From positions 1 to 64,000 of the forward strand of contig NZ_JAQCNH010000029.1 in the NCBI RefSeq assembly GCF_028275115.1: a DNA stretch of 64,000 nucleotides. Direction: 5' to 3'. This document shows, piece after piece, positions 1-64,000 of the stretch. This DNA comes from Halorientalis sp. GTDB lineage: Archaea > Halobacteriota > Halobacteria > Halobacteriales > Haloarculaceae. Numbering within the stretch: the stretch's first letter is position 1; every line of letters begins with the position of its first letter. Both the position numbers and the translations under genes were made by a program. The notes below the pieces were generated by a model, which searched no databases, was not told where the DNA came from, and saw only the letters and a list, made by a program, of their open reading frames with translations.

Positions 1-731
1 CGATACGTCGCCAGCGCCGCGACCACGGCGTCCAGTGCGTCCCCGCCTGCGTCGTCGATCAACTCGGCGCGGACGCCCTGCGAGAAGGCCAGGGGCGTCT
101 CGGTTTCCAGTCCGTCGACGATGGTCCGGCGACGGTCACGGGCGGTCTCGCCGCCGTTCTTGTACTCGGCGGCGGGCAGGTCACACTGGGCTATCGTCGC
201 CGCGGGGTAGACCTCACACAGGGACACATCGCCGCTCCCCTGCATCGGACGAATGGTTACGTCGTCGGTGTCAGCGAGGGGGGCGAGAACGTCTCGAATC
301 CCGAAAAACGTCTGCTTCCAGACGTGGCTTCCGTACGGGCAGAGCGCGCCGACAGGGCCGTCGGTCTCTCGGCGCAGGTCCGCTCGCTCGCCGTCGGTCA
401 CCTCGCGGGCTCGCGAGCGACAGGTCGCTTGAAACTCGTCGGCGTCCGTCGCGGCGGTGGCGACCCACTCGACGCTCGACTCCCAGGTCTCGCAGTCATG
501 GACGGTCGCGGGAACGCCGAAGGGAAAGTCGAGGCCGACCGTCTCGGCCTCGCGGAGAAAGGCAGTTAACTGGCCGAGACAAGGAGCGCGCTCGGCGACA
601 CCGAAGCGGTCGGCGGCCGACTCGCAGGATTCGACGTGTAGTTCGTCGTCGGTCGGCGTGGCCTCGGCGATCCAGATGTTGTGGCCGGCCTGGGCTGCGC
701 CGCTGAAGTCGACGCCGTGATACATGCTCAT
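1..731 (-). CDS. DUF429 family protein (RNase H-like fold), 3' end beyond window
   Basis: The minus-strand frame is open from ATG at 731 to the window edge, so it is missing from the ORF track for lack of a stop. The N-terminus reads MSMYHGVDFSGAA, and later GLDFPFGVPA and CEVYPAAT appear. These are the acidic strand and Glu-x-x-Pro signatures of the DUF429 predicted RNase H-like nucleases. A second Met two codons on (725) could be the start. About 243 residues are visible. It is divergent from the small zinc protein that follows. The substrate of DUF429 proteins is unknown. Confidence 0.75.
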   Translation of the reverse strand, partial: MSMYHGVDFSGAAQAGHNIWIAEATPTDDELHVESCESAADRFGVAERAPCLGQLTAFLREAETVGLDFPFGVPATVHDCETWESSVEWVATAATDADEFQATCRSRAREVTDGERADLRRETDGPVGALCPYGSHVWKQTFFGIRDVLAPLADTDDVTIRPMQGSGDVSLCEVYPAATIAQCDLPAAEYKNGGETARDRRRTIVDGLETETPLAFSQGVRAELIDDAGGDALDAVVAALATY

Positions 732-794
732 AGGTGGGTGCGTCGGAGGCAAAAAGCCGGGGCATTGATACGCGAGGCCACCATATCGAGAAAT

Positions 795-953
795 ATGCCC
801 AAAACGCTCGAAGTCAGGTGCACGAGCGGGGACTGCGAACTCGATATGTTCGCGCTCCACTATACGTACGACATGCCCGACGGCGTTGGAGTCGCGGAGT
901 TCGCGTGCCCGTACTGTGGCGAGACGGACGGACTGGAGGAGATCGAGCTATGA
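795..953 (+). CDS. Small CPxCG zinc-ribbon-like protein (52 aa)
   Basis: This gene is too short for the track in its true form; the listed 90-aa ORF only adds an untypical upstream extension. The protein is MPKTLEVRCTSGDCELDMF...FACPYCGETDGLEEIEL, with one Cys pair as CTSGDC and a second as CPYC, enough for one zinc site. A short ORF of this composition is common in haloarchaea. Its TGA overlaps the ATG of the Hsp20 gene (ATGA at 950-953), so the two are probably translationally coupled. The function is unknown. Confidence 0.8.
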   Translation: MPKTLEVRCTSGDCELDMFALHYTYDMPDGVGVAEFACPYCGETDGLEEIEL

Positions 954-1450
954 TCCGGGAACTCGGTCGGTCGCTCGGCAACACGGTCATGGAGACCGTC
1001 GGCCGGGCGGCCAGCCGCGTCCAGGAAGGCCGCCCGCTTCCTGCCGACCTGCTCGAATCCGAAGACGCCTTTCTGGCAGTGTTCGACGCGCCCGGCACCG
1101 CCAGCAGCGACATCCAGGTCCGGTTCGACGACAACGCCGTCGAGGTCCGGGTCGACCGGTTCCGGGATTTCTACGACGGCTTCGAGATGCTAGTCCCCGG
1201 TCGCGGCCTCGCACTCGACGGGCGCGTCACCCTCCCCGCCGACGCCGCCGTCGACCCGAGCGGTGCCGACGCCACACTCAGACACAACGGCACGCTCGAA
1301 GTTCGCATCCCCAAAGGCGAAGCCACCCACGAGATGGAGGTCACGGACGAATCGACTGCGGTCGAAGGCGTTGAGGAGTCTACGGAAGAAGACACCGACG
1401 ACGGAGTCGGCGACGCGGAGACCGACACACCGGACACGAACGACGCGTAG
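950..1450 (+). CDS. Hsp20/alpha-crystallin-like small heat-shock protein
   Basis: A 166-aa protein starting MIRELGRSLGNT. The central part (about 40-130) has the small-HSP pattern: a short N-terminal arm, FLAVFDAPGTASSDIQVRFDDNAVEVRVDRF, then a typical last strand NGTLEVRIPKG. The tail of about 35 residues is almost all Asp, Glu and Thr, a halophilic tail. The IxI/V motif of larger Hsp20s is not obvious. It would act as a cytosolic holdase chaperone. The start overlaps the zinc-protein stop. It ends head-on against the FAD oxidoreductase with no spacer. Confidence 0.75.
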   Translation: MIRELGRSLGNTVMETVGRAASRVQEGRPLPADLLESEDAFLAVFDAPGTASSDIQVRFDDNAVEVRVDRFRDFYDGFEMLVPGRGLALDGRVTLPADAAVDPSGADATLRHNGTLEVRIPKGEATHEMEVTDESTAVEGVEESTEEDTDDGVGDAETDTPDTNDA

Positions 1451-2635
1451 CTACTCGACGGTCATCCCCTCGACGACTGGGAACTGTTCGTCACCGTCGA
1501 ACCGCGTTGGCTCGAACTTGTCGATACCGCGTTCGCCCAGAATCTGCTCGGCGATCGTTCTCCCGAGCGCCGGCGCACGCATGAACCCGTGGCCGTGCCA
1601 CCCCGTCGCGACGAACAGTCCGGGTTCGACCTCACCCACAAGCGGGTCTCGGTCCGGCGTCGCGGTACAGAGCCCAGCCCACGACCGCTCGACCTCGACC
1701 GGCCGGGCGACCCCCGGAGCGAGCGCCGCGTCCACCCGTTCGACCGCACTGGTACGGAACGTCGCGTCGGCTGCTCGCTCCCAGTCGTCGGGGTCGAAGT
1801 CCCGTTTTTCGACGCCGTCGCCGACGAGCAGTCCGCCTGCACCCGGCCGCTGGCTGCTGCCCGGTGTTCGTGTGCCGAACCCGGTCTCGTCCTGCTCGAC
1901 CGGACGCCAGTAGAACTGCTCGGTCGCGTCGTACAGCGTCGGGACACACTCACTCGCCGGTGTCTGCTCCGTAACCAGCGCCTGGACCCGGTAGGCCTTG
2001 ACCGGCACCGTGACGCCGGCTCCGGCCAGCAACTTGCGGGTGTGTGCGCCGGCCGCGACCAGTACTGCGTCGAACGCTACCGTGGCGTCGGGCGTCTCGA
2101 CCGCGGGGTCGGCCGTCACGCCGACCTCCGTCTCTGTCTGCACCGACGCGCCCGCTTTGCGGGCTCGCTCGGCCACGACGGCGGCGTATTCCGCGGGGTC
2201 GGCACAGCCGGCGTCGCGTGCAACGGCGGCGACAGCTACGTCGTCGGTCTTCAGAGCGGGATACTCGGCAGCCAGCGTCGCCGGGTCGAGCAGTTCGACG
2301 TCACGGCCCCGTTCGCGCATCCGGGGCACCTGCTCGCGGATGGCCGCCGCTCGCGTCTCGTCGCCCTCGCGGGCGAGCCAGACGTATGGACATTCGACGA
2401 AAGAAAAGCGAGTTTCGGCCGCCAGTTCGCGGAGACGGTCCATCGCCCGTGCGGCGACAGCCGCGTCGGTCTGGCCAGCGAAGGCGTCGTAGCAGAGACC
2501 TGCCGCTCGGCCCGTGCTCCCGGCCGCAATCTCGCCGCGCTCGAACAGTGTCACGTCGACGTCGCGGGCAGCGAGTGCACGGGCGGCGGTCACGCCCACC
2601 GCACCGCCGCCGACGACGGCTACCGAGTCGGTCAC
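1451..2635 (-). CDS. FAD-dependent oxidoreductase of the DAO (D-amino acid/sarcosine oxidase) family
   Basis: A 394-aa protein. The Rossmann FAD site is at residues 5-30 (VAVVGGGAVGVTAARAL, acidic residue in LFERGEI), followed by GSTGRAAG. The C-terminal half has WAGLCTATPDRDPLVGEV and ATGWHGHGFMRAP, the second FAD-binding stretch of DAO-family enzymes. It probably oxidises an amine or N-methyl amino acid in the cytosol; the substrate cannot be told from the sequence. It is a single gene, convergent with hsp20. Confidence 0.85.
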   Translation of the reverse strand: MTDSVAVVGGGAVGVTAARALAARDVDVTLFERGEIAAGSTGRAAGLCYDAFAGQTDAAVAARAMDRLRELAAETRFSFVECPYVWLAREGDETRAAAIREQVPRMRERGRDVELLDPATLAAEYPALKTDDVAVAAVARDAGCADPAEYAAVVAERARKAGASVQTETEVGVTADPAVETPDATVAFDAVLVAAGAHTRKLLAGAGVTVPVKAYRVQALVTEQTPASECVPTLYDATEQFYWRPVEQDETGFGTRTPGSSQRPGAGGLLVGDGVEKRDFDPDDWERAADATFRTSAVERVDAALAPGVARPVEVERSWAGLCTATPDRDPLVGEVEPGLFVATGWHGHGFMRAPALGRTIAEQILGERGIDKFEPTRFDGDEQFPVVEGMTVE

Positions 2636-2660
2636 TGCTACGTCTGAGGCGCGACTGCAC

Positions 2661-3113
2661 TTAGCTTCGGCGTCGACGGACGGCGTCGACCAGCCCGACG
2701 AGTGTCAAACTGCCGAACACGGCGAGAGCCACGTGGAAGACCTCGATGCCGTCGATGTCGACACCGGTCCGCCCCAGGGCGTCGCCGGCCAACGCGAGGA
2801 GGTCGTCTAACACGACGAGAGGGAGAAAAAGCGACAACACGAGGACGCCGGCGACGCCAAGGGTGATTCGTCGGGCGGCCGCCTCGTCGACGCGCCCCTG
2901 GCGCTGGTGGTACGCCGAGTAGACGATGACCGCAAACCCCAGACAGAACACGGCAACAGCCGCAATCCGAAAGGAGGCGAAGACGAACAGTTCGGCCGCC
3001 CACGCGACCGTCGCGGCCAGGTCCGGCGACGTTTCGAGGACGCCGGCCACCAGCGTCAGGAGGAGACCGACGACACCGACGGTACCGACGGCACGGGCCC
3101 GGCCGACACTCAT
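2661..3113 (-). CDS. Four-helix integral membrane protein, function unknown
   Basis: The protein starting MSVGRARAVG has 150 aa and four hydrophobic helices at roughly 8-27, 45-66, 83-103 and 126-143, ending in VRRRRS. The ATG at 3113 is preferred over the longer ORF start because it overlaps the stop of the upstream gene (ATGA), the usual coupling in this genome. I recognise no family. The basic tail suggests both ends are cytoplasmic. Confidence 0.7.
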   Translation of the reverse strand: MSVGRARAVGTVGVVGLLLTLVAGVLETSPDLAATVAWAAELFVFASFRIAAVAVFCLGFAVIVYSAYHQRQGRVDEAAARRITLGVAGVLVLSLFLPLVVLDDLLALAGDALGRTGVDIDGIEVFHVALAVFGSLTLVGLVDAVRRRRS

Positions 3114-3427
3114 CGGCCGAACGCGCCGGGGCCGCGTGCCCAGCACGCGGCTACCGTGTCGGTTCTGACTTCTCGGCGCTGCGCAATCCGATACTCGACT
3201 GTCTCTCCGTTACCGACCGGCGCATAGTCCCGGCGGGCCTGTGTGAGGGCGGCTTTAATGTGGCCAGTCGTCGCGTCCGTCGTAGCGTCCTCGGAGAGGA
3301 ATCTGCGACTCTCGTGGCCGGCGGCTGTGTCGACGGACGGCAGCGTCGCTCGCGAGACGGTCGTCTCAGTGAGCTTCAATGTCGCCACGTTGGTCCCGGT
3401 ATTCGGTAGCGCCGTTGTCGTGAGCAT
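3110..3427 (-). CDS. Hypothetical protein (105 aa), coupled to the membrane protein
   Basis: The ORF MLTTTALPNTGTNVATLKLTETTVS... has no motif I recognise. It is kept because its codons are GC-rich at third positions and its TGA overlaps the ATG of the following membrane-protein gene by one base on each side. It may be a soluble partner of that protein. A spurious ORF is possible. Confidence 0.5.
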   Translation of the reverse strand: MLTTTALPNTGTNVATLKLTETTVSRATLPSVDTAAGHESRRFLSEDATTDATTGHIKAALTQARRDYAPVGNGETVEYRIAQRREVRTDTVAACWARGPGAFGR

Positions 3428-3484
3428 CGGTGGGGCTCGCGGCTAACTCGCACGGGTTCGTGTGTCATACAGCGTCAACGGCGG

Positions 3485-3935
3485 GTGAACTACCCCGACC
3501 TACCGCGCTCGGGCCTACCCGGCCCTCGCTTGTTGAGGTCGGGGCTTCCTGTTTCTGTGTCAGAATTTATACCCGACGTGGGCACAGGGATTCCAGACTC
3601 CACAGGCGGCTTCCCTTCACAGGCGATTCGGAGTGTCCCACTCCTACCGGTTGGACACTCAACCACAACCGACGGTGCGCGCTTCTTGTCTCGCTTGAAC
3701 ACCACCAGAGACGTGGTGAGCATTATACTACCATCTTCGACCGCAGGGATACTAAGGGCATGCCGTGTAGTGGAAGTAAAACCATGACGGCGTGGACGAA
3801 TCGCTCCGCGATTCGTTCGCACACCAGAAATCGGAGATTTCTGGGGACGCTGTATCCCCGCCCTACTCGCTTCCTCCGGTCGCTCCTTGAGGAAGGGGGC
3901 TTAGCGCCTGCAAAACAGCTAAACGCTGTCGGTTC
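3485..3935 (-). mobile_element. Short non-autonomous relic of an IS200/IS605-type element (PATE-like)
   Basis: On the minus strand this block runs from a hairpin-bearing end (ACAGC-TAAAC-GCTGT at 3915-3929 and the CTTCCTC/GAGGAAG stem near 3870-3893) to an end with a 9-bp stem CCCCGACCT (3493-3501) pairing with AGGTCGGGG (3536-3544), next to GTGAACTACCCCGACC. The latter closely resembles the 3' end that follows tnpB in haloarchaeal IS200/IS605 elements. Palindromes AGAAATC-GGA-GATTTCT and CGAATCG/CGATTCG lie between them. No intact transposase is present; the 110-aa minus ORF (3490-3822) is at best a degenerate remnant. The size (about 450 bp) fits the palindrome-associated MITE-like elements of haloarchaea. 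The exact borders are uncertain. Confidence 0.5.
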
Positions 3936-3974
3936 TCTCGGCGGGCGCCGAGGTGTGTCACTGCCGAGCCACCG

Positions 3975-4370
3975 TTACTGCTCGGCAGTCCACTCCCGGG
4001 CCTCGCGAATACTGTCGGTCATCATGGCCGTGTGCAGGCCGTCAACATCGTCGATGAAGCTCTCTATGTCCGTCTTCGCGACGGTACTGTCGGCGTGGAC
4101 CGTGGCGCTGTGTTCGATGCCCGCGTCGATTATCTTCGGCACCCACTCGTTTTCCGGCCACACCTGGTCGTCGCCGCGTGCCCGGATACCACTGGTGTCG
4201 ACGATCAGCTTCGACGTGTCACGCTCTCGGCTCACCTCCAGGAGGTCGTTCGCGCCGTCACGGAACGTCTCGCCGGCGGCGAACTCGTCCCAGGTGTACA
4301 CGATTGCATCGAGTCCGTCGTCCCACTCGAGCGTGTAGAGACGTTGCTCGGCGATGACTTCACACGACAT
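3975..4370 (-). CDS. SpoIIAA-like (STAS-fold) protein
   Basis: A 131-aa protein, MSCEVIAEQRLYTLEWDDG..., with a hydrophobic strand SKLIVDTSGIRARGDDQVW, then a helix and VPKIIDAGIEHSATVHAD. This strand-helix order and the I-V-D-T-S element match the SpoIIAA/STAS-like proteins common in haloarchaea. It has no obvious phosphorylatable Ser in an anti-sigma-antagonist context. It is probably a cytosolic regulatory or lipid-binding module; the role is unknown. It is monocistronic beside the transposon relic. Confidence 0.65.
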   Translation of the reverse strand: MSCEVIAEQRLYTLEWDDGLDAIVYTWDEFAAGETFRDGANDLLEVSRERDTSKLIVDTSGIRARGDDQVWPENEWVPKIIDAGIEHSATVHADSTVAKTDIESFIDDVDGLHTAMMTDSIREAREWTAEQ

Positions 4371-4493
4371 GCAGTTTTCTATCGAGCGGCAGAATAAATT
4401 CCTGGCCCGAGAGGAATCAAATCTGATAACAACAGGGAACGGTCGTAGGTCCGCGTCCGCCGAACCCGTACCCCGATTCCCGTCCCCTGGCCG

Positions 4494-5093
4494 CTACATT
4501 GGGAGGTCCGCATCCGGGTCCACCTCCCGATCCGCTTCCGCCGGCATCTCCCAGTCGGTCGCGAGTTCCAGCAACTGCACGAGAATGCGCGCGGTCGCGC
4601 CCCAGACCGTGTAGCCGTCGACGTGAAAGAAGTGTAGACGGATATCGCCGTAGTGTGGATGGTCCCGACGCTCGGACTCGTACTTGTCCAGGTCTGTGAG
4701 GTCCGCGACCGATAACACCGCAATCTCGGCGACCTCACGCTCGTCTGGAACGTACTCCTGGTCTGGAATCGTCCCGACAAACGGCCGGACAGCGTACCGG
4801 GTCACGGTGCTGATCTCGTCGAGGCGGCCGACGATATCTGCCTGCTCGGGGTCGAGGCCGATTTCCTCGTTTGCTTCCCGGAGCGCAGTCGCCTTTAGAT
4901 TCCTGTCGCTGGGTTCGCGACCACCACCGGGGAAACTCATCTGGCCCGGGTGCTCCCCAAGATGGTCCGCCCGCTTCGTGAACAGCACGTGCGCACCTCC
5001 ATCACAGGCGACGATGGGCGCGAGGACGGCAGCCTCACGCTCCCCGTTGTTTATTTCGGTCGCCGGGAAGTTCCCAACCCGCTCCAGGTCCAT
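4494..5093 (-). CDS. Nudix hydrolase, CoA pyrophosphatase-like
   Basis: A 199-aa protein. The Nudix box at residues 56-80 reads GGGREPSDRN...LREANEEIGL, matching GX5EX7REUXEEXGU in full, with the metal-binding REANEE. Just before it is LFTKRADHLGEHPGQMSFPG, a signature close to the UPF0035/CoA pyrophosphatase subgroup (NudL-like), which cleaves CoA or related nucleoside diphosphates. It is a cytosolic single gene followed at 57 nt by the next minus-strand gene. Confidence 0.87.
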   Translation of the reverse strand: MDLERVGNFPATEINNGEREAAVLAPIVACDGGAHVLFTKRADHLGEHPGQMSFPGGGREPSDRNLKATALREANEEIGLDPEQADIVGRLDEISTVTRYAVRPFVGTIPDQEYVPDEREVAEIAVLSVADLTDLDKYESERRDHPHYGDIRLHFFHVDGYTVWGATARILVQLLELATDWEMPAEADREVDPDADLPM

Positions 5094-5150
5094 ATCCTCT
5101 ACGTGGGGCCCCGCGCTCTTAATTTGCCCGGGGACACCGCTGTCCGTGGG

Positions 5151-5621
5151 TCACGTTAGCGCGTCGTCAAGTCGCTCCCGGGCCGACGCGAGGTCGACCG
5201 GACCCCACACTTCGAGTTCGTAGCTCGCGTCGAGCAGTTCCCGCATCCGGTCGTCGTTCCCGTCGGCGACGGCACGTGCTGTGTCCGCTCGAAACCGTTC
5301 CTCCGCGGCGGCACCGAGCCGGTCCCGGTCGACCGTCCGGTCGGGGACATCGAGGATGTGCGGCAGGTCCGTCGCATCCTCAGGGAGCTCCGGGAACGCC
5401 ACGGGACCAGGGACCAGCCACGGTCCGTCGGCCGCCGTCGGCTCGAACGCGACCAGATGGTACGTCTCGCGGGCCACGGCGACGTCGTCGTCGAACACTG
5501 CGGGCTCCACGTCGTCGCCCTGCCGGTACGCAAGTTCGGCCAGTGCCTGCCCGAGTTCACCGGGCGTCAGCGCGTCGAACAGGTCGACGACCCCCGCCAA
5601 CTCGTCGCCCGTTAGGTCCAT
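5151..5621 (-). CDS. Conserved haloarchaeal protein (DUF7109-like)
   Basis: Starting at MDLTGDELAGVVDLFDALT gives 156 aa; the seven extra residues of the track ORF look non-native. Blocks such as TPGELGQALAELAYRQG and TYHLVAFE recall a small haloarchaeal family of unknown function, cited from memory. It is all helical and strongly acidic, with no signal peptide or membrane segment. A role cannot be assigned. Confidence 0.72.
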   Translation of the reverse strand: MDLTGDELAGVVDLFDALTPGELGQALAELAYRQGDDVEPAVFDDDVAVARETYHLVAFEPTAADGPWLVPGPVAFPELPEDATDLPHILDVPDRTVDRDRLGAAAEERFRADTARAVADGNDDRMRELLDASYELEVWGPVDLASARERLDDALT

Positions 5622-5726
5622 ACTCCGACCGGCGAGTGGCACCCTCTTTACTCTGGCGGGACTGTCGACAACCGGGCCTGTCAGGGCCTACGTTTATTAC
5701 ATAATATCCCCAAACTGTAATGAACT

Positions 5727-6509
5727 GTGCCCGCGCTGACCGACGACCGGATACAGGTGCTCCACGTCGACGACGAGGTCAGTCTCCTCGATCTGACTCG
5801 GGAGTGTTTAGAGCAGTCCTCGGACCGGCTCACGGTGGTGCACGAGACCACGGCCACGGCCGGACTGGACGTGCTCGGTGAGTCACCGGTCGACTGCGTG
5901 CTCAGCGACTACGACATGCCCGGCATGGACGGGCTGGCCTTCCTCGACCGTGTTCGCGCACGGTACGACGACCTCCCGTTCATTCTCTACACCGGGAAAG
6001 GCAGCGAGGAAATCGCCAGCGACGCCATCTCCGCAGGTGTCACCGATTATCTCCAGAAACAATCGGGCGTCGACCACTACGACGTGCTGGCGAACAAGAT
6101 CGAAACAGCCGTCGCGCGCCATCGCGCAGAGCGGGAACTGCGTAGGACCAGAGAGCAGTATCAACGTCTCGTCGAGCAGGAACTCGTCGGAATCTATCTC
6201 ATCCAGAATGGGGCGTTCCAATTCGTCAACGAGAAACTCGCCGCCATCCACGGCTACGACCGCGAGGCCGTCGTCGGGATGTCGCCGCTGAAATTGGTTT
6301 CCGCGTCCGACCGCGACCGCGTCGGTCGACGACTACAGGAACAGTTGTGTGGTGACCGCGAGGAGTGCCACTACCGGATCACCGGGAAACACCGAGACGG
6401 CTCGACTCTCGACTTGGAACTCCACGGCGGCCGGATCAGGTACGAGGGACGCCCCGCAGTCATGGGCGTGGTTATGAACTGGTCGGAGCGAGACGGCGGA
6501 GATGAGTGA
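5727..6509 (+). CDS. Response regulator receiver-PAS protein
   Basis: A GTG start gives 260 aa. Residues 8-125 form a receiver domain: acidic pair in VLHVDDEVS, phospho-acceptor Asp in VLSDYDMPGMDG (about 56), and conserved Lys in LYTGKGSEE. After a short coiled linker comes a PAS domain (about 145-255) with GIYLIQNGAFQFVNEKLAAI and a HYRITGKHRDGS strand. It ends without a kinase or output domain, so it looks like a sensory relay component whose partner kinase lies elsewhere. A TATA-like TTTATTACATA lies at 5692-5702. Confidence 0.85.
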   Translation: MPALTDDRIQVLHVDDEVSLLDLTRECLEQSSDRLTVVHETTATAGLDVLGESPVDCVLSDYDMPGMDGLAFLDRVRARYDDLPFILYTGKGSEEIASDAISAGVTDYLQKQSGVDHYDVLANKIETAVARHRAERELRRTREQYQRLVEQELVGIYLIQNGAFQFVNEKLAAIHGYDREAVVGMSPLKLVSASDRDRVGRRLQEQLCGDREECHYRITGKHRDGSTLDLELHGGRIRYEGRPAVMGVVMNWSERDGGDE

Positions 6510-6518
6510 GCGCCGCGT

Positions 6519-7616
6519 TCACCGGTCGGTCGCGCGGTCCAGTCCCTGCCGAGCGGCCCGTTCGATCGTCTCGGGGTCGAGGTCCGTCTCCGCCCAGGCG
6601 GGAAGTCGCGTGTCGGCGTCCGGCGGGGCGACGGCCTCTGCGTACGTGTCGACCTGCTCGCGCTCGCCGGCGGCGTCGAACTCGAACCCGTTGAACGCCG
6701 CGTCGGTCCCGTACTGTGCGACGAGGCCGTCCGCGAGTTCCCGGTAGTGTTCGCGGAGTCGCCCGTAGTCGGGGTCGAGACCGGCGTCCTCGACCGCGTG
6801 GAACAGCGCGGCGGCGACCTCACGGCACATGTCGCCCAGTCCCTGCGGACCGCCGACGGCGCGGTGGTCGTGCTCGTGTCGTCCGAGGTCGACCTGTGCC
6901 GTGCCCGCAAAGCCCGCGGCCTCGAACGCGTCACCGAGCGTCCCGACTTCGAGCCCCCAGCCTCGCTGTGCGCGCAGGCGTCGGGCGAGGTCGCTCGTCG
7001 CCGCGAACTCGCCGGCCAGCGCGTACCGGAAACTCCCTAAGTAGTCGACGACCGGCGCGTCGTCGTCCGCGGCGAGCGCTCGAACCAACGGCGTATAAAA
7101 AAGCCGAAACAGGCGGCCGTACAGCCGGTCGTTCTCGACACGGGCGTAGTAGCCCTTCGAGAAGTCGTAGCCACGGGTGAGTGGAAAGAGCAGGCGCGGA
7201 ACGTGGGCCCGCGAGTACGTCGTCGCGTCGGCATCGTGGACCGCGACGTACTCCTCCCGAGCGGCGAGCCCCAGCGCCAGCCACACGTCCCGTCCCTTGC
7301 CGGCGGGGCCGTTCAACCCGTACTCACCGAGAGCGTCTCGCACCTCCGGGGCGTTGCACCACAGCACCTCGGGGCCGAGTTCGAAAGAATCGAGCCAGCG
7401 GGCGACGGTGTCGACCCGCTCCTCGCTGGCCCGCAGCGCGACGATTACGCGAGCGGGGTCGACCCTATCAAGCGTCGTCAGCACCCGCTCGGCGGCGAGG
7501 CTGGCGTGTTCCCGCTCCGTCAGAGGGACGACGACGGCGGCGCTCTCCGTGGGCGCCTCCGGAACGCGGTCGGCGAACGCGTGCAGCGTCGCCACCCGCT
7601 CCTGGACGTATTCCAT
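6519..7616 (-). CDS. GpgS-like glycosyltransferase (glucosyl-3-phosphoglycerate synthase family)
   Basis: A 365-aa GT-A enzyme. It shows ESAAVVVPLTEREHASL, then NGPAGKGRDVWLALGLA and the metal-binding VAVHDADATTYSR (DxD). Downstream come DFSKGYYARVENDRLYGRLFRLFY and RRLRAQRGWGLEVGTL, the arrangement of glucosyl-3-phosphoglycerate/mannosyl-3-phosphoglycerate synthases. The expected role is transfer of a sugar from a nucleotide donor to 3-phosphoglycerate or a related acceptor, giving a compatible solute or lipid-linked product. The acceptor is inferred from family only. No phosphatase partner lies next to it. Confidence 0.78.
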   Translation of the reverse strand: MEYVQERVATLHAFADRVPEAPTESAAVVVPLTEREHASLAAERVLTTLDRVDPARVIVALRASEERVDTVARWLDSFELGPEVLWCNAPEVRDALGEYGLNGPAGKGRDVWLALGLAAREEYVAVHDADATTYSRAHVPRLLFPLTRGYDFSKGYYARVENDRLYGRLFRLFYTPLVRALAADDDAPVVDYLGSFRYALAGEFAATSDLARRLRAQRGWGLEVGTLGDAFEAAGFAGTAQVDLGRHEHDHRAVGGPQGLGDMCREVAAALFHAVEDAGLDPDYGRLREHYRELADGLVAQYGTDAAFNGFEFDAAGEREQVDTYAEAVAPPDADTRLPAWAETDLDPETIERAARQGLDRATDR

Positions 7617-7762
7617 CGCGTCCTGGTTAGAACTGGTCCTGAAAAAGCCCGCTGTTCTCGGCCGTGTGCCGGTTTCCCTGCCGTTCGCCGGAGCCTCACC
7701 GTCGAACGCTCGTCTGACACGTCGGCACGGGGTTTTTGTTGAGGCCGCATGTACTGAGAATT

Positions 7763-7933
7763 ATGGAATCCGTCCGCAAAGGACTGCGCTCGGGCGACAT
7801 CGAGAAGGACACGTACGAGCGACTCACCTGTGCGGAGTGCAGAGAGCAGCTCGGGACAAAAAACGACCCCGACGAACTCAACACCATCAGGTTCTGTCCG
7901 GGCTGTGACCGCGAGTGGAAAAAAGTCGGGTAG
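7763..7933 (+). CDS. HVO_0758 family zinc-finger microprotein (56 aa)
   Basis: MESVRKGLRSGDIEKDTYERLTC...CPGCDREWKKVG. Two Cys pairs, CAEC and CPGC about 24 residues apart, form one zinc-ribbon site. The opening SVRKGLRxGDxEKDTYERL is the signature I recall for the HVO_0758 family of haloarchaeal zinc microproteins. The track ORF adds nine non-native residues. It ends one base before the stop of the convergent aldo/keto reductase gene. The function is unknown; nucleic-acid binding is plausible. Confidence 0.85.
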   Translation: MESVRKGLRSGDIEKDTYERLTCAECREQLGTKNDPDELNTIRFCPGCDREWKKVG

Positions 7934-9022
7934 TCAGTCGAAGACGGCGTCGAAGGCGCTCGCTCCAAGGGGCTCGAAGGTCCCCGCCCCGACGTTCTCC
8001 GCGACGTGGGTCGGCGAGCCCATCCCGACCAGCGAGCTCGTCACCCCAGGTGCGCTCCGCGCGAAGTTGATCGCCCGCTGGGCCCGTGTCTCACCGTCCA
8101 GTTTCGCTTCCACCTGTTCGGGCATCTCCGTCGCTAGCCGTCCCTGCATAATGGAGGCGCTCGTGAACACGTCCAACCCGGCGTCGTTGGCGAACCACAG
8201 CGCCGACTGTGACCCCTCCGCCCCATCGTGAGCGGCGACGGTGAACGCGTCGGCCATGAACACGTTGAACGGCAACTGGACCGCCCGGAGGTGGGTCGAA
8301 TCCGTCCCCGCCCGGTCCGACGCCGCCCGCGCCCGTGAGACGACCGCCGGTAGCGAGAGGTAGCTGTCCGCACCCTCGCCGACCCGGAACGACTCCCAGG
8401 AGGCCACGCCGTAGTGACGCAGGTCCCCGTCGGCCGCCCGCTCTTCGAGCCGAACGAAGGTGTCCTCGAGCTGGTCGTAGACCGCGTCCTGGGAGTTCGT
8501 TTCGAGTTGCGTCTCCGGGTTGTGGACGTAGTACAGATCGACCGTGTCGAGTCCCAGGTTGTCCAGCGACCGCTCCAGTTGGTCGTCGATGTAGTCTGGC
8601 GCGATGCAGTGTTGCCCCCGAACGAGGTCGTCGGGGTCGACGAGACCCGTGTCGACGTACTCCTCGCGGACGAACTGGCCGGGGTCTGTCGGTCGCTCGC
8701 CGTCGAAGGGGACGAACCCACCCTTGGTCGCGACCAGGACGGCCTCGCGGTTCACGTCGGACTCGGTGATGGCGTCCCCCACCACGCGTTCCGAGCGCTG
8801 ACATCGGTAGTTGATCGCCGTGTCGACGACGTTGATGCCAGATTCCAGCGCCTCGACGAGTGCCTCGTGGTAGTCCTCGTCGGCTTCGTCGGTGGGGTCG
8901 CCGAGGTAGGTGCCGACGCCGACCGAGGAGACGACGCAGTTCCCGAAGGATCGGAAGTACGTGCGGGCGAACCGCTCGTGGTGGCGGTCGCGGTAGTTCC
9001 AGGTTGCCTCGCGGGTAGCCAT
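7934..9022 (-). CDS. Aldo/keto reductase
   Basis: Start MATREATWNYRDRHHERFARTYF (362 aa); the track ORF begins 19 codons too early. It has a TIM-barrel AKR layout: VVSSVGVGTYLGD, INVVDTAINYRCQRSERVVG with the Asp and Tyr of the catalytic tetrad, VLVATKGGF (Lys), and TVDLYYVHNP (His). The C-terminal INFARSAPGVTSSLVGMGSPTHVAEN is the nucleotide-binding part. It is probably an NAD(P)H-dependent oxidoreductase with unknown substrate. Confidence 0.88.
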   Translation of the reverse strand: MATREATWNYRDRHHERFARTYFRSFGNCVVSSVGVGTYLGDPTDEADEDYHEALVEALESGINVVDTAINYRCQRSERVVGDAITESDVNREAVLVATKGGFVPFDGERPTDPGQFVREEYVDTGLVDPDDLVRGQHCIAPDYIDDQLERSLDNLGLDTVDLYYVHNPETQLETNSQDAVYDQLEDTFVRLEERAADGDLRHYGVASWESFRVGEGADSYLSLPAVVSRARAASDRAGTDSTHLRAVQLPFNVFMADAFTVAAHDGAEGSQSALWFANDAGLDVFTSASIMQGRLATEMPEQVEAKLDGETRAQRAINFARSAPGVTSSLVGMGSPTHVAENVGAGTFEPLGASAFDAVFD

Positions 9023-9088
9023 GGGCGTAGATTGGAGCGCGGGGCCTAAAGACGGGACGGTCGCGGGTACCGGTTCCACCCAGTGCGC

Positions 9089-9712
9089 TCACTCGAAACA
9101 CTCGACGGGGACGCCGGTCTCCAGGGAGTCCGGAACGAGCGCGTCCCCGGGATCACGGATGCCACAGGCCTCCGCTCGAAGCACGACACCATCGTCCACA
9201 TCTAAGGAAACGTAGCAGATTGGTGAATCGAGATTGCCTCCGCTGCCCTCGCCCTCAGATTAGAGGGTGGCGAAGTAGTTGTACTCGAGTCGGACGGCGG
9301 CGGCACTATCGAGTGCCGTGTGCGCCCAGATGTCGTGAACTCCAAATCCGAACTGTGCGGTTCGGCCGTCCAGATCCCGCCGCGATGACTTCTGGACGAA
9401 CGCTCGTTCGTACTGCGTCGCGTGCTCGACGACGTTGGGTTCATCGCCGATCCGTGGAGGGCCACCCGGGTATGCCTGGGGCTCGACGGCATCGTCGGTC
9501 CGGCGGTCCGCTGAATCCAGCGTCGGCCGACTGGCTTCACCGCAGTCGTAGTCCGGCGGTGCCGTTCGAGTGGCTGTGTCAATCGTCGACGACTGTCCGG
9601 TCGGTTCGCCGCTCGCCGTCTCGGCCGACGGAGTTCCTGCCTCCGAGCTACAGCCGGCAGTCCCGAGGCCGAATCCGACGCCCAGCACCCCGAGAAAGTG
9701 ACGGCGGCGCAT
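9089..9712 (-). pseudogene. Tat lipoprotein gene interrupted by an in-frame TAA
   Basis: The protein begins MRRRHFLGVLGVGFGLGTAGC, a twin-arginine lipoprotein signal with lipobox GTAGC, followed by a Ser/Thr-rich linker and a small domain. The frame meets TAA at 9260-9262 after ...RLEYNYFATL (150 aa). Past that stop the same frame stays open for 56 codons (SEGEGSGGNLDSPICYVSLD... ending PVECFE, TGA at 9089-9091). The continuation has the strand pattern and C-terminus expected for this kind of haloarchaeal lipoprotein. The simplest reading is a nonsense mutation that cuts the last third; a genuine short protein or a sequencing error is possible. Confidence 0.55.
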
Positions 9713-9777
9713 TCGGGTTCGAGTGGTGGCGGTCGCGGTAAGTGCTTTCTCCCGCTCCGTGTTCGGAGTCGATATCG

Positions 9778-10182
9778 TCACTCCGCGGTGTGGACGACAT
9801 CGACATCGGCCAGCGAGTGGACCGGCCCCTCGTCGACGTCGCGTTTGTTGTGCGTGACGAAGGTCCCGCCCTCGGTGTAGACGGTTGCGAGGGTGAACAG
9901 GTCGACAGCGTCGAGGACGACATCCTGAGACTGGAGTTTGTCGTCGAGATAGGACGCTTCGATGGCCGTGTCGTCGGTAAACGAGAGAATCCGGTCGAAC
10001 GTCGACCTGAGACGGCGTTGCTCCTGTCGCCGCTCGGCACGGCTGGTGTGATACTGGAACGACTCCCAGGCGACGTGCGCGGGTAGCGTCCACTCCTCGG
10101 TGCTGTACTGCTGGAGGTGGTCGATGACCGCCTGATTCGAGTTCCGCAGTTTGACCAGTACGTCCCTGTCGAGGGCGATCAT
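9778..10182 (-). CDS. vapC: PIN-domain toxin, VapC type
   Basis: A 134-aa protein, MIALDRDVLVKLRNSNQAV..., with the N-terminal acidic residue of PIN nucleases in IALDRDVLV, a central acidic Glu in PAHVAWESF, and a C-terminal acidic cluster DAVDLFTLATVYTEGGTFVTHNKRD. PIN toxins are Mg2+-dependent RNases. The gene follows the antitoxin directly: the antitoxin TGA/TAG is at 10183 and the toxin ATG ends at 10182, so they form one operon. Confidence 0.8.
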   Translation of the reverse strand: MIALDRDVLVKLRNSNQAVIDHLQQYSTEEWTLPAHVAWESFQYHTSRAERRQEQRRLRSTFDRILSFTDDTAIEASYLDDKLQSQDVVLDAVDLFTLATVYTEGGTFVTHNKRDVDEGPVHSLADVDVVHTAE

Positions 10183-10398
10183 CTATCGTCGCTCCTCCAG
10201 CGACTCGTTCAGTCGGTCGCGCGCTTCGTCCATCCGCTCGATGTCCTCGTCGTCGACGGGCGGGAGCGATTCGGCGATCCGTTCCACGTCTTTCTCCGTT
10301 CGGCTGAGCCGTTCCAGCAGGTCGTTGAAGCTCTCGTCGTCCCGCTTGAGGTCCCGCAATCGCTCTTTGACCTCCTCGCTGACCCGGATCGTACTTAT
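10183..10398 (-). CDS. vapB: VapB-type antitoxin (DUF7557-like), possible ATA start
   Basis: The conserved protein is STIRVSEEVKERLRDLKRDDESFNDLLERLS..., a ribbon-helix-helix-like N-terminus and an acidic C-terminal helix that would wrap the toxin. Relatives normally begin MSTIRVSEEV. Here the codon at that Met position is ATA (10396-10398), and no ATG, GTG or TTG lies in frame between it and ATG at 10452, whose extra 18 residues (MGARAAKHLPPFCTQRIH) look non-native. Either ATA is used, the longer form is made, or the start has been lost. The coordinates follow the homology start. Confidence 0.62.
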   Translation of the reverse strand: MSTIRVSEEVKERLRDLKRDDESFNDLLERLSRTEKDVERIAESLPPVDDEDIERMDEARDRLNESLEERR

Positions 10399-10499
10399 GT
10401 GTATACGCTGTGTACAAAATGGTGGTAGGTGTTTCGCCGCTCGGGCACCCATGCCCCCCGGAGCGGCCGCGGGTGGTGCGGTCGACACTCCGTGTCGTA

Positions 10500-10528
10500 C
10501 CGGACGCGAGCCAGCGGCTCGCGTCCGG
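10500..10528. repeat. Perfect 13-bp palindrome
   Basis: CCGGACGCGAGCC-AGC-GGCTCGCGTCCGG is a perfect inverted repeat with a 3-nt loop, followed on the plus strand by TTTTT. It lies between the DHH gene and the antitoxin, both on the minus strand. It could be a transcription terminator or a protein site. Confidence 0.6.
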
Positions 10529-10557
10529 CAGTTTTTCGCCACGTTTTCACGAGGAGA

Positions 10558-10580
10558 GGTGCCGCGCGGAGCGCGGCACC
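10558..10580. repeat. Perfect 10-bp palindrome downstream of the DHH gene
   Basis: GGTGCCGCGC-GGA-GCGCGGCACC is an exact inverted repeat 18 bp past the stop of the DHH phosphoesterase gene. On the minus strand it has no T-run after it, so it is not a textbook intrinsic terminator. It could protect the mRNA 3' end. Confidence 0.55.
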
Positions 10581-10598
10581 CGACGAAGTAAAAAGTGG

Positions 10599-11771
10599 TT
10601 AGATATCGCCGCTCATCGCGTCGAACAACCGGTCCGTCAGTTCGGGCATCGTCATACCCGTCGAGGGGCCGATTCCCTCCATGTGGTCCAGCGAGACCTG
10701 GCCGCCACCCATGCGGGCGTGACCGCCGGCCTCGGCCATCGGAATGTCGTCGACGGTAGCGCGAAGGGTTTTGCCCATGTGGACGCGGTCGTCCCGCGAC
10801 CGTCCCGAGAGGTGGACGGTACCGTCTTTCTTGCCGGCGACGACGACCGCCGTGACGCCTTCTAGCCGGAGAAGTTCGTCTGCGGCCTGCGGGATGGCGT
10901 CGGCGTTGTTCACCTCGCCGACGTTGGCGAAGCCGAAAGCGTTGCGAACCTCGCGGTTAGTGATGGCACGGGCCTTGACCTCCAGCACCTCGGCGTCGAC
11001 CTCGGGGTTAGCGATGCGGTCGAGCATGTCCTCGTCGACGCCCTCGTAGAGGTAGGAAGCGGCCCCGAACTCGGCGGCAGAACAGCCCTTGGTGAGGTGC
11101 TTGGTGTCCGACTGGATGCCGTATATGAGGCCCGTCGCCAGATCCGTTGGCAACTGTTTGGCCTCGGCCTCGTCATCGGGGTCACTGGGGTCCCAGCCGA
11201 GTCTCTCGAAATACTCGGCGAAGATGGTTGCACAGGCACCGATGTCGGTGCGAACGTCCGTGAACTCAACGCCGGTGCCGTCTCCGGGGTGGTGGTCGAC
11301 GACGGCGAAGGGGTCGACGCTGTCCGCGCCGGAGAACCCTCTCGGCGTGTTGTGGTCGACGAGGACGACCTCCTTCGACGTGAGTTCACTGGCGTCCTCG
11401 ATGCGCTCGAAGTCCAGGTCGAGGACGGTCTCGAAGGCGCGGTTTTCCTGATGCCGGATCTGGCCGGTGTACTGCATCGACGCGTCGGTGTCGACGGATT
11501 CGGCGAGCGTTCGAATGGCCATCGCGCTGGCCATGGCGTCCGGGTCGGGATTGGGGTGCATCAGCACCGACACGTCGTCCCGGGCGGCCAGAAGCCGCTT
11601 GATTTTCGCCCCCTCGGGTCGGCGGAGGCGGGCGACGACCCAGGCGACGGCGCCGAGAGCGACGAGCACGGCGACGGCCACCACCACCGACGGTGGGCCG
11701 TCTATGGCGAACGCCGCGGTGGTGTCGACGGCCGCATCGGGCCAGACGCCACCCGCGGCTGCAAGTGGCAT
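10599..11771 (-). CDS. DHH-family phosphoesterase with N-terminal membrane helix
   Basis: Start MPLAAAGGVWPDAAV (390 aa), 21 codons inside the track ORF. A transmembrane helix VVVAVAVLVALGAVAWVV lies near 29-47. The DHH domain follows with VLMHPNPDPDAMASAMAI, VLVDHNTPRG and the family motif VVDHHPGDG. The C-terminal DHHA1 part carries SGRSRDDRVHMGKTL and GGHARMGGGQVS. Such proteins hydrolyse phosphodiesters (nanoRNA, cyclic dinucleotides); the membrane anchor recalls GdpP-like enzymes, but no sensor domain is seen, so the substrate is open. Confidence 0.87.
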   Translation of the reverse strand: MPLAAAGGVWPDAAVDTTAAFAIDGPPSVVVAVAVLVALGAVAWVVARLRRPEGAKIKRLLAARDDVSVLMHPNPDPDAMASAMAIRTLAESVDTDASMQYTGQIRHQENRAFETVLDLDFERIEDASELTSKEVVLVDHNTPRGFSGADSVDPFAVVDHHPGDGTGVEFTDVRTDIGACATIFAEYFERLGWDPSDPDDEAEAKQLPTDLATGLIYGIQSDTKHLTKGCSAAEFGAASYLYEGVDEDMLDRIANPEVDAEVLEVKARAITNREVRNAFGFANVGEVNNADAIPQAADELLRLEGVTAVVVAGKKDGTVHLSGRSRDDRVHMGKTLRATVDDIPMAEAGGHARMGGGQVSLDHMEGIGPSTGMTMPELTDRLFDAMSGDI

Positions 11772-11876
11772 ACTCGCGTTGTGTCGGGCCCAACGAACAT
11801 GAAGTTTCCCCATCAGTACAACAGTAGAAGTCAACCCCTGGTACGAACACTCCGGTGCTGTACGGCGGCGTTACAC

Positions 11877-12770
11877 CTAGTCGCCGCGGTACGCCTCGAT
11901 TGCGGCCCGGTATCCCTCCCGATAGGTCGGGAACGAGAGGTCGTACCCCCACTCCTGGAGCCGGTCGTTCGAGCACCGCTTACTCGTCTCGACTCGGCGG
12001 CGCGCGGCGGGAGACAGCGCCTCGTCGGCCAGCCGCTCGGCTTTCGTCCGTTTGGCTGGCTCCGTGACGCCGCACTCGGCGGCCAGCCAGTCCGCGAACT
12101 CCCATTTCGGGGCCGGTTCGTCGTCGACGACCAGCACCACGTCGTCGCGGCCACGGTCGGTCTCGAGCAGGAACCGTACCACTCCCGCGGCGTCGTCCCG
12201 GTGGACCATGTTCAGATATCCGGCCGTGACCGGTCCCTCCAGATATCGCTCCAGTCGGTAGCGGTCGGGGCCGTACAGACCGGCGAAGCGGGCAACGGTT
12301 CCGTCGATACCGTTCGCGCCGGCCAGTTCAGTGGCGATCCGCTCGGCTTCGGCCAGCACCTCGGTCTTCTCTGTCGTCGGGTCGAGTGGCGTCTCCTCAT
12401 CCACCCAGTCGCCGTCGTGGTCGCCGTAGACGCCCGTACTGGAGGTGTAGACCAGCCGGTCCGGTGTGTTCTCGCGAGCGGCGAACTGCTCGACGGTCGT
12501 CCGGAGACCGTCGACGTAAATCTCGCGAGCCGCCTCGGCCCCGCGCCCGCCGGAACTGGCGGCGAACACGACCGCGTCGACGTCCGGTACCTGTTCTAAG
12601 TCGACGGGGTCGGTCACGTCCGCCTGAACGGCCTCGAGCCCCGCCGACTCGATTGCGGCGACACCCGAATCCGAGCGGCGAACCCCGACGACGTCGTGGT
12701 CGGCCGATAGCTGTCGACCCAATTCCAGTCCGACGTAGCCACAGCCCAGAATCGCGACGCGCATCGTCAC
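11877..12770 (-). CDS. NAD-dependent epimerase/SDR family protein
   Basis: A 297-aa extended-SDR protein. The Rossmann motif is VAILGCGYVGLELGR (5-19), then VVFAASSGG and LVYTSSTGVYGDHDG, the Ser/Tyr region of sugar-nucleotide epimerases, although a YxxxK pair is not evident. GTVARFAGLYGPDRY follows. It resembles YeeZ/GalE-type NAD-binding proteins of unknown substrate. Its ATG overlaps the stop of the DUF5791 gene (12767-12770), so the two are coupled. A second Met at codon 3 is an equal start candidate. Confidence 0.82.
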   Translation of the reverse strand: MTMRVAILGCGYVGLELGRQLSADHDVVGVRRSDSGVAAIESAGLEAVQADVTDPVDLEQVPDVDAVVFAASSGGRGAEAAREIYVDGLRTTVEQFAARENTPDRLVYTSSTGVYGDHDGDWVDEETPLDPTTEKTEVLAEAERIATELAGANGIDGTVARFAGLYGPDRYRLERYLEGPVTAGYLNMVHRDDAAGVVRFLLETDRGRDDVVLVVDDEPAPKWEFADWLAAECGVTEPAKRTKAERLADEALSPAARRRVETSKRCSNDRLQEWGYDLSFPTYREGYRAAIEAYRGD

Positions 12771-13195
12771 CGCCTGCTCTCGATGAACCTATGCAGCAGG
12801 GCGTACTCTGCCAGCGTCATCGGGTGTCGGCCCTCGACTTTCTGCTGTATCTCCTTGGCTTCGAGTTGGCTGCCGATTCCCGACTGGATCGCCTCCACGT
12901 CGAGGACGGCACTGCTCATCCCCATTAGGAGGATGTCGCGGGCGTCCGCGACGAGAAAGTCCCGATCGTCGGGCCGGTCCGGGTCGGTCGCGAGGATGGC
13001 CGCCCCGTCCTCCAGCGTCAGGTCGGGCGAATCGCCCTCGACCAGCCCCGAGAGCGTCGTCGCGTCGATTCCGGTCTCGGCCGCGACGGTCTCGATGCCC
13101 TGTCGCTCGATCACGTCCGTCAGGACCGCCTCGTAGGCGGCCAGCAGGTCCTCGGGGTCGCGGTCCCCGACTGCCTCGAACTCGTCTCTGAGCAT
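12767..13195 (-). CDS. DUF5791 family protein
   Basis: Start MLRDEFEAVGDRDPEDLLAAYEAVL (142 aa); the 80 residues before it in the track ORF are not protein-like. Repeated features LTDVIERQGIETVAAETGID, DLTLEDGAAILA, ARDILLMGMSSAVLDVEAI and KVEGRHPMTLAEYALLHRFI match the haloarchaeal DUF5791 pattern. It is soluble and helical, with no known activity. It is the first gene of the pair with the SDR gene. Confidence 0.85.
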   Translation of the reverse strand: MLRDEFEAVGDRDPEDLLAAYEAVLTDVIERQGIETVAAETGIDATTLSGLVEGDSPDLTLEDGAAILATDPDRPDDRDFLVADARDILLMGMSSAVLDVEAIQSGIGSQLEAKEIQQKVEGRHPMTLAEYALLHRFIESRR

Positions 13196-13437
13196 ACACG
13201 CGGATAGAAGGTCCTCCGGTAAATCAGTGTCAGTTCGGGCGGATTTCGACGGGACTGCGACCGGTCGCTCAGCCGGCCGTCGGTCTCGGAGTGTATCGCG
13301 TCGAAAGAGCGGGACCGTATCGAACACAGTTTTATTATCCAGCGCAGTTGGATATCTACCGTGATGCTGGGTGGGCCCGCGTATCGCTGGATTGGGGCGG
13401 GTCCAGCAGATCACGGCGACCACGGGGTGGTCCACAC

Positions 13438-14193
13438 ATGAGTAGAGGAAAAAAGAGGACGGCAGCGGACGAACTGAACTACTACGAACTGGACGAGTAC
13501 TTCCCGACGACGGCGTGGCTGGAGACCTACGCCGAACGGCTGTGTGCCAGCGAGGAACTCGACCGGGAAATGAACGGCTGGGGTACCGACTGGAACGGCG
13601 ATTTCGTGTTCGAGATTCGGAATCTCCCCACCTTCGAGAACGCAGTCAACGACCTGCCTGAGGAGCTCTGGCGCAACCTCGGCGACGCCATCGAGTCCCT
13701 GCCTGACAGCACACTCGAGGCCGTCCTGCAGACCGCACCGGAGGGGATACAGAACAACATCGAGGCCCGGACCGGCACCCTCCAAGAGCGGGCGGCGGCG
13801 GAGTTGCTGGAGACGCCCATCGAGGAGTCCCCGGAGAAGGTCTGGCCGGGTCTCCGCAACATCATGCCGGAGGTGCTGGACGACCTTGTCGACGAACTCG
13901 ACGAACACGTCACCGACGAGGGCCACGTCTTCGCCTGGCTCAACATGGTCGACGGCGACTGTCTGGAGACCGCGACGATGCAATCCTTAGACGAGCGCGA
14001 ACACCGCGTCCGCCTCACCGGCGAGTACGCGGACTGGAAACGCCTACTGTCGGGCGAACTGGGCCTCCTCGACGCCGTGATGGGCGGGACGCTGAACGTG
14101 ACCGCCGACATGAAAAATACCCTGCAGTACATGGACGCACAGTTGGAGATGGTCGAGGTCGCCGCGGAGACGGACAAACGGTACCTTTTTTAA
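13438..14193 (+). CDS. SCP2-like sterol/lipid-carrier-fold protein
   Basis: Start MSRGKKRTAADELNYYELDEYFP gives 251 aa; the 49 upstream track residues are non-coding in character. C-terminal text such as LNMVDGDCLETATMQSLDE, VRLTGEYADWKRLLSGELGLLDAVMGG and LQYMDAQLEMVEVA fits the lipid-binding SCP2 fold of haloarchaeal proteins. It would be cytosolic, perhaps binding a hydrophobic ligand. A TATA-like TTTTATTATCC at 13330-13340 is about 100 nt upstream, so a 5' leader may exist. Confidence 0.68.
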   Translation: MSRGKKRTAADELNYYELDEYFPTTAWLETYAERLCASEELDREMNGWGTDWNGDFVFEIRNLPTFENAVNDLPEELWRNLGDAIESLPDSTLEAVLQTAPEGIQNNIEARTGTLQERAAAELLETPIEESPEKVWPGLRNIMPEVLDDLVDELDEHVTDEGHVFAWLNMVDGDCLETATMQSLDEREHRVRLTGEYADWKRLLSGELGLLDAVMGGTLNVTADMKNTLQYMDAQLEMVEVAAETDKRYLF

Positions 14194-14327
14194 TCCTAAC
14201 TGGTTCCGTTACCGGAGTCGCCCGCGACGGCCCCCTGCGTGAAAAGTTGAGGGAGAATGCGTGAGCGCCTGCCGTGACGGCGCCAGCGGCGTCGCTCGAA
14301 CAACTCCCACGGAAAGAGAGTACGGTT

Positions 14328-15131
14328 TCAGGCTTCCACTGCCAGCCCGGCCTCTCGTGCGGCCTCCTCGGCACTCTGGTCGTCGTGGATGACGCTGGCG
14401 ACGCCCTGCGTGATCGCTTCGGGGTCGTCGTGCTGGAAGATCGACCGGCCCATCGAGACGCCGGCCGCACCGGCGTCCATCGCGCCCCGCACCATCTCCA
14501 GCGTCTCCCTGTCGGTGCCTTTCGACCCGCCCGCGATGACGACCGGCAGGCTCGTCGACTCCACGACGTGCTGGAAGCTCTCGGCGTCGCCGGTGTAGCC
14601 GGTCTTCACCAGGTCCGCGCCGAGTTCCTCGCCCAGGCGGACGGCGTGGCCGACAGCCTGATTGTAGTCGTCGGATTCGGGGTCGATCTCCGGACCGCGC
14701 GCGTAAGTCATGGCGAGGACGGGCATCCCGTAGCGGTCGGCCTCGCTCGTGACCGCTGCGAGTGCCTCGATCTGTTCGCGTTCGTACTGTGAGCCGACGT
14801 TGATGTGGAAGGAGACGGCGTCAGCACCCGCCCGGATGGCGTCCTCGACGGTCCCGGTCGCGCGCTTGTCGTTTTCGTCCGGACCGATGGCCGTCGAGCC
14901 GTTGAGATGGCAGATGTAGCCCGCGCGGTTCTTGTTTTCGTGCACACGTTCTGCGATGCCCTTCTGAGTGAGAACTGCGTCGGCACCGCCCCGTGTGATC
15001 GCGTCGATCGTCGATTCGATGTCTTTGAGGCCGCTGACGGCCCCCAGTGTGATGCCGTGGTCCATTGGGACGATGAGGTGGCGTTCCCCTGTCCCGATGC
15101 GCGCCAACCGCGCTGCGTTCCCCGTACTCAT
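14328..15131 (-). CDS. 2-amino-3,7-dideoxy-D-threo-hept-6-ulosonate synthase (class I aldolase)
   Basis: The start MSTGNAARLARIGTG (267 aa) is chosen because a TATA-like element lies 25-34 nt before it, giving a leaderless mRNA; the track adds 10 residues. It is a DeoC/LacD-type aldolase: LIVPMDHGITLG, DAVLTQKGIAERV, AVSFHINVGS, VLAMTYARGP and the Schiff-base region DLVKTGYTGD, with IAGGSKG for phosphate. In archaea this enzyme opens the alternative route to dehydroquinate for aromatic amino acids, which agrees with the trpCBA genes just upstream. A plain fructose-bisphosphate aldolase is the alternative. Confidence 0.85.
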   Translation of the reverse strand: MSTGNAARLARIGTGERHLIVPMDHGITLGAVSGLKDIESTIDAITRGGADAVLTQKGIAERVHENKNRAGYICHLNGSTAIGPDENDKRATGTVEDAIRAGADAVSFHINVGSQYEREQIEALAAVTSEADRYGMPVLAMTYARGPEIDPESDDYNQAVGHAVRLGEELGADLVKTGYTGDAESFQHVVESTSLPVVIAGGSKGTDRETLEMVRGAMDAGAAGVSMGRSIFQHDDPEAITQGVASVIHDDQSAEEAAREAGLAVEA

Positions 15132-15155
15132 GTTAGGGGAAAGTGTGGCAAGTAC

Positions 15156-15165
15156 AGACATAAGC
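15156..15165 (-). promoter_or_regulatory. TATA-like element of the ADH synthase gene
   Basis: The minus strand reads GCTTATGTCT 25-34 nt before the ATG at 15131, the usual archaeal spacing for a leaderless transcript. The same CTTATGT core occurs before trpC. Confidence 0.5.
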
Positions 15166-15268
15166 GTTGCGAGACTGCGACACGGCCACCCGTTCCGGAC
15201 CGGCCGCCGTCGGTGAGTTCGCGTCCAGAGCGTCGCCGGACCGAGCGGTGTCGGCCCGGGAACACGCG

Positions 15269-16114
15269 TCAGTCCCCACCGGCCTTGGCCCGCTCTCGAG
15301 CCCCGCGCAGTGCTCCCTGCTTCAGTTCGCGGGCCCTCGTTTCGAGTCGGTCGGCCACCGCTGAGACCGGTTCGTCGCTCTCTGTGCCCTCGGCCACGAT
15401 GTCGACGAGAGCAGAGCCGACGATGACCCCGTCGGCCCCGGCCCGGACGATTCGCGCGGCGTGGTCGCCCTTTTTGATGCCGAAGCCGACGGCTTTGGGC
15501 ACCTTCCAGTCGTCGATACGGGCTAAACTCTCGTCGGTCTGGTCGCTCACGTCGTCGCGCGCGCCGGTCGTCCCCAGTCGGGCCTGTACGTAGACGTAGC
15601 CCGACACCTGCTCGCGCATCTCGTCAAGGCGCTCGCCGCGTGTCGTCGGCGCGACGATGAACACGAGGTCCAGGCCGAACTCGTCGCAGGCGGTCCGGAG
15701 CGGGTCGGCCTCCTCGGCCGGCAGGTCCGGGACGACAAAGCCCGTCAGCCCGACATCTGCGGCCTTCTCGACGAAGGAACGCGGCCCGTCCTCGTCGCCG
15801 TACTGGTAGATGAGGTTGTAGTAGGTCATACAGACCAGCGGCACGTCCACGTCCACGTCCTCGACGAACTCGAAGTACCGGTCCGGCGTCATCCCGGCGT
15901 CCAGCGCGCGAACAATGGCGTCTTGAATCGTTTTCCCCTCCGCGATGGGCTCGGAGAAGGGTAGACCGAGCTCGATCACGTCCGCGCCGCCCCGGGCCAG
16001 CGCCTCGACGTACCCGATCGAGGCCTCGTAGTCGGGGTCGCCGGCCGCCAGATACGGGACGAAGGCGGGCTCGTCGCGTCCGAACGCAGTGCCGAGGTCG
16101 GGGTTGTTGGCCAT
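15269..16114 (-). CDS. trpA: Tryptophan synthase alpha subunit
   Basis: A 281-aa TIM barrel. It has [21 protein letters not shown], the catalytic Glu region [20 protein letters not shown], and the catalytic Asp region [48 protein letters not shown] is the phosphate-binding end. It cleaves indole-3-glycerol phosphate to indole and glyceraldehyde 3-phosphate and passes indole to TrpB. It starts one base after the trpB stop, last gene of trpCBA. Confidence 0.96.
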
Positions 16115-17362
16115 CTACATCGCACCTCCGGCGGTGTCAAACACGCTCATGTCGACATCCACGTCGAGGTCCCGCTGTTCGGTCTCCTCGATGACGGTCT
16201 GGAGGTCCTTGTCGCCTCGGCCCGAGACGTTTATTACTGTGACGTCGCCCACCGCGTCGGGGTTCTCGTGCAGATAGCCGAAGGCGTGGGCGGTTTCCAG
16301 CGCGGGGATGATCCCCTCCTCCTGTGAGAGGCGGTGGAACCCCTCCAGCGCGGCGTCGTCGTCGACGTTGACCGGCCTGACCCGGCCCGTATCGACGAGG
16401 TGGGCCAGTTCCGGCCCGACGCCGGCGTAGTCCAGCCCCGCCGAGACACTGTGTGACTCCATGATCTGCCCGTCCGAATCCTGCAGGAGCTTGGTGCGTG
16501 CACCGTGGAGAACACCCTCGTCGCCGGTCGAGAGCGTCGCCGAGTTGGGGGCAACGCCTTCTTCCTCGTCGACGGCCAGCGAGGAACCGCCGGCCTCGAC
16601 GGCTATCAGTTCCACCTCGTCGTCCTCGGCGAACTCGGCGAACGCCCCCATCGTGTTCGACCCGCCGCCGGCACACGCGACCACCGAGTCGGGGAGTCTG
16701 CCGAGTCGCTCGCGGCTCTGCTCGCGCATCTCCTCGGAGATGACGCTGTGGAAGTCACGGACCATCCGCGGGAACGGGTCCGGGCCGACGATCGACCCGA
16801 TGACGTAGTGGGTGGTTTCGACGGTCGTTGCCCAGTCGCGCATCGTCTCGCTGATAGCCTCCTTGAGCGTGCCCCGGCCCACGGTCACGGGGTTCACCTC
16901 TGCCCCGTTGAGCCGCATCCGGAACACGTTGGGCCGCTGGCGGTTGATATCGGTTCGGCCCATGTAGATCTCACAGGGCATGTCCAGGTGGGCGGCCGCC
17001 ATCGCCGTCGCGGTGCCGTGCTGGCCGGCCCCGGTTTCGGCGATGATCCGGTCTTTGCCCATATACTTGGCGAGCAGAACCTGTCCGAGCGCGTTGTTCA
17101 GTTTGTGTGCGCCTCCGTGGAGCAGATCCTCACGTTTGAGGTACACCTCGGCGTCGTACGCGCCCGAGAGTTGGTCGGCGTACTGCAACGGCGTCGGCCG
17201 GCCGCCGAAGTCTCGCAGTCGCTCGCGGAACTCGTTCATGAACCCGTCCTCGTTGTTCAGCACGTACCGTTCGTACGCGTCTGTCAACTCCTCGATGGCC
17301 GGCATCAACGCCTCTGGCACGTACTGACCGCCGTACTCTCCGAATTTTCCTGTCTCACTCAT
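16115..17362 (-). CDS. trpB: Tryptophan synthase beta subunit
   Basis: A 415-aa PLP enzyme. [16 protein letters not shown] opens the protein. The PLP lysine is in [27 protein letters not shown] follows, and the phosphate cup is [12 protein letters not shown]. The C-terminus has [15 protein letters not shown] and [11 protein letters not shown]. It joins indole and serine to tryptophan in complex with TrpA. Its ATG overlaps the trpC stop (ATGA, 17359-17362), so the three genes are translated together. Confidence 0.97.
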
Positions 17363-18138
17363 GTTTCGGTCTCCGTTTGCGTCAGTCGCGACGTGTTTTC
17401 CTCGACCGGTCCGTCCATGATGGCGCTACCGATCAACAGCCCATCTGCCCCAGCCGCTCGCATTCGGGACACGTCGGCAGCGGTCTCGATACCGCTCTCG
17501 GCCAACACGGTCACGTCGTCGGGTACGTCGGCTGCGACACGCTCGAACGTCCCCAGGTCGACGTCCAACTGTGCGAGGTCACGGTTGTTCACACCCACGA
17601 TATCGGCTCCGGCGTCAAGTGCCTGCTGGAGTTCCGCCGCGTCGTGAACCTCCACGAGAACCTGGAACCCGCGGTCCCGGGCCGCTCCGAGCAGGTGAGC
17701 CAGTCCGTCGGTATCCGATTCCTGCAAGAACCGGGCGATCAGAAGGATGACGTCGGCCGCCACGGTGTCGAGTTGGGCCTCGCGCACGACGAAGTCCTTC
17801 CGCAGGACCGGCACGTCGACGGCATCGCGGATTCGGCGCACGTTCTCCGGTGAGCCGCCAAAGTGGTCCGGTTCGGTCAGCACCGACAGGGCCGCCGCGC
17901 CGCCGGCAACCATCTCCTCGGCGAGCTCGACGGGGTCGTCGGTCCGTTCGCCGTCGGTCGTCGGACTCGTCGGCTTGATCTCTGCGACTACGGGTACCCG
18001 CCCGTCGGCCTCGGCTGCCGCGAACGCGTCGGGTAGCGACCGCGGGTCGACCGACAGCCGCCCGTCGCCCCCACCTCGCTCGCGAGCGGCCGCGAGTATT
18101 GCTTCCACCGCTGGTGCTATTTCTCCACTAGCGTCCAT
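17359..18138 (-). CDS. trpC: Indole-3-glycerol phosphate synthase
   Basis: Start [24 protein letters not shown] (259 aa); the 101 residues before it in the track are not real. It is a barrel with [11 protein letters not shown] (catalytic Lys), [20 protein letters not shown] (second Lys), [14 protein letters not shown] and [16 protein letters not shown]. It closes the ring of CdRP to indole-3-glycerol phosphate, the step before TrpAB. It is the first gene of trpCBA. trpD, E, F and G are not in the window. Confidence 0.95.
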
Positions 18139-18163
18139 TACTGTACACTGACGGACGGAACTG

Positions 18164-18172
18164 CACATAAGA
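18164..18172 (-). promoter_or_regulatory. TATA-like element of the trpCBA operon
   Basis: The minus strand reads TCTTATGTG 26-34 nt before the trpC ATG, implying a leaderless transcript. The core CTTATGT is shared with the ADH synthase promoter 3 kb away. Confidence 0.5.
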
Positions 18173-18239
18173 CTTGCGCCCGGGAACGGTGAGTCGAGGA
18201 ATAGCCTGAAGAGGTGACACGACGAACTGTCGAACTGAA

Positions 18240-18914
18240 ATGACGGATAGACGAGATTTTCTCGGGGGACTGACGCTCCTCGGAGCGGCCAGCGTGGCCG
18301 GTTGTCTCGGTGATGACGGCAGGAGCGGCGGGAGCGGCGGGGACGGGCGACGGACGCCGACCACGGTGGGACCGGCTGCGTCCGGGAGTCAGTCCCGAGA
18401 GCCTGACGAGGCGGGGGACGGGGGGTCACTCCCATCGGCACTCCGAGTCGTCTCGGCGGTCGGAACCGGCGTCGAGGCCCGCCGGATTGGGACGGTCGAA
18501 CTGACGGTCGGCAGGGCCGACTGGGTCGAGAGCGTCGATCTGACCGATCTCACCGCCACCTGGACCGTCCCTGGCGACAGCTATGAACTGGCCGCGGCCA
18601 CCACCGATACCGATACCGACGCCGACGGCTACTTCGGAATCGAACCGGACAGGGGAACGGCCGCGGACGCGACGCTGCAGACGGCCGACGAGCGGCACCG
18701 ACTGGTGTTCGACCTCGGAGACGACGACGTCGAGAACGACGACCGGCACCGGCGGACGGAGACCGACGTCACGCACTTCGGTGAAGTCGTGCGCGAGGAC
18801 GACGTCGTCGGTCTCAGACTCACGACGGCCGGTGGGTCAACGACGAGCGTCCGGCTGTTGGCCCCGGCCGACGTGACGGAAATCGAGGGAACCGTCGAGT
18901 TGACCATCGACTGA
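18240..18914 (+). CDS. Tat lipoprotein with an archaellin-like C-terminal domain
   Basis: A 224-aa protein. Residues 1-22 are [22 protein letters not shown], a twin-arginine signal with lipobox VAGC. A Gly/Thr-rich linker follows. From about residue 65 the text [40 protein letters not shown], a His/Arg-Leu strand HRLVFDLGD and [21 protein letters not shown] resembles the beta-rich outer domain of archaellins. Those end in TxSGATT...VPxSL...AVxL after an N-terminal hydrophobic helix that is absent here. So the product would be lipid-anchored, not a filament subunit. The archaellin relation is read by eye. A frameshifted relative follows. Confidence 0.7.
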
Positions 18915-19075
18915 TACTGTCGGCCGGGAGAGGCTCCAGCCGACGTGCGCCTGGAGTTATACGGGCACGGCTGGCGTCGTACCGGCGGACTGACGTCCAC
19001 TGGCACCCGTCCGGCGGTGTGTGATTTCCGGTCGCGTTACGGTACGGTCGTTTACAGGTCGGGCGCGACTCGTCT

Positions 19076-19734
19076 GTGTTTACCTGTCGGCGGCGGATGC
19101 TCCTCCGGACCGGCATCACCGCCACAGCGCTCGCGGTAGCTGGCTGCACCAGCCAGGACGACTCGGTCGACCCTGCCGCCGACAGTGACGGCGGAACCGA
19201 CGACGCCGGCGGAACCGAGATACCCGGGACCGTAGTGGTGGAGGCACCGATACGAACGATTTGGCCGAGACCACGACGGACGACGACCGGCGGCCGACCG
19301 ACCGGAGACAGGCCGCCTCGAAGGTGAGGGTCGTCGCGGACGGGCGGATCAGCGCCGTCGAACTGACGGTCGTACCCGCTCTGGGGGCCGGTCCCGTCGG
19401 CCTGGACGTCTTGATTGTCCAAAGGGTCGGCGCGAACGGAACCGACGATGTCGCTACGACGTCGGGTGGGGCGACGGTCGACGGCGGCTTTCGGCTCGCC
19501 CCGGTCACGGACTCGGACGACTCCGCATCAGTCGTGGACGTCGTCGACGACCGGATGCGGTTGTCGATGGCTCTCTGGACGACCGACGGGGTATCCCGCG
19601 TGGAGGAGTTCGGTGAATCGCTCCGGCCTGGGGTCGCGGCTGCGGTCAGAGTCGCGACTGGCAGTAGCGCGACGGCAACCGTCCGACTCAGGGTATCGCA
19701 GACGCTCGCCGGCGAGCAAGCAGTCACCCTGTAG
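19076..19734 (+). pseudogene. Second archaellin-like lipoprotein, frameshifted
   Basis: The first frame (19076 or ATG 19097) encodes MLLRTGITATALAVAGCTSQ, a Tat/lipobox signal with RRR just before it, then runs into nonsense (WPRPRRTTTG). A different frame open to 19734 carries the body: SKVRVVADGRISAVELTVVPALG, a RMRLSMALW strand and VATGSSATATVRLRVSQTLAGEQAVTL, strikingly like an archaellin C-terminus. Joining the two needs one frame change near 19225-19255. It is a relative of the gene upstream, likely from duplication, and looks inactivated. A sequencing error would restore an intact gene of about 210 aa. Confidence 0.65.
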
Positions 19735-19769
19735 CCAGTTTCAAGACCCTCTCACCCCTTCACGCGAGC

Positions 19770-20234
19770 ATGAGTAGCGATGTCGCGGGCATCTACGCAC
19801 GCGAATCGGAGTATCTCGACCGCTTCGTGCAGGTCGGGATTGCACAGGGTCGAGTCATCTCCGTCTCGTTCCCCGAAACCCCCGACGAGGGTGCCGAGGA
19901 CGAACACGAGCTCCTGGATCGGGTCGGCGCGTACCTGCAGGGGAGCGAGGAAACCTTCGAGAACGTTCAGGTTGCGCTGACCGTCCCGACCGACCAGCGA
20001 CAGGTGCTCGAGTCCGTCCGGGAGATTCCGTACGGACGGGACTCCTCGGTCGCGCAACTCACGCGGATGACGCCCGGACTGGACGACGAGAGCGACGCCG
20101 ACCTGCGGTCAGTTCAGGAGGCGCTCGCCGAGAACCCCGCACCGGTTTTCATCCCCGACCACCGCGTCCGCGACGGCCCCGGCACGACCCCGCGCGCGGT
20201 CGCCGACAAACTCCGGTCCGTCGAAGGTATCTGA
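19770..20234 (+). CDS. MGMT/ATL-fold protein lacking the active-site cysteine
   Basis: A 154-aa protein, MSSDVAGIYARESEYLDRFVQVG.... The C-terminal half follows the O6-alkylguanine-DNA alkyltransferase fold: VREIPYGRDSSVAQLTRM corresponds to the helix-turn-helix, and NPAPVFIPDHRVRDG corresponds to NPxPxxVPCHRV. The methyl-accepting Cys of PCHR is Asp here (PDHR). It therefore cannot repair by Cys transfer, and is more like an alkyltransferase-like DNA-lesion sensor or a repurposed protein. Confidence 0.8.
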   Translation: MSSDVAGIYARESEYLDRFVQVGIAQGRVISVSFPETPDEGAEDEHELLDRVGAYLQGSEETFENVQVALTVPTDQRQVLESVREIPYGRDSSVAQLTRMTPGLDDESDADLRSVQEALAENPAPVFIPDHRVRDGPGTTPRAVADKLRSVEGI

Positions 20235-20260
20235 GTCCCGGTACCTCGCCGCCTGTCGAT

Positions 20261-20563
20261 TTGAGTTGCGTGCTGTTCCTCCGTGAACTCAGTTACCCCT
20301 GTCGTGTAGACAACAGGTCACAGTGGCGAACGAGCTATCGTGGCGAACGATTTTACACGACGTCACAGTGGGTTGTGGGAGCGGTTGCGGTCTCAAGGGT
20401 CATCACGGCGTCTGCGTCCGGCGACGTGGACCGCCTGTTCGTCGCCGATCACAGTACGCTGGCCAACTCCGTGGGCGAGGGAACTCCTACGAACGCGGGA
20501 CAGGCGCTGGCGGCCCGGACTGCCGAACGGATCGTCGAACGGTACCTCTGCCCTCTCTCGTAG
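20261..20563 (+). CDS. Possible remnant ORF (100 aa), unknown
   Basis: This ORF fills much of the 394-bp gap before the dehydrogenase gene. Its second half, from VVGAVAVSRVITASASGDVDRLFVADHS to ERIVERYL, has strong G/C bias at third codon positions, as real genes here do; the first half does not. It may be the 3' remnant of a lost gene. No family was recognised. The rest of the gap holds a GTGGCGAACGA direct repeat and the next gene's promoter region. Confidence 0.3.
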   Translation: MSCVLFLRELSYPCRVDNRSQWRTSYRGERFYTTSQWVVGAVAVSRVITASASGDVDRLFVADHSTLANSVGEGTPTNAGQALAARTAERIVERYLCPLS

Positions 20564-20628
20564 CGGAGTGTGCCCGCCCGTGCGGAGCCATCAATAGTAT
20601 CATAGGCACGTGGTGCTATCTCCCGGCC

Positions 20629-21882
20629 GTGGTTGATGAACGTGTGTCTCGACGCCGGCTGCTCGCAGCGGTAGCCGTCTCCGGCTCGGTAACGGGCTGT
20701 ACTGGCTTGCTAGAGGGGGAGTCCGGAGCGACTCCGTCGGATGGCCCACCATCCGGGACGCCGACGGCAACCGAACGGGCGCCTCCGATGGACTCACCCG
20801 ACGCGGCCACCGGCGTCACGGTCACCGAGGTGTCGACCGGTCTCTCGAACCCCTGGGGGCTCGCCTTCCTCCCCGACGAGTCCGGCCTGCTGGTGACCGA
20901 GCAGGCCGGGCAGCTCCTGCTGACGGACGTGGAGAGCGGCGACCGAACCGCGCTGTCGGGGGTCCCGACGGTTCACGCTCGCGGCCAGGGTGGGCTGCTG
21001 GACGTGACGCTACACCCCAACTTCGACTCGAACCGACTCGTCTACCTCACCTATTCCGTCGCGGGTGAGGGCGGTTCGACCACACGGGTCGGTCGCGGGC
21101 GACTGGAGCGCGACCGGAGCCGGCTCGTCGACTTCGAACCGGTCTACACCGCCCGTCCGTTCGTCGAGTCGAACGGCCACTACGGCTCACGAGTGGTCTT
21201 CGATACCGAGGGGTATCTTTACGTCAGCGTCGGCGACCGGCAGTTCAAGAACTTCGGCCCGGACCACGTCGCACAGTCGCTGGACGACGACCTCGGGTCG
21301 GTGCTGCGACTCAAGGACGACGGGTCCGTTCCCGATTCGAACCCGTTCGTCGACGACCCGGACGCCTCGGACGCAGTGTTCACCTACGGCAACCGGAACC
21401 CGCAGGGACTCGCGATACACCCCGAGACGGGCGCGGTGTGGGAGACGGAGTACGGCGAGCGCGACGGCGACGAAATAAATATTCTCGAAGGTGGTGAAAA
21501 CTACGGCTGGCCAGTCGCGGACAACTCCTGTCGGTACGGTACCGACGACCCGGTCGGCGTCTCACACGGAGAGCGTGCGGACGTGGTCGCGCCGGTCTAC
21601 GGGTGGGCCTGCGGGAGCGGCGGGTTCCCGCCGAGCGGCACCACCTTCTACGACGGGAACGCGTTCCCCGAGTGGCGTGGCGACCTGTTCGTCGCCGGTC
21701 TGGCCAAGCAGTACCTCGCCCACTTCACGGTCGACGGTCGCGAGGTGACGGAGGTGGCGCCACTGCTGGCCGACAGCGGTCAGCGTATCCGTGACGTGAC
21801 AGTGTCGCCGGCCTCGGGTCACCTCTACGCGGCGGTCGATGCCGACAGCGCGCCGATATACCGTATCGAACCCGGCGAGTGA
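20629..21882 (+). CDS. PQQ-dependent sugar dehydrogenase-like lipoprotein (GSDH/Asd family)
   Basis: A GTG start gives 417 aa: VVDERVSRRRLLAAVAVSGSVTGC, a twin-arginine lipobox signal, so it is exported folded and lipid-anchored. The rest is a six-bladed propeller of the soluble glucose/aldose dehydrogenase type: GLSNPWGLAFLPDESG, GGLLDVTLHPNF, YGNRNPQGLAIHPETG, EYGERDGDEINILEGG and ENYGWPV are hallmark blocks. It would oxidise a sugar with PQQ outside the membrane; PQQ use is inferred from the family. A TATA-like CAATAGTAT lies about 30 nt upstream. It is monocistronic. Confidence 0.87.
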   Translation: MVDERVSRRRLLAAVAVSGSVTGCTGLLEGESGATPSDGPPSGTPTATERAPPMDSPDAATGVTVTEVSTGLSNPWGLAFLPDESGLLVTEQAGQLLLTDVESGDRTALSGVPTVHARGQGGLLDVTLHPNFDSNRLVYLTYSVAGEGGSTTRVGRGRLERDRSRLVDFEPVYTARPFVESNGHYGSRVVFDTEGYLYVSVGDRQFKNFGPDHVAQSLDDDLGSVLRLKDDGSVPDSNPFVDDPDASDAVFTYGNRNPQGLAIHPETGAVWETEYGERDGDEINILEGGENYGWPVADNSCRYGTDDPVGVSHGERADVVAPVYGWACGSGGFPPSGTTFYDGNAFPEWRGDLFVAGLAKQYLAHFTVDGREVTEVAPLLADSGQRIRDVTVSPASGHLYAAVDADSAPIYRIEPGE

Positions 21883-22172
21883 GTTCGAATCGGTCTCTCC
21901 CGGCCGGTTCCGTTCCCGTCCGGTTCGGTCGTGACCGTGCCTGCCTCGGTCGGAGTGTGTCCGAACTCCCAGCGACGGTTTCCCTGAATGTGGACGGGGC
22001 GGTACACCCGCCAGCCACGCCGGTAGTGTCCGTTTACTCCCCTTTGCGACTCAGTTCGAACTCGGGAGCGCTCGGTTCCGACATCAAATCGCCGCGTCTC
22101 ACAGATTAGCCCGACGGCGTCCGTACAGGTCGGTCACGGTGGTCCTCCGCCGTACCAAGCAGCGTCGTGACC

Positions 22173-23075
22173 TCACCCGCTACCGCCGACACGCTCTCCC
22201 CACTCGACGCCCAGCAGTTCGTGGACGACGAACTCCAGAGCGTTCACGAGGTAGTGGGCGACGAATACTACCAGAAAGCTCCCGGTGACGATGAACGCGC
22301 CGGCCAGCACGAAGCCGAGCGACCCGGTGACGACGACGCCAGCCCGACCCTGTGCGCCGTGGCCCAGCGCGAAGGCGAGCGAGGAGACAACCGCCAGCGC
22401 CCATACGGACGTCCCGAATCCGGCGGTGGTCGCGCCGACGACCGCCGCCCGGAAAATGAACTCTTCGACGCCCGCGATGATCGGGAGAACCACAAAGAGG
22501 AGCGCGACCCACCCGCCGGTCGACTCCGGTGCGAGCATCGACCGCAGGCGCTCGTCGTGTTCGACGCCCATCGCGTCGGCGCTGACCGCGCCAATCTCGT
22601 TGGCGGCGTACAGCGTGACGCCCAGCAGAACACCGGCCGCGAGTGCCGGGAGGCCAGTCGAGAGCGGCGCGTCGGTGACGCCGAACGCCGACGCTGGAAT
22701 CTCGAAGTACCACGCGCCCGCGAGCAGGAAACCGCCGAACAGCCCCTGCGTGAGCGCGACGTTGGCCAGCAACGTCCCGGTCGAGAGGGCGCCGGTGGCG
22801 GCGTCGGCACCCGAGTTCCGCCCGCCGGGTGTTCCGGTCGCCGCGAGTTCGCCGTTCGCTCGGAGCGGTCGCTCGTCGGCGCGGGAGTCAGTGTCAGCCT
22901 CCGGCGGGACGAACGTCGGAATCTCGTCGGCGCGTCGGCGGTCGGATGCGGAAGCAGTGCGGTCGGTGACTCCGGCCTCGTCGTCACGGACGACGCGCTG
23001 GGAGAGACGAGCAAGCGCGAGTAAGAGAGTGAGGACGACGCCCGTCAGTCCGACGAACGCACCCCACTGCGCCAC
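22173..23075 (-). CDS. CPBP family intramembrane metalloprotease
   Basis: A 300-aa multi-pass protein. The Abi/CPBP motifs are all present near the C-terminus: EEFIFR (Glu-Glu), FALGHGAQG (His) and HYLVNALEF (His/Asn). They follow several hydrophobic helices, and an acidic cytoplasmic stretch lies at about 30-80. It is related to type II CAAX prenyl proteases, which cleave within the membrane; the substrate is unknown. Its start lies 3 nt past the lonB stop, so it is probably co-transcribed with lonB. The 290 bp between it and the dehydrogenase gene show no gene. Confidence 0.85.
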   Translation of the reverse strand: MAQWGAFVGLTGVVLTLLLALARLSQRVVRDDEAGVTDRTASASDRRRADEIPTFVPPEADTDSRADERPLRANGELAATGTPGGRNSGADAATGALSTGTLLANVALTQGLFGGFLLAGAWYFEIPASAFGVTDAPLSTGLPALAAGVLLGVTLYAANEIGAVSADAMGVEHDERLRSMLAPESTGGWVALLFVVLPIIAGVEEFIFRAAVVGATTAGFGTSVWALAVVSSLAFALGHGAQGRAGVVVTGSLGFVLAGAFIVTGSFLVVFVAHYLVNALEFVVHELLGVEWGERVGGSG

Positions 23076-23078
23076 GGC

Positions 23079-25208
23079 TTACTGAGGGCTCGGGCTTCCG
23101 CCGCTGCGACCGACTTCGCGCTGCTCTAGCGCCTTGCCGGTGATATTTTTCAGGCGGTTGACGAGGCCGTCTTTCTCGGGTTCACCCGCGAGAGCGACCT
23201 CCAGCACTTCGCTGATGTGGGAGACGGGGACGATTTCGATCATCTCCTCGTACTCCTCTTCGATCATCACGTCCTGCTCGTTGGCCTTGGGGATAATGAC
23301 CGTGTCGAGACCGGACTTGGCCGCGGCTTCGATCTTGTGCGTGACGCCACCGACAGGCAACACGTCACCCCGGACCGACAGAGAGCCGGTCATCGCGAGG
23401 TTCTGCTCGACGGGGACCTCTTCCAGTGCCGAGATGACCGCGGTCGCCACGGTGATTGAGGCGGAGTCGCCGTCGACGCCGCCTTCACCGGCCTGGACGA
23501 ACTGGATGTGAACGTCTCGTTCGGTGATGTCCTCGTCGGAGAACTTCTTGATGATTGCCGAGACGTTCTGGACGGCCTCCTGAGCCATCTCTTTGAGCTG
23601 GCCCGTGGCGATTACTTCGCCCGGACCCTGCGAGGGCGTGACTTCGGCCATGACGGGAAGAACGATACCGGAGTCCTCACCCATCACCGCCAACCCGTTG
23701 ACGCGGCCGATCACGTCGCCTTTGTTGACGGTGAGTTCGTAGTCTTTCCGTCGCTCGATGTAGTTGTCCGCGAGCTGCTGCTCGATGGAGCGACTGCGGC
23801 GTTTAGCCTGCAGCACGTCCTCGCGTTCGGTGTACTCCTTGTCCTCTGCGCGGGCGATGTCGCCAGCGACTCGCACCAGTCCACCGAGGTCACGCAGTTT
23901 CAGGGTGAGGTGTCCCTTCCGACCGGCGCGGCGGCGAGCTTCGAGGATGATCTCCTCGACGGCCTGCCGGTCGAAGTGGGGGAGTCGTCCGTCCTTCTCG
24001 ACTTCCTGTGCGATGAATCGGGTGTACTTCCGACGCATCTCGGCCTCGTCTTCGATGGTGTCGTCCATGTACACCTCGTACCCGTACCCCTTGATTCGAG
24101 AGCGCAGGGCTGGGTGCATGTTCTCCATCGCGTCGAGGTTCCCGGCCGCGATCATGATGAAATCGCAGGGGACGGCCTCGGTCTGGACCATCGCACCCGA
24201 GGAACGCTCGGACTGGCCCGTGATCGAGAATTTGCCCTCCTGAATCGCCGTCATCAGTTTCTGCTGACTGCGGATGTCGAGGGTGTTGATCTCGTCTACG
24301 AACAGGACGCCCTTGTTGGCCTTGTGGATCGCGCCGGGTTCGACGCGGTCGTGGCTGGGCGTCTCCATGCCGCCGGACTGGAACGGGTCGTGGCGGACGT
24401 CGCCCAGCAGTGCGCCGGCGTGTGCACCGGTCGCGTCCTCGAAGGGCGCGGTGTTTTGCTCGGCGTTGTTAACCAGCAGGTTCGGAATCATCGCGTCGTT
24501 GCCCCGCGAGCCGTACCGGAACGCGAGGTAGATGACACCGGCCGCCAGGATGCCCAGCAGGGGTTGCTGGACGATCAGCAGCGAGTAGCCGATGACGATT
24601 GCGATGATGATCCACATGAGGAAGCTACGCATCTGATTGCGCTTACGCGCTTCCTCCTTGTGGGCGTCGACGATCTGATCGCCTTTGCCGGCGGGCACAG
24701 TTCGAACCTTCGGTTCGTTACCGTCGTCGGGGTTGTGATAGACGAGGACGTCCTGCAGCTCCTCTTTGGGGAGCAACTGGCTCATCGCCTTGGCGAGCAT
24801 CGATTTTCCGGTCCCAGGTGAGCCGATCATCATGACGTGGCGACGCTGTTTTGCAGCCTTCTTCACCACATCACGGGCGTGGTCCTGTCCGATGACTTGG
24901 TCGACCAGTCGGTCCGGGACCTCGATGTCGTGGGTCGAGTCGATTTTGAGGCCGCCCAGGATGTCGTCCTCGGCGTTTTCCTCGTCGACCGGGGCGTCGA
25001 TCTCTACTTCACTGCCCAGGTCGTCGATACTACCATCGTTACCGTCGGGAATCCCAGGCTCCTCGCCGTCCCCATCGTCGTGGACGCTCTCGATGCCGTC
25101 GACATCGTCGATGTCGTCGACTACGTTGTCGAACGCGTCCGGGGACTCCTCAGCGGAGTCGGGCCCCCCGTCTTCGGGGTCGTCGTCGGTGTCCGTACTG
25201 TCGTTCAT
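23079..25208 (-). CDS. lonB: Membrane-anchored ATP-dependent protease LonB
   Basis: A 709-aa protein. An acidic N-tail of about 85 residues precedes an AAA+ module with Walker A GSPGTGKS (129-136) and Walker B VLFVDEINTL. Inserted between them are two membrane helices (FLMWIIIAIVIGYSLLI and LGILAAGVIYLAF), the hallmark of archaeal LonB. The C-terminal protease has the catalytic Ser in VDGDSASI (about 580) and the Lys in GGVTHKIEAA (about 625). It degrades regulatory and membrane proteins; in Haloferax it is essential. A TATA-like GTATATC lies about 40 nt before the ATG. Confidence 0.97.
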   Translation of the reverse strand: MNDSTDTDDDPEDGGPDSAEESPDAFDNVVDDIDDVDGIESVHDDGDGEEPGIPDGNDGSIDDLGSEVEIDAPVDEENAEDDILGGLKIDSTHDIEVPDRLVDQVIGQDHARDVVKKAAKQRRHVMMIGSPGTGKSMLAKAMSQLLPKEELQDVLVYHNPDDGNEPKVRTVPAGKGDQIVDAHKEEARKRNQMRSFLMWIIIAIVIGYSLLIVQQPLLGILAAGVIYLAFRYGSRGNDAMIPNLLVNNAEQNTAPFEDATGAHAGALLGDVRHDPFQSGGMETPSHDRVEPGAIHKANKGVLFVDEINTLDIRSQQKLMTAIQEGKFSITGQSERSSGAMVQTEAVPCDFIMIAAGNLDAMENMHPALRSRIKGYGYEVYMDDTIEDEAEMRRKYTRFIAQEVEKDGRLPHFDRQAVEEIILEARRRAGRKGHLTLKLRDLGGLVRVAGDIARAEDKEYTEREDVLQAKRRSRSIEQQLADNYIERRKDYELTVNKGDVIGRVNGLAVMGEDSGIVLPVMAEVTPSQGPGEVIATGQLKEMAQEAVQNVSAIIKKFSDEDITERDVHIQFVQAGEGGVDGDSASITVATAVISALEEVPVEQNLAMTGSLSVRGDVLPVGGVTHKIEAAAKSGLDTVIIPKANEQDVMIEEEYEEMIEIVPVSHISEVLEVALAGEPEKDGLVNRLKNITGKALEQREVGRSGGSPSPQ

Positions 25209-25375
25209 AGAATCGTTGCTGTTACTGAAATCGAAGGGCTGTCTACTGATATACTTTCTCCCCTATTCAGGCCAGTGAGAAGGACAAAACCGCAGGACAG
25301 CGGCGTCGTGTGCGGGTATTCAGAGTGGCGACGACGACTCGCGGATTTTATGCGACTGCCCACGTACGTACAGGT

Positions 25376-25909
25376 ATGGCACGGGGGTTTTACATCGGCC
25401 GCTTCCAGCCGTTCCACGATGGCCACCGGGAAATGACCGACCGTATCGCCGAGACGGTCGATGAAGTGGTCGTCGGTATCGGCAGCGCCGACGTCTCACA
25501 CACCGTCCGGAACCCGTTCACTGCAGGTGAACGAATCATGATGGTCTCTCGCGTCCTCGACGAAATAGACACGCAGACGTACGTCGTCCCCATCGAAGAC
25601 ATCGACCGCAACTCCGTCTGGGTGGCCCACATCCAGAGTATGGCCCCGGAGTTCGACGTCGCGTACTCGAACAACCCACTCGTCATCAGACTGTTCGAGG
25701 AAGCCGGCATCGAAGTCCGCCAGTCCGAGATGTACAACCGCGGAAATCTGAAGGGCTCGCGCATTCGGTCTCGGATGGTCGAGGGGAAAGACTGGGAGCA
25801 TCTCGTTCCCGGCGTCGTCGTCGAGGTACTCGACGAAATCGACGGGCTGGAGCGACTCCGCCGGATCGCGGACGAAGACGGCGACGACGCCACGGAGAAC
25901 GACCACTGA
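25376..25909 (+). CDS. Nicotinamide-nucleotide adenylyltransferase
   Basis: Start MARGFYIGRFQPFHDGHREM (177 aa); the track ORF begins 22 codons early. It has nucleotidyltransferase motif I GRFQPFHDGH, then VGIGSADVSHTVRNPFTAGER and the second motif KGSRIRSRM in place of ISSTxxR. This is the archaeal NMN adenylyltransferase (NadM type) that makes NAD+ from NMN and ATP. It is followed after 18 nt by the SAM hydrolase gene, probably one transcript. Confidence 0.94.
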   Translation: MARGFYIGRFQPFHDGHREMTDRIAETVDEVVVGIGSADVSHTVRNPFTAGERIMMVSRVLDEIDTQTYVVPIEDIDRNSVWVAHIQSMAPEFDVAYSNNPLVIRLFEEAGIEVRQSEMYNRGNLKGSRIRSRMVEGKDWEHLVPGVVVEVLDEIDGLERLRRIADEDGDDATENDH

Positions 25910-25927
25910 CACCCACAGCCACACAGC

Positions 25928-26695
25928 ATGCTCACCCTCGCGACAGATTTCGGCTCGCCGTACCCCGCCGCGATGAAAGGCGTCGTCCTGCAGGAGTCGG
26001 ACGCTCGCCTCGTAGACGTCGCCCACGATTTCCCCCGTCAGGACGTGCGGACTGCGGCTTTCTGGCTTCGGGAGATTCTCCCCTGGTTCCCACCGGCCGT
26101 CCACCTGGTCGTCGTCGACCCTGGCGTGGGAACCGACCGGGCCGCCGTCGTCGTCCGCGCCGGCGATCACGCCCTCGTCGGTCCGGACAACGGCGTCCTC
26201 CTGCCGGCAGCCCGCCGGCTCGCGGACGAGAGCGACGGAATCGATTGCTTCGAGATCGACCTGGGCGACCCCGCGAGTTCGACGTTTCACGGGCGAGATG
26301 TGTTCGCGCCGGCGGCCGCGCTCGTCCACGAGACCGGCGTCGGCCGTGTCGAGACACGCGAGGAGTTCACACCGGCCGCGGACTGGGTGGACCTCACGTT
26401 CCCCGAACCGACGGTGGCGGACGACCGAGCGACCGGCGAGGTACTGGTCGTCGACGGCTTCGGCAACGCCATCACGAACGTTCCCGGCGACGTTCTCGCC
26501 GGTCGGTACGGCAGCACGGTGGCGGTCGACGGCGAGCCCGCGCCGGTAGAACCGACGTACGCCGCGGTCGATGCGGACCGGCGGCTGGTGACCGTCGGGA
26601 GTCACGAGAACGTCGAACTCGCAGTCAATCGTGGCCGCGGCGAGGCGGCGTTCGGCGTCGGTGTCGGCGACAGACTGACGCTCGAACTCAGTTAA
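25928..26695 (+). CDS. SAM hydroxide adenosyltransferase (DUF62/duf-62 family)
   Basis: A 255-aa protein: LTLATDFGSPYPAAMKGVVL, with the DFG near the N-terminus, VHLVVVDPGVGTDR, LVGPDNGVLLPA and FHGRDVFAPAAALV. These are the family blocks. The enzyme hydrolyses S-adenosylmethionine to adenosine and methionine; close relatives are SAM-dependent halogenases. It follows the NMN adenylyltransferase gene and overlaps the convergent cinA stop by 4 bp. Confidence 0.92.
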   Translation: MLTLATDFGSPYPAAMKGVVLQESDARLVDVAHDFPRQDVRTAAFWLREILPWFPPAVHLVVVDPGVGTDRAAVVVRAGDHALVGPDNGVLLPAARRLADESDGIDCFEIDLGDPASSTFHGRDVFAPAAALVHETGVGRVETREEFTPAADWVDLTFPEPTVADDRATGEVLVVDGFGNAITNVPGDVLAGRYGSTVAVDGEPAPVEPTYAAVDADRRLVTVGSHENVELAVNRGRGEAAFGVGVGDRLTLELS

Positions 26696-27207
26696 TCCGT
26701 CTCTATCCGGTCGAGCAGGTCCGAGAGCGCCTGCTTGGCCACTCGTTCTTTCACCTCCGTTCGAGAGCCGTCGAACCGGTATCGCTGGACGGTCGTCGTC
26801 GACGCACCGCTCCCCCACGGCGCGGCGGAGGAGACGCCGACGAAGACAGTGCCCACTGGATGGTCCGCGCGGTCGCGCTCGGGACCGGCCACACCGGTGG
26901 TCGAGAGGCCCCATGTCGTGCCCGCGACGTCACGTGCCCCCTGTGCCATCTCGCGGCCGACTCGTTCCGAAACTGCGCTCTCGTCGTCGAGCGCTTCGCG
27001 GGCGACGCCCAGGACCTGTTGTTTCGCGTCGTAACTGTACGTCACGAACGAGCGGTCGAAGTACGCGCTGGACCCCGGCACGTCGGTCACGAGTGAGGCG
27101 ACCAGTCCGCCCGAACAGGACTCGGCGGCCGCCAACGTCTCACCGCGTCGCCCGAGCGCATCCCCGACGCGTGTCTCGATCAGTGGCTCCGTCCCGAACT
27201 GTCGCAT
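26692..27207 (-). CDS. CinA-family nicotinamide-nucleotide amidohydrolase
   Basis: Start MRQFGTEPLIETRVGDAL (171 aa), 21 codons inside the track ORF. The stand-alone CinA C-terminal domain is complete: TLAAAESCSGGLVASLVTDVPGSSAYF, SYDAKQQVLGV, VSERVGREMAQGARD and GLSTTGVAGP. It deamidates NMN to nicotinate mononucleotide, a pyridine salvage step. An NMN adenylyltransferase lies 1 kb away on the other strand, so NMN is the shared metabolite. No N-terminal MoCF-like domain is attached. Confidence 0.9.
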   Translation of the reverse strand: MRQFGTEPLIETRVGDALGRRGETLAAAESCSGGLVASLVTDVPGSSAYFDRSFVTYSYDAKQQVLGVAREALDDESAVSERVGREMAQGARDVAGTTWGLSTTGVAGPERDRADHPVGTVFVGVSSAAPWGSGASTTTVQRYRFDGSRTEVKERVAKQALSDLLDRIETD

Positions 27208-27277
27208 AGGCTGTAGACTCACCGGCCACGGAATTGAATCCCCGGGACGGACGAGCGTGACTGCGGCCAACCAGTTT

Positions 27278-27291
27278 TTTGGCTCGCCTAA
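27278..27291 (+). promoter_or_regulatory. Metalloregulator-like dyad, distal copy
   Basis: TTTGG-CTCG-CCTAA is an inverted repeat with one mismatch from TTAGG-N4-CCTAA. It lies just upstream of the TATA-like GATTTAACT (27301-27309) of the halocyanin-repeat gene. Confidence 0.5.
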
Positions 27292-27314
27292 ACTTCGACG
27301 GATTTAACTGTGGA

Positions 27315-27328
27315 TTAGGTCACCCTAA
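27315..27328 (+). promoter_or_regulatory. Metalloregulator-like dyad, proximal copy
   Basis: TTAGG-TCAC-CCTAA is a perfect 5-4-5 inverted repeat between the TATA-like element and the ATG at 27334, a position where a bound repressor would block initiation. The half-site TTAGG resembles those of DtxR/IdeR-type iron regulators. The two dyads are 37 bp apart. Confidence 0.6.
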
Positions 27329-27333
27329 AACTG

Positions 27334-29808
27334 ATGAACGCGAACAGAAGACAGCTGCTCCGGACGGCCACGGCGGTGGCTGCAGGGCTGGGACTCGCAG
27401 GGTGTAGCGGCAGCAATCAGGACGGCACACCGACGGAAACGGCGACAGGCGCGGACGCCGACACGCCGGCTTCGGCCGAGGGTGACTCAGAAGCCGAAGC
27501 GGGCTCGACGAGCGTCGGCGCGGAGGCGGCCGTCGCCGCGGAGTGGACGGCGATGCGGATGCGACTCGACGACGCGTTCACCCTCGGTGTCGCGGGCCAC
27601 ACCGAGGCAGGCGCGAGCGTCGGTCAGAGCGTGTTCGCCCAGTTCGAGAGTGCCAACGGTGAGTACGGCGCACACGAGTACCTCGAAGCCACGGACGAGG
27701 CCAACTACAGCGGCTTCGAGGAGGACGGACTGGTCGTTATGAACGAGAGGCTGAACGCAGGTGACGCCGAGGCCGCCCGGGACGGCTGGCGGACGGCCAA
27801 CACCAACCTCCGTGAGGCGACCGTTGCCCGCATCGGCGAGACCGGCGCGAACGCGCTGGCGGTCCTCCGGTTCGGCGCGGCCGTGAACAACGTCGAACTG
27901 CTCGCCGCCGCCGGCGACGTCGAGGGCGCGGCCTCGGTCGGACAAGAAGTGCTAAGCTGGTGGGAGAGTTCGCCCGCTCACGACGCGGTCGAGAGTGCCG
28001 ACAGCGAGGCGTACGAGCGCCTCGAAGGCGCGATGGAGGACGCGATTTCGGCCGCACAGTCCGGTGACGTGGCGGGAGTCCGGAGCGCGACGAACACAGC
28101 GTTGAGCGCCTCGGCGACCGGGGCCTACGCCGTCGCCGGCAGCCGGAACGTCGCAGGCGCGGGCCAACTCGCGGCTTACCAGGCACAGGGCTGGGACGCC
28201 GCGACGCTCGCTTCGATGGGCGGTGCCGGCGAGGCACAGGCCCACGCCGCCGTTCTCACGACGTATCGCGCACGCGTCCACGATTCGCACTGGGTCGCGG
28301 CCCGCGGCGAGACCGACACCGCACAGACGATGGCTCAGGACGTGTTCGCGCACTTCGAGGGTGCGAGGGCTCACGACGCGCTGGAAGAGGCCAACAGCGA
28401 GGCCTACGAGAGCTTCGAGAGCGGACTGGACTCGCTGATTTCGGCCATCGACAGCGGTGATTCCGCGGGCGTCGACGACGCGCTGGCAGCGGTCGACGAC
28501 AACCTCGTGACGGGTATCGAGGCGCTGGTCGGCGACACCGGTTCGGCGGTCCTCGAAGCCGAGTTCTTCCGAGCGCGACTCCAGGACGCCCGGGAGGTCT
28601 ACCGGTTCGGTGGCGCCGACACCGCCGCAGAGATTGCACAGTCCCTGTTCCGGACCTTCGAGCAGAACGAACTCGGCTTCCACGAGGCCTTCGAGGCGGC
28701 AGACGCCGAGGCCTACGAGTCCTTCGAGTCACACCTCGGCTCCCTGCAGACGGCCTTCGAGAACACGAACGACAGCGGCGTCGAGACCCACGCGACGGGC
28801 GTGCTCGACGAACTGCTCGGCTTCGAGACGACCGCCGGGTCGACCGGCCAGGTCGGTGCCGGCGAGACCGCGTACATGGCCGCTCGGATCTTCGACGCCG
28901 CGGGCGTCGCCGCGCTCGGCAAGTCCGGGCGCGCGAACAGCGTCGTCCAGGAGACCTTCGCCGGCTTCGAGGCCGGCGCCGGCGGCTTCCACGAGGCGCT
29001 GGAGGAATCGGATTCGGAACTGTACGAGAGCTTCGAGAGCGACCTCTCGGCGGTCGGCGCCGCGGCCAACGACGGCAGCACCGTCTACGGCACCGCGAAG
29101 AGTTTCTACGGGAAGACAGTCGACGCCGCCTACGCAGTCGTCGGCGCCGGCGGCGCCAGCGTCGTCACGCCCGTGATGCAGGACACTTTCGCCGCCTTCG
29201 AGGAGGCGACGGTCCACGAGATGCTCGAAGAAGCCGACGAGAGTACCTACGAGAGGTACGAGGCTGCGCTGGACGACTACATCAGCGCCCTCGACTCCGG
29301 GTCGGGCGTCGAGAGCGCCGCGACGGCTTACGCCGACGCCTCGACCCGTGCACAGTTCGCCGTCGTCGACGCCGTGGCCGATGCTCCTGTCGGCGAGGGA
29401 GGCGGCGAGGCCAGCGGCGAGAGCGAAGAAACGAGCCTCCAGGGCGGTCCCGACGTCCAAGACGGCGTGCCGGACGGCGCCGACCACATCGTCGACATGC
29501 GGGCCGTCGCCTTCGAGCCGGCCGAACTCACGGTGAAAGTGGGCGATACGGTCGCGTGGGCACACCGCGCCGGTGAGGCACACAACGTCGTCGCCTACGA
29601 GGACGCGATTCCCGAGGGCGCAGGGTACTGGGCCTCCGGCGGCTTCGAGTCCCAGTCCGCCGCCGAAACCGGGTGGGAGAGCGGCGACGGCGCCGTTCAG
29701 TCCGGCCAGTCCTACACCCACACGTTCGAGGCGGCCGGCACTCACGAGTACTACTGTGTTCCCCACGAGATGGCAGGGATGAAAGGCGAGGTGGTCGTCG
29801 AGGAGTGA
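27334..29808 (+). CDS. Six-repeat lipoprotein with C-terminal halocyanin domain (DUF5059-like)
   Basis: An 824-aa protein. Residues 1-28 are MNANRRQLLRTATAVAAGLGLAGC, a Tat/lipobox signal. After an acidic linker, six degenerate repeats of about 75-130 aa each hold the core VFAxFExA...HExLEEADSExYESFES. The last 115 residues are a cupredoxin: VAFEPAELTVKVGDTVAW, AGEAHNVVAYED and HEYYCVPHEMAGMKG give the His-Cys-His-Met type-1 copper ligands. The copper domain would carry electrons outside the membrane. The helical repeats recall the M75/DUF5059 proteins associated with iron uptake. The double dyad in the promoter suggests metal control. Confidence 0.88.
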   Translation: MNANRRQLLRTATAVAAGLGLAGCSGSNQDGTPTETATGADADTPASAEGDSEAEAGSTSVGAEAAVAAEWTAMRMRLDDAFTLGVAGHTEAGASVGQSVFAQFESANGEYGAHEYLEATDEANYSGFEEDGLVVMNERLNAGDAEAARDGWRTANTNLREATVARIGETGANALAVLRFGAAVNNVELLAAAGDVEGAASVGQEVLSWWESSPAHDAVESADSEAYERLEGAMEDAISAAQSGDVAGVRSATNTALSASATGAYAVAGSRNVAGAGQLAAYQAQGWDAATLASMGGAGEAQAHAAVLTTYRARVHDSHWVAARGETDTAQTMAQDVFAHFEGARAHDALEEANSEAYESFESGLDSLISAIDSGDSAGVDDALAAVDDNLVTGIEALVGDTGSAVLEAEFFRARLQDAREVYRFGGADTAAEIAQSLFRTFEQNELGFHEAFEAADAEAYESFESHLGSLQTAFENTNDSGVETHATGVLDELLGFETTAGSTGQVGAGETAYMAARIFDAAGVAALGKSGRANSVVQETFAGFEAGAGGFHEALEESDSELYESFESDLSAVGAAANDGSTVYGTAKSFYGKTVDAAYAVVGAGGASVVTPVMQDTFAAFEEATVHEMLEEADESTYERYEAALDDYISALDSGSGVESAATAYADASTRAQFAVVDAVADAPVGEGGGEASGESEETSLQGGPDVQDGVPDGADHIVDMRAVAFEPAELTVKVGDTVAWAHRAGEAHNVVAYEDAIPEGAGYWASGGFESQSAAETGWESGDGAVQSGQSYTHTFEAAGTHEYYCVPHEMAGMKGEVVVEE

Positions 29809-29868
29809 GCGGCACTCGCCCCCCCGCCGGAACGTGGGTTTTTGTCTCCGTCGGCCGACAGGTCCGAT

Positions 29869-30657
29869 ATGGGATTGTTCGACTGGCTCGGCGACCTCCT
29901 CGGCGACAGTGGACCGACAGACGATCGGCGGGGGACCGAACGCCAGCGTCACGGAAGTCACTGGGACACCGTCCTCGCGCCCGAGGGCCGAGAGGCTGCG
30001 CTCCGGACGGTCCTGACGGCGACGGTCGAAGGCGGGACTCCGAGCGAAGCCGGCACGCACGAAGGCGCGCCCCTCGTCGGCTACCGGGACTCCCCGGATC
30101 CGGTCGGTGCAACCGTCGTCACGCTCGATGAACAGGTCACCACCGGCTACCCGGTCGCCGACGGGGTGGGTCACGAGTTCGGCGTGACTGACCGAACGGA
30201 GTGGGCGTCCGGGGTCGAGGCCTGGGTCGAGGGGACGGTCGGTGCGGTGACAGTGACCTGCTTCGACGTCGACTGGTTCGCCCACCGGTCGGCCCCACCA
30301 GGGGGAGACGTGACGGCCTCGCTGTCAGTACTGCTTTACAATCTCCAGTCGGCCGACCCGACGGAGCCGCTCGTCACTGCTGACGGCGCGAAAGCGGACG
30401 CGACGGCTGGATTCCTCCCGTTCGAGAAGGGCGGCGCCGACGACTACGCCGTCTGGACGACCGTCGACGACGTGACCCGATGGACGTGGCGCGACACCGC
30501 GGGGTACCGCCTCCGCGCCCCCCTCGTCCGGGCCGAGGGGAGCGACGACATAGACGTGTCGATGTACGTCGCCGACCACAACCTCGTGGACGGGTACGTC
30601 CCCGAACCGGGCGACGAGGTCGAGGGGCTCGGCTGGGTCCAGGGGTCGTTCGAGTGA
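29869..30657 (+). CDS. Conserved hypothetical protein (262 aa)
   Basis: Start MGLFDWLGDLLGDSGPTDDRRG; the nine extra track residues are dropped. It contains beta-rich text: VGHEFGVTDRTEWASGVEAWVEG, TVTCFDVDWFAHR and DIDVSMYVADHNLVDGYVPEPGDEVEG. The last part looks like an OB- or carbohydrate-type strand set (PEPGDEVEGLGWVQG). There is no signal peptide or membrane helix. I do not recognise the family. It is monocistronic, 60 nt after the halocyanin gene. Confidence 0.7.
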   Translation: MGLFDWLGDLLGDSGPTDDRRGTERQRHGSHWDTVLAPEGREAALRTVLTATVEGGTPSEAGTHEGAPLVGYRDSPDPVGATVVTLDEQVTTGYPVADGVGHEFGVTDRTEWASGVEAWVEGTVGAVTVTCFDVDWFAHRSAPPGGDVTASLSVLLYNLQSADPTEPLVTADGAKADATAGFLPFEKGGADDYAVWTTVDDVTRWTWRDTAGYRLRAPLVRAEGSDDIDVSMYVADHNLVDGYVPEPGDEVEGLGWVQGSFE

Positions 30658-30782
30658 ACGGGCGGCGCAGTCGCTCCGGGACGACGCTTCAAAAAACGGG
30701 ACGTCGAGACGTTATGCTGCGGTCGTTCGCCGCCGGATGCGAACTGACCGTTCTGACCCGATAGTCCTCACGGCCAAATCGT

Positions 30783-32360
30783 TCACTCCGCCGCGATGAC
30801 GTCGTCGATGCGGACGATCATCGTCGCCGCCTCGGTCGCGGACTCGACGGCCTCTTCCTTGACTGCGGCGGGGTCGAGGACGCCGTACTCGACGGGGTCG
30901 CCGATGATGCCGGTCTGACCCTCGGAGATAATGCCGGCGCGGCCCTCACTGTCGAACTCCGAGCGGAGGTCGACGAGCGCGTCGATGGGGTCCATGCCGG
31001 TGTTGGCCGCCAGCGTGCGCGGGAGCACGTCGACGGCGTCGGCGAACGCTTCGACAGCCAGTTGTTTGCGGCCCTCGATGCTCGCGGCCTCGTCGCGGAT
31101 ATGGGCCGCGATTGCGATCTCCGCGGCACCGGCACCGGAGACGACGCCGCCCTCGTCGAGTGCGGCGGTCACGACGTCAAGCGCGTCGTTGAGGGCGCGT
31201 TCCAGTTCGTCAGTGACGTGTTCGGTGCCACCGCGGGCGAAGACGGTGACAGCGTCGGCGGCCGCGCCACCCTCGATGAAGGCGACGTCGTCGCCGTCGT
31301 ACTTGTCGACACGGACCGCCTCGGCCTCACCGAGGTCGTCGGCTTCGAGGTCGTCGACGGAGCCGGCGCGGGAACCGCCCGTTGCTGAGGCGATGGCCTT
31401 GGCGTCGTCGTCGTCGACGCTCTCGAAGGCGAGGATGCCGCGCTTGGCGAGAAAGGCCTTCGCGCGGTCGGCGATGTCGCCGGTGACGAACGCGACCTTC
31501 GCGCCGACGTCCTCGATGGCGTCGACGTAGCCACGCAGTTCCTCTTCCTCGGCCTCGATGGCCTGGTCGAGCTGGTCGACCTCGGTGATATTGTACTCGG
31601 CGTCGATGCTTGACTCCTTGAGGTCGATATCGTTGTCGACGACAGCGATGGCGGCGTCTTCGACCGAGCGGGGCATGTTCTCGTGACCCGGTTCCTCGTC
31701 GACAATGACGCCCTCGACCAGTTCGGTCGCGGAGGAGGAGGCACCGGTCTGAGTCCGGACAGTAATGTTGTCGCGGACGACGCCGGCGTCGGTGTCGACG
31801 TGCTGGACGGCCCCGACGACCGTCTCGGCCAGGCCACCGGCGTTCACGTCGCCGGTGCCTTTGCCGGTCATCGAGGACTCGGCGACCGAGCGGAGCGTCT
31901 GCTCGTCCACGTCGGCGTCGAGTGTCTCGGCGTCGATTGCCGCCTGGGCCAACTGTGCAGCCTCGTGGTACCCCTCGACGATGGTCGTCGGGTGCACGTC
32001 GTCGTCGAGCAGGTCCTCGGCCTGCTTCAGAAGTTCTCCCGCGAGCACGGAGGCCGTCGTCGTCCCGTCACCGACCTCGTCTTCCTGGGTCTGGGCGACT
32101 TCGACGATCATCTGCGCGGCGGGGTGTTCGATCTCCATCTCGTTCAGGATAGTCGCCCCGTCGTTGGTGATGACCACGTCGCCCGAGTCGGAGACGAGCA
32201 TCTTGTCCATCCCGCGAGGACCCAGTGTCGTCCGTACCGCCTCTGAAATCGCCTTTCCCGCGGCGATGTTGGATGTCTGTGCGTCTTTCCCCTCTGTCCG
32301 CTGGGAATCCTCGTTGAGAATGAACATGGGCTGGCCGCCCATCCGTCGCTGTTGAGACAT
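30783..32360 (-). CDS. Thermosome subunit (group II chaperonin), CCT3/ThsC-like
   Basis: Start MSQQRRMGGQPMFILNEDSQR (525 aa); the track ORF starts 34 codons early. It has the family blocks TLGPRGMDKMLVSDSGDVVITNDG, GDGTTTASVLAGELL (ATP) and the apical/intermediate segments AESSMTGKGTGDV and SGAGAAEIAIAAH. Subunits form stacked eight- or nine-membered rings that fold proteins with ATP. By eye it is closest to the third (ThsC-type) haloarchaeal paralogue. It ends in IDDVIAAE, without the Gly-Gly-Met tail of major subunits. A strong TATA box precedes it. Confidence 0.95.
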   Translation of the reverse strand: MSQQRRMGGQPMFILNEDSQRTEGKDAQTSNIAAGKAISEAVRTTLGPRGMDKMLVSDSGDVVITNDGATILNEMEIEHPAAQMIVEVAQTQEDEVGDGTTTASVLAGELLKQAEDLLDDDVHPTTIVEGYHEAAQLAQAAIDAETLDADVDEQTLRSVAESSMTGKGTGDVNAGGLAETVVGAVQHVDTDAGVVRDNITVRTQTGASSSATELVEGVIVDEEPGHENMPRSVEDAAIAVVDNDIDLKESSIDAEYNITEVDQLDQAIEAEEEELRGYVDAIEDVGAKVAFVTGDIADRAKAFLAKRGILAFESVDDDDAKAIASATGGSRAGSVDDLEADDLGEAEAVRVDKYDGDDVAFIEGGAAADAVTVFARGGTEHVTDELERALNDALDVVTAALDEGGVVSGAGAAEIAIAAHIRDEAASIEGRKQLAVEAFADAVDVLPRTLAANTGMDPIDALVDLRSEFDSEGRAGIISEGQTGIIGDPVEYGVLDPAAVKEEAVESATEAATMIVRIDDVIAAE

Positions 32361-32387
32361 AGTCAGTAATGAGATGGTAAGCGGTTC

Positions 32388-32396
32388 TATATAAAC
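32388..32396 (-). promoter_or_regulatory. TATA box of the thermosome gene
   Basis: The minus strand reads GCAAAGTTTATATAG, a near-ideal haloarchaeal TATA box with purine-rich BRE, 28-36 nt before the thermosome ATG at 32360. The 5' leader would be only a few bases. Confidence 0.7.
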
Positions 32397-32520
32397 TTTG
32401 CTATCGGAGGAAAGCGAGAGACGGCGAGGGGATATCGGTGCGGTGACGGTTGGATTCGGCAACAGAGGCAGACCATCTGGCGGGCAACCGTTATTACACG
32501 GCCGTTCGTTACCTCGGTGG

Positions 32521-33342
32521 ATGCTGGAGCTGGAACACGAGTTCCGCGTCGTCGACGTTCACGTCTGTCTCGAGCCCGACGACACGCGACGGGCCGACGC
32601 CCGAACCGGCGACCCCGAGACAATCGAGCGGGAGATGCACCAAGCGGGGGTCATCCGGTCGGTCGTGTTCCCGGGGTCCCGGGACGGGAGCTATCTCAAG
32701 GTCAACAACGCGGTCGCCCGCATGAGTGTCGGCCGCTCGTTCGTCGCGTTCGCCCGCATCAACGGGGCCAGAGATGCCGGTTCGAGTCCGGGCGCGCGTT
32801 TGCGCAACCTCACCAGCTCGCGGGACGAACACCACACCTCGCCCGAGGACGTGGAGCAGTACGCCTACGACGACCGCTTCGCCGGGTTCAAACTCCACCC
32901 CGCAGCCGACGGCCTCCCCGACGAGGACGTCCTAGAACGGCTCGCCGAGGTCGGCCTCCCTGTCCTCGTTCACAGCGGTCAGCAGTTCCCGCCCCGGGCC
33001 GTGGCCGACCACCTGCTCGAGTACGAGTTTCCCGTGATCGTCGAACATTTCGGCGGCTACCCGCTGGACGGCGAACTCATCGGCGACGGCATCACCCTGC
33101 TGGACCGCTGGGAGTCGTGTTTTCTCGATACGAGTTTCGTCCGCTTCCGGACGCCGCTCGAACGGGCGATTATGGAACACCCCGATCGGATCTGTTTCGG
33201 TAGCGGCGCGCCGGCCAGCCACCCCGACGTGGGCCTCATGGAGATTCTCACGCTGGACGTGCCCGAAGACGCGATGGTGAAGGTGTTCTCGAAGAACGCC
33301 TCCCGCGTGGTCCCGGAGCTCTCGTCGTCGGGCGGACGCTGA
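32521..33342 (+). CDS. Amidohydrolase-family TIM-barrel protein with altered metal ligands
   Basis: Start MLELEHEFRVVDVHVCLEPDD (273 aa). It is an amidohydrolase_2-type barrel: FAGFKLHPAADG, LPVLVHSGQQFP and FPVIVEHFGGYP align with its His-bearing strands, and ICFGSGAPASHPDVG with the last strand. Two usual metal ligands are changed: HxH at strand 1 is HVC, and the Asp of FGTD is replaced in FGSG. It may be a decarboxylase/hydrolase variant or non-catalytic. It is a single gene, divergent from the thermosome. Confidence 0.8.
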   Translation: MLELEHEFRVVDVHVCLEPDDTRRADARTGDPETIEREMHQAGVIRSVVFPGSRDGSYLKVNNAVARMSVGRSFVAFARINGARDAGSSPGARLRNLTSSRDEHHTSPEDVEQYAYDDRFAGFKLHPAADGLPDEDVLERLAEVGLPVLVHSGQQFPPRAVADHLLEYEFPVIVEHFGGYPLDGELIGDGITLLDRWESCFLDTSFVRFRTPLERAIMEHPDRICFGSGAPASHPDVGLMEILTLDVPEDAMVKVFSKNASRVVPELSSSGGR

Positions 33343-33393
33343 GGGGTGAACCGCTCCGTCCCGTAGTATTTATCACCGAGACCTGCAGAGAGA

Positions 33394-34896
33394 GTGACAG
33401 TGGGTGGCCACATCGACTGGCGAAACCGGTACGTGGTGGCGCTGGCCGGTATCCTCGTCGTCGGAGCGACCCTGCGGCTGTACGGCCTCGGCGTCGAGAG
33501 TATCTGGGTCGACGAGGCAATCACGCTCCGGTTCGTCGAGAACCACGGCCCGCTCGAACTGCTGTGGGTTATCCCGAGCGAGCAACCACATCTCCCGCCG
33601 TACTACGTGTTCCTCGACGTCTGGGTCGCGGCGTTCGGTACGGACGCGACCGCTGTCCGGTTCCCATCGGCGGTCTTCGGCATCGTCTCCCTGCCCCTGC
33701 TGTACCTATTGGGCCGGAAACTGTTCGACCGGACGACAGGGCTGGTCGCGACCCTCGTGTTCGCAGTCGCCCCGTTCCAACTCTACTACGCCCAGGAGAC
33801 GCGGATGTACAGCCTCTGGACGATGTTGACCCTCGTTTCGTTCCTGACGTTCCTCCGGCTCCGACGCCAGCCAACCCGTCGGCTGGCCGCCGGCTACGGC
33901 ACCGCGACACTTTCGACCGCGGCCGTCCATCCGTTCGGCCTGTTCGTCCTCCTCACGCAGGGGCTCGTCTCGGTCTGCGACCGCCTGTCCGCCGGTGACG
34001 TCCTCGGAGTCGACGAGCTGACCACCCTGGAGCGGGCCCAAGCCGTCTGCTGGGGGTTGCTCGCCCCGGTTCTCGTCCTCGGGTTCCTGAAACTCGACAC
34101 CGCCGTCGCCGGCTTCGATTTCATCTCCCCTCCGGGACCGGGGCGGGTCGTCGGGACCGTCGTCGAGTACTTTACGACTGCCGCCGGGACGGCCGAACTT
34201 GCGGTCTGTCTGCTCGTCGCCGTCGGTGTCGCCCTGGCACTCCGGTCGCGGCCGGTCGGGCGCGACCGTCGCCTCCTCGTCGTCTGGGCACTGGTCCCGA
34301 TCCTCGGACTGGTCGCGGTGTCGTACCTGGTGACGCCGCTGTTCTGGGACCGGTACACGGTCACCGCCGCGCCGGCATGGGTCCTGCTCGCGGTTCGCGG
34401 GTTCACGAGTCTCGACCGCGACCGACTCGGACTCGGCATCGAACGTCGCCACGTCGGCTACGCGCTGGCCGGCCTGCTCGTCGTCGCCATCGTGCCGGCG
34501 ACGGCGCACTACCACACGACCGAGGGCAAAGAGCAGTGGGACGAGGCCGTCCCCGACCTGGAATCGGCGGCCGAATCCGGCGACGTGGTCCTCGTAATCG
34601 ACCGCGCCGGGCTGTCGGCGTTCGACTACTACCGCACCCGACGGGACGTGACGGTACGACCGGTCCACGCCGGACTGGGACCGAACGGAAGCTACGTCAC
34701 ACCCAACGCGACGCTCCGGAACATGACCGACGGCCACGACCGGGTGTGGCTCGTCCTGACACACCTCTGGTTCCTGCCGGGCGAGCGCCGGCGGATGCTG
34801 GACGTCGTGAACGAGAGCCGGCAGGTAGTTCGCCACCGACAGTACAACAGCATCGAGGTCTACCTGCTGGCCAACCGGACTCAGCGCCAGTCGTAG
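33394..34896 (+). CDS. Membrane glycosyltransferase, GT39/ArnT-PMT-like
   Basis: A GTG start gives 500 aa, matched to a TATA-like TATTTAT about 21-27 nt upstream. It has about ten hydrophobic helices. The first outer loop holds GVESIWVDEAITLRF with the Asp-Glu of the PMT/ArnT superfamily, then YYAQETRMYSLW. Such enzymes move a sugar from a lipid-phosphate carrier onto a protein or lipid at the outer face. It overlaps the tail of the convergent GT2 gene by 16 bp; the two may serve surface glycan synthesis. Confidence 0.84.
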   Translation: MTVGGHIDWRNRYVVALAGILVVGATLRLYGLGVESIWVDEAITLRFVENHGPLELLWVIPSEQPHLPPYYVFLDVWVAAFGTDATAVRFPSAVFGIVSLPLLYLLGRKLFDRTTGLVATLVFAVAPFQLYYAQETRMYSLWTMLTLVSFLTFLRLRRQPTRRLAAGYGTATLSTAAVHPFGLFVLLTQGLVSVCDRLSAGDVLGVDELTTLERAQAVCWGLLAPVLVLGFLKLDTAVAGFDFISPPGPGRVVGTVVEYFTTAAGTAELAVCLLVAVGVALALRSRPVGRDRRLLVVWALVPILGLVAVSYLVTPLFWDRYTVTAAPAWVLLAVRGFTSLDRDRLGLGIERRHVGYALAGLLVVAIVPATAHYHTTEGKEQWDEAVPDLESAAESGDVVLVIDRAGLSAFDYYRTRRDVTVRPVHAGLGPNGSYVTPNATLRNMTDGHDRVWLVLTHLWFLPGERRRMLDVVNESRQVVRHRQYNSIEVYLLANRTQRQS

Positions 34897-35783
34897 ACCG
34901 AAACCGCGCGGTCCGTGCGGTCGGCCCGGCCGTTGGGGTTGCGTGCCGGCGTCCGGTCGCGCCACCGCGCACCGACGCCGTCTTTGAGGCCGACGGCCAG
35001 TCCCGCGAGGACGTCCCGGCCGTTGCCGAACCACTGCGACGGTTCGATCAACCCGCCAGCGACATCCCGGAGCGCACTGCCGGCGTCACGGAGAGCGTGA
35101 CCGACGAGGCGTCGGACGACGGTCGGCCGAACGCCGTAGTTCTTCGTCAGTCGGTACGCCAGCGAGCGGTACTTCCAGCGCCAGTCGGTGTCGGTCACAC
35201 CGCCGTCGGTGCCGTACTCACCACGCACCGACATGTCGCCGCGCCAGGTGACCTCGTACTCGTGCCCGGCCAGTCGGTGGGCCACGTCGCGTGCGCCGCC
35301 GGTGAGGAGGTACTCGTCGAACCCGTCGACAGCGTCCAGTGCCGCCCGAGAGAAGGCCGCGTTGTCGCCGTTGAAGTAGGTGACCGTGCGCCCCTTGACC
35401 GTCGTGGACTCGACGCTCTCGGTCGTCATACCAGCCTTGAGCTCTTGATGAGTCGGGCCGGTGACAACGTCGGCGGTTTCGATGCCGACTTCGAGCGCCG
35501 ACTGCCAGTCGGGTTCGACGGCCAGTTCGTGGTTGACGAACGCGATTACATCGCCGGTCGCCCGGTCAAGACCAGCGTTACGCGCCGCGTTGAGCCGGCG
35601 GTCGGCGATATCGACCAGCAGGTCCACGTCGTCGCGCTCCCGGACCATCCCTGTCGTCCCGTCCGAGGAGGGTCCGTTGACGACGACGACCTCGGCGTCG
35701 AACGCGTGGTCGGCGAGGGCGTCCAGACAGCCCGACAGCCGCTCACGCCCGTTGAGTGTTGGAACGACCACCGAGAGATCCAT
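34881..35783 (-). CDS. Family 2 glycosyltransferase
   Basis: A 300-aa GT-A protein: MDLSVVVPTLNGRERLSGCLD, VVVNGPSSDGTTGMV, then ARNAGLDRATGDVIAFVNHEL. The position that normally carries the DxD metal site reads FVNHEL, so metal binding may differ. TYFNGDNAAFSRAALDAVDGFDEYLLTGGARDVAHRLA is the acceptor-side block. It probably adds a sugar to a lipid carrier or S-layer glycan, beside the GT39 enzyme. Confidence 0.86.
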   Translation of the reverse strand: MDLSVVVPTLNGRERLSGCLDALADHAFDAEVVVVNGPSSDGTTGMVRERDDVDLLVDIADRRLNAARNAGLDRATGDVIAFVNHELAVEPDWQSALEVGIETADVVTGPTHQELKAGMTTESVESTTVKGRTVTYFNGDNAAFSRAALDAVDGFDEYLLTGGARDVAHRLAGHEYEVTWRGDMSVRGEYGTDGGVTDTDWRWKYRSLAYRLTKNYGVRPTVVRRLVGHALRDAGSALRDVAGGLIEPSQWFGNGRDVLAGLAVGLKDGVGARWRDRTPARNPNGRADRTDRAVSVYDWR

Positions 35784-35822
35784 ACTCCTCGTTCTCCCCC
35801 GGACCCCTAAAAACTCGCGCCG

Positions 35823-36530
35823 TCAGGGGACGCGGGCGTGCCAGTACGAGACCGAGGCCAACCGCTTGCCCAGGGGTGACGAGATGAGCGTGGTGTCGAC
35901 GTCTCGGAACACGCTAGCCAGTTTGTTCGGAATCTCCCGATACAGTCCGTACGGGAGGGCGAAATCGTGGTCGGACTTGACGAGGTGGAGGCCAGCGCTG
36001 TCGAGTAGCCGGGACACCTCCCAGCGCGAGTAGAGCCGCGACCCCATCGGGAGCGCCCAGTTGTACAGCGAACGCGTAGTGAAGCGATTGAACGTATCGA
36101 AAAAGACCTGATCCCGCGAGACTCGCCGTATCTCGCTCAGAAAGGAGGCGGGCTGGTCTGCCAGGTGGAAGAACCGCATGGCCAGCACCGAGTCGAAACT
36201 GTCGTCGGGGAACGGAAGTCGCCCTGCGTCGCCCCGCATCAGATTCATGTTCTCTGCGACACCCACACGCTTTGCCTTCTCCCGGCCCTGCTGGAGCATC
36301 GGTCCCGAGATGTCGAGTCCGACGACGTTGGCGCCACGTTCGGCCAGCATGACTGTGAACCGACCGGTCCCACAGGCAATCTCCAGTACGTTCCTGTCTT
36401 CGACCGGGCCAATCTCGTCCAACACGGCCTGTTTCTCCCGCCGGTCGATGAGTCGCCCCCCTTTAGAAAACCGCTTTTCCTCATACTCCTCGGCGATGTC
36501 GTCTTCTTGATACCACTCCTGTCCCTTCAC
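35823..36530 (-). CDS. Class I SAM-dependent methyltransferase
   Basis: The GTG start VKGQEWYQEDDIAEEYEEKRF gives 235 aa; the 17 residues before it in the track do not look native. Motif I is VLEIACGTGRFTVML, motif II NVVGLDISGPMLQQG, then GDAGRLPFPDDSFDSVLA, a Methyltransf_11 arrangement as in UbiE/COQ5. The C-terminus is helical. The substrate is unknown. It sits downstream of an AT-rich intergenic region. Confidence 0.82.
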   Translation of the reverse strand: MKGQEWYQEDDIAEEYEEKRFSKGGRLIDRREKQAVLDEIGPVEDRNVLEIACGTGRFTVMLAERGANVVGLDISGPMLQQGREKAKRVGVAENMNLMRGDAGRLPFPDDSFDSVLAMRFFHLADQPASFLSEIRRVSRDQVFFDTFNRFTTRSLYNWALPMGSRLYSRWEVSRLLDSAGLHLVKSDHDFALPYGLYREIPNKLASVFRDVDTTLISSPLGKRLASVSYWHARVP

Positions 36531-36803
36531 GGCTTGTCCTTGATTGCTGCTCGGAGTGCATAAAACGGTACTGAAACGCACCGCTCAGTGTCGCCCGGGA
36601 CGCCGAAGTGGTAACTATACGGATGTTTGCGGAACGAGTTCCCGACTGAACGAGGTGATTCGACGTACGCGAGTGCGTTGCCGATTCCGATAATTTGTGT
36701 CGGTATATTTTGTATAAGGACGCATAATACGCACTTATTTGTTCCTATTGTTTTGTCACACATGTAGCCAAGGTTTACACGTAGTGTTCGAACAGGCTCA
36801 AAT
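36531..36803. other. AT-rich intergenic region with divergent promoters
   Basis: 273 bp without a credible gene. From about 36690 to 36790 the DNA is far richer in A/T than anything nearby (GGTATATTTTGTATAAGGACGC, ATTTGTTCCTATTGTTTTG). It holds TATA-like sites for both neighbours, including GTTTACA at 36773-36779, 25-31 nt before the regulator gene. A small palindrome ACAC-GTA-GTGT (36777-36787) overlaps the latter. Confidence 0.5.
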
Positions 36804-37091
36804 ATGAGCACGAGGACGGACGAAAGTGCATACACGGAGGACGGCGAAGAGAGCCCGTTGGCCGATCCGGAATTTCGCGAGCGGTTGCGGGAGCTTCCAC
36901 CGAGTGCGAAGCTCGTCGCAAAGGTACTGGAGGGCGACGCACCCCTCTCACAAGGTCAGCTCGCCGAGGAGTCACTGCTGCCAGACCGGACCGTGCGGTA
37001 CGCGCTGAATCGGCTGGAGGAGTCCGATCTTGTCGGGTCGCGCTACAGTTTCCGCGACGCGCGCAAACAGGTCTACTACCTCAGTAGCTGA
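36804..37091 (+). CDS. Winged-helix (MarR-like) DNA-binding protein
   Basis: A 95-aa protein with an acidic N-tail, then LPPSAKLVAKVLEGDAPLSQGQLAEESLLPDRTVRYALNRLEE with helix-turn-helix spacing and the wing SRYSFRDARKQVYYLSS. This single wHTH is common in haloarchaea. It probably regulates transcription; the palindrome at its promoter allows autoregulation. The next gene on the same strand starts 40 nt later. Confidence 0.82.
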   Translation: MSTRTDESAYTEDGEESPLADPEFRERLRELPPSAKLVAKVLEGDAPLSQGQLAEESLLPDRTVRYALNRLEESDLVGSRYSFRDARKQVYYLSS

Positions 37092-37130
37092 CCACCGCCA
37101 CTTTTGACCGGCGTGGCCCTGGGGTGGGAT

Positions 37131-37904
37131 ATGGACGTTACCCGAGTTCCCGTCGATACCGCTACGCGCGGTCCCGGCGGCACGACGAACACGTATCTGC
37201 TCGGCAGCGACGGCGCTGTTCTGGTCGACCCCGCCGCACAGACCGGCGACCTCGACGACGCCGTCGACGCGGTGAGTGTCGGTCATATCGTAGTGACACA
37301 TTATCACCCCGACCACGTCGGCGCAGTCGCCGAGTACGCCAGTACCTGCGACGCGACGCTGTGGGCACGCACCGGCCGAACCAGCGCGTTCGAGGCGGCC
37401 ACCGGTGTCGCCCCCGACCGCACATTTGCTCCGGGCGACTCGATCCGGACTGCCGACGGCACAGTCGGCATCGTGGACACACCTGGCCACACACAGGAAC
37501 ACGTCGCGCTCACCTGGGGTCGTGGCGCTGTCGTCGGCGATCTGGCGGTCGCGGCTGGAAGCGTCGTCGTTGGCGCACCGGACGGCGACATGCGCGCGTA
37601 CCTGACGAGTCTCCGTCGACTTCGCGCTCGTGGCTTCGGGACCCTGTACCCGGGCCACGGACCGGTGATCGACGACCCGGAAGCGACGCTGGCACGGCTC
37701 CTCGACCACCGTCTCGACCGCGAGGAATCGATCCGGCGAGCCGTCGTAGCAGGCGCTCGGACGGTCGAGGAGGTGCTCGACGAGGCCTACGAGAAGGACC
37801 TCACTGGTGTTCGTGACCTCGCGCGTGCGACCACAGTCTGCCATCTGGAGAAGCTGGCCGTCGAGGGCGACCTCAACTTCGACGGCGCGCGCGCCGAACC
37901 CTAA
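37131..37904 (+). CDS. MBL-fold metallo-hydrolase (LACTB2-like)
   Basis: Start MDVTRVPVDTATRGPGGTTNTYLLG (257 aa). The zinc motif is VVTHYHPDHVGAV (HxHxDH), with further ligands in DTPGHTQEHVALTW and LYPGHGPVI. After the hydrolase a helical C-terminus (LLDHRLDREESIRRAV...ATTVCHLEKLAVEG) matches the winged-helix tail of LACTB2-type beta-lactamase-like enzymes, some of which cut RNA. It overlaps the convergent MoxR stop by 4 bp. Confidence 0.87.
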   Translation: MDVTRVPVDTATRGPGGTTNTYLLGSDGAVLVDPAAQTGDLDDAVDAVSVGHIVVTHYHPDHVGAVAEYASTCDATLWARTGRTSAFEAATGVAPDRTFAPGDSIRTADGTVGIVDTPGHTQEHVALTWGRGAVVGDLAVAAGSVVVGAPDGDMRAYLTSLRRLRARGFGTLYPGHGPVIDDPEATLARLLDHRLDREESIRRAVVAGARTVEEVLDEAYEKDLTGVRDLARATTVCHLEKLAVEGDLNFDGARAEP

Positions 37905-38848
37905 ACCGTCGGTACGGGAATCTCGTCGAGGGTCGCCCGGACGATACTTTCTTTTTCGACATCGTCGAGGCGCGCGTCCGGGGTGAGTACCAGCCGGTGA
38001 GCGAGCGTCGGTTCGGCGACCCACTTCACGTCGTCGGGGATGACGTACTCGCGGCCGGCGATCACCGCGCGGGCACGAGCGGTCTCGAACAGCCGCTGGG
38101 TCCCCCGGGGCGAGACGCCCACTTCGACGCGGCGGTCCTCGCGAGTCGCGCGAGCGACGGCCGCCATGTAGTCGAGCAGGTCGTCATCGACGCGGACGGC
38201 CTCGGGCGCCTCCCGGACAGCCGCCACGTCGCCGGCAGCCAGTACGGGTTCGACGCTCGGGCTGAGCGTGTCCCGGCCGCGGCGGCGTCTCAGCAGTTCG
38301 ACCTCGCCGGCCTCGTCGGGGTATCCGATGTCGGTCTTGATCGCGAAGCGGTCCATCTGTGCCTCTGGCAACTCGAAGGTGCCCTCCATCTCGACCGGGT
38401 TCTGAGTCGCCACGACGAAGAACGGCTGTGGGAGCGGGTGTGTCTCGCCGTCGACGGTGACCTGGCCCTCCTCCATGGCTTCTAGAAGCGCCGACTGGGT
38501 CTTGGGCGGCGCGCGGTTGATCTCGTCGGCCAGCACGACGTTGGCGAAGATGGGACCGTCCGCGAACTCGAAGGTGCGGTCGCGCTCGTCGTAGACGTTC
38601 GTGCCGGTCACGTCCGAGGGGAGGAGGTCGGGCGTGAACTGCACGCGAGAAAAGGAGAGTCCGAGCGCCGTGGCGACGCTGCGGGCGGTGAGGGTCTTGC
38701 CGGTGCCGGGCACGTCCTCCATGAGAACGTGCCCGCGAGCGACGATACCGAGGAGGACCGTGTCGAGGAACTCGTCGTCGGCGACGACCGCCGATCCGAC
38801 TTCCTCGCGGACCGAGTCCAGGACGGAGTTCGCGTCGGGAATCTCCAT
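37901..38848 (-). CDS. MoxR-family AAA+ ATPase
   Basis: Start MEIPDANSVLDSVREEVGSAV (315 aa). Walker A is EDVPGTGKTLTARS, Walker B VLADEINRAPPKTQSALLEAMEEGQVTVDG, sensor 1 FFVVATQNPVEMEGTFELPEAQ, and the C-terminal lid contains GVSPRGTQRLFETARA. MoxR proteins assist maturation of VWA-domain or membrane complexes, usually beside DUF58 and VWA genes. None is adjacent here, so the partner is elsewhere. Confidence 0.92.
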   Translation of the reverse strand: MEIPDANSVLDSVREEVGSAVVADDEFLDTVLLGIVARGHVLMEDVPGTGKTLTARSVATALGLSFSRVQFTPDLLPSDVTGTNVYDERDRTFEFADGPIFANVVLADEINRAPPKTQSALLEAMEEGQVTVDGETHPLPQPFFVVATQNPVEMEGTFELPEAQMDRFAIKTDIGYPDEAGEVELLRRRRGRDTLSPSVEPVLAAGDVAAVREAPEAVRVDDDLLDYMAAVARATREDRRVEVGVSPRGTQRLFETARARAVIAGREYVIPDDVKWVAEPTLAHRLVLTPDARLDDVEKESIVRATLDEIPVPTV

Positions 38849-38953
38849 GCCTGGAGCATCCGGGGCGTCGCATTTACCCGTTGTGCCGACGAGAGAGCAC
38901 TCCCTCTTCCGAAACGAAACGGATAAACACCAACCGCTAGAATATCGAAGCGA

Positions 38954-39038
38954 GCCGAGGTAGCCTAGCCTGGCCAAGGCGGTTGCTTCGAGAGCAACTG
39001 TCCTCACGGACTCAGGAGTTCAAATCTCCTCCTCGGCG
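38954..39038 (+). tRNA. tRNA-Ser (CGA)
   Basis: 85 nt. The acceptor arm GCCGAGG pairs with CCTCGGC (39031-39037). The anticodon arm GTTGC-TTCGAGA-GCAAC gives anticodon CGA. The long variable arm TGTCCTCACGGACTC is typical of serine. The T arm AGGAG-TTCAAAT-CTCCT is complete. G is the discriminator base. No CCA is encoded. Confidence 0.95.
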
Positions 39039-39165
39039 CTTCTGCCGACACACTCCGACGAGCACCGCGAGTCGGTACCGTCGGCAGGGCGGCAAGTGGA
39101 GTTTGAACGAGAGGAGTTCCAGCCCGCACAACGAGTGAAGCGAGTGAGCAGGACCTTCTCCGTGT

Positions 39166-39187
39166 AGTTCAAATCTCCGCCTCGGCG
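39166..39187 (+). repeat. Partial copy of the tRNA-Ser 3' end (att-like scar)
   Basis: AGTTCAAATCTCCGCCTCGGCG repeats the last 22 nt of the tRNA gene (39017-39038) with one mismatch, 149 bp downstream. Direct repeats of a tRNA 3' end mark integration sites. The 128 bp between them hold no integrase, so this looks like a deleted element. The rest of the 280-bp gap to the P450 gene contains no gene. Confidence 0.6.
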
Positions 39188-39319
39188 TCATCTTCGCGGC
39201 CCATTACAGTGAGCGAAGCGAACCGTCGGCTGTACTCGGCGTGCGGACCACGGCACCGCTTTTCAAAAGCCCGCGAAAGAAGGCGGTGTAATCAAACGGG
39301 GGCAAACGTAGATAAAAGC

Positions 39320-40648
39320 ATGGCAGAGACAGATACGGGTCGGCCGAAGGGGCCGGACGGGTGGCCAGTCGTCGGCAACACCTTCCAGTTCGCTCGGGAC
39401 CCATTCGGGTTCTACGAGCGGTGTGCGGATTTCGGGGACGTGGTGCCCCACGAGGTCGGCGGGCTGACGTTCTATCTCGTAACGCATCCCGAGGACGTCG
39501 AGCGGATTCTCTCGACGGAACATCGCAGGTTCGAGAAAGGAGCCTTTCAGCGCGAGCAGTTGAGCGACGTTCTCGGCGAGGGGCTGCTGACGAGCGAAGG
39601 CGAGCGGTGGCGCGAGCAGCGCCAGCGCATCCAACCAACGTTCGGGCCGGAGAAGATCCACTCGTACGTCGAGATCATGACCGACTGCGCACAGCAGGCG
39701 AGTACGCGGTGGTGGGACGGCCGGCGGGTCGCAGTCGACGAGGAGATGCGTCGGATCACCGTCCAGGTCCTCGCGCGGTCGCTGTTCGGGACCGACATCA
39801 GCAACCACATCGAGACCATCGCCGACGCGATGGGGGACATCGGCGCACAGGCCGAGGCACCGGCGGCGACGGCCCTACTTCCGGAGTGGTTGCCGACGCC
39901 GTGGGACCGGCGGGCCCAGCGTGGCGTCGACGCCATCGACGGGGTGATCGAGGATCTGATAGAGCGCCGGCGAGGCGACGCCGCAGGTCGAGACGACCTC
40001 CTCTCGACGCTTCTTGTCGCACACGAGGACGGGGAGATCGACCGGGCGACGCTTCGGGACCAGCTCGTGACATTCCTGCTCGCGGGCCACGAAACGACCT
40101 CGCTGGCGCTGACCTACACCTGGTACCTGCTGGCAGAGAATCCGGGCGCACGGGAGCAGTTACACGCGGAAGTCGACGATGTGTTGGGGACTGCGGTGCC
40201 GACGATGGCGGATCTCGGGAACCTGTCTGTCACCGAGCAGGTCGTACAGGAGGCGATGCGGTACTATCCGCCAGTCCACCGGGTCGTCCGCGAGGCCAGC
40301 GAGGACGTCCAGTTGCGCGGTCGGACCGTCGACCAGGGGTCGATTCTCACGATGCCGCAGTGGGTCGTCCACCGGGACCCGCGGTGGTACGACGACCCCA
40401 TGGAGTTCCGACCGGAGCGGTGGGCGGGTGAGAGCGACCGCCCGGACTACGCGTACTTCCCGTTCGGCGGCGGGCCGCGTCGCTGTATCGGGATGCGCTT
40501 CGCAAAGCTCGAAGCCCAGCTCATTCTCGCGACGCTGGCCAGGAGTTTTCGACTGGAACTGGTCGGCGACGGGGGCCCGCTGGAGCTAACCTCGGGCGTG
40601 ACGGCCTCGCCGACCGACCCCGTGGAGATGGTGCCACGGGCGCGCTGA
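39320..40648 (+). CDS. Cytochrome P450
   Basis: Start MAETDTGRPKGPDGWPVVGNT (442 aa); the track ORF begins 37 codons early, near the att scar. It has the I-helix AGHETTSLAL (about 255-264), the K-helix ExxR in EAMRYYP, and the heme loop FPFGGGPRRCIGMRFA with Cys about 389. There is no membrane anchor, so it is a soluble class. It hydroxylates a hydrophobic substrate, unknown here. No ferredoxin or reductase gene is adjacent. Confidence 0.95.
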   Translation: MAETDTGRPKGPDGWPVVGNTFQFARDPFGFYERCADFGDVVPHEVGGLTFYLVTHPEDVERILSTEHRRFEKGAFQREQLSDVLGEGLLTSEGERWREQRQRIQPTFGPEKIHSYVEIMTDCAQQASTRWWDGRRVAVDEEMRRITVQVLARSLFGTDISNHIETIADAMGDIGAQAEAPAATALLPEWLPTPWDRRAQRGVDAIDGVIEDLIERRRGDAAGRDDLLSTLLVAHEDGEIDRATLRDQLVTFLLAGHETTSLALTYTWYLLAENPGAREQLHAEVDDVLGTAVPTMADLGNLSVTEQVVQEAMRYYPPVHRVVREASEDVQLRGRTVDQGSILTMPQWVVHRDPRWYDDPMEFRPERWAGESDRPDYAYFPFGGGPRRCIGMRFAKLEAQLILATLARSFRLELVGDGGPLELTSGVTASPTDPVEMVPRAR

Positions 40649-40674
40649 TAGCTCGGAGTCGCTTCGAGACGCGC

Positions 40675-40926
40675 TCACTTCGGTCGGTCGGCCCCGCCTT
40701 TCACGTCACCAGTGCGGTCGGCCGCGAACCCGGTCCGGAAAGCGATGTACGCGAGGACACAGATGAACAGAATCGGCGGCAGAATCATGAAGCCCCAGAG
40801 TCCGTCGAGGCCCCACCCGAGGATGAGGACGACGTCCGCAATCCCGAGCGAGAGGAAGGGCAACACCCAGAGCGCCGCCTGCTTGCGACTGACTCCGTCC
40901 TCGTCGCCGAAACCCAGTTTATCCAT
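40675..40926 (-). CDS. Small membrane protein (83 aa), two helices
   Basis: Start MDKLGFGDEDGVSRKQAAL; the track ORF adds 20 doubtful residues. Hydrophobic segments are WVLPFLSLGIADVVLILGWGL and LWGFMILPPILFICVLAYIAF, followed by a charged tail GDVKGGADRPK. No family was recognised. It is convergent with the P450 gene. Confidence 0.65.
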   Translation of the reverse strand: MDKLGFGDEDGVSRKQAALWVLPFLSLGIADVVLILGWGLDGLWGFMILPPILFICVLAYIAFRTGFAADRTGDVKGGADRPK

Positions 40927-41085
40927 ACACAGTGTTGGTGTTTGGGAGTAAAAAACACCCCGCTGTTCACCACGCTCGGCATACAAATATTATTAACAAA
41001 ATGCAGACCAGATATTAAGAAAAGGCAGCAGGTGGCCGGCTGATAACAGCGCGATTAATAAGCACTGCCGGACTACGGTCTGGTA

Positions 41086-43395
41086 GTGAGCGAAGACACC
41101 GCGAACGGCGACGGGGGGCCGGGCGATGGGACTCGGCTCCGTCTGGAGGTGCCGGAGATGGACTGTCCGTCGTGTGCCGGAACGGTCGAAAGCGCACTCA
41201 ACGGCGTCGACGGCGTAACCGGTGTGGAGTGTAGCCCGGCGACAGGCGTGGTCACGCTGATGGCGGCGTCTGCAGACACTCGCGAGGCGGCTGTCGAGGC
41301 GGTAGCGGGTACCGGCTACGAGGTGACCGGCGTGTCCAAAGCCGGCACGACGCGAGCGGGGCCGGCCGCAGCGGACCCGGTCTGGCAGACCGTGCGGGCG
41401 AAAAAGACCGCAACCGGCGGCGCGCTGCTGTTGGTGGGCCTCGCCATGCGGTTCCTGCCGCTGGGAGTTGACGTGCCGGTCGCCCGGCTCTTCGGTCAGT
41501 CGCTGCTGGCCCCCGACGTACTCCTGCTGGTGGCCGTCGTGATCGGCGGTGAAGTGATCGCTCGAAACGGCTACTACTCGGCACGAAACCTGCGTCTCGA
41601 CATCGATTTCCTGATGACCGTCGCGATAGTCGGCGCGACCGCGGTGTCGCTGGCGACGCCCGAACGGTTGCTGATCGAGGCGGCCTCGCTCGCAGTGCTG
41701 TTCAACGTCGCCGAGTTGCTGGAGCGTCACGCCGTCGGTCGGGCCAGAAACTCCCTGGCCGAGTTGCTGGAACTCGCACCCGAGCGCGCACTTGTGCGAC
41801 GTGACGGCGAACCGACGGAGGTGCCAGCGAGTACGGTCACGGTGGGCGAGACCGTCGTCGTCGAGCCAGGAGAGAGGGTGCCCCTGGACGGCGAGGTTAT
41901 CGAGGGCGAGAGCGCGGTCAACGAGGCTCCGATCACGGGCGAGAGCGTCCCCGTGGACACCGGCGTCGGCGACGAGGTGTACGCCGGGTCGATCAACGAA
42001 AGCGGCTACCTCGAATTCGAGGTAACCGCGAGTGCCGACGACACCACACTCTCGCGGGTGATCGACCTCGTCGAGGGTGCACAGGAGCGGAAAACCGACC
42101 GCGAGCAGTTCGTCGACCGCTTCGCCAGTTACTACACGCCTATCGTGGTCACAGCCGCGATTCTTACCGCGACCGTTCCGGCGCTCGTCTTCGGGTGGCC
42201 CGCCGTCGAGTGGCTCGTCAACGGCATCACGTTCCTCGTAATCGCCTGTCCCTGTGCGTTCGTCATCTCGACGCCGGTCACGGTGGTCTCTGGGGTGACG
42301 AGCGCGGCCCGCAACGGTGTTCTCGTCAAGGGCGGCGATCACCTCGAAGCGATGGGGGAGGTCGACGCTGTCGCCCTGGACAAGACGGGGACACTGACGA
42401 CCGGCGACCTCGGTGTTACGGATATCGTTCCACTCGGGGGGAACGACGAGGCCGATGTCCTGCGCTGTGCCCGCGGGCTGGAAAGCCGGAGCGAACACCC
42501 CATCGCGACGGCGATCGTCGGTCACGCGAGCACAGCGGGTGTCACGAACGGCGACCGCGAAATTGAGGCTTTCGAGAGCCTGACTGGACAGGGCGTCCGG
42601 GCAGACCTCGGTGGATCGACACACTACGCCGGTAAGCCCGGCCTCTTCGAGAGTCTGGGTTTCGACCTGGGACACGTCCACCTCACGACCGACGCGGGCG
42701 AGTTGCCCGGGGACGCTCGTGACCGGTGTGAGCGCGCGGACTGTCTCGACCTCGTCGAGGACACCATCCCACGGCTCCAGGGCGAAGGCAAGACCGTGAG
42801 CCTCGTCGGAACGGACGAGGAAGTCGAGGGGCTGATCGCCGTCTCGGACACGGTCCGACCGAACGCCACTCGCACCGTCGAGGCGCTGCGCGAGCAGGGG
42901 TTGACGACGGTGATGCTCACCGGCGACAACAAGGGGACCGCCCGCGCCGTCGCCGAGCAGGTCGGCGTCGACGAGTTCCGGGCCGGCCTGCTCCCCGAGG
43001 ACAAGGTAACGGCAGTCGAATCACTGCAGACCGACTACGGCGAGGTCGCGATGGTCGGCGACGGCATCAACGACGCGCCTGCGCTGGCGACCGCCGACGT
43101 AGGCGTCGCTATGGGTGCGGCCGGCTCGGATACGGCCATCGAGACCGCCGACGTGGCGCTGTTGGGCGACGACCTCTCGCGACTGCCGTACCTCTCGAAG
43201 CTCGCAGCGCGAGCCAACGGTGTTATTCGCCAGAACATCTGGGGCTCGCTGGGCGTGAAGGCCCTCCTCGCGCTCGGGATTCCGTTCGGCTTCGTCGGTG
43301 TCATCCACGCCGTCCTGATCGGTGACGTCGGCATGACCAGCGCCATCACCGGCAACGCGATGCGACTGGCGCGGCTGACGCCAGAGGACCTCTAG
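41086..43395 (+). CDS. Heavy-metal P1B-type ATPase (Zn/Cd/Pb-like)
   Basis: A GTG start gives 769 aa. The N-terminal HMA domain has metal site MDCPSCAG (about 26-33). The ATPase core has phosphatase motif ITGESVPVD, membrane metal site ACPCAF (about 388), phosphorylation DKTGT (about 432) and hinge GDGINDAP. The last helix carries HAVLIGDVGMTSAI with the Asp-x-Gly typical of P1B-2 pumps, which favours Zn/Cd/Pb export over Cu; the choice is by motif only. Its only near neighbour is the divergent small membrane gene. Confidence 0.92.
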   Translation: MSEDTANGDGGPGDGTRLRLEVPEMDCPSCAGTVESALNGVDGVTGVECSPATGVVTLMAASADTREAAVEAVAGTGYEVTGVSKAGTTRAGPAAADPVWQTVRAKKTATGGALLLVGLAMRFLPLGVDVPVARLFGQSLLAPDVLLLVAVVIGGEVIARNGYYSARNLRLDIDFLMTVAIVGATAVSLATPERLLIEAASLAVLFNVAELLERHAVGRARNSLAELLELAPERALVRRDGEPTEVPASTVTVGETVVVEPGERVPLDGEVIEGESAVNEAPITGESVPVDTGVGDEVYAGSINESGYLEFEVTASADDTTLSRVIDLVEGAQERKTDREQFVDRFASYYTPIVVTAAILTATVPALVFGWPAVEWLVNGITFLVIACPCAFVISTPVTVVSGVTSAARNGVLVKGGDHLEAMGEVDAVALDKTGTLTTGDLGVTDIVPLGGNDEADVLRCARGLESRSEHPIATAIVGHASTAGVTNGDREIEAFESLTGQGVRADLGGSTHYAGKPGLFESLGFDLGHVHLTTDAGELPGDARDRCERADCLDLVEDTIPRLQGEGKTVSLVGTDEEVEGLIAVSDTVRPNATRTVEALREQGLTTVMLTGDNKGTARAVAEQVGVDEFRAGLLPEDKVTAVESLQTDYGEVAMVGDGINDAPALATADVGVAMGAAGSDTAIETADVALLGDDLSRLPYLSKLAARANGVIRQNIWGSLGVKALLALGIPFGFVGVIHAVLIGDVGMTSAITGNAMRLARLTPEDL

Positions 43396-43396
43396 C

Positions 43397-44185
43397 TCAC
43401 TCCCCGCGGAACTCCGGGTCCCGGTCCTCTAGCATCGCCGCGAACCCCTCGCGGCGGTCGTCGCTACCCCACAGTTCCCGGGAGTGGTCGTACTCCATGT
43501 CCAGGCCGTCGTCCAGTGTCACGTCGAAGGCGCTGTGCAGACACTCCTTGGCGCGGGTCATCCCCATCGGTGCGCGGGTCGCGAGTTCGTCGGCGTACGC
43601 ACGGGTCTCCTCGTCGACGGTCCCCGGTTCGACCACCTCGTTGACGAGGCCGAGCCGTTCAGCCTCCTCGGGGTCGATCTGGTCGGACTTCATCACCAGT
43701 TCTTTTGCTTTCGCCAGGCCGATCAGCCTGGGGAGACGCTGCGTGCCGCCGCCGAACGGGAAGATGCCCAGTTTCGTCTCCTTGAGGCCGTATGCGGCGT
43801 CCGCACCGAGGATTCGGAAGTCAAAGGACAGCGTCAGCTCGAAGGCTCCGGCGATGGCGGCCTGCTCGACGCCGACGACAGTCGGAATCGGCAGGGCTGC
43901 GATGCCGTCGAACAGGCCGCGCAGACCGTCGTAAATCGCCTGATGACCGTCCACGTCGGCCTCAGCCATCAGTTCCAGGTCCATCCCGGCCGAGAAGACC
44001 GAGCCGTTCCCGAGCAGCGTCATCGCGCGCACGTCGTCGCGGTCGTCGACGGTCTCGACGGCCGCCCGGAGGTCGTCGATGACCGCCAGGTTCAGTGCGT
44101 TTCGCTTCTCTGGGCGGTCCAGCAGTACGTCCGCCCGGTGGCCCTCGAACGAGACCGCGACCGTTCCGGCTCCGATCGATTGCAT
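43397..44185 (-). CDS. Enoyl-CoA hydratase/isomerase family protein
   Basis: Start MQSIGAGTVAVSFEGHRADVLLDRPEKRNALN (262 aa). Crotonase-fold blocks: GNGSVFSAGMDLELM (first oxyanion site), AIAGAFELTLSFDFRILG (second), and LGIFPFGGGTQRLPRLIG. The Glu of the GGGxE pattern in hydratases is not in the usual place, so isomerase or hydrolase activity is possible. It would act on acyl-CoA in the cytosol. A TATA element TTTTTATAC lies 21-30 nt before the ATG (44206-44215). Confidence 0.88.
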   Translation of the reverse strand: MQSIGAGTVAVSFEGHRADVLLDRPEKRNALNLAVIDDLRAAVETVDDRDDVRAMTLLGNGSVFSAGMDLELMAEADVDGHQAIYDGLRGLFDGIAALPIPTVVGVEQAAIAGAFELTLSFDFRILGADAAYGLKETKLGIFPFGGGTQRLPRLIGLAKAKELVMKSDQIDPEEAERLGLVNEVVEPGTVDEETRAYADELATRAPMGMTRAKECLHSAFDVTLDDGLDMEYDHSRELWGSDDRREGFAAMLEDRDPEFRGE

Positions 44186-44347
44186 GGCCCCATCCACTGC
44201 CGAGGCGTATAAAAAGACTCGCCTGCGCGGCGCGCGATATCGCGCTCGGTGGTCCGTCGCCTGCACGTCGATGCCAACGCCGAACTCCTCGCGCGCCACA
44301 CCGCCGGCTCGGGATATCTTTTCATACCCACCGACCGTACTGTGGGT

Positions 44348-44785
44348 ATGAACGAAGCCACCGTCGAAGGCGTCGGTGTCGGCGTCGGCGACGAAGGCTC
44401 GGGCACGCCCGTCGTTGTCCTGCGTGCGCGGAACGAACTCCTACCGATTTTCGTCAGTAGCGACCAGGCCCAGTCGATGCAACTCGCCATCGAGGGCGAG
44501 CCGTTCGACCGACCACTCACACACGACCTGTTCGTAGAGATGGTCGCAGAGTTCGGCGGCGCTATCGACAAGGTACGCATCGACGACCTCGCCGACGGCA
44601 CCTTCTACGCGAAAATCGACACGGAGCAGTACCACGGCGGCGAGCGCAAGGAGTTGGTCTTCGACGCCCGCCCCAGCGACGGCATCGCGCTCGGCCTTCG
44701 CGTGGACTGCCCGATCCTGGTCTCCGACGAGGTACTCGACGCCGCCGGCCGCCCACCCGAGGAGTTCGACGTCGAGGGCACCTGA
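44348..44785 (+). CDS. Bifunctional nuclease family protein (BFN/DUF151)
   Basis: Start MNEATVEGVGVGVGDEGSGTPVVVL (145 aa), 33 codons inside the track ORF. It has RNELLPIFVSSDQAQSMQLAI, RPLTHDLFVEMVAEFG, DGTFYAKI and FDARPSDGIALGLRVDCPILV, the full BFN pattern. The plant founder has both DNase and RNase activity; the archaeal role is unknown. It is divergent from the hydratase gene. Confidence 0.9.
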   Translation: MNEATVEGVGVGVGDEGSGTPVVVLRARNELLPIFVSSDQAQSMQLAIEGEPFDRPLTHDLFVEMVAEFGGAIDKVRIDDLADGTFYAKIDTEQYHGGERKELVFDARPSDGIALGLRVDCPILVSDEVLDAAGRPPEEFDVEGT

Positions 44786-44865
44786 CCGGACGAAGCGGTC
44801 CTTCCAGCGACTGAGAGGCGGCGGCCGTCTTTTTTGTTCCGCGGTGAAAAGCTCGAACCGAATCC

Positions 44866-45354
44866 ATGGTAGCTCACGATTACGACACGATTCTGGTTCC
44901 GACCGACGGGAGCGAGGGCGCGCTACTGGCAGCCGAACACGCTATCGGGTTGGCCGAGCGGTACGACGCGGCAGTTCACGTCCTCGCGGTCGTCGACGTC
45001 GACGACGTGGCCCTGGCCACACCGACCGACACCGGTCTGGGCGACCTGAAGTCGACGTTGCGGACACAGGCACAGGCCGACATCGACGAGGTCGTGAGTA
45101 TGGCTAGGGCGGAGGGACACGAGACCGAGGAGGCGATTGTTCCCGACACCGAGGAAACGATTCTCGTCGGCGTCCCACACCGTTCCATCGTCGAGTACGT
45201 CGAGGACGAGGGAGTCGACCTAGTCGTGATGGGGACCCACGGGCGGCGGGGGATACAGCGCGTCCTGGTCGGTAGCGTCGCCGAACGCGTCGTCCGGACC
45301 TCTCCGGCACCGGTCGTGACGGTCCGTCCCACCGACGAGGACGGGGGGGCCTGA
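44866..45354 (+). CDS. Universal stress protein, UspA family
   Basis: A 162-aa protein: ILVPTDGSEGALLAAEHAIGLA at the start and the ATP-binding GTHGRRGIQRVLVGSVAERVVRTSPAPVVTVR (G-2x-G-9x-G-S) at the end, so it is of the ATP-binding class. It is a cytosolic stress protein, probably dimeric. Its TGA abuts the stop of the convergent PPAT gene. Confidence 0.93.
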   Translation: MVAHDYDTILVPTDGSEGALLAAEHAIGLAERYDAAVHVLAVVDVDDVALATPTDTGLGDLKSTLRTQAQADIDEVVSMARAEGHETEEAIVPDTEETILVGVPHRSIVEYVEDEGVDLVVMGTHGRRGIQRVLVGSVAERVVRTSPAPVVTVRPTDEDGGA

Positions 45355-45849
45355 TCACGCACGGACACGTCCGTGCTCGTCGATCTCGCCCCGAACGATC
45401 CGCGTTGAGGAGATGCGTTCGCCGTCGTCTGCGTGAACGTAGGGTGCAACGATTCCCTCGATCGGTTCGAATCCTCGCTCGCGCCGTCCGTCGTTGATCG
45501 CCGCCAGTTCCGGCGCCGTCTCCGGCGAGACGACCAAGGCGTCGATTCCCGGCTCGTCGCTGACGATTCCGTGCTCGTCGGCCAGCCGCCTGATTTCGAC
45601 GTCGCGGTCCCACTCGTCGAGGGCGGTGAGAGCGGTTTCCAGCGCGGTTCGTCGCCGCTCGAAGGGCGGCACCTCGCGCGTCCGCGACGCCTGCGCGAAC
45701 GCGTCGCTGGTCAGTCCGACAGTCACCTCCTCGTCCCCGTGTTTCAGTGCCGTCCGCAGGAGGCGCCGATGGCCGTCGTGGAGCGGCCCGAAAGTTCCGG
45801 CGACGGCGACGCGGGTTCCGGTCACGGCCGACCTTCGCGCGCCAGCCAC
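45355..45849 (-). CDS. coaD: Phosphopantetheine adenylyltransferase, archaeal type
   Basis: 164 aa from ATG, or 156 aa if the GTG at 45825 is used (VTGTRVAVAGTFGPLHDGH), which would trim a non-conserved start. Nucleotidyltransferase motifs TFGPLHDGHRRLL and ERISSTRIVRGEI are complete, with ALVVSPETAPELAAIN between them. It makes dephospho-CoA from 4'-phosphopantetheine and ATP, the penultimate CoA step. Confidence 0.93.
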   Translation of the reverse strand: MAGARRSAVTGTRVAVAGTFGPLHDGHRRLLRTALKHGDEEVTVGLTSDAFAQASRTREVPPFERRRTALETALTALDEWDRDVEIRRLADEHGIVSDEPGIDALVVSPETAPELAAINDGRRERGFEPIEGIVAPYVHADDGERISSTRIVRGEIDEHGRVRA

Positions 45850-45950
45850 TTCAACGGCGACGACCGGCGTGTCGAACTGCCAGCGATGGTATCAATACCC
45901 GAACACGAGCGGCGTCGGTGTTATAACCTGAGGAGCCGAACCAATCGGAC

Positions 45951-46418
45951 ATGAGCGGGGAGTTAGAGGCGCGACTCGACGAGGCGTTCGACGGGGACCC
46001 ACCGGACGGTGTAGACGAGGCGGCGCTCGATCGGCTCAAAGCCGTGGCCTACGTGATGGACGAGAGTATCCGCGTCCCTGGCACGGAGTTGCGGGTCGGG
46101 TTCGACCCGCTGCTGAGTGCGGTGCCCGTAGTGGGCGACGTGGTCAGTGGTGGCCTCTCGCTGTACATCGTCGTCGAGTCCGCGTATCTCGGCGTTTCAT
46201 ACGCGACGCTGGCGCGAATGCTCGTCAACGTCGCCATCGACACGGGCGGCGGTGCCGTGCCGTTCGTCGGGACCGTCTTCAGTGCGATCTGGAAGTCCAA
46301 CAAGCGCAACGTCGAACTCCTGGTCGAGGAGTTAGCTGGGAGTGACCAGCCGGATTCGGTCACGGAGACGACCGACCCGGAGCCAGTGACGATCGAAGTC
46401 GACGAGCCAGTCGGCTGA
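45951..46418 (+). CDS. DUF4112 family membrane protein
   Basis: A 155-aa protein. A helical N-terminus leads to the DUF4112 core: VPGTELRVGFDPLLSAVPVVGDVVSGGLSLYIV and ARMLVNVAIDTGGGAVPFVGTVFSAIWKSNKRNVELL, with two membrane-embedded segments. The role is unknown. Its stop lies at the broken end of a TnpB fragment, so the tail may have been altered by the insertion or deletion. Confidence 0.85.
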   Translation: MSGELEARLDEAFDGDPPDGVDEAALDRLKAVAYVMDESIRVPGTELRVGFDPLLSAVPVVGDVVSGGLSLYIVVESAYLGVSYATLARMLVNVAIDTGGGAVPFVGTVFSAIWKSNKRNVELLVEELAGSDQPDSVTETTDPEPVTIEVDEPVG

Positions 46419-46928
46419 CGCGGCCTGGCCTCCCGACGGCCGTATCTCCACGCCGTACTCGAAATCGTAGCGGTCTTCGAGTACGTCACCGACGCCAAAC
46501 TCGAGTGTACTTCGGTCTTCGTCCCAATCGAACGTGTAGAGGTCGTTGCGGACGAGACCGTGCAACTCGTTGCCCTCTTCACGAGTGCCCCAGTAGCCCG
46601 GTGGTGAGGGTTTCTCGATCACTGCCGGGTCGGAGTCGTCGTAGTACTGGTCAAGCAACTGGAAGTGGCTCCGCCATGCTTCGCTGTTCTTGCGAGCGAT
46701 TTGCTGGCACGTTGCTTTCCCGAGTATCGGCGCGTACTCGTCGTAGAGGTCGGTGTGGTCGGCGTCCCATACGTCACCATTGTCGCTGAAGTATTCTTGG
46801 CGGCGTCGGTAGGTGATCTGATTCCAGAGGGGTGGTTGGGCGGCCAACCAGTCAAACAAACACTGCCGATACCTGTTGCTGGTCGCTCCAGCAGTGTAGG
46901 TATTCGTTCGCTGTGGCCGGTCGCTCAC
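46419..46928 (-). pseudogene. Truncated TnpB (IS1341/IS605-type RNA-guided nuclease), N-terminal fragment
   Basis: The minus ORF starts MSDRPQRTNTYTAGATSNRYRQCL and continues with EYFSDNGDVWDADHTDLYDEYAPILGKATCQQIARKNSEAWRSHF and EKPSPPGYWG. This is the conserved N-terminal part of haloarchaeal TnpB. Similarity ends near ...FEYGVEIRPSG at about 46437, after which the frame runs into antisense of the DUF4112 gene. The RuvC active-site residues and zinc ribbon are missing. It is a dead remnant, cut by a deletion at the DUF4112 side. Confidence 0.85.
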
Positions 46929-47042
46929 ACAGTATATTATGTGATAGATTGGTGTAAACGTTGGGATTACAACCAGCCTATGTCTTGTGGTTTATGCCAT
47001 GTCATGTCGGCTTCATTCACACCCCTGAAGGGGTGGGCTTTC
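46929..47042 (-). mobile_element. Left-end region of the tnpB element with terminal hairpin
   Basis: Upstream of the TnpB fragment the DNA is A/T-richer and contains the hairpin CACCCC-TGAA-GGGGTG (47020-47035), of the sort recognised at the ends of IS200/IS605 elements. Only this end remains. The outer border is not exact. From it to the AI-2E gene (47177) nothing else is seen. Confidence 0.5.
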
Positions 47043-47176
47043 GCCTCGCTATTCTGTAATCGGGAGGGTCGTTGGCGTCGCGGGCACCCGCGCGACGCTC
47101 GTCGTCGCCACACAGAACGAGGACCCCGGATGTGACTGGCGACGACGGTCGAACCGGGCAGGACGGCCTCGTCACC

Positions 47177-48286
47177 TCAGTCCTCGCTGCCCGGGTCGGC
47201 GTGCCCGCCGTTGCTCTCCCGTGTCGCGGCGGGGTTCGTCTCCAGCCAGCCCAGTCGTCCGTCCTCGGGGACTTCGGGTGGTGGCGTGTTCATCGCGAGA
47301 GCATCGTAGTGAGCGTCGAATGCACGGACCATCGCGGCGAACAGGCCGATGACGAGCGGCCCGACGAACAGGCCGACGGCACCGAAAGTGTAGATTCCGC
47401 CGACGACGCCGACGAGGACGACGCCTGGGTTGACGTCCGCCGACTGGTCGATCGCGATCGAGCGCAGGTAGTTGTCGACGAGGCTCACGGGAACCAGTCC
47501 CCAGAGCAACAGCGCCACCGCGAGGCCGGGTTCGCCGAGCAGATACAGGTAACCGACCGCCGGCCCCCACACGAGGAAGGCACCAATTACCGGGAGGAGG
47601 GCAGTAATCGCCATGACGACCGCCCAGAACGTCGCGTTCGGAATCCCGACTGCCCACAGGCCGGCGCCGCCGATAAGCCCCTGTACAGTCCCCACGAATA
47701 TGTGGCCCGCGACGACGCCCCACGTCATCCGGTCCATCCTGGCGACGATCTCGTGTGCAACGGCGTCGTCGAGTGGCGCAGTTCGAACCGCCCACTGGAC
47801 GAAATCTGGCCCGTCGACGAGTACGTAGTACACCAGGAACAACACGAGCGCGACCCCGAGGAGGATGTATGTGACGTAGGAGACGATCTGCGGAGCGTTG
47901 CCCGTGACGAAGTTGGCCACGAAGGAACCGATGTCACCGGTCGTGCCCGCGAGGTCCAGGTTCGACCCGGAGAGGGCCTGGATTTCGGCCTCGATGCGCT
48001 GGAGGTTCAGCCCGGTTTCGCCGGTCGCGAGCTGTCTTGCGTCCCGATAGACGACGTAACTGACGTACGCGAGCGGGATGAGGAGTGCGACGGCACCGCT
48101 AACGATCGCGGTGATAGCGGCCGGCCGCACGCCGAGATACGGCATGAGCCGACAGTGCAGCGGTCGGAGCGCGTAGCCGAGCAGGAGGGCAGCCAGCACG
48201 AACTGCAGAAACGGGAGGAGAACGGTGAAACTCGCCACACCGGTCGCAACCAGGAGGACGATGAGGAACGCCTGCTCTCGGTTCAT
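47177..48286 (-). CDS. AI-2E family transporter
   Basis: Start MNREQAFLIVLLVATGVASFTVLLPF (369 aa), placed 23-31 nt after a TATA box. It has about eight helices. Family landmarks: LLLGYALRPLHCRL, VLFLVYYVLVDGPDFVQW, AGHIFVGTVQGLIGGAGLWAVGIP and LPVIGAFLVWGPAV. The family includes AI-2 exporters and Na+/Li+/H+ antiporters; in halophiles an ion-transport role is at least as likely. The tail is acidic. Confidence 0.88.
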   Translation of the reverse strand: MNREQAFLIVLLVATGVASFTVLLPFLQFVLAALLLGYALRPLHCRLMPYLGVRPAAITAIVSGAVALLIPLAYVSYVVYRDARQLATGETGLNLQRIEAEIQALSGSNLDLAGTTGDIGSFVANFVTGNAPQIVSYVTYILLGVALVLFLVYYVLVDGPDFVQWAVRTAPLDDAVAHEIVARMDRMTWGVVAGHIFVGTVQGLIGGAGLWAVGIPNATFWAVVMAITALLPVIGAFLVWGPAVGYLYLLGEPGLAVALLLWGLVPVSLVDNYLRSIAIDQSADVNPGVVLVGVVGGIYTFGAVGLFVGPLVIGLFAAMVRAFDAHYDALAMNTPPPEVPEDGRLGWLETNPAATRESNGGHADPGSED

Positions 48287-48308
48287 ACGTTGTCTGGTTC
48301 GTACGACG

Positions 48309-48317
48309 TAATAAAAC
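48309..48317 (-). promoter_or_regulatory. TATA box of the AI-2E transporter gene
   Basis: The minus strand reads GTTTTATTA 23-31 nt before the ATG at 48286, giving an essentially leaderless transcript. Confidence 0.55.
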
Positions 48318-48635
48318 CGAACCTGGAGTTTCACGGTCAGAAACTCGGTGTCGCCAGTCGGACCGGTCGGTCACGCCGTTCGGTCTGACGACCGGCCCTG
48401 GCCGCTCTGTCAGTCTCTGTCACGGGTTCCGTACCGACGACGGAATCCACGGCGGGCCCGCGCGACACCCGCTGTCGCGGATGTAGAGCGATGCGAGACC
48501 GGCGTTCCGATCACTGCTGTTGGCACCGGTGAGACTGTCTCCGAGCGGTTCCCGGAAAACGAGTGCCGTACTGAAACTTCTCACTCGTTGCTTATTGACA
48601 AATTGATACGACATCAATCCGAGCGGAACAGGGGG

Positions 48636-48642
48636 ATTTATT
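48636..48642 (+). promoter_or_regulatory. TATA box of the actin-like gene cluster
   Basis: ATTTATT lies 25-31 nt before the ATG at 48667, right for a leaderless start. A further A/T-rich stretch (TTGCTTATTGACAAATTGATACG) lies about 45 bp upstream. Confidence 0.55.
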
Positions 48643-48666
48643 CTCTTGGGCCTCGCACACTCAGAT

Positions 48667-49743
48667 ATGGCAAAAGGATTAGACGTGGGAACGATGAACA
48701 TATTGTCAGCTAGACAGGACGGCTCTGAGACGGTCTTCGTTCAACAGCGGAACTCCTTCGTGGAAATCGAGTACTCCGACATGGCCGAGCAGATGCTTTC
48801 CCGGAGCGACGTCCTACACATTCGGAAAGACGAGAAGGTGTACGTGGTCGGTGACGACGCTCTCAACTTCGCGAACATATTCAACAAGGAGACCCGGCGG
48901 CCGATGCAACACGGGATCCTCTCGAGCGACGAACAGTCAGCCATTCCGATGATGAAGCTGATACTCGAGCAGGTCGTCGGTGAACCGGACTACCCGGGGG
49001 AGCGGTTGTACTTCTCCTCACCAGCGGATCCGATCGATTCGGACCTTTCGACGCTGTATCACCAGAAGACACTCGAATCGTTCATCGACGACATCGGGTA
49101 CGACGCCGAACCCATCAACGAGGGGATGTCCGTTATTTACTCCGAACTGGCGGACAACTCGTTTACCGGCCTGGGTATCTCCTTCGGCGCAGGAATGACC
49201 AACGTCTGTCTCTCGTACTACGCCGTCCCGGTGATGAAGTTCTCCGTCGCGCGTGGTGGCGACTGGGTCGACGAGCAGGCCGCACAGGCGACGGGAACGC
49301 CGGTCGACAAGGTCACCTCGATCAAAGAGGAGGACTTCGAGCTCGACTTCCAGACCGACGTCGGCGGTGTCGAGGGTGCGCTGAGCATCTACTACGAGAA
49401 CCTGCTCGATTACGTGGTCGAGCGTATCGTACAAGAGGTCGACGAAGAGGACATCGAGGAAGGACTCGACGTGCCCGTCGTTGTCACGGGTGGGACGGCG
49501 AGTCCGGACGGCTTTCAGGACCTGTTCCGCGACCACATCGAAGACGCCGAAATCCCCTTCAGCATCAGTGATGTCACACACGCTTCGGAACCGCTGTACA
49601 GCGTGGCACGCGGTGCGCTCGTCGCGGCGCGGTCCGACGAGGAAGAACCCGAGCAGGACGCGGCCGGAGCCACCGAAGAAGCCGGAGGCAGGACCGCAGA
49701 CAAGCCGACTCAGGAAGCGGCCGAGGCCGCCGAAGAGAGCTGA
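48667..49743 (+). CDS. Actin-like ATPase of the salactin/volactin family
   Basis: Start [21 protein letters not shown] (358 aa). Actin-fold nucleotide motifs: phosphate 1 [10 protein letters not shown], phosphate 2 [21 protein letters not shown] and adenosine [17 protein letters not shown]. Blocks [22 protein letters not shown] and [23 protein letters not shown] agree with the haloarchaeal actin salactin, which forms dynamically unstable filaments in Halobacterium; the assignment is from memory of that protein. The acidic tail ends AAEAAEES. It heads a cluster with three small genes. Alternative: another MreB/Alp-type filament protein. Confidence 0.8.
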
Positions 49744-49859
49744 GGTACTCGCCGGTCGAATCCGGCGAGACCTACTGAGAGAGTCGGCAGCTACCGGGTT
49801 GCCACGACCGGCCGGTCACTGCTGAAACAGTTCTCCAAACGTTTCACACATCCGCTACC

Positions 49860-50111
49860 ATGCAATGCCCCCGCTGTGACGCCGAGATGGCCGTCTACAC
49901 GCTCGAAAACAAACGGTCACTCTCGTGTAACAAGTGTCATTTCGTAGGTATTTCGATCGATCACACGTCCGAGCGTCGGGCCTCTGAATCGTGGGCAGCC
50001 GCGCTCGACCGGTTCCGTACGGGGACCGGCTTAGCCGACCGAGAGGCCACAGATGCCGAAGGCACGAGCGACGACGTCGACGGGGGCGAGCGGGACGAGA
50101 CGGCCTCCTGA
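49860..50111 (+). CDS. Zinc-ribbon protein (83 aa)
   Basis: MQCPRCDAEMAVYTLENKRSLSCNKCHFVGISIDH: Cys pairs CPRC and CNKC form one zinc ribbon of the TFIIB-like (zf-TFIIB) kind. A helix RRASESWAAALDRFRTG and an acidic tail follow. It starts 116 nt after the actin gene and ends 13 nt before the next gene. It may bind nucleic acid or bridge proteins. Confidence 0.8.
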   Translation: MQCPRCDAEMAVYTLENKRSLSCNKCHFVGISIDHTSERRASESWAAALDRFRTGTGLADREATDAEGTSDDVDGGERDETAS

Positions 50112-50124
50112 GGGTGGTGTGATT

Positions 50125-50565
50125 ATGTGGGTCGAGAAACAAGCCCGCGACATGCCGGAGTTACGTATACGCGAGGAGCAGGCCGAGCGTCTCGCCGAAT
50201 TACGCGAGGAGCTCGCGACAGCACATGCGGGACCGTACGCTTCAGTTGCGGCCGAGGATGCCATGGAGTATCTGCTCGACCTCGCCGACGCGACCAGTGA
50301 CCTGGACCCACCGGTCGAGTCGGAGGCGGGGTCGGCGCCCGCAGGTGATAGCACGGCGGAGACCGAAGAATCGACCGCGAGTGATGCGTCCGGAGCGGGG
50401 CAGACCGACGCGGACGAGCTCTTCGACCTGCTGGAAACGCACTCTGAGAAGTGGCGTGAAGCGTCCGGCGACGAACCGTACGAGGTCGACCTGCCTGGCG
50501 GTGAGACGACGACCGTCCGGACGAAAGACGACGTGAAAGCGACGTTGTTCCGTGAGTATCGATGA
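50125..50565 (+). CDS. Ribbon-helix-helix-like protein with acidic linker (146 aa)
   Basis: The start MWVEKQARDMPELRIREEQAERL is chosen because GGTGGTGTGAT just upstream resembles a Shine-Dalgarno site; Met at 50152 (MPELRIREEQ) is possible. Residues 10-60, ELRIREEQAERLAELREEL...GPYASVAAEDAMEYLLDLADA, have the strand-helix-helix layout of RHH DNA-binding proteins. An Asp/Ser/Thr-rich linker leads to a C-terminal domain DELFDLLETHSEKWREASG...TKDDVKATLFREYR. The function is unknown. It could be a DNA-binding partner of the actin. Confidence 0.72.
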   Translation: MWVEKQARDMPELRIREEQAERLAELREELATAHAGPYASVAAEDAMEYLLDLADATSDLDPPVESEAGSAPAGDSTAETEESTASDASGAGQTDADELFDLLETHSEKWREASGDEPYEVDLPGGETTTVRTKDDVKATLFREYR

Positions 50566-50777
50566 GTCTGCTCGGTCGGATACGGTCGTGGCTACGCGGG
50601 GCCGACGGTTCCGATGACGACAACGCCGAACCGAGTGAGCGACCCGCCGACGGGGACGGTAAGCGGAGACTCGATCCAAGCAACGTCACCGAGGTTCGCA
50701 GTTCCGAGACGGGCGGCGTCGACCCCGTGGAAAAGCTTCGGAACGTCGACGCGGACGACGAGGACGACAGTTCGTGA
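50562..50777 (+). CDS. Small acidic protein (71 aa) at the end of the actin cluster
   Basis: MSLLGRIRSWLRGADGSDDDNAEPSERPADGDGKRRL... has a short amphipathic basic helix at the N-terminus (LLGRIRSWLRG), which could touch a membrane, followed by a disordered acidic body. Its ATG overlaps the stop of the RHH-like gene (ATGA, 50562-50565), so the two are coupled. The overlap is the main support that it is real. Confidence 0.68.
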   Translation: MSLLGRIRSWLRGADGSDDDNAEPSERPADGDGKRRLDPSNVTEVRSSETGGVDPVEKLRNVDADDEDDSS

Positions 50778-50839
50778 CGATACAGTCGTTTCTACTGCCG
50801 AACAAACATTTAGTACGGCAGCATCTGTAGTAGCCTGTA

Positions 50840-51739
50840 ATGACCGAACGGTCCCCGCGGAAAAACGTCTTGTTCAAGTGGTACAGACAGTATATCGGGG
50901 AGCCGACCACGGATACGGAAGTGTATCTCGGGTTCGGCCTCTTTTTTGGAGGCTGTGCCTTCGCCGGCCTGGGTCTCCTCCTGTTTCTCGCGGGGACGGC
51001 GGTTTACGGGCTTCGGGACGGCGGCTACTTCGCGCTGGCCCAGCCGGGTTACTTCCTCGCGATGTTGTCCGTTCCCGCGGTAGCACTGTCGATTGTGGTC
51101 CTGCTACCGACCAATCGAACCCCCACCGTCGCAGGGTACGGCGGGGCCGTGTTGACGGTCGTCGCTGCCACTGCGTTCCTCCTCGCGTACCCGGACCAGT
51201 GGTTCGAGTTCGGGACACGGAACACGCTCGCAGTCGTCGGACTGTATGCGATCGGGATTACCATCCTCATCGCCGTGGCGGGCAGCGCCCTCGTCGCGCA
51301 CCGGGTCGAACAGGCACAGAATTCGGTCACGAAATTGGAGGACAGTGGAGGCGACGCGAACGAGACCGTGACGACCGAACAGGTCGAGTCGGACATCGAC
51401 GACGCGATGTCCGAGGTCGATCTCAACTGGGGCGGGGTCGAGCGGGAAGACCATCGCCGACTGGAGTTCACCCCGGAAGAGGACGGGGTCACCAGCGAGA
51501 GCGTGGACATCGATGCAGAACGGACTGTCAGTCCGGGCGGGGTCGATTCGGAGGTGGAAGGGCTCAAACAGCTCAAAGGCGAGAACAACAACGTCGACAC
51601 CTCGACGACCAGCGTCGACGACCAGACGGCTGCGCTGAACGAACTCAAGCGGGAGAAACAAGCAGGCGGCGATGTCCCGACAGAACGGGATGAGAAGGGT
51701 TTGTTCACGCGTCTCGTCGACTGGCTCCGTGGGTCCTGA
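50840..51739 (+). CDS. Four-helix membrane protein with long cytoplasmic tail (DUF7139-like)
   Basis: A 299-aa protein. After a basic start (SPRKNVLFKWYRQYIG) come four helices at about 28-55, 72-92, 98-118 and 126-150. The tail of about 145 residues contains a coiled-coil-like segment (HRVEQAQNSVTKLEDSG) and a Lys/Glu-rich helix LNELKREKQAGG, ending LFTRLVDWLRGS. That end resembles the amphipathic end of the preceding 71-aa protein. A TATA-like CATTTAGTA (50806-50814) suggests its own promoter. The function is unknown; the position hints at a membrane partner of the actin cluster. Confidence 0.75.
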   Translation: MTERSPRKNVLFKWYRQYIGEPTTDTEVYLGFGLFFGGCAFAGLGLLLFLAGTAVYGLRDGGYFALAQPGYFLAMLSVPAVALSIVVLLPTNRTPTVAGYGGAVLTVVAATAFLLAYPDQWFEFGTRNTLAVVGLYAIGITILIAVAGSALVAHRVEQAQNSVTKLEDSGGDANETVTTEQVESDIDDAMSEVDLNWGGVEREDHRRLEFTPEEDGVTSESVDIDAERTVSPGGVDSEVEGLKQLKGENNNVDTSTTSVDDQTAALNELKREKQAGGDVPTERDEKGLFTRLVDWLRGS

Positions 51740-52037
51740 TGGAGACCGGGTTCGTCTCGAGCCGGTTCCGCTGACCGTTCGGCAGGCCCACCGCACCGTC
51801 ACGAGGGGGCGTGAGTGGGCCGCCGACGTGTCCTCTCGCGACCGTCGCTCGCCGGAATAACACGGGTTGGCGGACCGTCTCTCGAACTCGAACCACTGCG
51901 TTCGCGCTACCCGTGACAGTGTATCACTCAGCTTTTAGAGGGAGTGAGCCAGGCGACTACGTTCCCGTACGAGCCGGTGACCCTGCCATCGGTGGACAGA
52001 CACAGAGTGCGCGGACCGGCCGCGTCGTCGTTCGTGG
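51740..52037. other. 298-bp convergent intergenic region, nothing recognised
   Basis: The stop of the membrane protein and the stop of citramalate synthase face each other here. The 76-aa plus ORF at 51811 lacks a coding-like composition. No repeat, RNA or terminator stands out. Confidence 0.4.
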
Positions 52038-53582
52038 TTAGTCGTCGGCGAGCACCTGCTCGGGTTCGTTCTCGAGCAGGCGGTCGATAGCCTCGACCAT
52101 CGCTTCTACCGACGCACGGGTGATGTCGGCGTCGGAGACGGCGACGGTGACGGCGGTGTCGCCGCGGGACATCTCGACTTCCACTGTCACGACGGCGTCG
52201 GTGCCGCCGGTGATGGCGTCGACGTGGTAGGAATCGAGAGAGGCGTCGGCGGCGTGGCCGAGCGCCTGCTGGACGGCGGAGACGGCGGCGTCGACGGGGC
52301 CGTCACCGTAGCCCGACGCGACGCGTTCCTCGCCGTCGACTTCGACTCGAACGCTCGCGGTCGGGGTACCCGAACCACTCGCGGCAGTCATCTCTAGAAG
52401 CTTCACGCGACGGTCCCGGTCCTGACCGACGACTTCTTCGGCGATCGTGAGCAGGTCGGCGTCGGTGACGCGCTTGCCGCGGTCGCCGATGGCCTTGACG
52501 CGTTCGACGACCGCCTCGATCTCCTCGTCATCGGCGTCGATACCGTGTTCTTCGAGGGCGGCTTCGACGCCGGCGTGACCGGCGTGTTTCCCGAGGACGA
52601 GCCGACGCTCCCGACCCACCTTCTCCGGCGGATAGGGCTCGTACATGGCGTCGTCTTTCAGCGTTCCGTCGGTGTGAATACCCGACTCGTGGGTGAAGGC
52701 GTTCTCGCCGACGACGGCTTTGTTCGGGGCCAACGGCACGCCGGTCGAGCGGGAGATTAGTTGTGCGAGGGTGTGCACCTCGGTGAGGTCCATCGGCTGG
52801 ACGTCGTAGCCGTGGTCCAGCGCGATGGCGACCTCTTCGAGCGCGACGTTGCCGGCACGCTCGCCGATACCGTTGATCGTCCCGTGGACGAGGTCGGCAC
52901 CTGCGGCGACGGACACCATCGCGTTCGTCACGGCAAGGCCGAGGTCGTCGTGAGTGTGGGTGCTCGTCGGGCCGAGTTCGGTCATCGGTCCGATCCGTTC
53001 GAGCGTGTCGTCGGGCGTGGCGTGGCCCACCGTGTCGGCGTAGCAGATCCGGTCGGCACCGGCGTCCATCGACGCCGTCATCAGTTCTTCGAGGTACTCG
53101 ACGCGCGCCCGGGAACCGTCCTCCGCGATGACCTCGACCCAGAGGTCGTGGTCTTTGGCGTAGGACACCAGCTCACGAGTGTTCCGAACGTTCTCCTCGT
53201 GAGTCGTCCCCACCTTCTTCTCGATGTGCTTGTCGCTTCCCGGGACCACGATAGTGACGCCGTCGACGTTACAGTCGAGTGCGAGGTCGACGTCGTTTCT
53301 GATCCCACGGCAGAAGCTCGTGATTGTCGCGTCCAGGTCGAGGCCGGTCACGCGCTTGATCGTCTCGCGCTCGCCCGGCCCGGTGCAGGCACTGCCGGCC
53401 TCGATGAAGTCGATCGCTGCTCGGTCCAGCCCGCGGGCGATGCGCGCTTTTTCATCGGGCGTCAGCGACACGCCCGGCGCCTGCTCGCCGTCGCGAAGCG
53501 TTGTATCGAGAAACTGTACGTCTCCGACGTTGCTCGGGTCCCGAAGCTGTGGGTGGCTCCCGAAGAAGCTACGTTGTGTCAC
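52038..53582 (-). CDS. cimA: (R)-citramalate synthase / 2-isopropylmalate synthase family (LeuA-like)
   Basis: From GTG 53582 (VTQRSFFGSHPQLRDP, 514 aa); TTG at 53612 is the track start. The catalytic TIM barrel holds VQFLDTTLRDGEQAPGVSL, ADRICYADTVGHATPDD and STHTHDDLGLAVTNAMVS with the metal His residues, then GERAGNVALEEV. The last 120 residues are a LeuA-type allosteric domain (KLLEMTAASGSGTPTASVRVEV). It condenses pyruvate (or 2-oxoisovalerate) with acetyl-CoA, toward isoleucine or leucine. CimA is preferred from general likeness; LeuA cannot be excluded. No ilv/leu neighbours are present. Confidence 0.88.
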   Translation of the reverse strand: MTQRSFFGSHPQLRDPSNVGDVQFLDTTLRDGEQAPGVSLTPDEKARIARGLDRAAIDFIEAGSACTGPGERETIKRVTGLDLDATITSFCRGIRNDVDLALDCNVDGVTIVVPGSDKHIEKKVGTTHEENVRNTRELVSYAKDHDLWVEVIAEDGSRARVEYLEELMTASMDAGADRICYADTVGHATPDDTLERIGPMTELGPTSTHTHDDLGLAVTNAMVSVAAGADLVHGTINGIGERAGNVALEEVAIALDHGYDVQPMDLTEVHTLAQLISRSTGVPLAPNKAVVGENAFTHESGIHTDGTLKDDAMYEPYPPEKVGRERRLVLGKHAGHAGVEAALEEHGIDADDEEIEAVVERVKAIGDRGKRVTDADLLTIAEEVVGQDRDRRVKLLEMTAASGSGTPTASVRVEVDGEERVASGYGDGPVDAAVSAVQQALGHAADASLDSYHVDAITGGTDAVVTVEVEMSRGDTAVTVAVSDADITRASVEAMVEAIDRLLENEPEQVLADD

Positions 53583-53598
53583 CGTTTGTCCACTTCCA

Positions 53599-53676
53599 TC
53601 AGGCAGAACCAAGAATTTCGCGCCCAGCCGCCTTGCGGCGACTTCCTCTATCCCCCGTCGGTGTCTGGTCCGACAT
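53599..53676 (-). CDS. Possible leader ORF (25 aa) before citramalate synthase
   Basis: ATG at 53676 opens MSDQTPTGDRGSRRKAAGREILGSA, stopping 16 nt before the GTG of the synthase, in another frame. A TATA-like GATTAAAG (53707-53714) lies about 31-38 nt upstream, so this ATG would be at the very 5' end of the mRNA. It may be a regulatory upstream ORF, or the true N-terminus of the enzyme separated by a frameshift. Confidence 0.35.
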   Translation of the reverse strand: MSDQTPTGDRGSRRKAAGREILGSA

Positions 53677-53745
53677 TGTACACCAGTGTAGGCCCGTGCT
53701 CGCGCTTTAATCTATTGGATTCGACACAGCGGCCGACCGCGCGAC

Positions 53746-54201
53746 TCACTCGGTCGCGCCGGCGGCCGGTTCGTCTTCGGCCGACTGCTCGTCGTCGGTC
53801 GGTTCCCCGTCGTCGGGCGACGCCTCGCGCTCAACGACCACGCGGTCACCGACCGCGACGCCCTCGGCGCTACCGGCGGCGAGTTCGACGATGGTGTCGG
53901 CTTTGGCGACACCGATGCCTGTCCAGGGCGAGAGCGTCGCCACCTTGACCACTTCGTCGCCGCGGAGCCAGAGGACGTCGAGCGGCATCCGGACGAACAG
54001 CATGTGGATTACACGCCGGGGCACCGTGTCGCGAAGGCGGTAGAAGAAGCCGGGGTCACCGAACTCGAAAACTAGTGCGTAGTCGTCGGACACCGTGGAC
54101 TGCCCCATCAACCCGATGGTCTGTGAGACGAACGAATCGGCGAGGTCGACGGTCGTCGCAAGCGCTCGCCGCTCACCCGCCGTCTCGTGCACGACACGCA
54201 T
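53746..54201 (-). CDS. DUF192 family protein
   Basis: Start MRVVHETAGERRALATTVDLADSF (151 aa), 43 codons inside the track ORF. DUF192 blocks: FVSQTIGLMGQSTVSDDYALVFEF, RRVIHMLFVRMPLDVLWLRGDEVV and VELAAGSAEGVAVGDRV. The tail is acidic. The small beta-barrel family has no settled function. No signal peptide is seen, unlike in some bacterial relatives. Confidence 0.88.
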   Translation of the reverse strand: MRVVHETAGERRALATTVDLADSFVSQTIGLMGQSTVSDDYALVFEFGDPGFFYRLRDTVPRRVIHMLFVRMPLDVLWLRGDEVVKVATLSPWTGIGVAKADTIVELAAGSAEGVAVGDRVVVEREASPDDGEPTDDEQSAEDEPAAGATE

Positions 54202-54322
54202 ATCCACCGCTCGCCCGGTGCCGACAAAACGTTTTGGTGCGCACGACGACCGAGTGCCCGACCGGAGATCGTCACGCACCCGTCTGCGGGGGTCGACACA
54301 CGGCCGCCGCTCGCCAGGGGGT

Positions 54323-54360
54323 GGTTTCAACCACTGAGAACTGGAGGAGGGGGTTCAAAA
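54323..54360 (+). repeat. Upstream motif copy 1 of the histidine kinase pair
   Basis: GGTTTCAACCACTGAGAACTGGAGG, followed by GGTTCAAAA, lies 23-60 nt before the first kinase gene and recurs before the second. The right arm of the inverted repeat is degraded in this copy. Confidence 0.5.
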
Positions 54361-54382
54361 TGCGGCGACCAGTACGATTGGT

Positions 54383-56134
54383 ATGGCCAGTAGTCTCTCG
54401 GCCGTGGCGCTGGCGTACTACGCGCTGCCATCGGTGGCGGTCCTGCTCCACGCCGGGGTCGGCTACTGGATCTACCGGGACCACTGGGGCCGCCGGGGTG
54501 CAAAGTGGTTCGTGGTCACGCTCGCGACCGGTGGGCTCTCGACGTTTTTTTTCTGGCTCTACCTGTTCGTCCCACCGACCGCGTTCAAGCGTGCGATGTT
54601 CTTTCCCATCGCGTTGTTCGCGTTCTGTTCGTATCTCGCCTTTCCGATATTTGCCGGTCAGTACACGGAGACGGATTTCCATCGCCACTGGCTCGTCCGC
54701 GTGACGATGGTAGCAGTTCTCGGCGGGTTCGTCGCCCTGTCGCTGACGAGGCCGGCCGGCCTCTACACCGCGAACGTCCGACTGATACGGGAGCCGGTTA
54801 CGTACTACGCGTACGAGGTCGGGGCGGGACTGCGCGTCATCTATCTCCTGACGTACGCACTCGGTGGCTACACTGTCTACCGGCTGTTCGTCTACCTGCT
54901 CTCGACCTCGGCGCGCGCCACCAGACAACTCGCACTGCTCATCGCCGCAGTCCTCTCGGTCATCGTCGTCATCGCCGCGAGCCAGGCGGGACTGTTCCCC
55001 GCCGAAGAACTCAATCACGCCGCGTACGCGACGCTCCTGTTCAATATGTTCGCGACGCTGGCGTTGTTCCGCTTCGACCTACTGAACGTCCAGCCAGTCG
55101 CGCGCAACGCCGTCGTCGAGAACCTCCGGGACCCCGTTGTCGTCCTTGACGAGGACAGACGGGTGGTGGACTACAACGAGGCCAGCATCCGGCTCTGGGC
55201 CGATCTCGACGGCCACGTCGGTGACCCGCTCGGGGTCGCCTGCCCGGACCTGTCCGAGGCGGTCTCGTTCCCCGAGGCCGGCGAGGAGACGTCGGGACGG
55301 TTCACTCGCCAGTTCGCGGAAGCGGAACGGCACTACTCCGTCAACGTCTCGCAGGTCAGCCGTGGCCGCGACGACCGGCACTGGTACTCCGTCCTGCTCC
55401 GGGACGTGACCGCACTCGAACGCTCCCGCTGGCAACTCGAACGACAGAACGAACGCCTCGACCAGGTCGCCTCGACCGTCTCCCACGACCTCCGCAACCA
55501 CATCAACGTCGCCGACGGCTACACCGAAATCCTCGACGACATGATCGCCCCGGACGGCCTCGACGCCGAAGAAGCCGATACCGCCGACCAACATCTCGAC
55601 CAGATCCGGACCAGCCACGACCGGATGGAGGCGATCATCGCGGACGTGCTCACCATCGCCCGCGAGGGCAAAACCGTCGAAGAAACCCGCTCCGTCTCGC
55701 TGGCCACCGCGGCCCGCGACGCCTGGGCCAACGTCGACACGGGCGACGCCACCCTGACCGTCGACGGCGACTGCCAACTGCAGGCCGACCGCTCGAAGTT
55801 CCTCTCGATCCTCGAGAACCTCTTCCGGAACGCACTCGACCACGGCCCCGCCGACGTGACCGTCGAAGTCGATGTGATCGGTGGCGGCTTCGCCGTCGCA
55901 GACGACGGGCCCGGCATCCCCGACGAACACGCCGACGACATCTTCGAGTACGGGTACACCACGACCGACGAGGGCACCGGACTCGGTCTCTCCATCGTCA
56001 AGACCATGGCCGAGTCCCACGGCTGGACCGTCGAGTACGACACCGACACCCAGCAGGGCGCCCGGTTCGTCTTCGGGAACGTGGACGTCGACCACGACGC
56101 CGGCCGGCCGGAAGTCGGTCCCGGCCAGTCCTGA
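54383..56134 (+). CDS. 7TM histidine kinase with PAS domain (tandem copy 1)
   Basis: A 583-aa protein. Residues 1-225 hold seven hydrophobic helices of the histidine-kinase N-terminal 7TM sensor type. A PAS-like domain follows (VENLRDPVVVLDEDRRVVDYNEA to SVLLRDVTALERSRW). The HisKA region has the phospho-acceptor His in STVSHDLRNHIN (about 370), and the HATPase has N-box FRNALDHGPADV, G1 VADDGPGIPDEH and G2 GTGLGLSIV. It senses an unknown signal at the membrane. A near-duplicate follows directly. Confidence 0.93.
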   Translation: MASSLSAVALAYYALPSVAVLLHAGVGYWIYRDHWGRRGAKWFVVTLATGGLSTFFFWLYLFVPPTAFKRAMFFPIALFAFCSYLAFPIFAGQYTETDFHRHWLVRVTMVAVLGGFVALSLTRPAGLYTANVRLIREPVTYYAYEVGAGLRVIYLLTYALGGYTVYRLFVYLLSTSARATRQLALLIAAVLSVIVVIAASQAGLFPAEELNHAAYATLLFNMFATLALFRFDLLNVQPVARNAVVENLRDPVVVLDEDRRVVDYNEASIRLWADLDGHVGDPLGVACPDLSEAVSFPEAGEETSGRFTRQFAEAERHYSVNVSQVSRGRDDRHWYSVLLRDVTALERSRWQLERQNERLDQVASTVSHDLRNHINVADGYTEILDDMIAPDGLDAEEADTADQHLDQIRTSHDRMEAIIADVLTIAREGKTVEETRSVSLATAARDAWANVDTGDATLTVDGDCQLQADRSKFLSILENLFRNALDHGPADVTVEVDVIGGGFAVADDGPGIPDEHADDIFEYGYTTTDEGTGLGLSIVKTMAESHGWTVEYDTDTQQGARFVFGNVDVDHDAGRPEVGPGQS

Positions 56135-56147
56135 GCCGGCAGCGGTG

Positions 56148-56186
56148 GGTTTCAACCTGTGAGAACTGGAGGGGATAGTTGAAACC
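56148..56186 (+). repeat. Upstream motif copy 2 with perfect 9-bp inverted repeat
   Basis: GGTTTCAAC (56148-56156) and GTTGAAACC (56178-56186) flank TGTGAGAACTGGAGG. The whole block matches the motif before the first kinase gene. It lies 22-60 nt before the ATG at 56208 and may be a regulator site. Confidence 0.55.
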
Positions 56187-56207
56187 GGCGCCGTCGGTAC
56201 GTCGGGT

Positions 56208-57962
56208 ATGGCCAGTAGCCTCCCAGCCGTCGCGCTGGCGTACCACGTGTTGCCGCCGGTGGCCACGCTGCTCCACGCGGGCCTCGGCTACTGGGTCTAC
56301 CGACGCCACTGGGCGCGGGCCGGGGCAAAATGGTTCGTGATCACGCTGGCTATCGGTGGCGTGGGGACCGGCGTGTTCTCGGTCCAGTTGCTCAGTCCAC
56401 CGGCGATCATGCGGCCACTGGGCTCCCTGACTGGCCTGTTGCAGATCTGTTCGTACGTCTCGTTCGCCGTGTTCGCCGGCCGGTACACCGGGACGAACTT
56501 CCACCGCCACTGGCTGGCGAAGGCGACCGTCACGACGGTCCTCGGTGGCTACGTCCTGCTGGCACTGTTCGAGCCGTCGGGTCTCTGGGTCTCGAATCTC
56601 CGACTCGTCACCGAGCCGATCACCTACTATGCCTACGACGTCGAACCCGGTCTCGGCGTCATCTATCTGCTCGTCTACACCCTCACGTTCTACACCTACT
56701 ACGAGCTGTTCGTCTACCTGCTCTCGACCTCGGCACGGTCGACGAGACAGCTCGCCCTGCTCATCGCCGGGTCGCTCTCGATCTCCCTGATCGTCGCGCT
56801 GAGTCAGGCCGGACTGTTCCCGGCCGCGGAACTCAATCACGCGGCGTACGCGACGATCCCGTTCAATCTGTTCGCGACGCTGGCGCTGTTCCGGTTCGAC
56901 CTGCTGAGCGTCCAACCGGTCGCGCGCAACGCCGTCGTCGAGAACCTCCGGGACCCCGTCGTCGTCCTCGACGACGACGGCCGTATCGTCGACTACAACG
57001 ACGCCAGCACCCGCGTCTGGCCCGATATCGACTGCCATGTCGGTGATCCCTTCGAGACCGCCTGCCCCACACTCGCCGAGACCGTCGATCCAACGGGAGA
57101 CGACGGCGAGACGACCCGGATTACGCTGCCGGCCGACGGTCGCGACCGTCACTTCTCGATCACCGTCTCACGGGTCGCTCGGCGTGGCGGCGACGACGAG
57201 TGGCTGTCGATCCTGCTCCGGGACGTGACCGCGCTCGAACGCTCCCGCTGGCAACTCGAACGACAGAACGAACGCCTCGACCAGGTCGCCTCGACCGTCT
57301 CCCACGACCTCCGCAGTCCGATTCAGGTGGCCGACGGCTACGTCGAGATGCTGGACGACATGGTCGACGCGGACGGTCTCGACGCGGCCGACACCGACGA
57401 GGCCCGGGCGTGCCTGCGGAAGACGAGCGACACGCACGGACGGATGGAAGCGATCATCGAGGACGTGCTCACCATCGCCCGCGAGGGCAAAGCCGTCGAG
57501 GCGACGGAGCAGGTCTCGCTGGCCGCCGCCGCCCGCGACGCCTGGGCCAACGTCGACACGGGCGACGCCACCCTGACCGTCGCAGAGGACCGCACGCTCC
57601 AGGCAGACCGGAGCAAACTCCTGACGATCCTCGAGAACCTCTTCCGGAACGCGCTCGACCACGGCCCCGCCGACGTGACCGTCGAAGTCGGCGCGACCGA
57701 CGGCGGGTTTTACATCGAAGACGACGGGCCCGGCATCCCCGACGAACACGCAGACAGCGTCTTCGAGTACGGGTACACCACGATCGAGAAGGGGACGGGG
57801 CTCGGCCTCTCCATCGTCGAGACAATGGCCGAATCCCACGGCTGGACCGTCGAACTGGAGACGGCGGCCGAGCGGGACGAGTCCACCGGGACGCGGTTCG
57901 TCTTCTCGGACGTGGGCGGTGGGCCGGTTGTCGACGAGCAGGAGCCACACGCCCCGACCTGA
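56208..57962 (+). CDS. 7TM histidine kinase with PAS domain (tandem copy 2)
   Basis: A 584-aa protein with the same layout as its upstream neighbour: 7TM sensor, PAS-like domain, HisKA with STVSHDLRSPIQVADGY, and HATPase with FRNALDHGPADV, EDDGPGIPDEH and GTGLGLSIVE. The sensor half has diverged more than the kinase core, which shares long identical DNA blocks with copy 1. That points to duplication followed by a change of signal specificity. No response regulator follows; a broken transducer gene lies next to it. Confidence 0.93.
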   Translation: MASSLPAVALAYHVLPPVATLLHAGLGYWVYRRHWARAGAKWFVITLAIGGVGTGVFSVQLLSPPAIMRPLGSLTGLLQICSYVSFAVFAGRYTGTNFHRHWLAKATVTTVLGGYVLLALFEPSGLWVSNLRLVTEPITYYAYDVEPGLGVIYLLVYTLTFYTYYELFVYLLSTSARSTRQLALLIAGSLSISLIVALSQAGLFPAAELNHAAYATIPFNLFATLALFRFDLLSVQPVARNAVVENLRDPVVVLDDDGRIVDYNDASTRVWPDIDCHVGDPFETACPTLAETVDPTGDDGETTRITLPADGRDRHFSITVSRVARRGGDDEWLSILLRDVTALERSRWQLERQNERLDQVASTVSHDLRSPIQVADGYVEMLDDMVDADGLDAADTDEARACLRKTSDTHGRMEAIIEDVLTIAREGKAVEATEQVSLAAAARDAWANVDTGDATLTVAEDRTLQADRSKLLTILENLFRNALDHGPADVTVEVGATDGGFYIEDDGPGIPDEHADSVFEYGYTTIEKGTGLGLSIVETMAESHGWTVELETAAERDESTGTRFVFSDVGGGPVVDEQEPHAPT

Positions 57963-57967
57963 GGCGA

Positions 57968-59220
57968 TCAGTCGTCGGCGGGCCGGGACGCGCCGACGGT
58001 GGCCGCGTCGGGCTGGAGGGACGCGTCCGGGAGCTGGAACCGGGCCAGGAGGTCGGTCAGGTCGCTCGCCTCGGCGGCGGTCTCCTCGCTGATCGAGGCC
58101 ACCTCGTCGACCATCTCGACGACGTCCTGCGTGGTCCCGGCCTGGTCGTCGGTCACCGTCGAAATCTCCGCGACGCTCGTGTGTAACTCGCCGACGACCG
58201 CGACGATGTCCTCGAAGTTCGACGGCGTTCCCTCGACAGTCGCGATACTTCGGTCACCTGTTCGTTCGTTTCCGGGGCGATGTCGTCGGCGCCACGCTGG
58301 ACCTCGGCGATGAGGGCGGACATCTCGTCGGCGAGGGCCTTCACCTCGTCCGCGACGACGGCGAACCCCTCGCTGTCCCGGCCGGCGCGTGCGGCCTCGA
58401 TGGAGGTGTTCAGCGCGAGCAGGTTCGTCTCCTCGGCGATGGCGGCGGCCTCACGCCCGGAGCGTCCGCGCCGGGCGGCCGCCTCGGCGGTATCTGCGAC
58501 CTCGTTGGCCGAGGCCGCGATCTGCTGGACCGTCGCCGAGAGCGTGTTCATTTCGGTGGCGATCTCGTCGCTGGCGTGGTCGGTTTCGGTCACCGAGGAC
58601 TGGAGGTCGTCGCTCGTGTCCGCGCCCCCAGTGGCGAACGTGGCCACATCACCGATAGTAGCGGCCAGCGTCCCCGGGAGGTCGTTGTAGTTGTCGACGA
58701 CGGCCGAATGGCTGTCGTCGGCGGCGTCTATGCCGACGGTGACGGTTAGGTCGCCCTCGCGGGCCCGTTCGGTCGCCTCGGTGAAGACAGCGGCCACCTC
58801 CTCCAAGTTGGCCGAGCGGACCCGGGGTTCGGCAGTTGTCTCCTCTAGCTCCGCCGTGTAGCCCTCGAGTTCCTCGGCCGTGGTCGGCAGCGACGCGCCG
58901 AACTCACCGGGGACGTCCTCGTCCAGGGAGGGCGCGTCGAACTCCTGTCGGGCCAGCGCGTCGGCCCGCCGGGAGGCCGTGGTCAGGTACTCGCTCATGT
59001 CGGCAGCAACGTTAGTGAGCGAGCCGACCTCGTCGGGCTGGTCGGTCCGGGCGGCGGTCACGTCGAGGTCACCGGCCGCGACCGTCCGTTCGAGGTCCCT
59101 GATCGGCGTAACCAGGTCCTCGCGCGTGATCAAGAGTGGGCTCGGGAACGCAACGACGACCGCGGCGACGACTTCCGCTGGACAGAGCCTGTCACACCGA
59201 ACCGGTCCATCGACCCCCAC
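57968..59220 (-). pseudogene. Decayed haloarchaeal transducer (methyl-accepting chemotaxis protein)
   Basis: The minus frame from 59220 encodes a HAMP domain ([18 protein letters not shown]...[17 protein letters not shown]), a second helical unit, then the signalling hairpin [40 protein letters not shown]. About 25 residues are missing before AIAEETN. The frame is lost near 58235 (...[15 protein letters not shown]) and resumes in another frame ([27 protein letters not shown]...), ending at 57968. The first membrane helix and outer domain are absent, and the 250 bp upstream (to 59472) hold no recognisable gene. Confidence 0.82.
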
Positions 59221-59472
59221 AGCAGGGCGCGATGCCTGTCGAAAACTTGGTCCGTATGTCTCGAACCTCAGCCTGGATACGGTTCACCGGTCCCTCAATT
59301 CCCGGGCTGTGAAATTTTGCCTCTTCGTGTCGTACTCAGCGTACTTCGAGCGTCCTGACGCCGCATTTTCGTATTCAGAGATGATTTCGGTGTGTCACAC
59401 GCTCGCCGGTCCGCGATCCAGACCGGTGTGACGGTCGGACGATTGAAGCCAGCGTGGGCCCAGAAAGGTAGT

Positions 59473-60027
59473 ATGGAGAAGACGCCGACCGGTACCGCTG
59501 TGGGGGTCGACGACCCCTACGCGCACGTCGACCGGTGTGACCACCTCACCGACGCGGGGAAGTGTCGCTTCGCGGTCGAACAGGGCGACAGCGACCCGGC
59601 CTTCGCCGACGCCCGTGGCGCCGAGAACTTCCAGTGTCCGGTCGCCGGCGACCTCGACGAGGAGGGGCTGACCGGTCCGTGGGAGTGGGCCGACTGCCGG
59701 CACTTCCGCTGTCGGGATCACACCCGGGAATGCGTCCGGTGTGGACTGGAAGCGCGACGGCTGGCCCACTCCGACGAGCGGCCGTTGCTGGAGGAACACC
59801 ACCTCTCGTACGACGACGCCGCGACCGGGGACGGCGACCCCGGCCACGAGGTCACCGTCGTCCTCTGTCGGTGGTGTCACGCGAAGGTCCACGACTCGTG
59901 GGCGCGCATCGACGACGACGTGAACCCGGACGCCGAGGCCATCGCTGCGGCCGAGTCACGGCGCGCCCGCGAGCAGGCGGAACTGGGATTCGAGTCGGCC
60001 GCCGAGCGGTTCGACCGCGAGCAGTGA
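59473..60027 (+). CDS. Conserved haloarchaeal HNH-like zinc protein (184 aa)
   Basis: Start MEKTPTGTAVGVDDPYAHVDRCDHL. It has several Cys/His clusters: CDHLTDAGKCRF, CRHFRCRDHTRECVRCGLEARR, then LLEEHHLSYDD and VVLCRWCHAKVHDSW. The last two match the His-His and Cys-x2-Cys/His parts of an HNH nuclease fold with zinc support. Cutting activity is unproved. It lies 42 nt upstream of guaAA, perhaps in one transcript. Confidence 0.78.
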   Translation: MEKTPTGTAVGVDDPYAHVDRCDHLTDAGKCRFAVEQGDSDPAFADARGAENFQCPVAGDLDEEGLTGPWEWADCRHFRCRDHTRECVRCGLEARRLAHSDERPLLEEHHLSYDDAATGDGDPGHEVTVVLCRWCHAKVHDSWARIDDDVNPDAEAIAAAESRRAREQAELGFESAAERFDREQ

Positions 60028-60069
60028 GTTCCGGGCGACTTATCCCTTCGCTGAATCTGTGTTCTCACA

Positions 60070-60618
60070 ATGACGCGTATCGACGTGGTCGACAACCACG
60101 GCCAGTTCACCCACTTGGAACACCGCGCGCTCCGCGACCTGGGCGTGGACGTCGAACTCATCGACAACACCACGCCGCCCGCGGAGATCGACGCCGACGG
60201 CCTCGTCCTCTCGGGCGGGCCGGACATCGGGGACATCGGTAACTGTCCCGCGTACCTCGAACTCGACGTCCCGGTGCTGGGTGTCTGTCTCGGTATGCAG
60301 GCGATCGCGGCCGAACTCGACGGCCGGGTCGACGCCGGTGACTACGGCGGCTACGCCGACGTGACCGTCGAGATAACCGACGACAGCGACCCCCTGCTCG
60401 GGTCGCTCGCACCCGAAACCCGGGTGTGGGCCAGCCACGCCGACGAGGTCAAGACGGTCCCTGACGGGTTCACCCGAACCGCCAGAAGCGACGTCTGTGG
60501 CGTCGAGGCCATGAGCAACGCCGACCGCGACCTCTACGGCGTCCAGTGGCACCCGGAGGTGTCACACACCGAGGAGGGGGAGGCAGTCTTCGAGAACTTC
60601 CTCGCGATCTGTGAGTGA
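60070..60618 (+). CDS. guaAA: GMP synthase glutamine amidotransferase subunit
   Basis: A 182-aa class I amidotransferase: LVLSGGPDIGDIGNC, nucleophile Cys in VLGVCLGMQAIAAEL (about 76), and the His/Glu in YGVQWHPEVSHTEEG. Archaea make GMP synthase as two chains; this one supplies ammonia to the GuaB-type ATP pyrophosphatase chain, which is not in the window. A TTATCCCTT-like element lies about 20-30 nt before the ATG. Confidence 0.95.
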   Translation: MTRIDVVDNHGQFTHLEHRALRDLGVDVELIDNTTPPAEIDADGLVLSGGPDIGDIGNCPAYLELDVPVLGVCLGMQAIAAELDGRVDAGDYGGYADVTVEITDDSDPLLGSLAPETRVWASHADEVKTVPDGFTRTARSDVCGVEAMSNADRDLYGVQWHPEVSHTEEGEAVFENFLAICE

Positions 60619-60702
60619 GCGCCCGACGAACACCGCCCGTCCGGACCCCGGTGTCCGCCCCACGACCCTTCATTTAAGTTGGACCCCGTGGTTCGGTTCC
60701 GT

Positions 60703-60852
60703 GTGCACGGGAAAGGCGTAGTCCGCGCGCCCGCGACCTCAACCGGTGCTCGCCGGGCGTGGGGAGACACGGCGGTCACTCGTCTCCGTCCGTCGGGTGA
60801 TCAGTCATATATCAAGAACTATACCGAACGACGAAAGAGGGCATTACAATGA
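60703..60852 (+). CDS. Candidate small ORF (49 aa) with its own TATA box
   Basis: A GTG start reads VHGKGVVRAPATSTGARRAWGDTAV... and its TGA overlaps the ATG of the DUF2070 gene. A good TATA-like CATTTAAGT (60671-60679) is 24-32 nt before the GTG, as for leaderless genes here. The first 35 codons are GC-rich at position three. It could equally be a small non-coding RNA. Too short for the track. Confidence 0.3.
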   Translation: MHGKGVVRAPATSTGARRAWGDTAVTRLRPSGDQSYIKNYTERRKRALQ

Positions 60853-62747
60853 CCCAGACGCAGGGTGATCTCGCCGGTCTCTCGCGGTTCATTTTCCGCG
60901 TACCCAATTGGCATTCGACCCTGACGTTCGCCCTCGTGATCGCGGCCGTCACTGGCGTCGCCGTCTTCGACGGCCGGTACGTCCTCGGCGACGCCTGGGA
61001 AGGGATCTTCTTCATCGGCCTGCCGACGATTGCAGCGAGCGTCATCACGCCGTACGTTGACGGCCGGCTAGGCGGGCAGTTGACGCACAACCGCGCGTCG
61101 CTGCTGGCGCTGACCTGCGAACTCGTGACCGTCGCGATACTGATGATGGCAGGCGTGATGGGGCTCCTCACGGGGACCGTTCAGGACCTGCTACTCGCAG
61201 CGCCCGTCGTCGGCGCACTGGGCCAGCAGTTCGTCTTCGACGCGCTCCTGCTGGCGCTGGCGTCGATTTTCGCGATCCGACTGTTCGTGATCGTCGCCGT
61301 CTCGAGACACTCCCTGCTGGTCGCGGCGATTCCGGCTAGCATCCAGACCGTCGCGGCCGCAGTCTTGCTGTTCATTTACAGCGGGACGCTCCGATTTCTG
61401 GAAGTGGGCGGCCCGATACTGAACTCCTATCTCTCTCGTCCCCAGGCAGCCCCGCCGGAACTGACAGTGGTCATCCCGCGGGACTTCGTGTTGCTTGGGA
61501 TCATCTGTCTCGTCTACGCGTGCGGTGTGGCACTCTTTCTCTGGGCCATCGACTCGCCGTGGCGGCGCAGTCTGGACGTCTCCGTGCTGGATTTTGTCCG
61601 TGGGTTTATTGGCCACATCGCCGAGGGAACCCGCGAACTCGAGGACTTCTTCGAGGAGATCGGTGAGGAGGCTATGGTCCCGGTCACCGTCCTCGTCTTC
61701 CGGACCGAAAACGGTGCCGAGAAGGCCCGCTTCGTCCTCCCGATGATCCACCCGGGGCCGATGGGTGAGATCGGCGGTGGCAACCTCCCCGAGCGGGTCG
61801 CCCGCCGGGCCGAGGGGCTTGCGTTTCCGCCCCACGCGACCGCCGGCCACGACTTCAACCTCGTGACCGAGCGTGAGGTCGACACCATTCTGGACGCGGC
61901 CGACACCGCGACCGGTGAGATCGAGTTCACGGACGAGGCGACCGTTTCGGTCCGGGCCGGCGAGGGGGACGCGAAACTCGTCGGCCAGGCCTTCGGCGAC
62001 GACGCACTCGCAGTCGCGACCTACGCTCCGTCGTTCGCCGACGACGTGGAGTACGCGGTCGGCCTCTCGGCGTCTGCCGAGGCCCGCTCAGCCGGACTGG
62101 ACGACGTGATGCTCATCGACGCGCACAACAGCAACAACGGCCTGAACGGCGGCGACCTGGGCCACGTCACCCCCGGGAGCCGGCGGTCGTTCGATATGAT
62201 TTCCGGGGCAGGCAAAGTCGGGAGACGACTCGTCGACGCGGAGCAGGGCCAGCCGAAACTCGGCGTCACCTGGGACGAAACGCCCTGGGGCCCCGAAGAC
62301 GGCATCGGCCCGCTCGGGATTCGGGTAGCCGTCCTCGAAGTCGGTGACCACCGCACCGCCTACGTGCTGATCGACGGTAACAACATGGAACCGGGCCTGC
62401 GTGGGACGCTCGTCGACGCCATCGAGGGCGTCGACCACGCCGAAGTCATGACGACCGACACCCACATCGTCAATACCGTCGAGGCCGACAACCAGGTCGG
62501 TGCGGCCATCGACGACGACGACCTCATCAGCCTCGTGACAGACCTCGTGGCGGGCGCGACCGATGACGTCGAACCGGTCGAGGCGGGCATGGCCTCCGAA
62601 CGGGCAGCGGTCACCGTCTTCGGCAACGACCGGACCGAGACGCTGGCTTCACACGCCAACGCGATGATCTCGATGGGCGCGACGCTGGCGGCCGCCGTCG
62701 TCGTCGCCGTTATTACCATCTCGATTGTTCTCTTCGCCCTCGCATAG
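60849..62747 (+). CDS. DUF2070 family membrane protein
   Basis: A 632-aa protein. The N-terminal 220 residues are multi-pass membrane; a long soluble part follows with MIHPGPMGEIGGGNLPERVAR, HATAGHDFNLVTE, DAHNSNNGLNGGDLGHVTPGSRR and ADNQVGAAIDDDDLI. The last 25 residues are one more helix. The conserved His, Asp and Asn clusters in the soluble half suggest a metal-dependent enzyme, but the archaeal DUF2070 family has no known reaction. A TATA-like CATATATC lies about 35-42 nt before the ATG. Confidence 0.93.
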   Translation: MTQTQGDLAGLSRFIFRVPNWHSTLTFALVIAAVTGVAVFDGRYVLGDAWEGIFFIGLPTIAASVITPYVDGRLGGQLTHNRASLLALTCELVTVAILMMAGVMGLLTGTVQDLLLAAPVVGALGQQFVFDALLLALASIFAIRLFVIVAVSRHSLLVAAIPASIQTVAAAVLLFIYSGTLRFLEVGGPILNSYLSRPQAAPPELTVVIPRDFVLLGIICLVYACGVALFLWAIDSPWRRSLDVSVLDFVRGFIGHIAEGTRELEDFFEEIGEEAMVPVTVLVFRTENGAEKARFVLPMIHPGPMGEIGGGNLPERVARRAEGLAFPPHATAGHDFNLVTEREVDTILDAADTATGEIEFTDEATVSVRAGEGDAKLVGQAFGDDALAVATYAPSFADDVEYAVGLSASAEARSAGLDDVMLIDAHNSNNGLNGGDLGHVTPGSRRSFDMISGAGKVGRRLVDAEQGQPKLGVTWDETPWGPEDGIGPLGIRVAVLEVGDHRTAYVLIDGNNMEPGLRGTLVDAIEGVDHAEVMTTDTHIVNTVEADNQVGAAIDDDDLISLVTDLVAGATDDVEPVEAGMASERAAVTVFGNDRTETLASHANAMISMGATLAAAVVVAVITISIVLFALA

Positions 62748-62837
62748 TTACCGAATCTGATAATCCGACGGGACGTTTTATACCGTGGCCAGTCCGAGCG
62801 TCCGGAAACGGCGGACCGGACCGCCAGGAACCCGACG

Positions 62838-64000
62838 ATGCAACCGCCACTGTCACCAGAGAACGCGAGTCCCCCGGCCGGCCGGCTGGCACGCTGGGCG
62901 GTCTACTGTGTGTTCCTGTGCCTGTGTCTGCTCGCGGTCACCGGTCCCGCCGCGGGGGCACCCGTCGCTGGCACCTCGGCCGGCAGCAGTGGCGTCACGC
63001 CAACGGCGGCCGCGCTGGCACAGGAGGACTGTTTCGGGACAGATACGTTCGAGGGAGTTGCCGGCGACACGGTCGAAATCACGACCAGTTGTAGCGGCTA
63101 CCTTCTCGTCGGCGGGGACAAGACGGTCGAGTCCGCATCGAACCGGAACTTCCTCGACCTGCTGTACGTTCCGAGTGGCACGACGGTCACCGTCAACACG
63201 CGCCTGTTGGGCACCAACCGGTCGGCCTACTCCGGGAACGTCGTCAGCTACGCACAGACGTACGGCGCCGACGCCGCACCGGAAGACACCACCGAGTTCG
63301 ACGGGTTCGAGTTCGTGAACGAGGACGGTCAACAGGTCGCCGAGACGCTCGCGGGGTTCAATCGGGAGGTGGGCATCACGCGGCTCCCACGGCCAGTTCA
63401 GCCCGCCCGCTACCGGCTGCTGGCGGGGGCGAACGAAACGCTCGTTCTCGGCGACGACGGCGTACCGTACCTGGAGGAACCTCTCGACCGGTCGAACCTG
63501 AAGCTGGTCGACACTGCGTTCGATGGCGACCTTGGGACGAGCGTCGCACCGAACGGTGCGGTCGACGGGGAGTTCACGCCCTCGACCGACCGGAGTCGGG
63601 TGGCCGTCGGCGACCGCGTGCGGATCGACGGCTTCTCGACCGTCGGGTTCCGCGGGACACTCGCGACCATCGACGGCGGGGGGCTCGACCAACTTCAGAC
63701 GCTACTCGACCACCCGGAGGGCGTCAACGTCACTATCGAGCACCTCAACCCCGGTGTGAACGAAGAGCCCGAACAGGTCACGTTCGACAGCGCGAACGCC
63801 CAGGACCTACTCGTCGAGTTCACCGACGACGAGGCGTCGTTCTCGATGGTCATCGACACGTCGAAAGGGACGTGGTTCGGTTCCCGGTCGGCCCCCGGCG
63901 ACCAATTCAGAGTGACATTCGAGTTCGAGGGGACCGCCGACGAGGAGTACCGTTTCCCGGGCGGGAGCGGATTGCCGGGGGCGTTTAGCGCCCGCTCGAC
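62838..64000 (+). CDS. Secreted surface protein (haloarchaeal DUF7827/BGTF-like), 5' part
   Basis: ATG at 62838 opens MQPPLSPENASPPAGRLARW, then the hydrophobic helix AVYCVFLCLCLLAVTGPAAGAP, a Sec-type signal peptide. The mature part (about 355 residues visible to the window edge) has an isolated Cys pair (EDCFGTDT, TTSCSGY), NxT/NxS sites, and repeats of a beta domain: YRLLAGANETLVLGDDG, VAVGDRVRIDGFSTVGFRG and DLLVEFTDDEASFSMVID. It resembles haloarchaeal S-layer-type glycoproteins. The rest lies outside the window. The TTTTATAC promoter is at 62776-62783, so there is a leader of about 35 nt. Confidence 0.72.
   Translation, partial: MQPPLSPENASPPAGRLARWAVYCVFLCLCLLAVTGPAAGAPVAGTSAGSSGVTPTAAALAQEDCFGTDTFEGVAGDTVEITTSCSGYLLVGGDKTVESASNRNFLDLLYVPSGTTVTVNTRLLGTNRSAYSGNVVSYAQTYGADAAPEDTTEFDGFEFVNEDGQQVAETLAGFNREVGITRLPRPVQPARYRLLAGANETLVLGDDGVPYLEEPLDRSNLKLVDTAFDGDLGTSVAPNGAVDGEFTPSTDRSRVAVGDRVRIDGFSTVGFRGTLATIDGGGLDQLQTLLDHPEGVNVTIEHLNPGVNEEPEQVTFDSANAQDLLVEFTDDEASFSMVIDTSKGTWFGSRSAPGDQFRVTFEFEGTADEEYRFPGGSGLPGAFSARS

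Follow-up and report, generated by a model that had tools for sequence, protein, structure and literature searches.

Volactin, an actin of Haloferax volcanii, is needed for the timely change of the cells from rods to disks; its filaments are dynamic, have been likened to those of ParM, and touch the membrane by their tips, and its discoverers suggested the existence of as yet unknown volactin-binding factors (PMC10869688). The same actin acts in compression-induced multicellularity (PMC7617734). Salactin, the actin of Halobacterium salinarum, aids DNA partitioning at low ploidy, and its gene has been reported to show poor synteny (PMC10746226). In the open-access literature searched, we found no described partner of volactin and no mention of HVO_2014, HVO_2016, or DUF7139.

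The locus considered here lies in a 64,000-nucleotide stretch of DNA from Halorientalis sp. (GCF_028275115.1, contig NZ_JAQCNH010000029.1, positions 1-64,000, forward strand), hereafter termed the window (Table 1). A first-pass annotation had recognized a cluster of four open frames, encoding an actin-fold ATPase taken to be salactin, an 83-aa zinc ribbon, a 146-aa RHH-like protein, and a 71-aa protein with a basic amphipathic N terminus, and had read them as a possible ParMR-like system. All four frames are indeed present, and relatives were found for each of them. The cluster had been thought to end at 50777, but the very next gene encodes a DUF7139 membrane protein that proves to be the most constant partner of the actin. 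The 71-aa frame overlaps the 146-aa frame by ATGA. The conserved part of the latter begins only at its second methionine (position 50152, giving 137 aa) and, as this residue is common to all 41 of the 41 aligned members, 50152 may be the true start of the RHH-like gene. A TATA-like element is similarly placed in the volactin upstream regions of several relatives (L003, L018, L073, and L123); hence, volactin probably has its own leaderless promoter. Bacterial-type promoters and terminators were also sought, with nothing useful emerging.

Table 1. Features of the volactin locus in the window
Feature	Coordinates	Strand	Basis and remarks
TATA-like element GATTTATT	48635..48642	+	Sequence; about 25-30 nt 5' of the volactin ATG
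Volactin, actin-family ATPase, 358 aa, acidic low-complexity C-terminal tail	48667..49743	+	PF25216, E=2e-134; the only volactin gene of this genome
Zinc-ribbon protein, 83 aa, CxxC...CxxC then conserved H..ESW..A..RF	49860..50111	+	84/86 volactin genomes, 0/60 others
RHH-like protein, called as 146 aa; beta-alpha-alpha-like N-domain joined by an acidic linker to an alpha-beta-beta-beta-alpha C-domain	50125..50565	+	
71-aa protein; basic amphipathic N-terminal helix MSLLGRIRSWLRG, acidic linker, conserved LDPS.VTEVR...PVEKL motif	50562..50777	+	
DUF7139 membrane protein of the volactin type, 299 aa; four TM helices followed by a cytoplasmic tail	50840..51739	+	PF23600, E=1e-38; model
Volactin-specific DUF7139 tail; DID.AM..V.L.WGGVE, V..L..LKGG, DDQTAAL.EL, C-terminal amphipathic helix	51347..51739	+	

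The actin-fold assignment is borne out by a match to the volactin family, PF25216, that covers the whole length of the profile (positions 1-321 of 321) with 448.6 bits against a cutoff of 35. The identification as salactin had to be abandoned; the same protein scores only 13.4 bits against the salactin family PF25229 (cutoff 27.1, E=0.04) and 19.9 bits against the NCBIfam salactin model NF053533 (cutoff 400), and a separate, true salactin gene is found elsewhere in the same genome (G000:C63, E=1.3e-177). The actin of the window is thus volactin. A sequence comparison with solved structures places the actin-like ATPases 5ljw and 5jyg nearest to it (E about 1e-4). We also observed volactin domains in much longer proteins of about 780 to 1180 aa, in which the actin domain is followed by a long coiled coil and a C-terminal hydrophobic segment (L114:14812-18363, L115:15480-19004, and L119:3485-5812, all +); a second volactin match in a long frame occurs in about 25 of 146 genomes, every one of which additionally has an ordinary volactin. 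Further, volactin-family actins are present in two uncultured huge-phage records of 485 and 595 kb (L155:7938-8981 and L156:8001-9020, both +), where they match PF25216 with E values of 2e-68 and 3e-67 and show about 35% identity; a scan of viral contigs for volactin returned none.

Surveying a sample of 146 Halobacteria genomes that are at least 90% complete, with presence scored as a strong match, we found that the constant partners of volactin are the tailed DUF7139 protein and the zinc ribbon, with the RHH-like gene being frequent but optional. A strong volactin match is seen in 86 of the 146 genomes. The volactin-type DUF7139 tail is present in all 86 of these, the zinc ribbon in 84, and the RHH-like gene in 74, with none of the three occurring in any of the 60 other genomes; the corresponding Fisher values (2e-42 for the tail, 3e-39 for the zinc ribbon, and 3e-29 for the RHH-like gene) are descriptive, the genomes being related and the genes often linked. 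The 71-aa protein is found in only 17 of the 146 genomes, all of which also possess the RHH-like gene and volactin. Nine genera are mixed for the presence of volactin, and in each of them the core genes switch together. In one genome (G060), scored as lacking both volactin and the DUF7139 tail, a fused remnant joins a DUF7139 N terminus to a volactin C terminus (L136:4187-4627, +), pointing to the joint loss of the two genes by deletion. The RHH-like gene is absent from 12 of the 86 volactin genomes, and no match to it was detected in five Haloferax genomes other than that of H. volcanii, all with volactin, that were reached through their loci; as these five genomes do without it, the RHH-like gene is not part of the core.

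The partners differ in how closely they keep to volactin in the genome. In 72 of the 86 genomes, no more than 6 kb separates the tail from volactin. Most of the unlinked cases belong to a single genus (g13), in which volactin and the tail gene are some 79 kb to 1.8 Mb apart or sit on different contigs; the volactin-less genomes of that genus (G065, G098, and G134) are also without the partners. The ParMR-like proposal had been staked in advance on synteny between the actin and the small genes, and the RHH-like gene fails that test despite its strict co-occurrence: of the 74 genomes that have it, only 15 place it at most 6 kb from volactin, and 26 place it that close to the DUF7139 tail. At 81 volactin loci, that of the window and 80 others, tblastn recovered DUF7139 77 times, the zinc ribbon 70 times, the RHH-like gene 11 times, and the 71-aa gene 5 times, the last count rising to 8 with profile searches. 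The commonest order is DUF7139, volactin, and then the zinc ribbon on the opposite strand, and in most relatives DUF7139 is directly upstream of volactin, with a median gap of 97 bp. A second arrangement, zinc ribbon-RHH-71-aa-DUF7139-volactin, is found in a genome of the same genus (G111, loci L084/L123) and at L002, L003, L006, and L063. In Halorubrum-like genomes, the zinc-ribbon, RHH, and 71-aa genes are divergent from DUF7139, and volactin can be distant (L118, L132, and L133). As volactin lies upstream of the other genes in the window, rather than after DUF7139, the local operon structure differs from that of relatives; this volactin-first order is a local rearrangement or possibly a matter of assembly. 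Some of these genes also occur on smaller replicons: a 410-kb replicon of Haloarcula marismortui, pNG700, carries DUF7139, volactin, zinc-ribbon, and RHH-like genes together (L157, 104499-115488), annotated as hypothetical, and Halostella pelagica has the RHH-like gene on a 100-kb plasmid (CP040681.1, 73533-73676) and volactin on the chromosome (L027).

The DUF7139 protein of the window matches PF23600 with 132.7 bits (cutoff 30). The family as a whole is far more widespread than volactin, being present in 144 of the 146 genomes and usually in several copies each, and it is the tail that sets the volactin-type copy apart: the paralogs that we read end in a Cys-rich stretch or are shorter, and the one paralog that was scanned has DUF7140 as its tail. 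A model of the window protein (pLDDT 73.5, 27 sequences) shows four long helices at 25-168 followed by a low-confidence tail, whose short helices (179-191, 236-247, 260-275, and 286-297) coincide with the conserved motifs. The last of these is amphipathic like the N terminus of the 71-aa protein, with hydrophobic moments of about 0.4-0.65, and the modelled tail helices may make contact with the membrane or with volactin. A fourth DUF7139-like stretch in the same genome lies about 40 kb from the volactin locus (L140, G000:C121 near 90197-90610), in a 986-aa frame with repeated WRWRLVDADG-like units.

In members of the RHH-like family, the conserved part opens with M-[P/K/Q] and continues with a strand-like stretch and two helices, after which an acidic linker leads to a conserved C-domain with the consensus LL..H.DKW...RY.V.LPDG...TKDDV.A.LF..Y. 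An AlphaFold model of the window protein (pLDDT 77.9, 41 sequences), with an extended N terminus, helices at 17-35 and 43-58, an acidic linker, and a C-terminal alpha-beta-beta-beta-alpha domain, fits an RHH monomer joined to such a domain. The structure prediction suggested by the first-pass annotation is thus compatible with an RHH fold, but Foldseek returned no significant match; weak hits to plant TCP domains, which we take to be RHH-like, had E values of about 5-9 and probabilities of 0.14-0.33 and were not counted as evidence. Likewise, hhalign of the family against six haloarchaeal RHH_1 proteins gave a modest signal that stood above four controls (20% probability, P=0.001), but no Pfam RHH model (PF01402 and relatives) matches any of the 41 members at E<=0.01; a PDB sequence search also retrieved nothing for the family. 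Taking these results together, an RHH fold is likely and DNA binding putative. Strand position 14, which is expected to face the DNA, is Glu or Asp in 31 of 41 members, and the N-domain, about 51 aa long, averages a net charge of -9; six RHH_1 domains of the same genome, at 39-46 aa, range from -3 to -9, the comparison being rough owing to the differing lengths. The linker contains a Rho_N domain in ten members and an HHH_5 domain in two; as some lineages have thus acquired these domains, nucleic-acid binding by the RHH-like protein is plausible, and we regard them as the best evidence for it. A weak RHH match in another genome turned out not to be an RHH gene but a C-domain-like stretch that ends an apparent polyphosphate kinase (L147, G041:C1 near 1003522, E=8e-6); the C-domain may, therefore, be more widespread than this family. 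As for the 71-aa protein, the basic amphipathic nature of its N terminus holds up, with a hydrophobic moment of 0.61 and a charge of +3.

From the genes, their families, the strict co-occurrence, the specificity of the tail, and the added DNA-binding domains, we infer a membrane-anchored volactin filament system, comprising volactin, the tailed DUF7139 protein, and the zinc ribbon, to which some genomes add a DNA-binding adaptor or regulator; this we hold to be reasonably probable. Volactin would form dynamic filaments, as published for Haloferax volcanii, with the DUF7139 protein as its obligate partner, held in the membrane by four TM helices. The cytoplasmic tail of the latter, mostly disordered, would offer its short conserved helices as binding sites for volactin, the probable place of contact being the membrane-anchored tips of the filaments. 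A second constant partner is the zinc-ribbon protein, which would act as a regulator or adaptor. The RHH-like protein, an optional accessory carried by the majority of volactin genomes, is most probably a nucleic-acid binder that either couples the filaments to DNA or regulates the genes, and in a minority of lineages the 71-aa protein might add a second membrane-binding amphipathic helix. Against this reading, it can be argued that co-occurrence does not amount to interaction, as linked genes are gained and lost together; the separation of the tail gene from volactin reflects no more than one or two independent events (g13 and perhaps G049), and the tail could bind something other than volactin. 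The acidic strand face of the RHH-like protein and the deviating gene order of the window also weigh against it. One alternative casts the tailed DUF7139 protein as a transporter or sensor that uses its tail for signaling to volactin, and hence to the cytoskeleton, instead of as a structural anchor. A polytopic membrane protein whose tail is long and disordered would suit this role, as would the presence of paralogs with other tails in nearly all genomes, which implies a general role for the TM part; nevertheless, Pfam and NCBIfam scans found no match to any transport or sensor family, and we consider this quite unlikely.

The RHH-like protein admits two further explanations. A ParMR-like partition system, in which it would bind a centromere-like site, link the DNA to volactin filaments, and thereby move the DNA, draws support from its occurrence only alongside volactin, from the HHH_5 and Rho_N insertions in its linker, from the published ParM-like dynamics of volactin filaments (PMC10869688), and from its architecture, which recalls that of ParR (PMC5016525) in setting a distinct C-domain behind the RHH-like N-domain. 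The association of an actin with an RHH-like gene that prompted the original proposal is real, but the linkage and centromere tests fail. No parC-like direct repeats are present in 48287-48700 or 49700-50170, with few or none in most relatives, and the intergenic DNA of the window holds no convincing palindromes; the divergent region of one relative (L132) is richer in repeated 7-mers than its shuffled versions, the stretch tested reaching into coding sequence. Likewise, the acidic strand face, the usual distance from volactin, the volactin genomes that lack the gene (those of Haloferax among them), its location on a different replicon in Halostella pelagica, and the published role of volactin in cell shape rather than in partition all speak against such a system, which we therefore view as distinctly improbable. 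Alternatively, the RHH-like and zinc-ribbon proteins might be transcriptional regulators of the volactin and DUF7139 genes and not filament parts at all. Both folds are common among small regulators, the co-occurrence with volactin is strict, and the divergent placement of these genes from DUF7139 in Halorubrum-like genomes is a common position for a regulator. However, the divergent promoters inspected share no conserved palindrome, the long acidic linker and well-conserved extra C-domain exceed the needs of a simple repressor, and the RHH-like gene is usually unlinked from volactin, which leaves this explanation on the unlikely side.

The survey offers two named candidates for volactin-binding factors, the DUF7139 membrane protein with its perfect co-occurrence and the zinc ribbon with its near-perfect one, for an actin that drives cell-shape change and tissue-like development in Haloferax. 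Given the RHH-like gene, it is further possible that volactin also touches DNA in most of the other haloarchaea that have it. At its most ambitious, the combination of volactin, the tailed DUF7139 protein, the zinc ribbon, and an RHH/HHH/Rho_N protein might constitute an actin machine that reaches from membrane to DNA in the majority of haloarchaea with volactin, similar in principle to ParM but built of unrelated parts and not confined to plasmids, although we rate this as rather unlikely.

Among the known systems, salactin resembles volactin in being a haloarchaeal actin that forms dynamically unstable filaments (PMC10746226), but it belongs to a different family from the window actin. The volactin of Haloferax volcanii (VolA, HVO_2015) belongs to the same Pfam family over its full length, and the window protein is 83% identical to its counterparts in Haloferax relatives, which have the DUF7139-volactin-zinc ribbon trio; the window differs from these in its rearranged order and its extra RHH and 71-aa genes. 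In the membrane tethers FtsA and archaeal SepF, a terminal amphipathic helix serves as a possible membrane or partner contact. By analogy, the terminal amphipathic helices of the 71-aa protein and of the DUF7139 C terminus might be likened to these, although no sequence relation was found and the DUF7139 protein additionally has four TM helices. The type II partition system ParMRC parallels the window in pairing an actin ATPase with an RHH-like protein that has a separate C-terminal domain; unlike ParMRC, the locus has no parC iterons, its RHH-like gene is usually unlinked and optional, and the constant partners of its actin are a membrane protein and a zinc ribbon.
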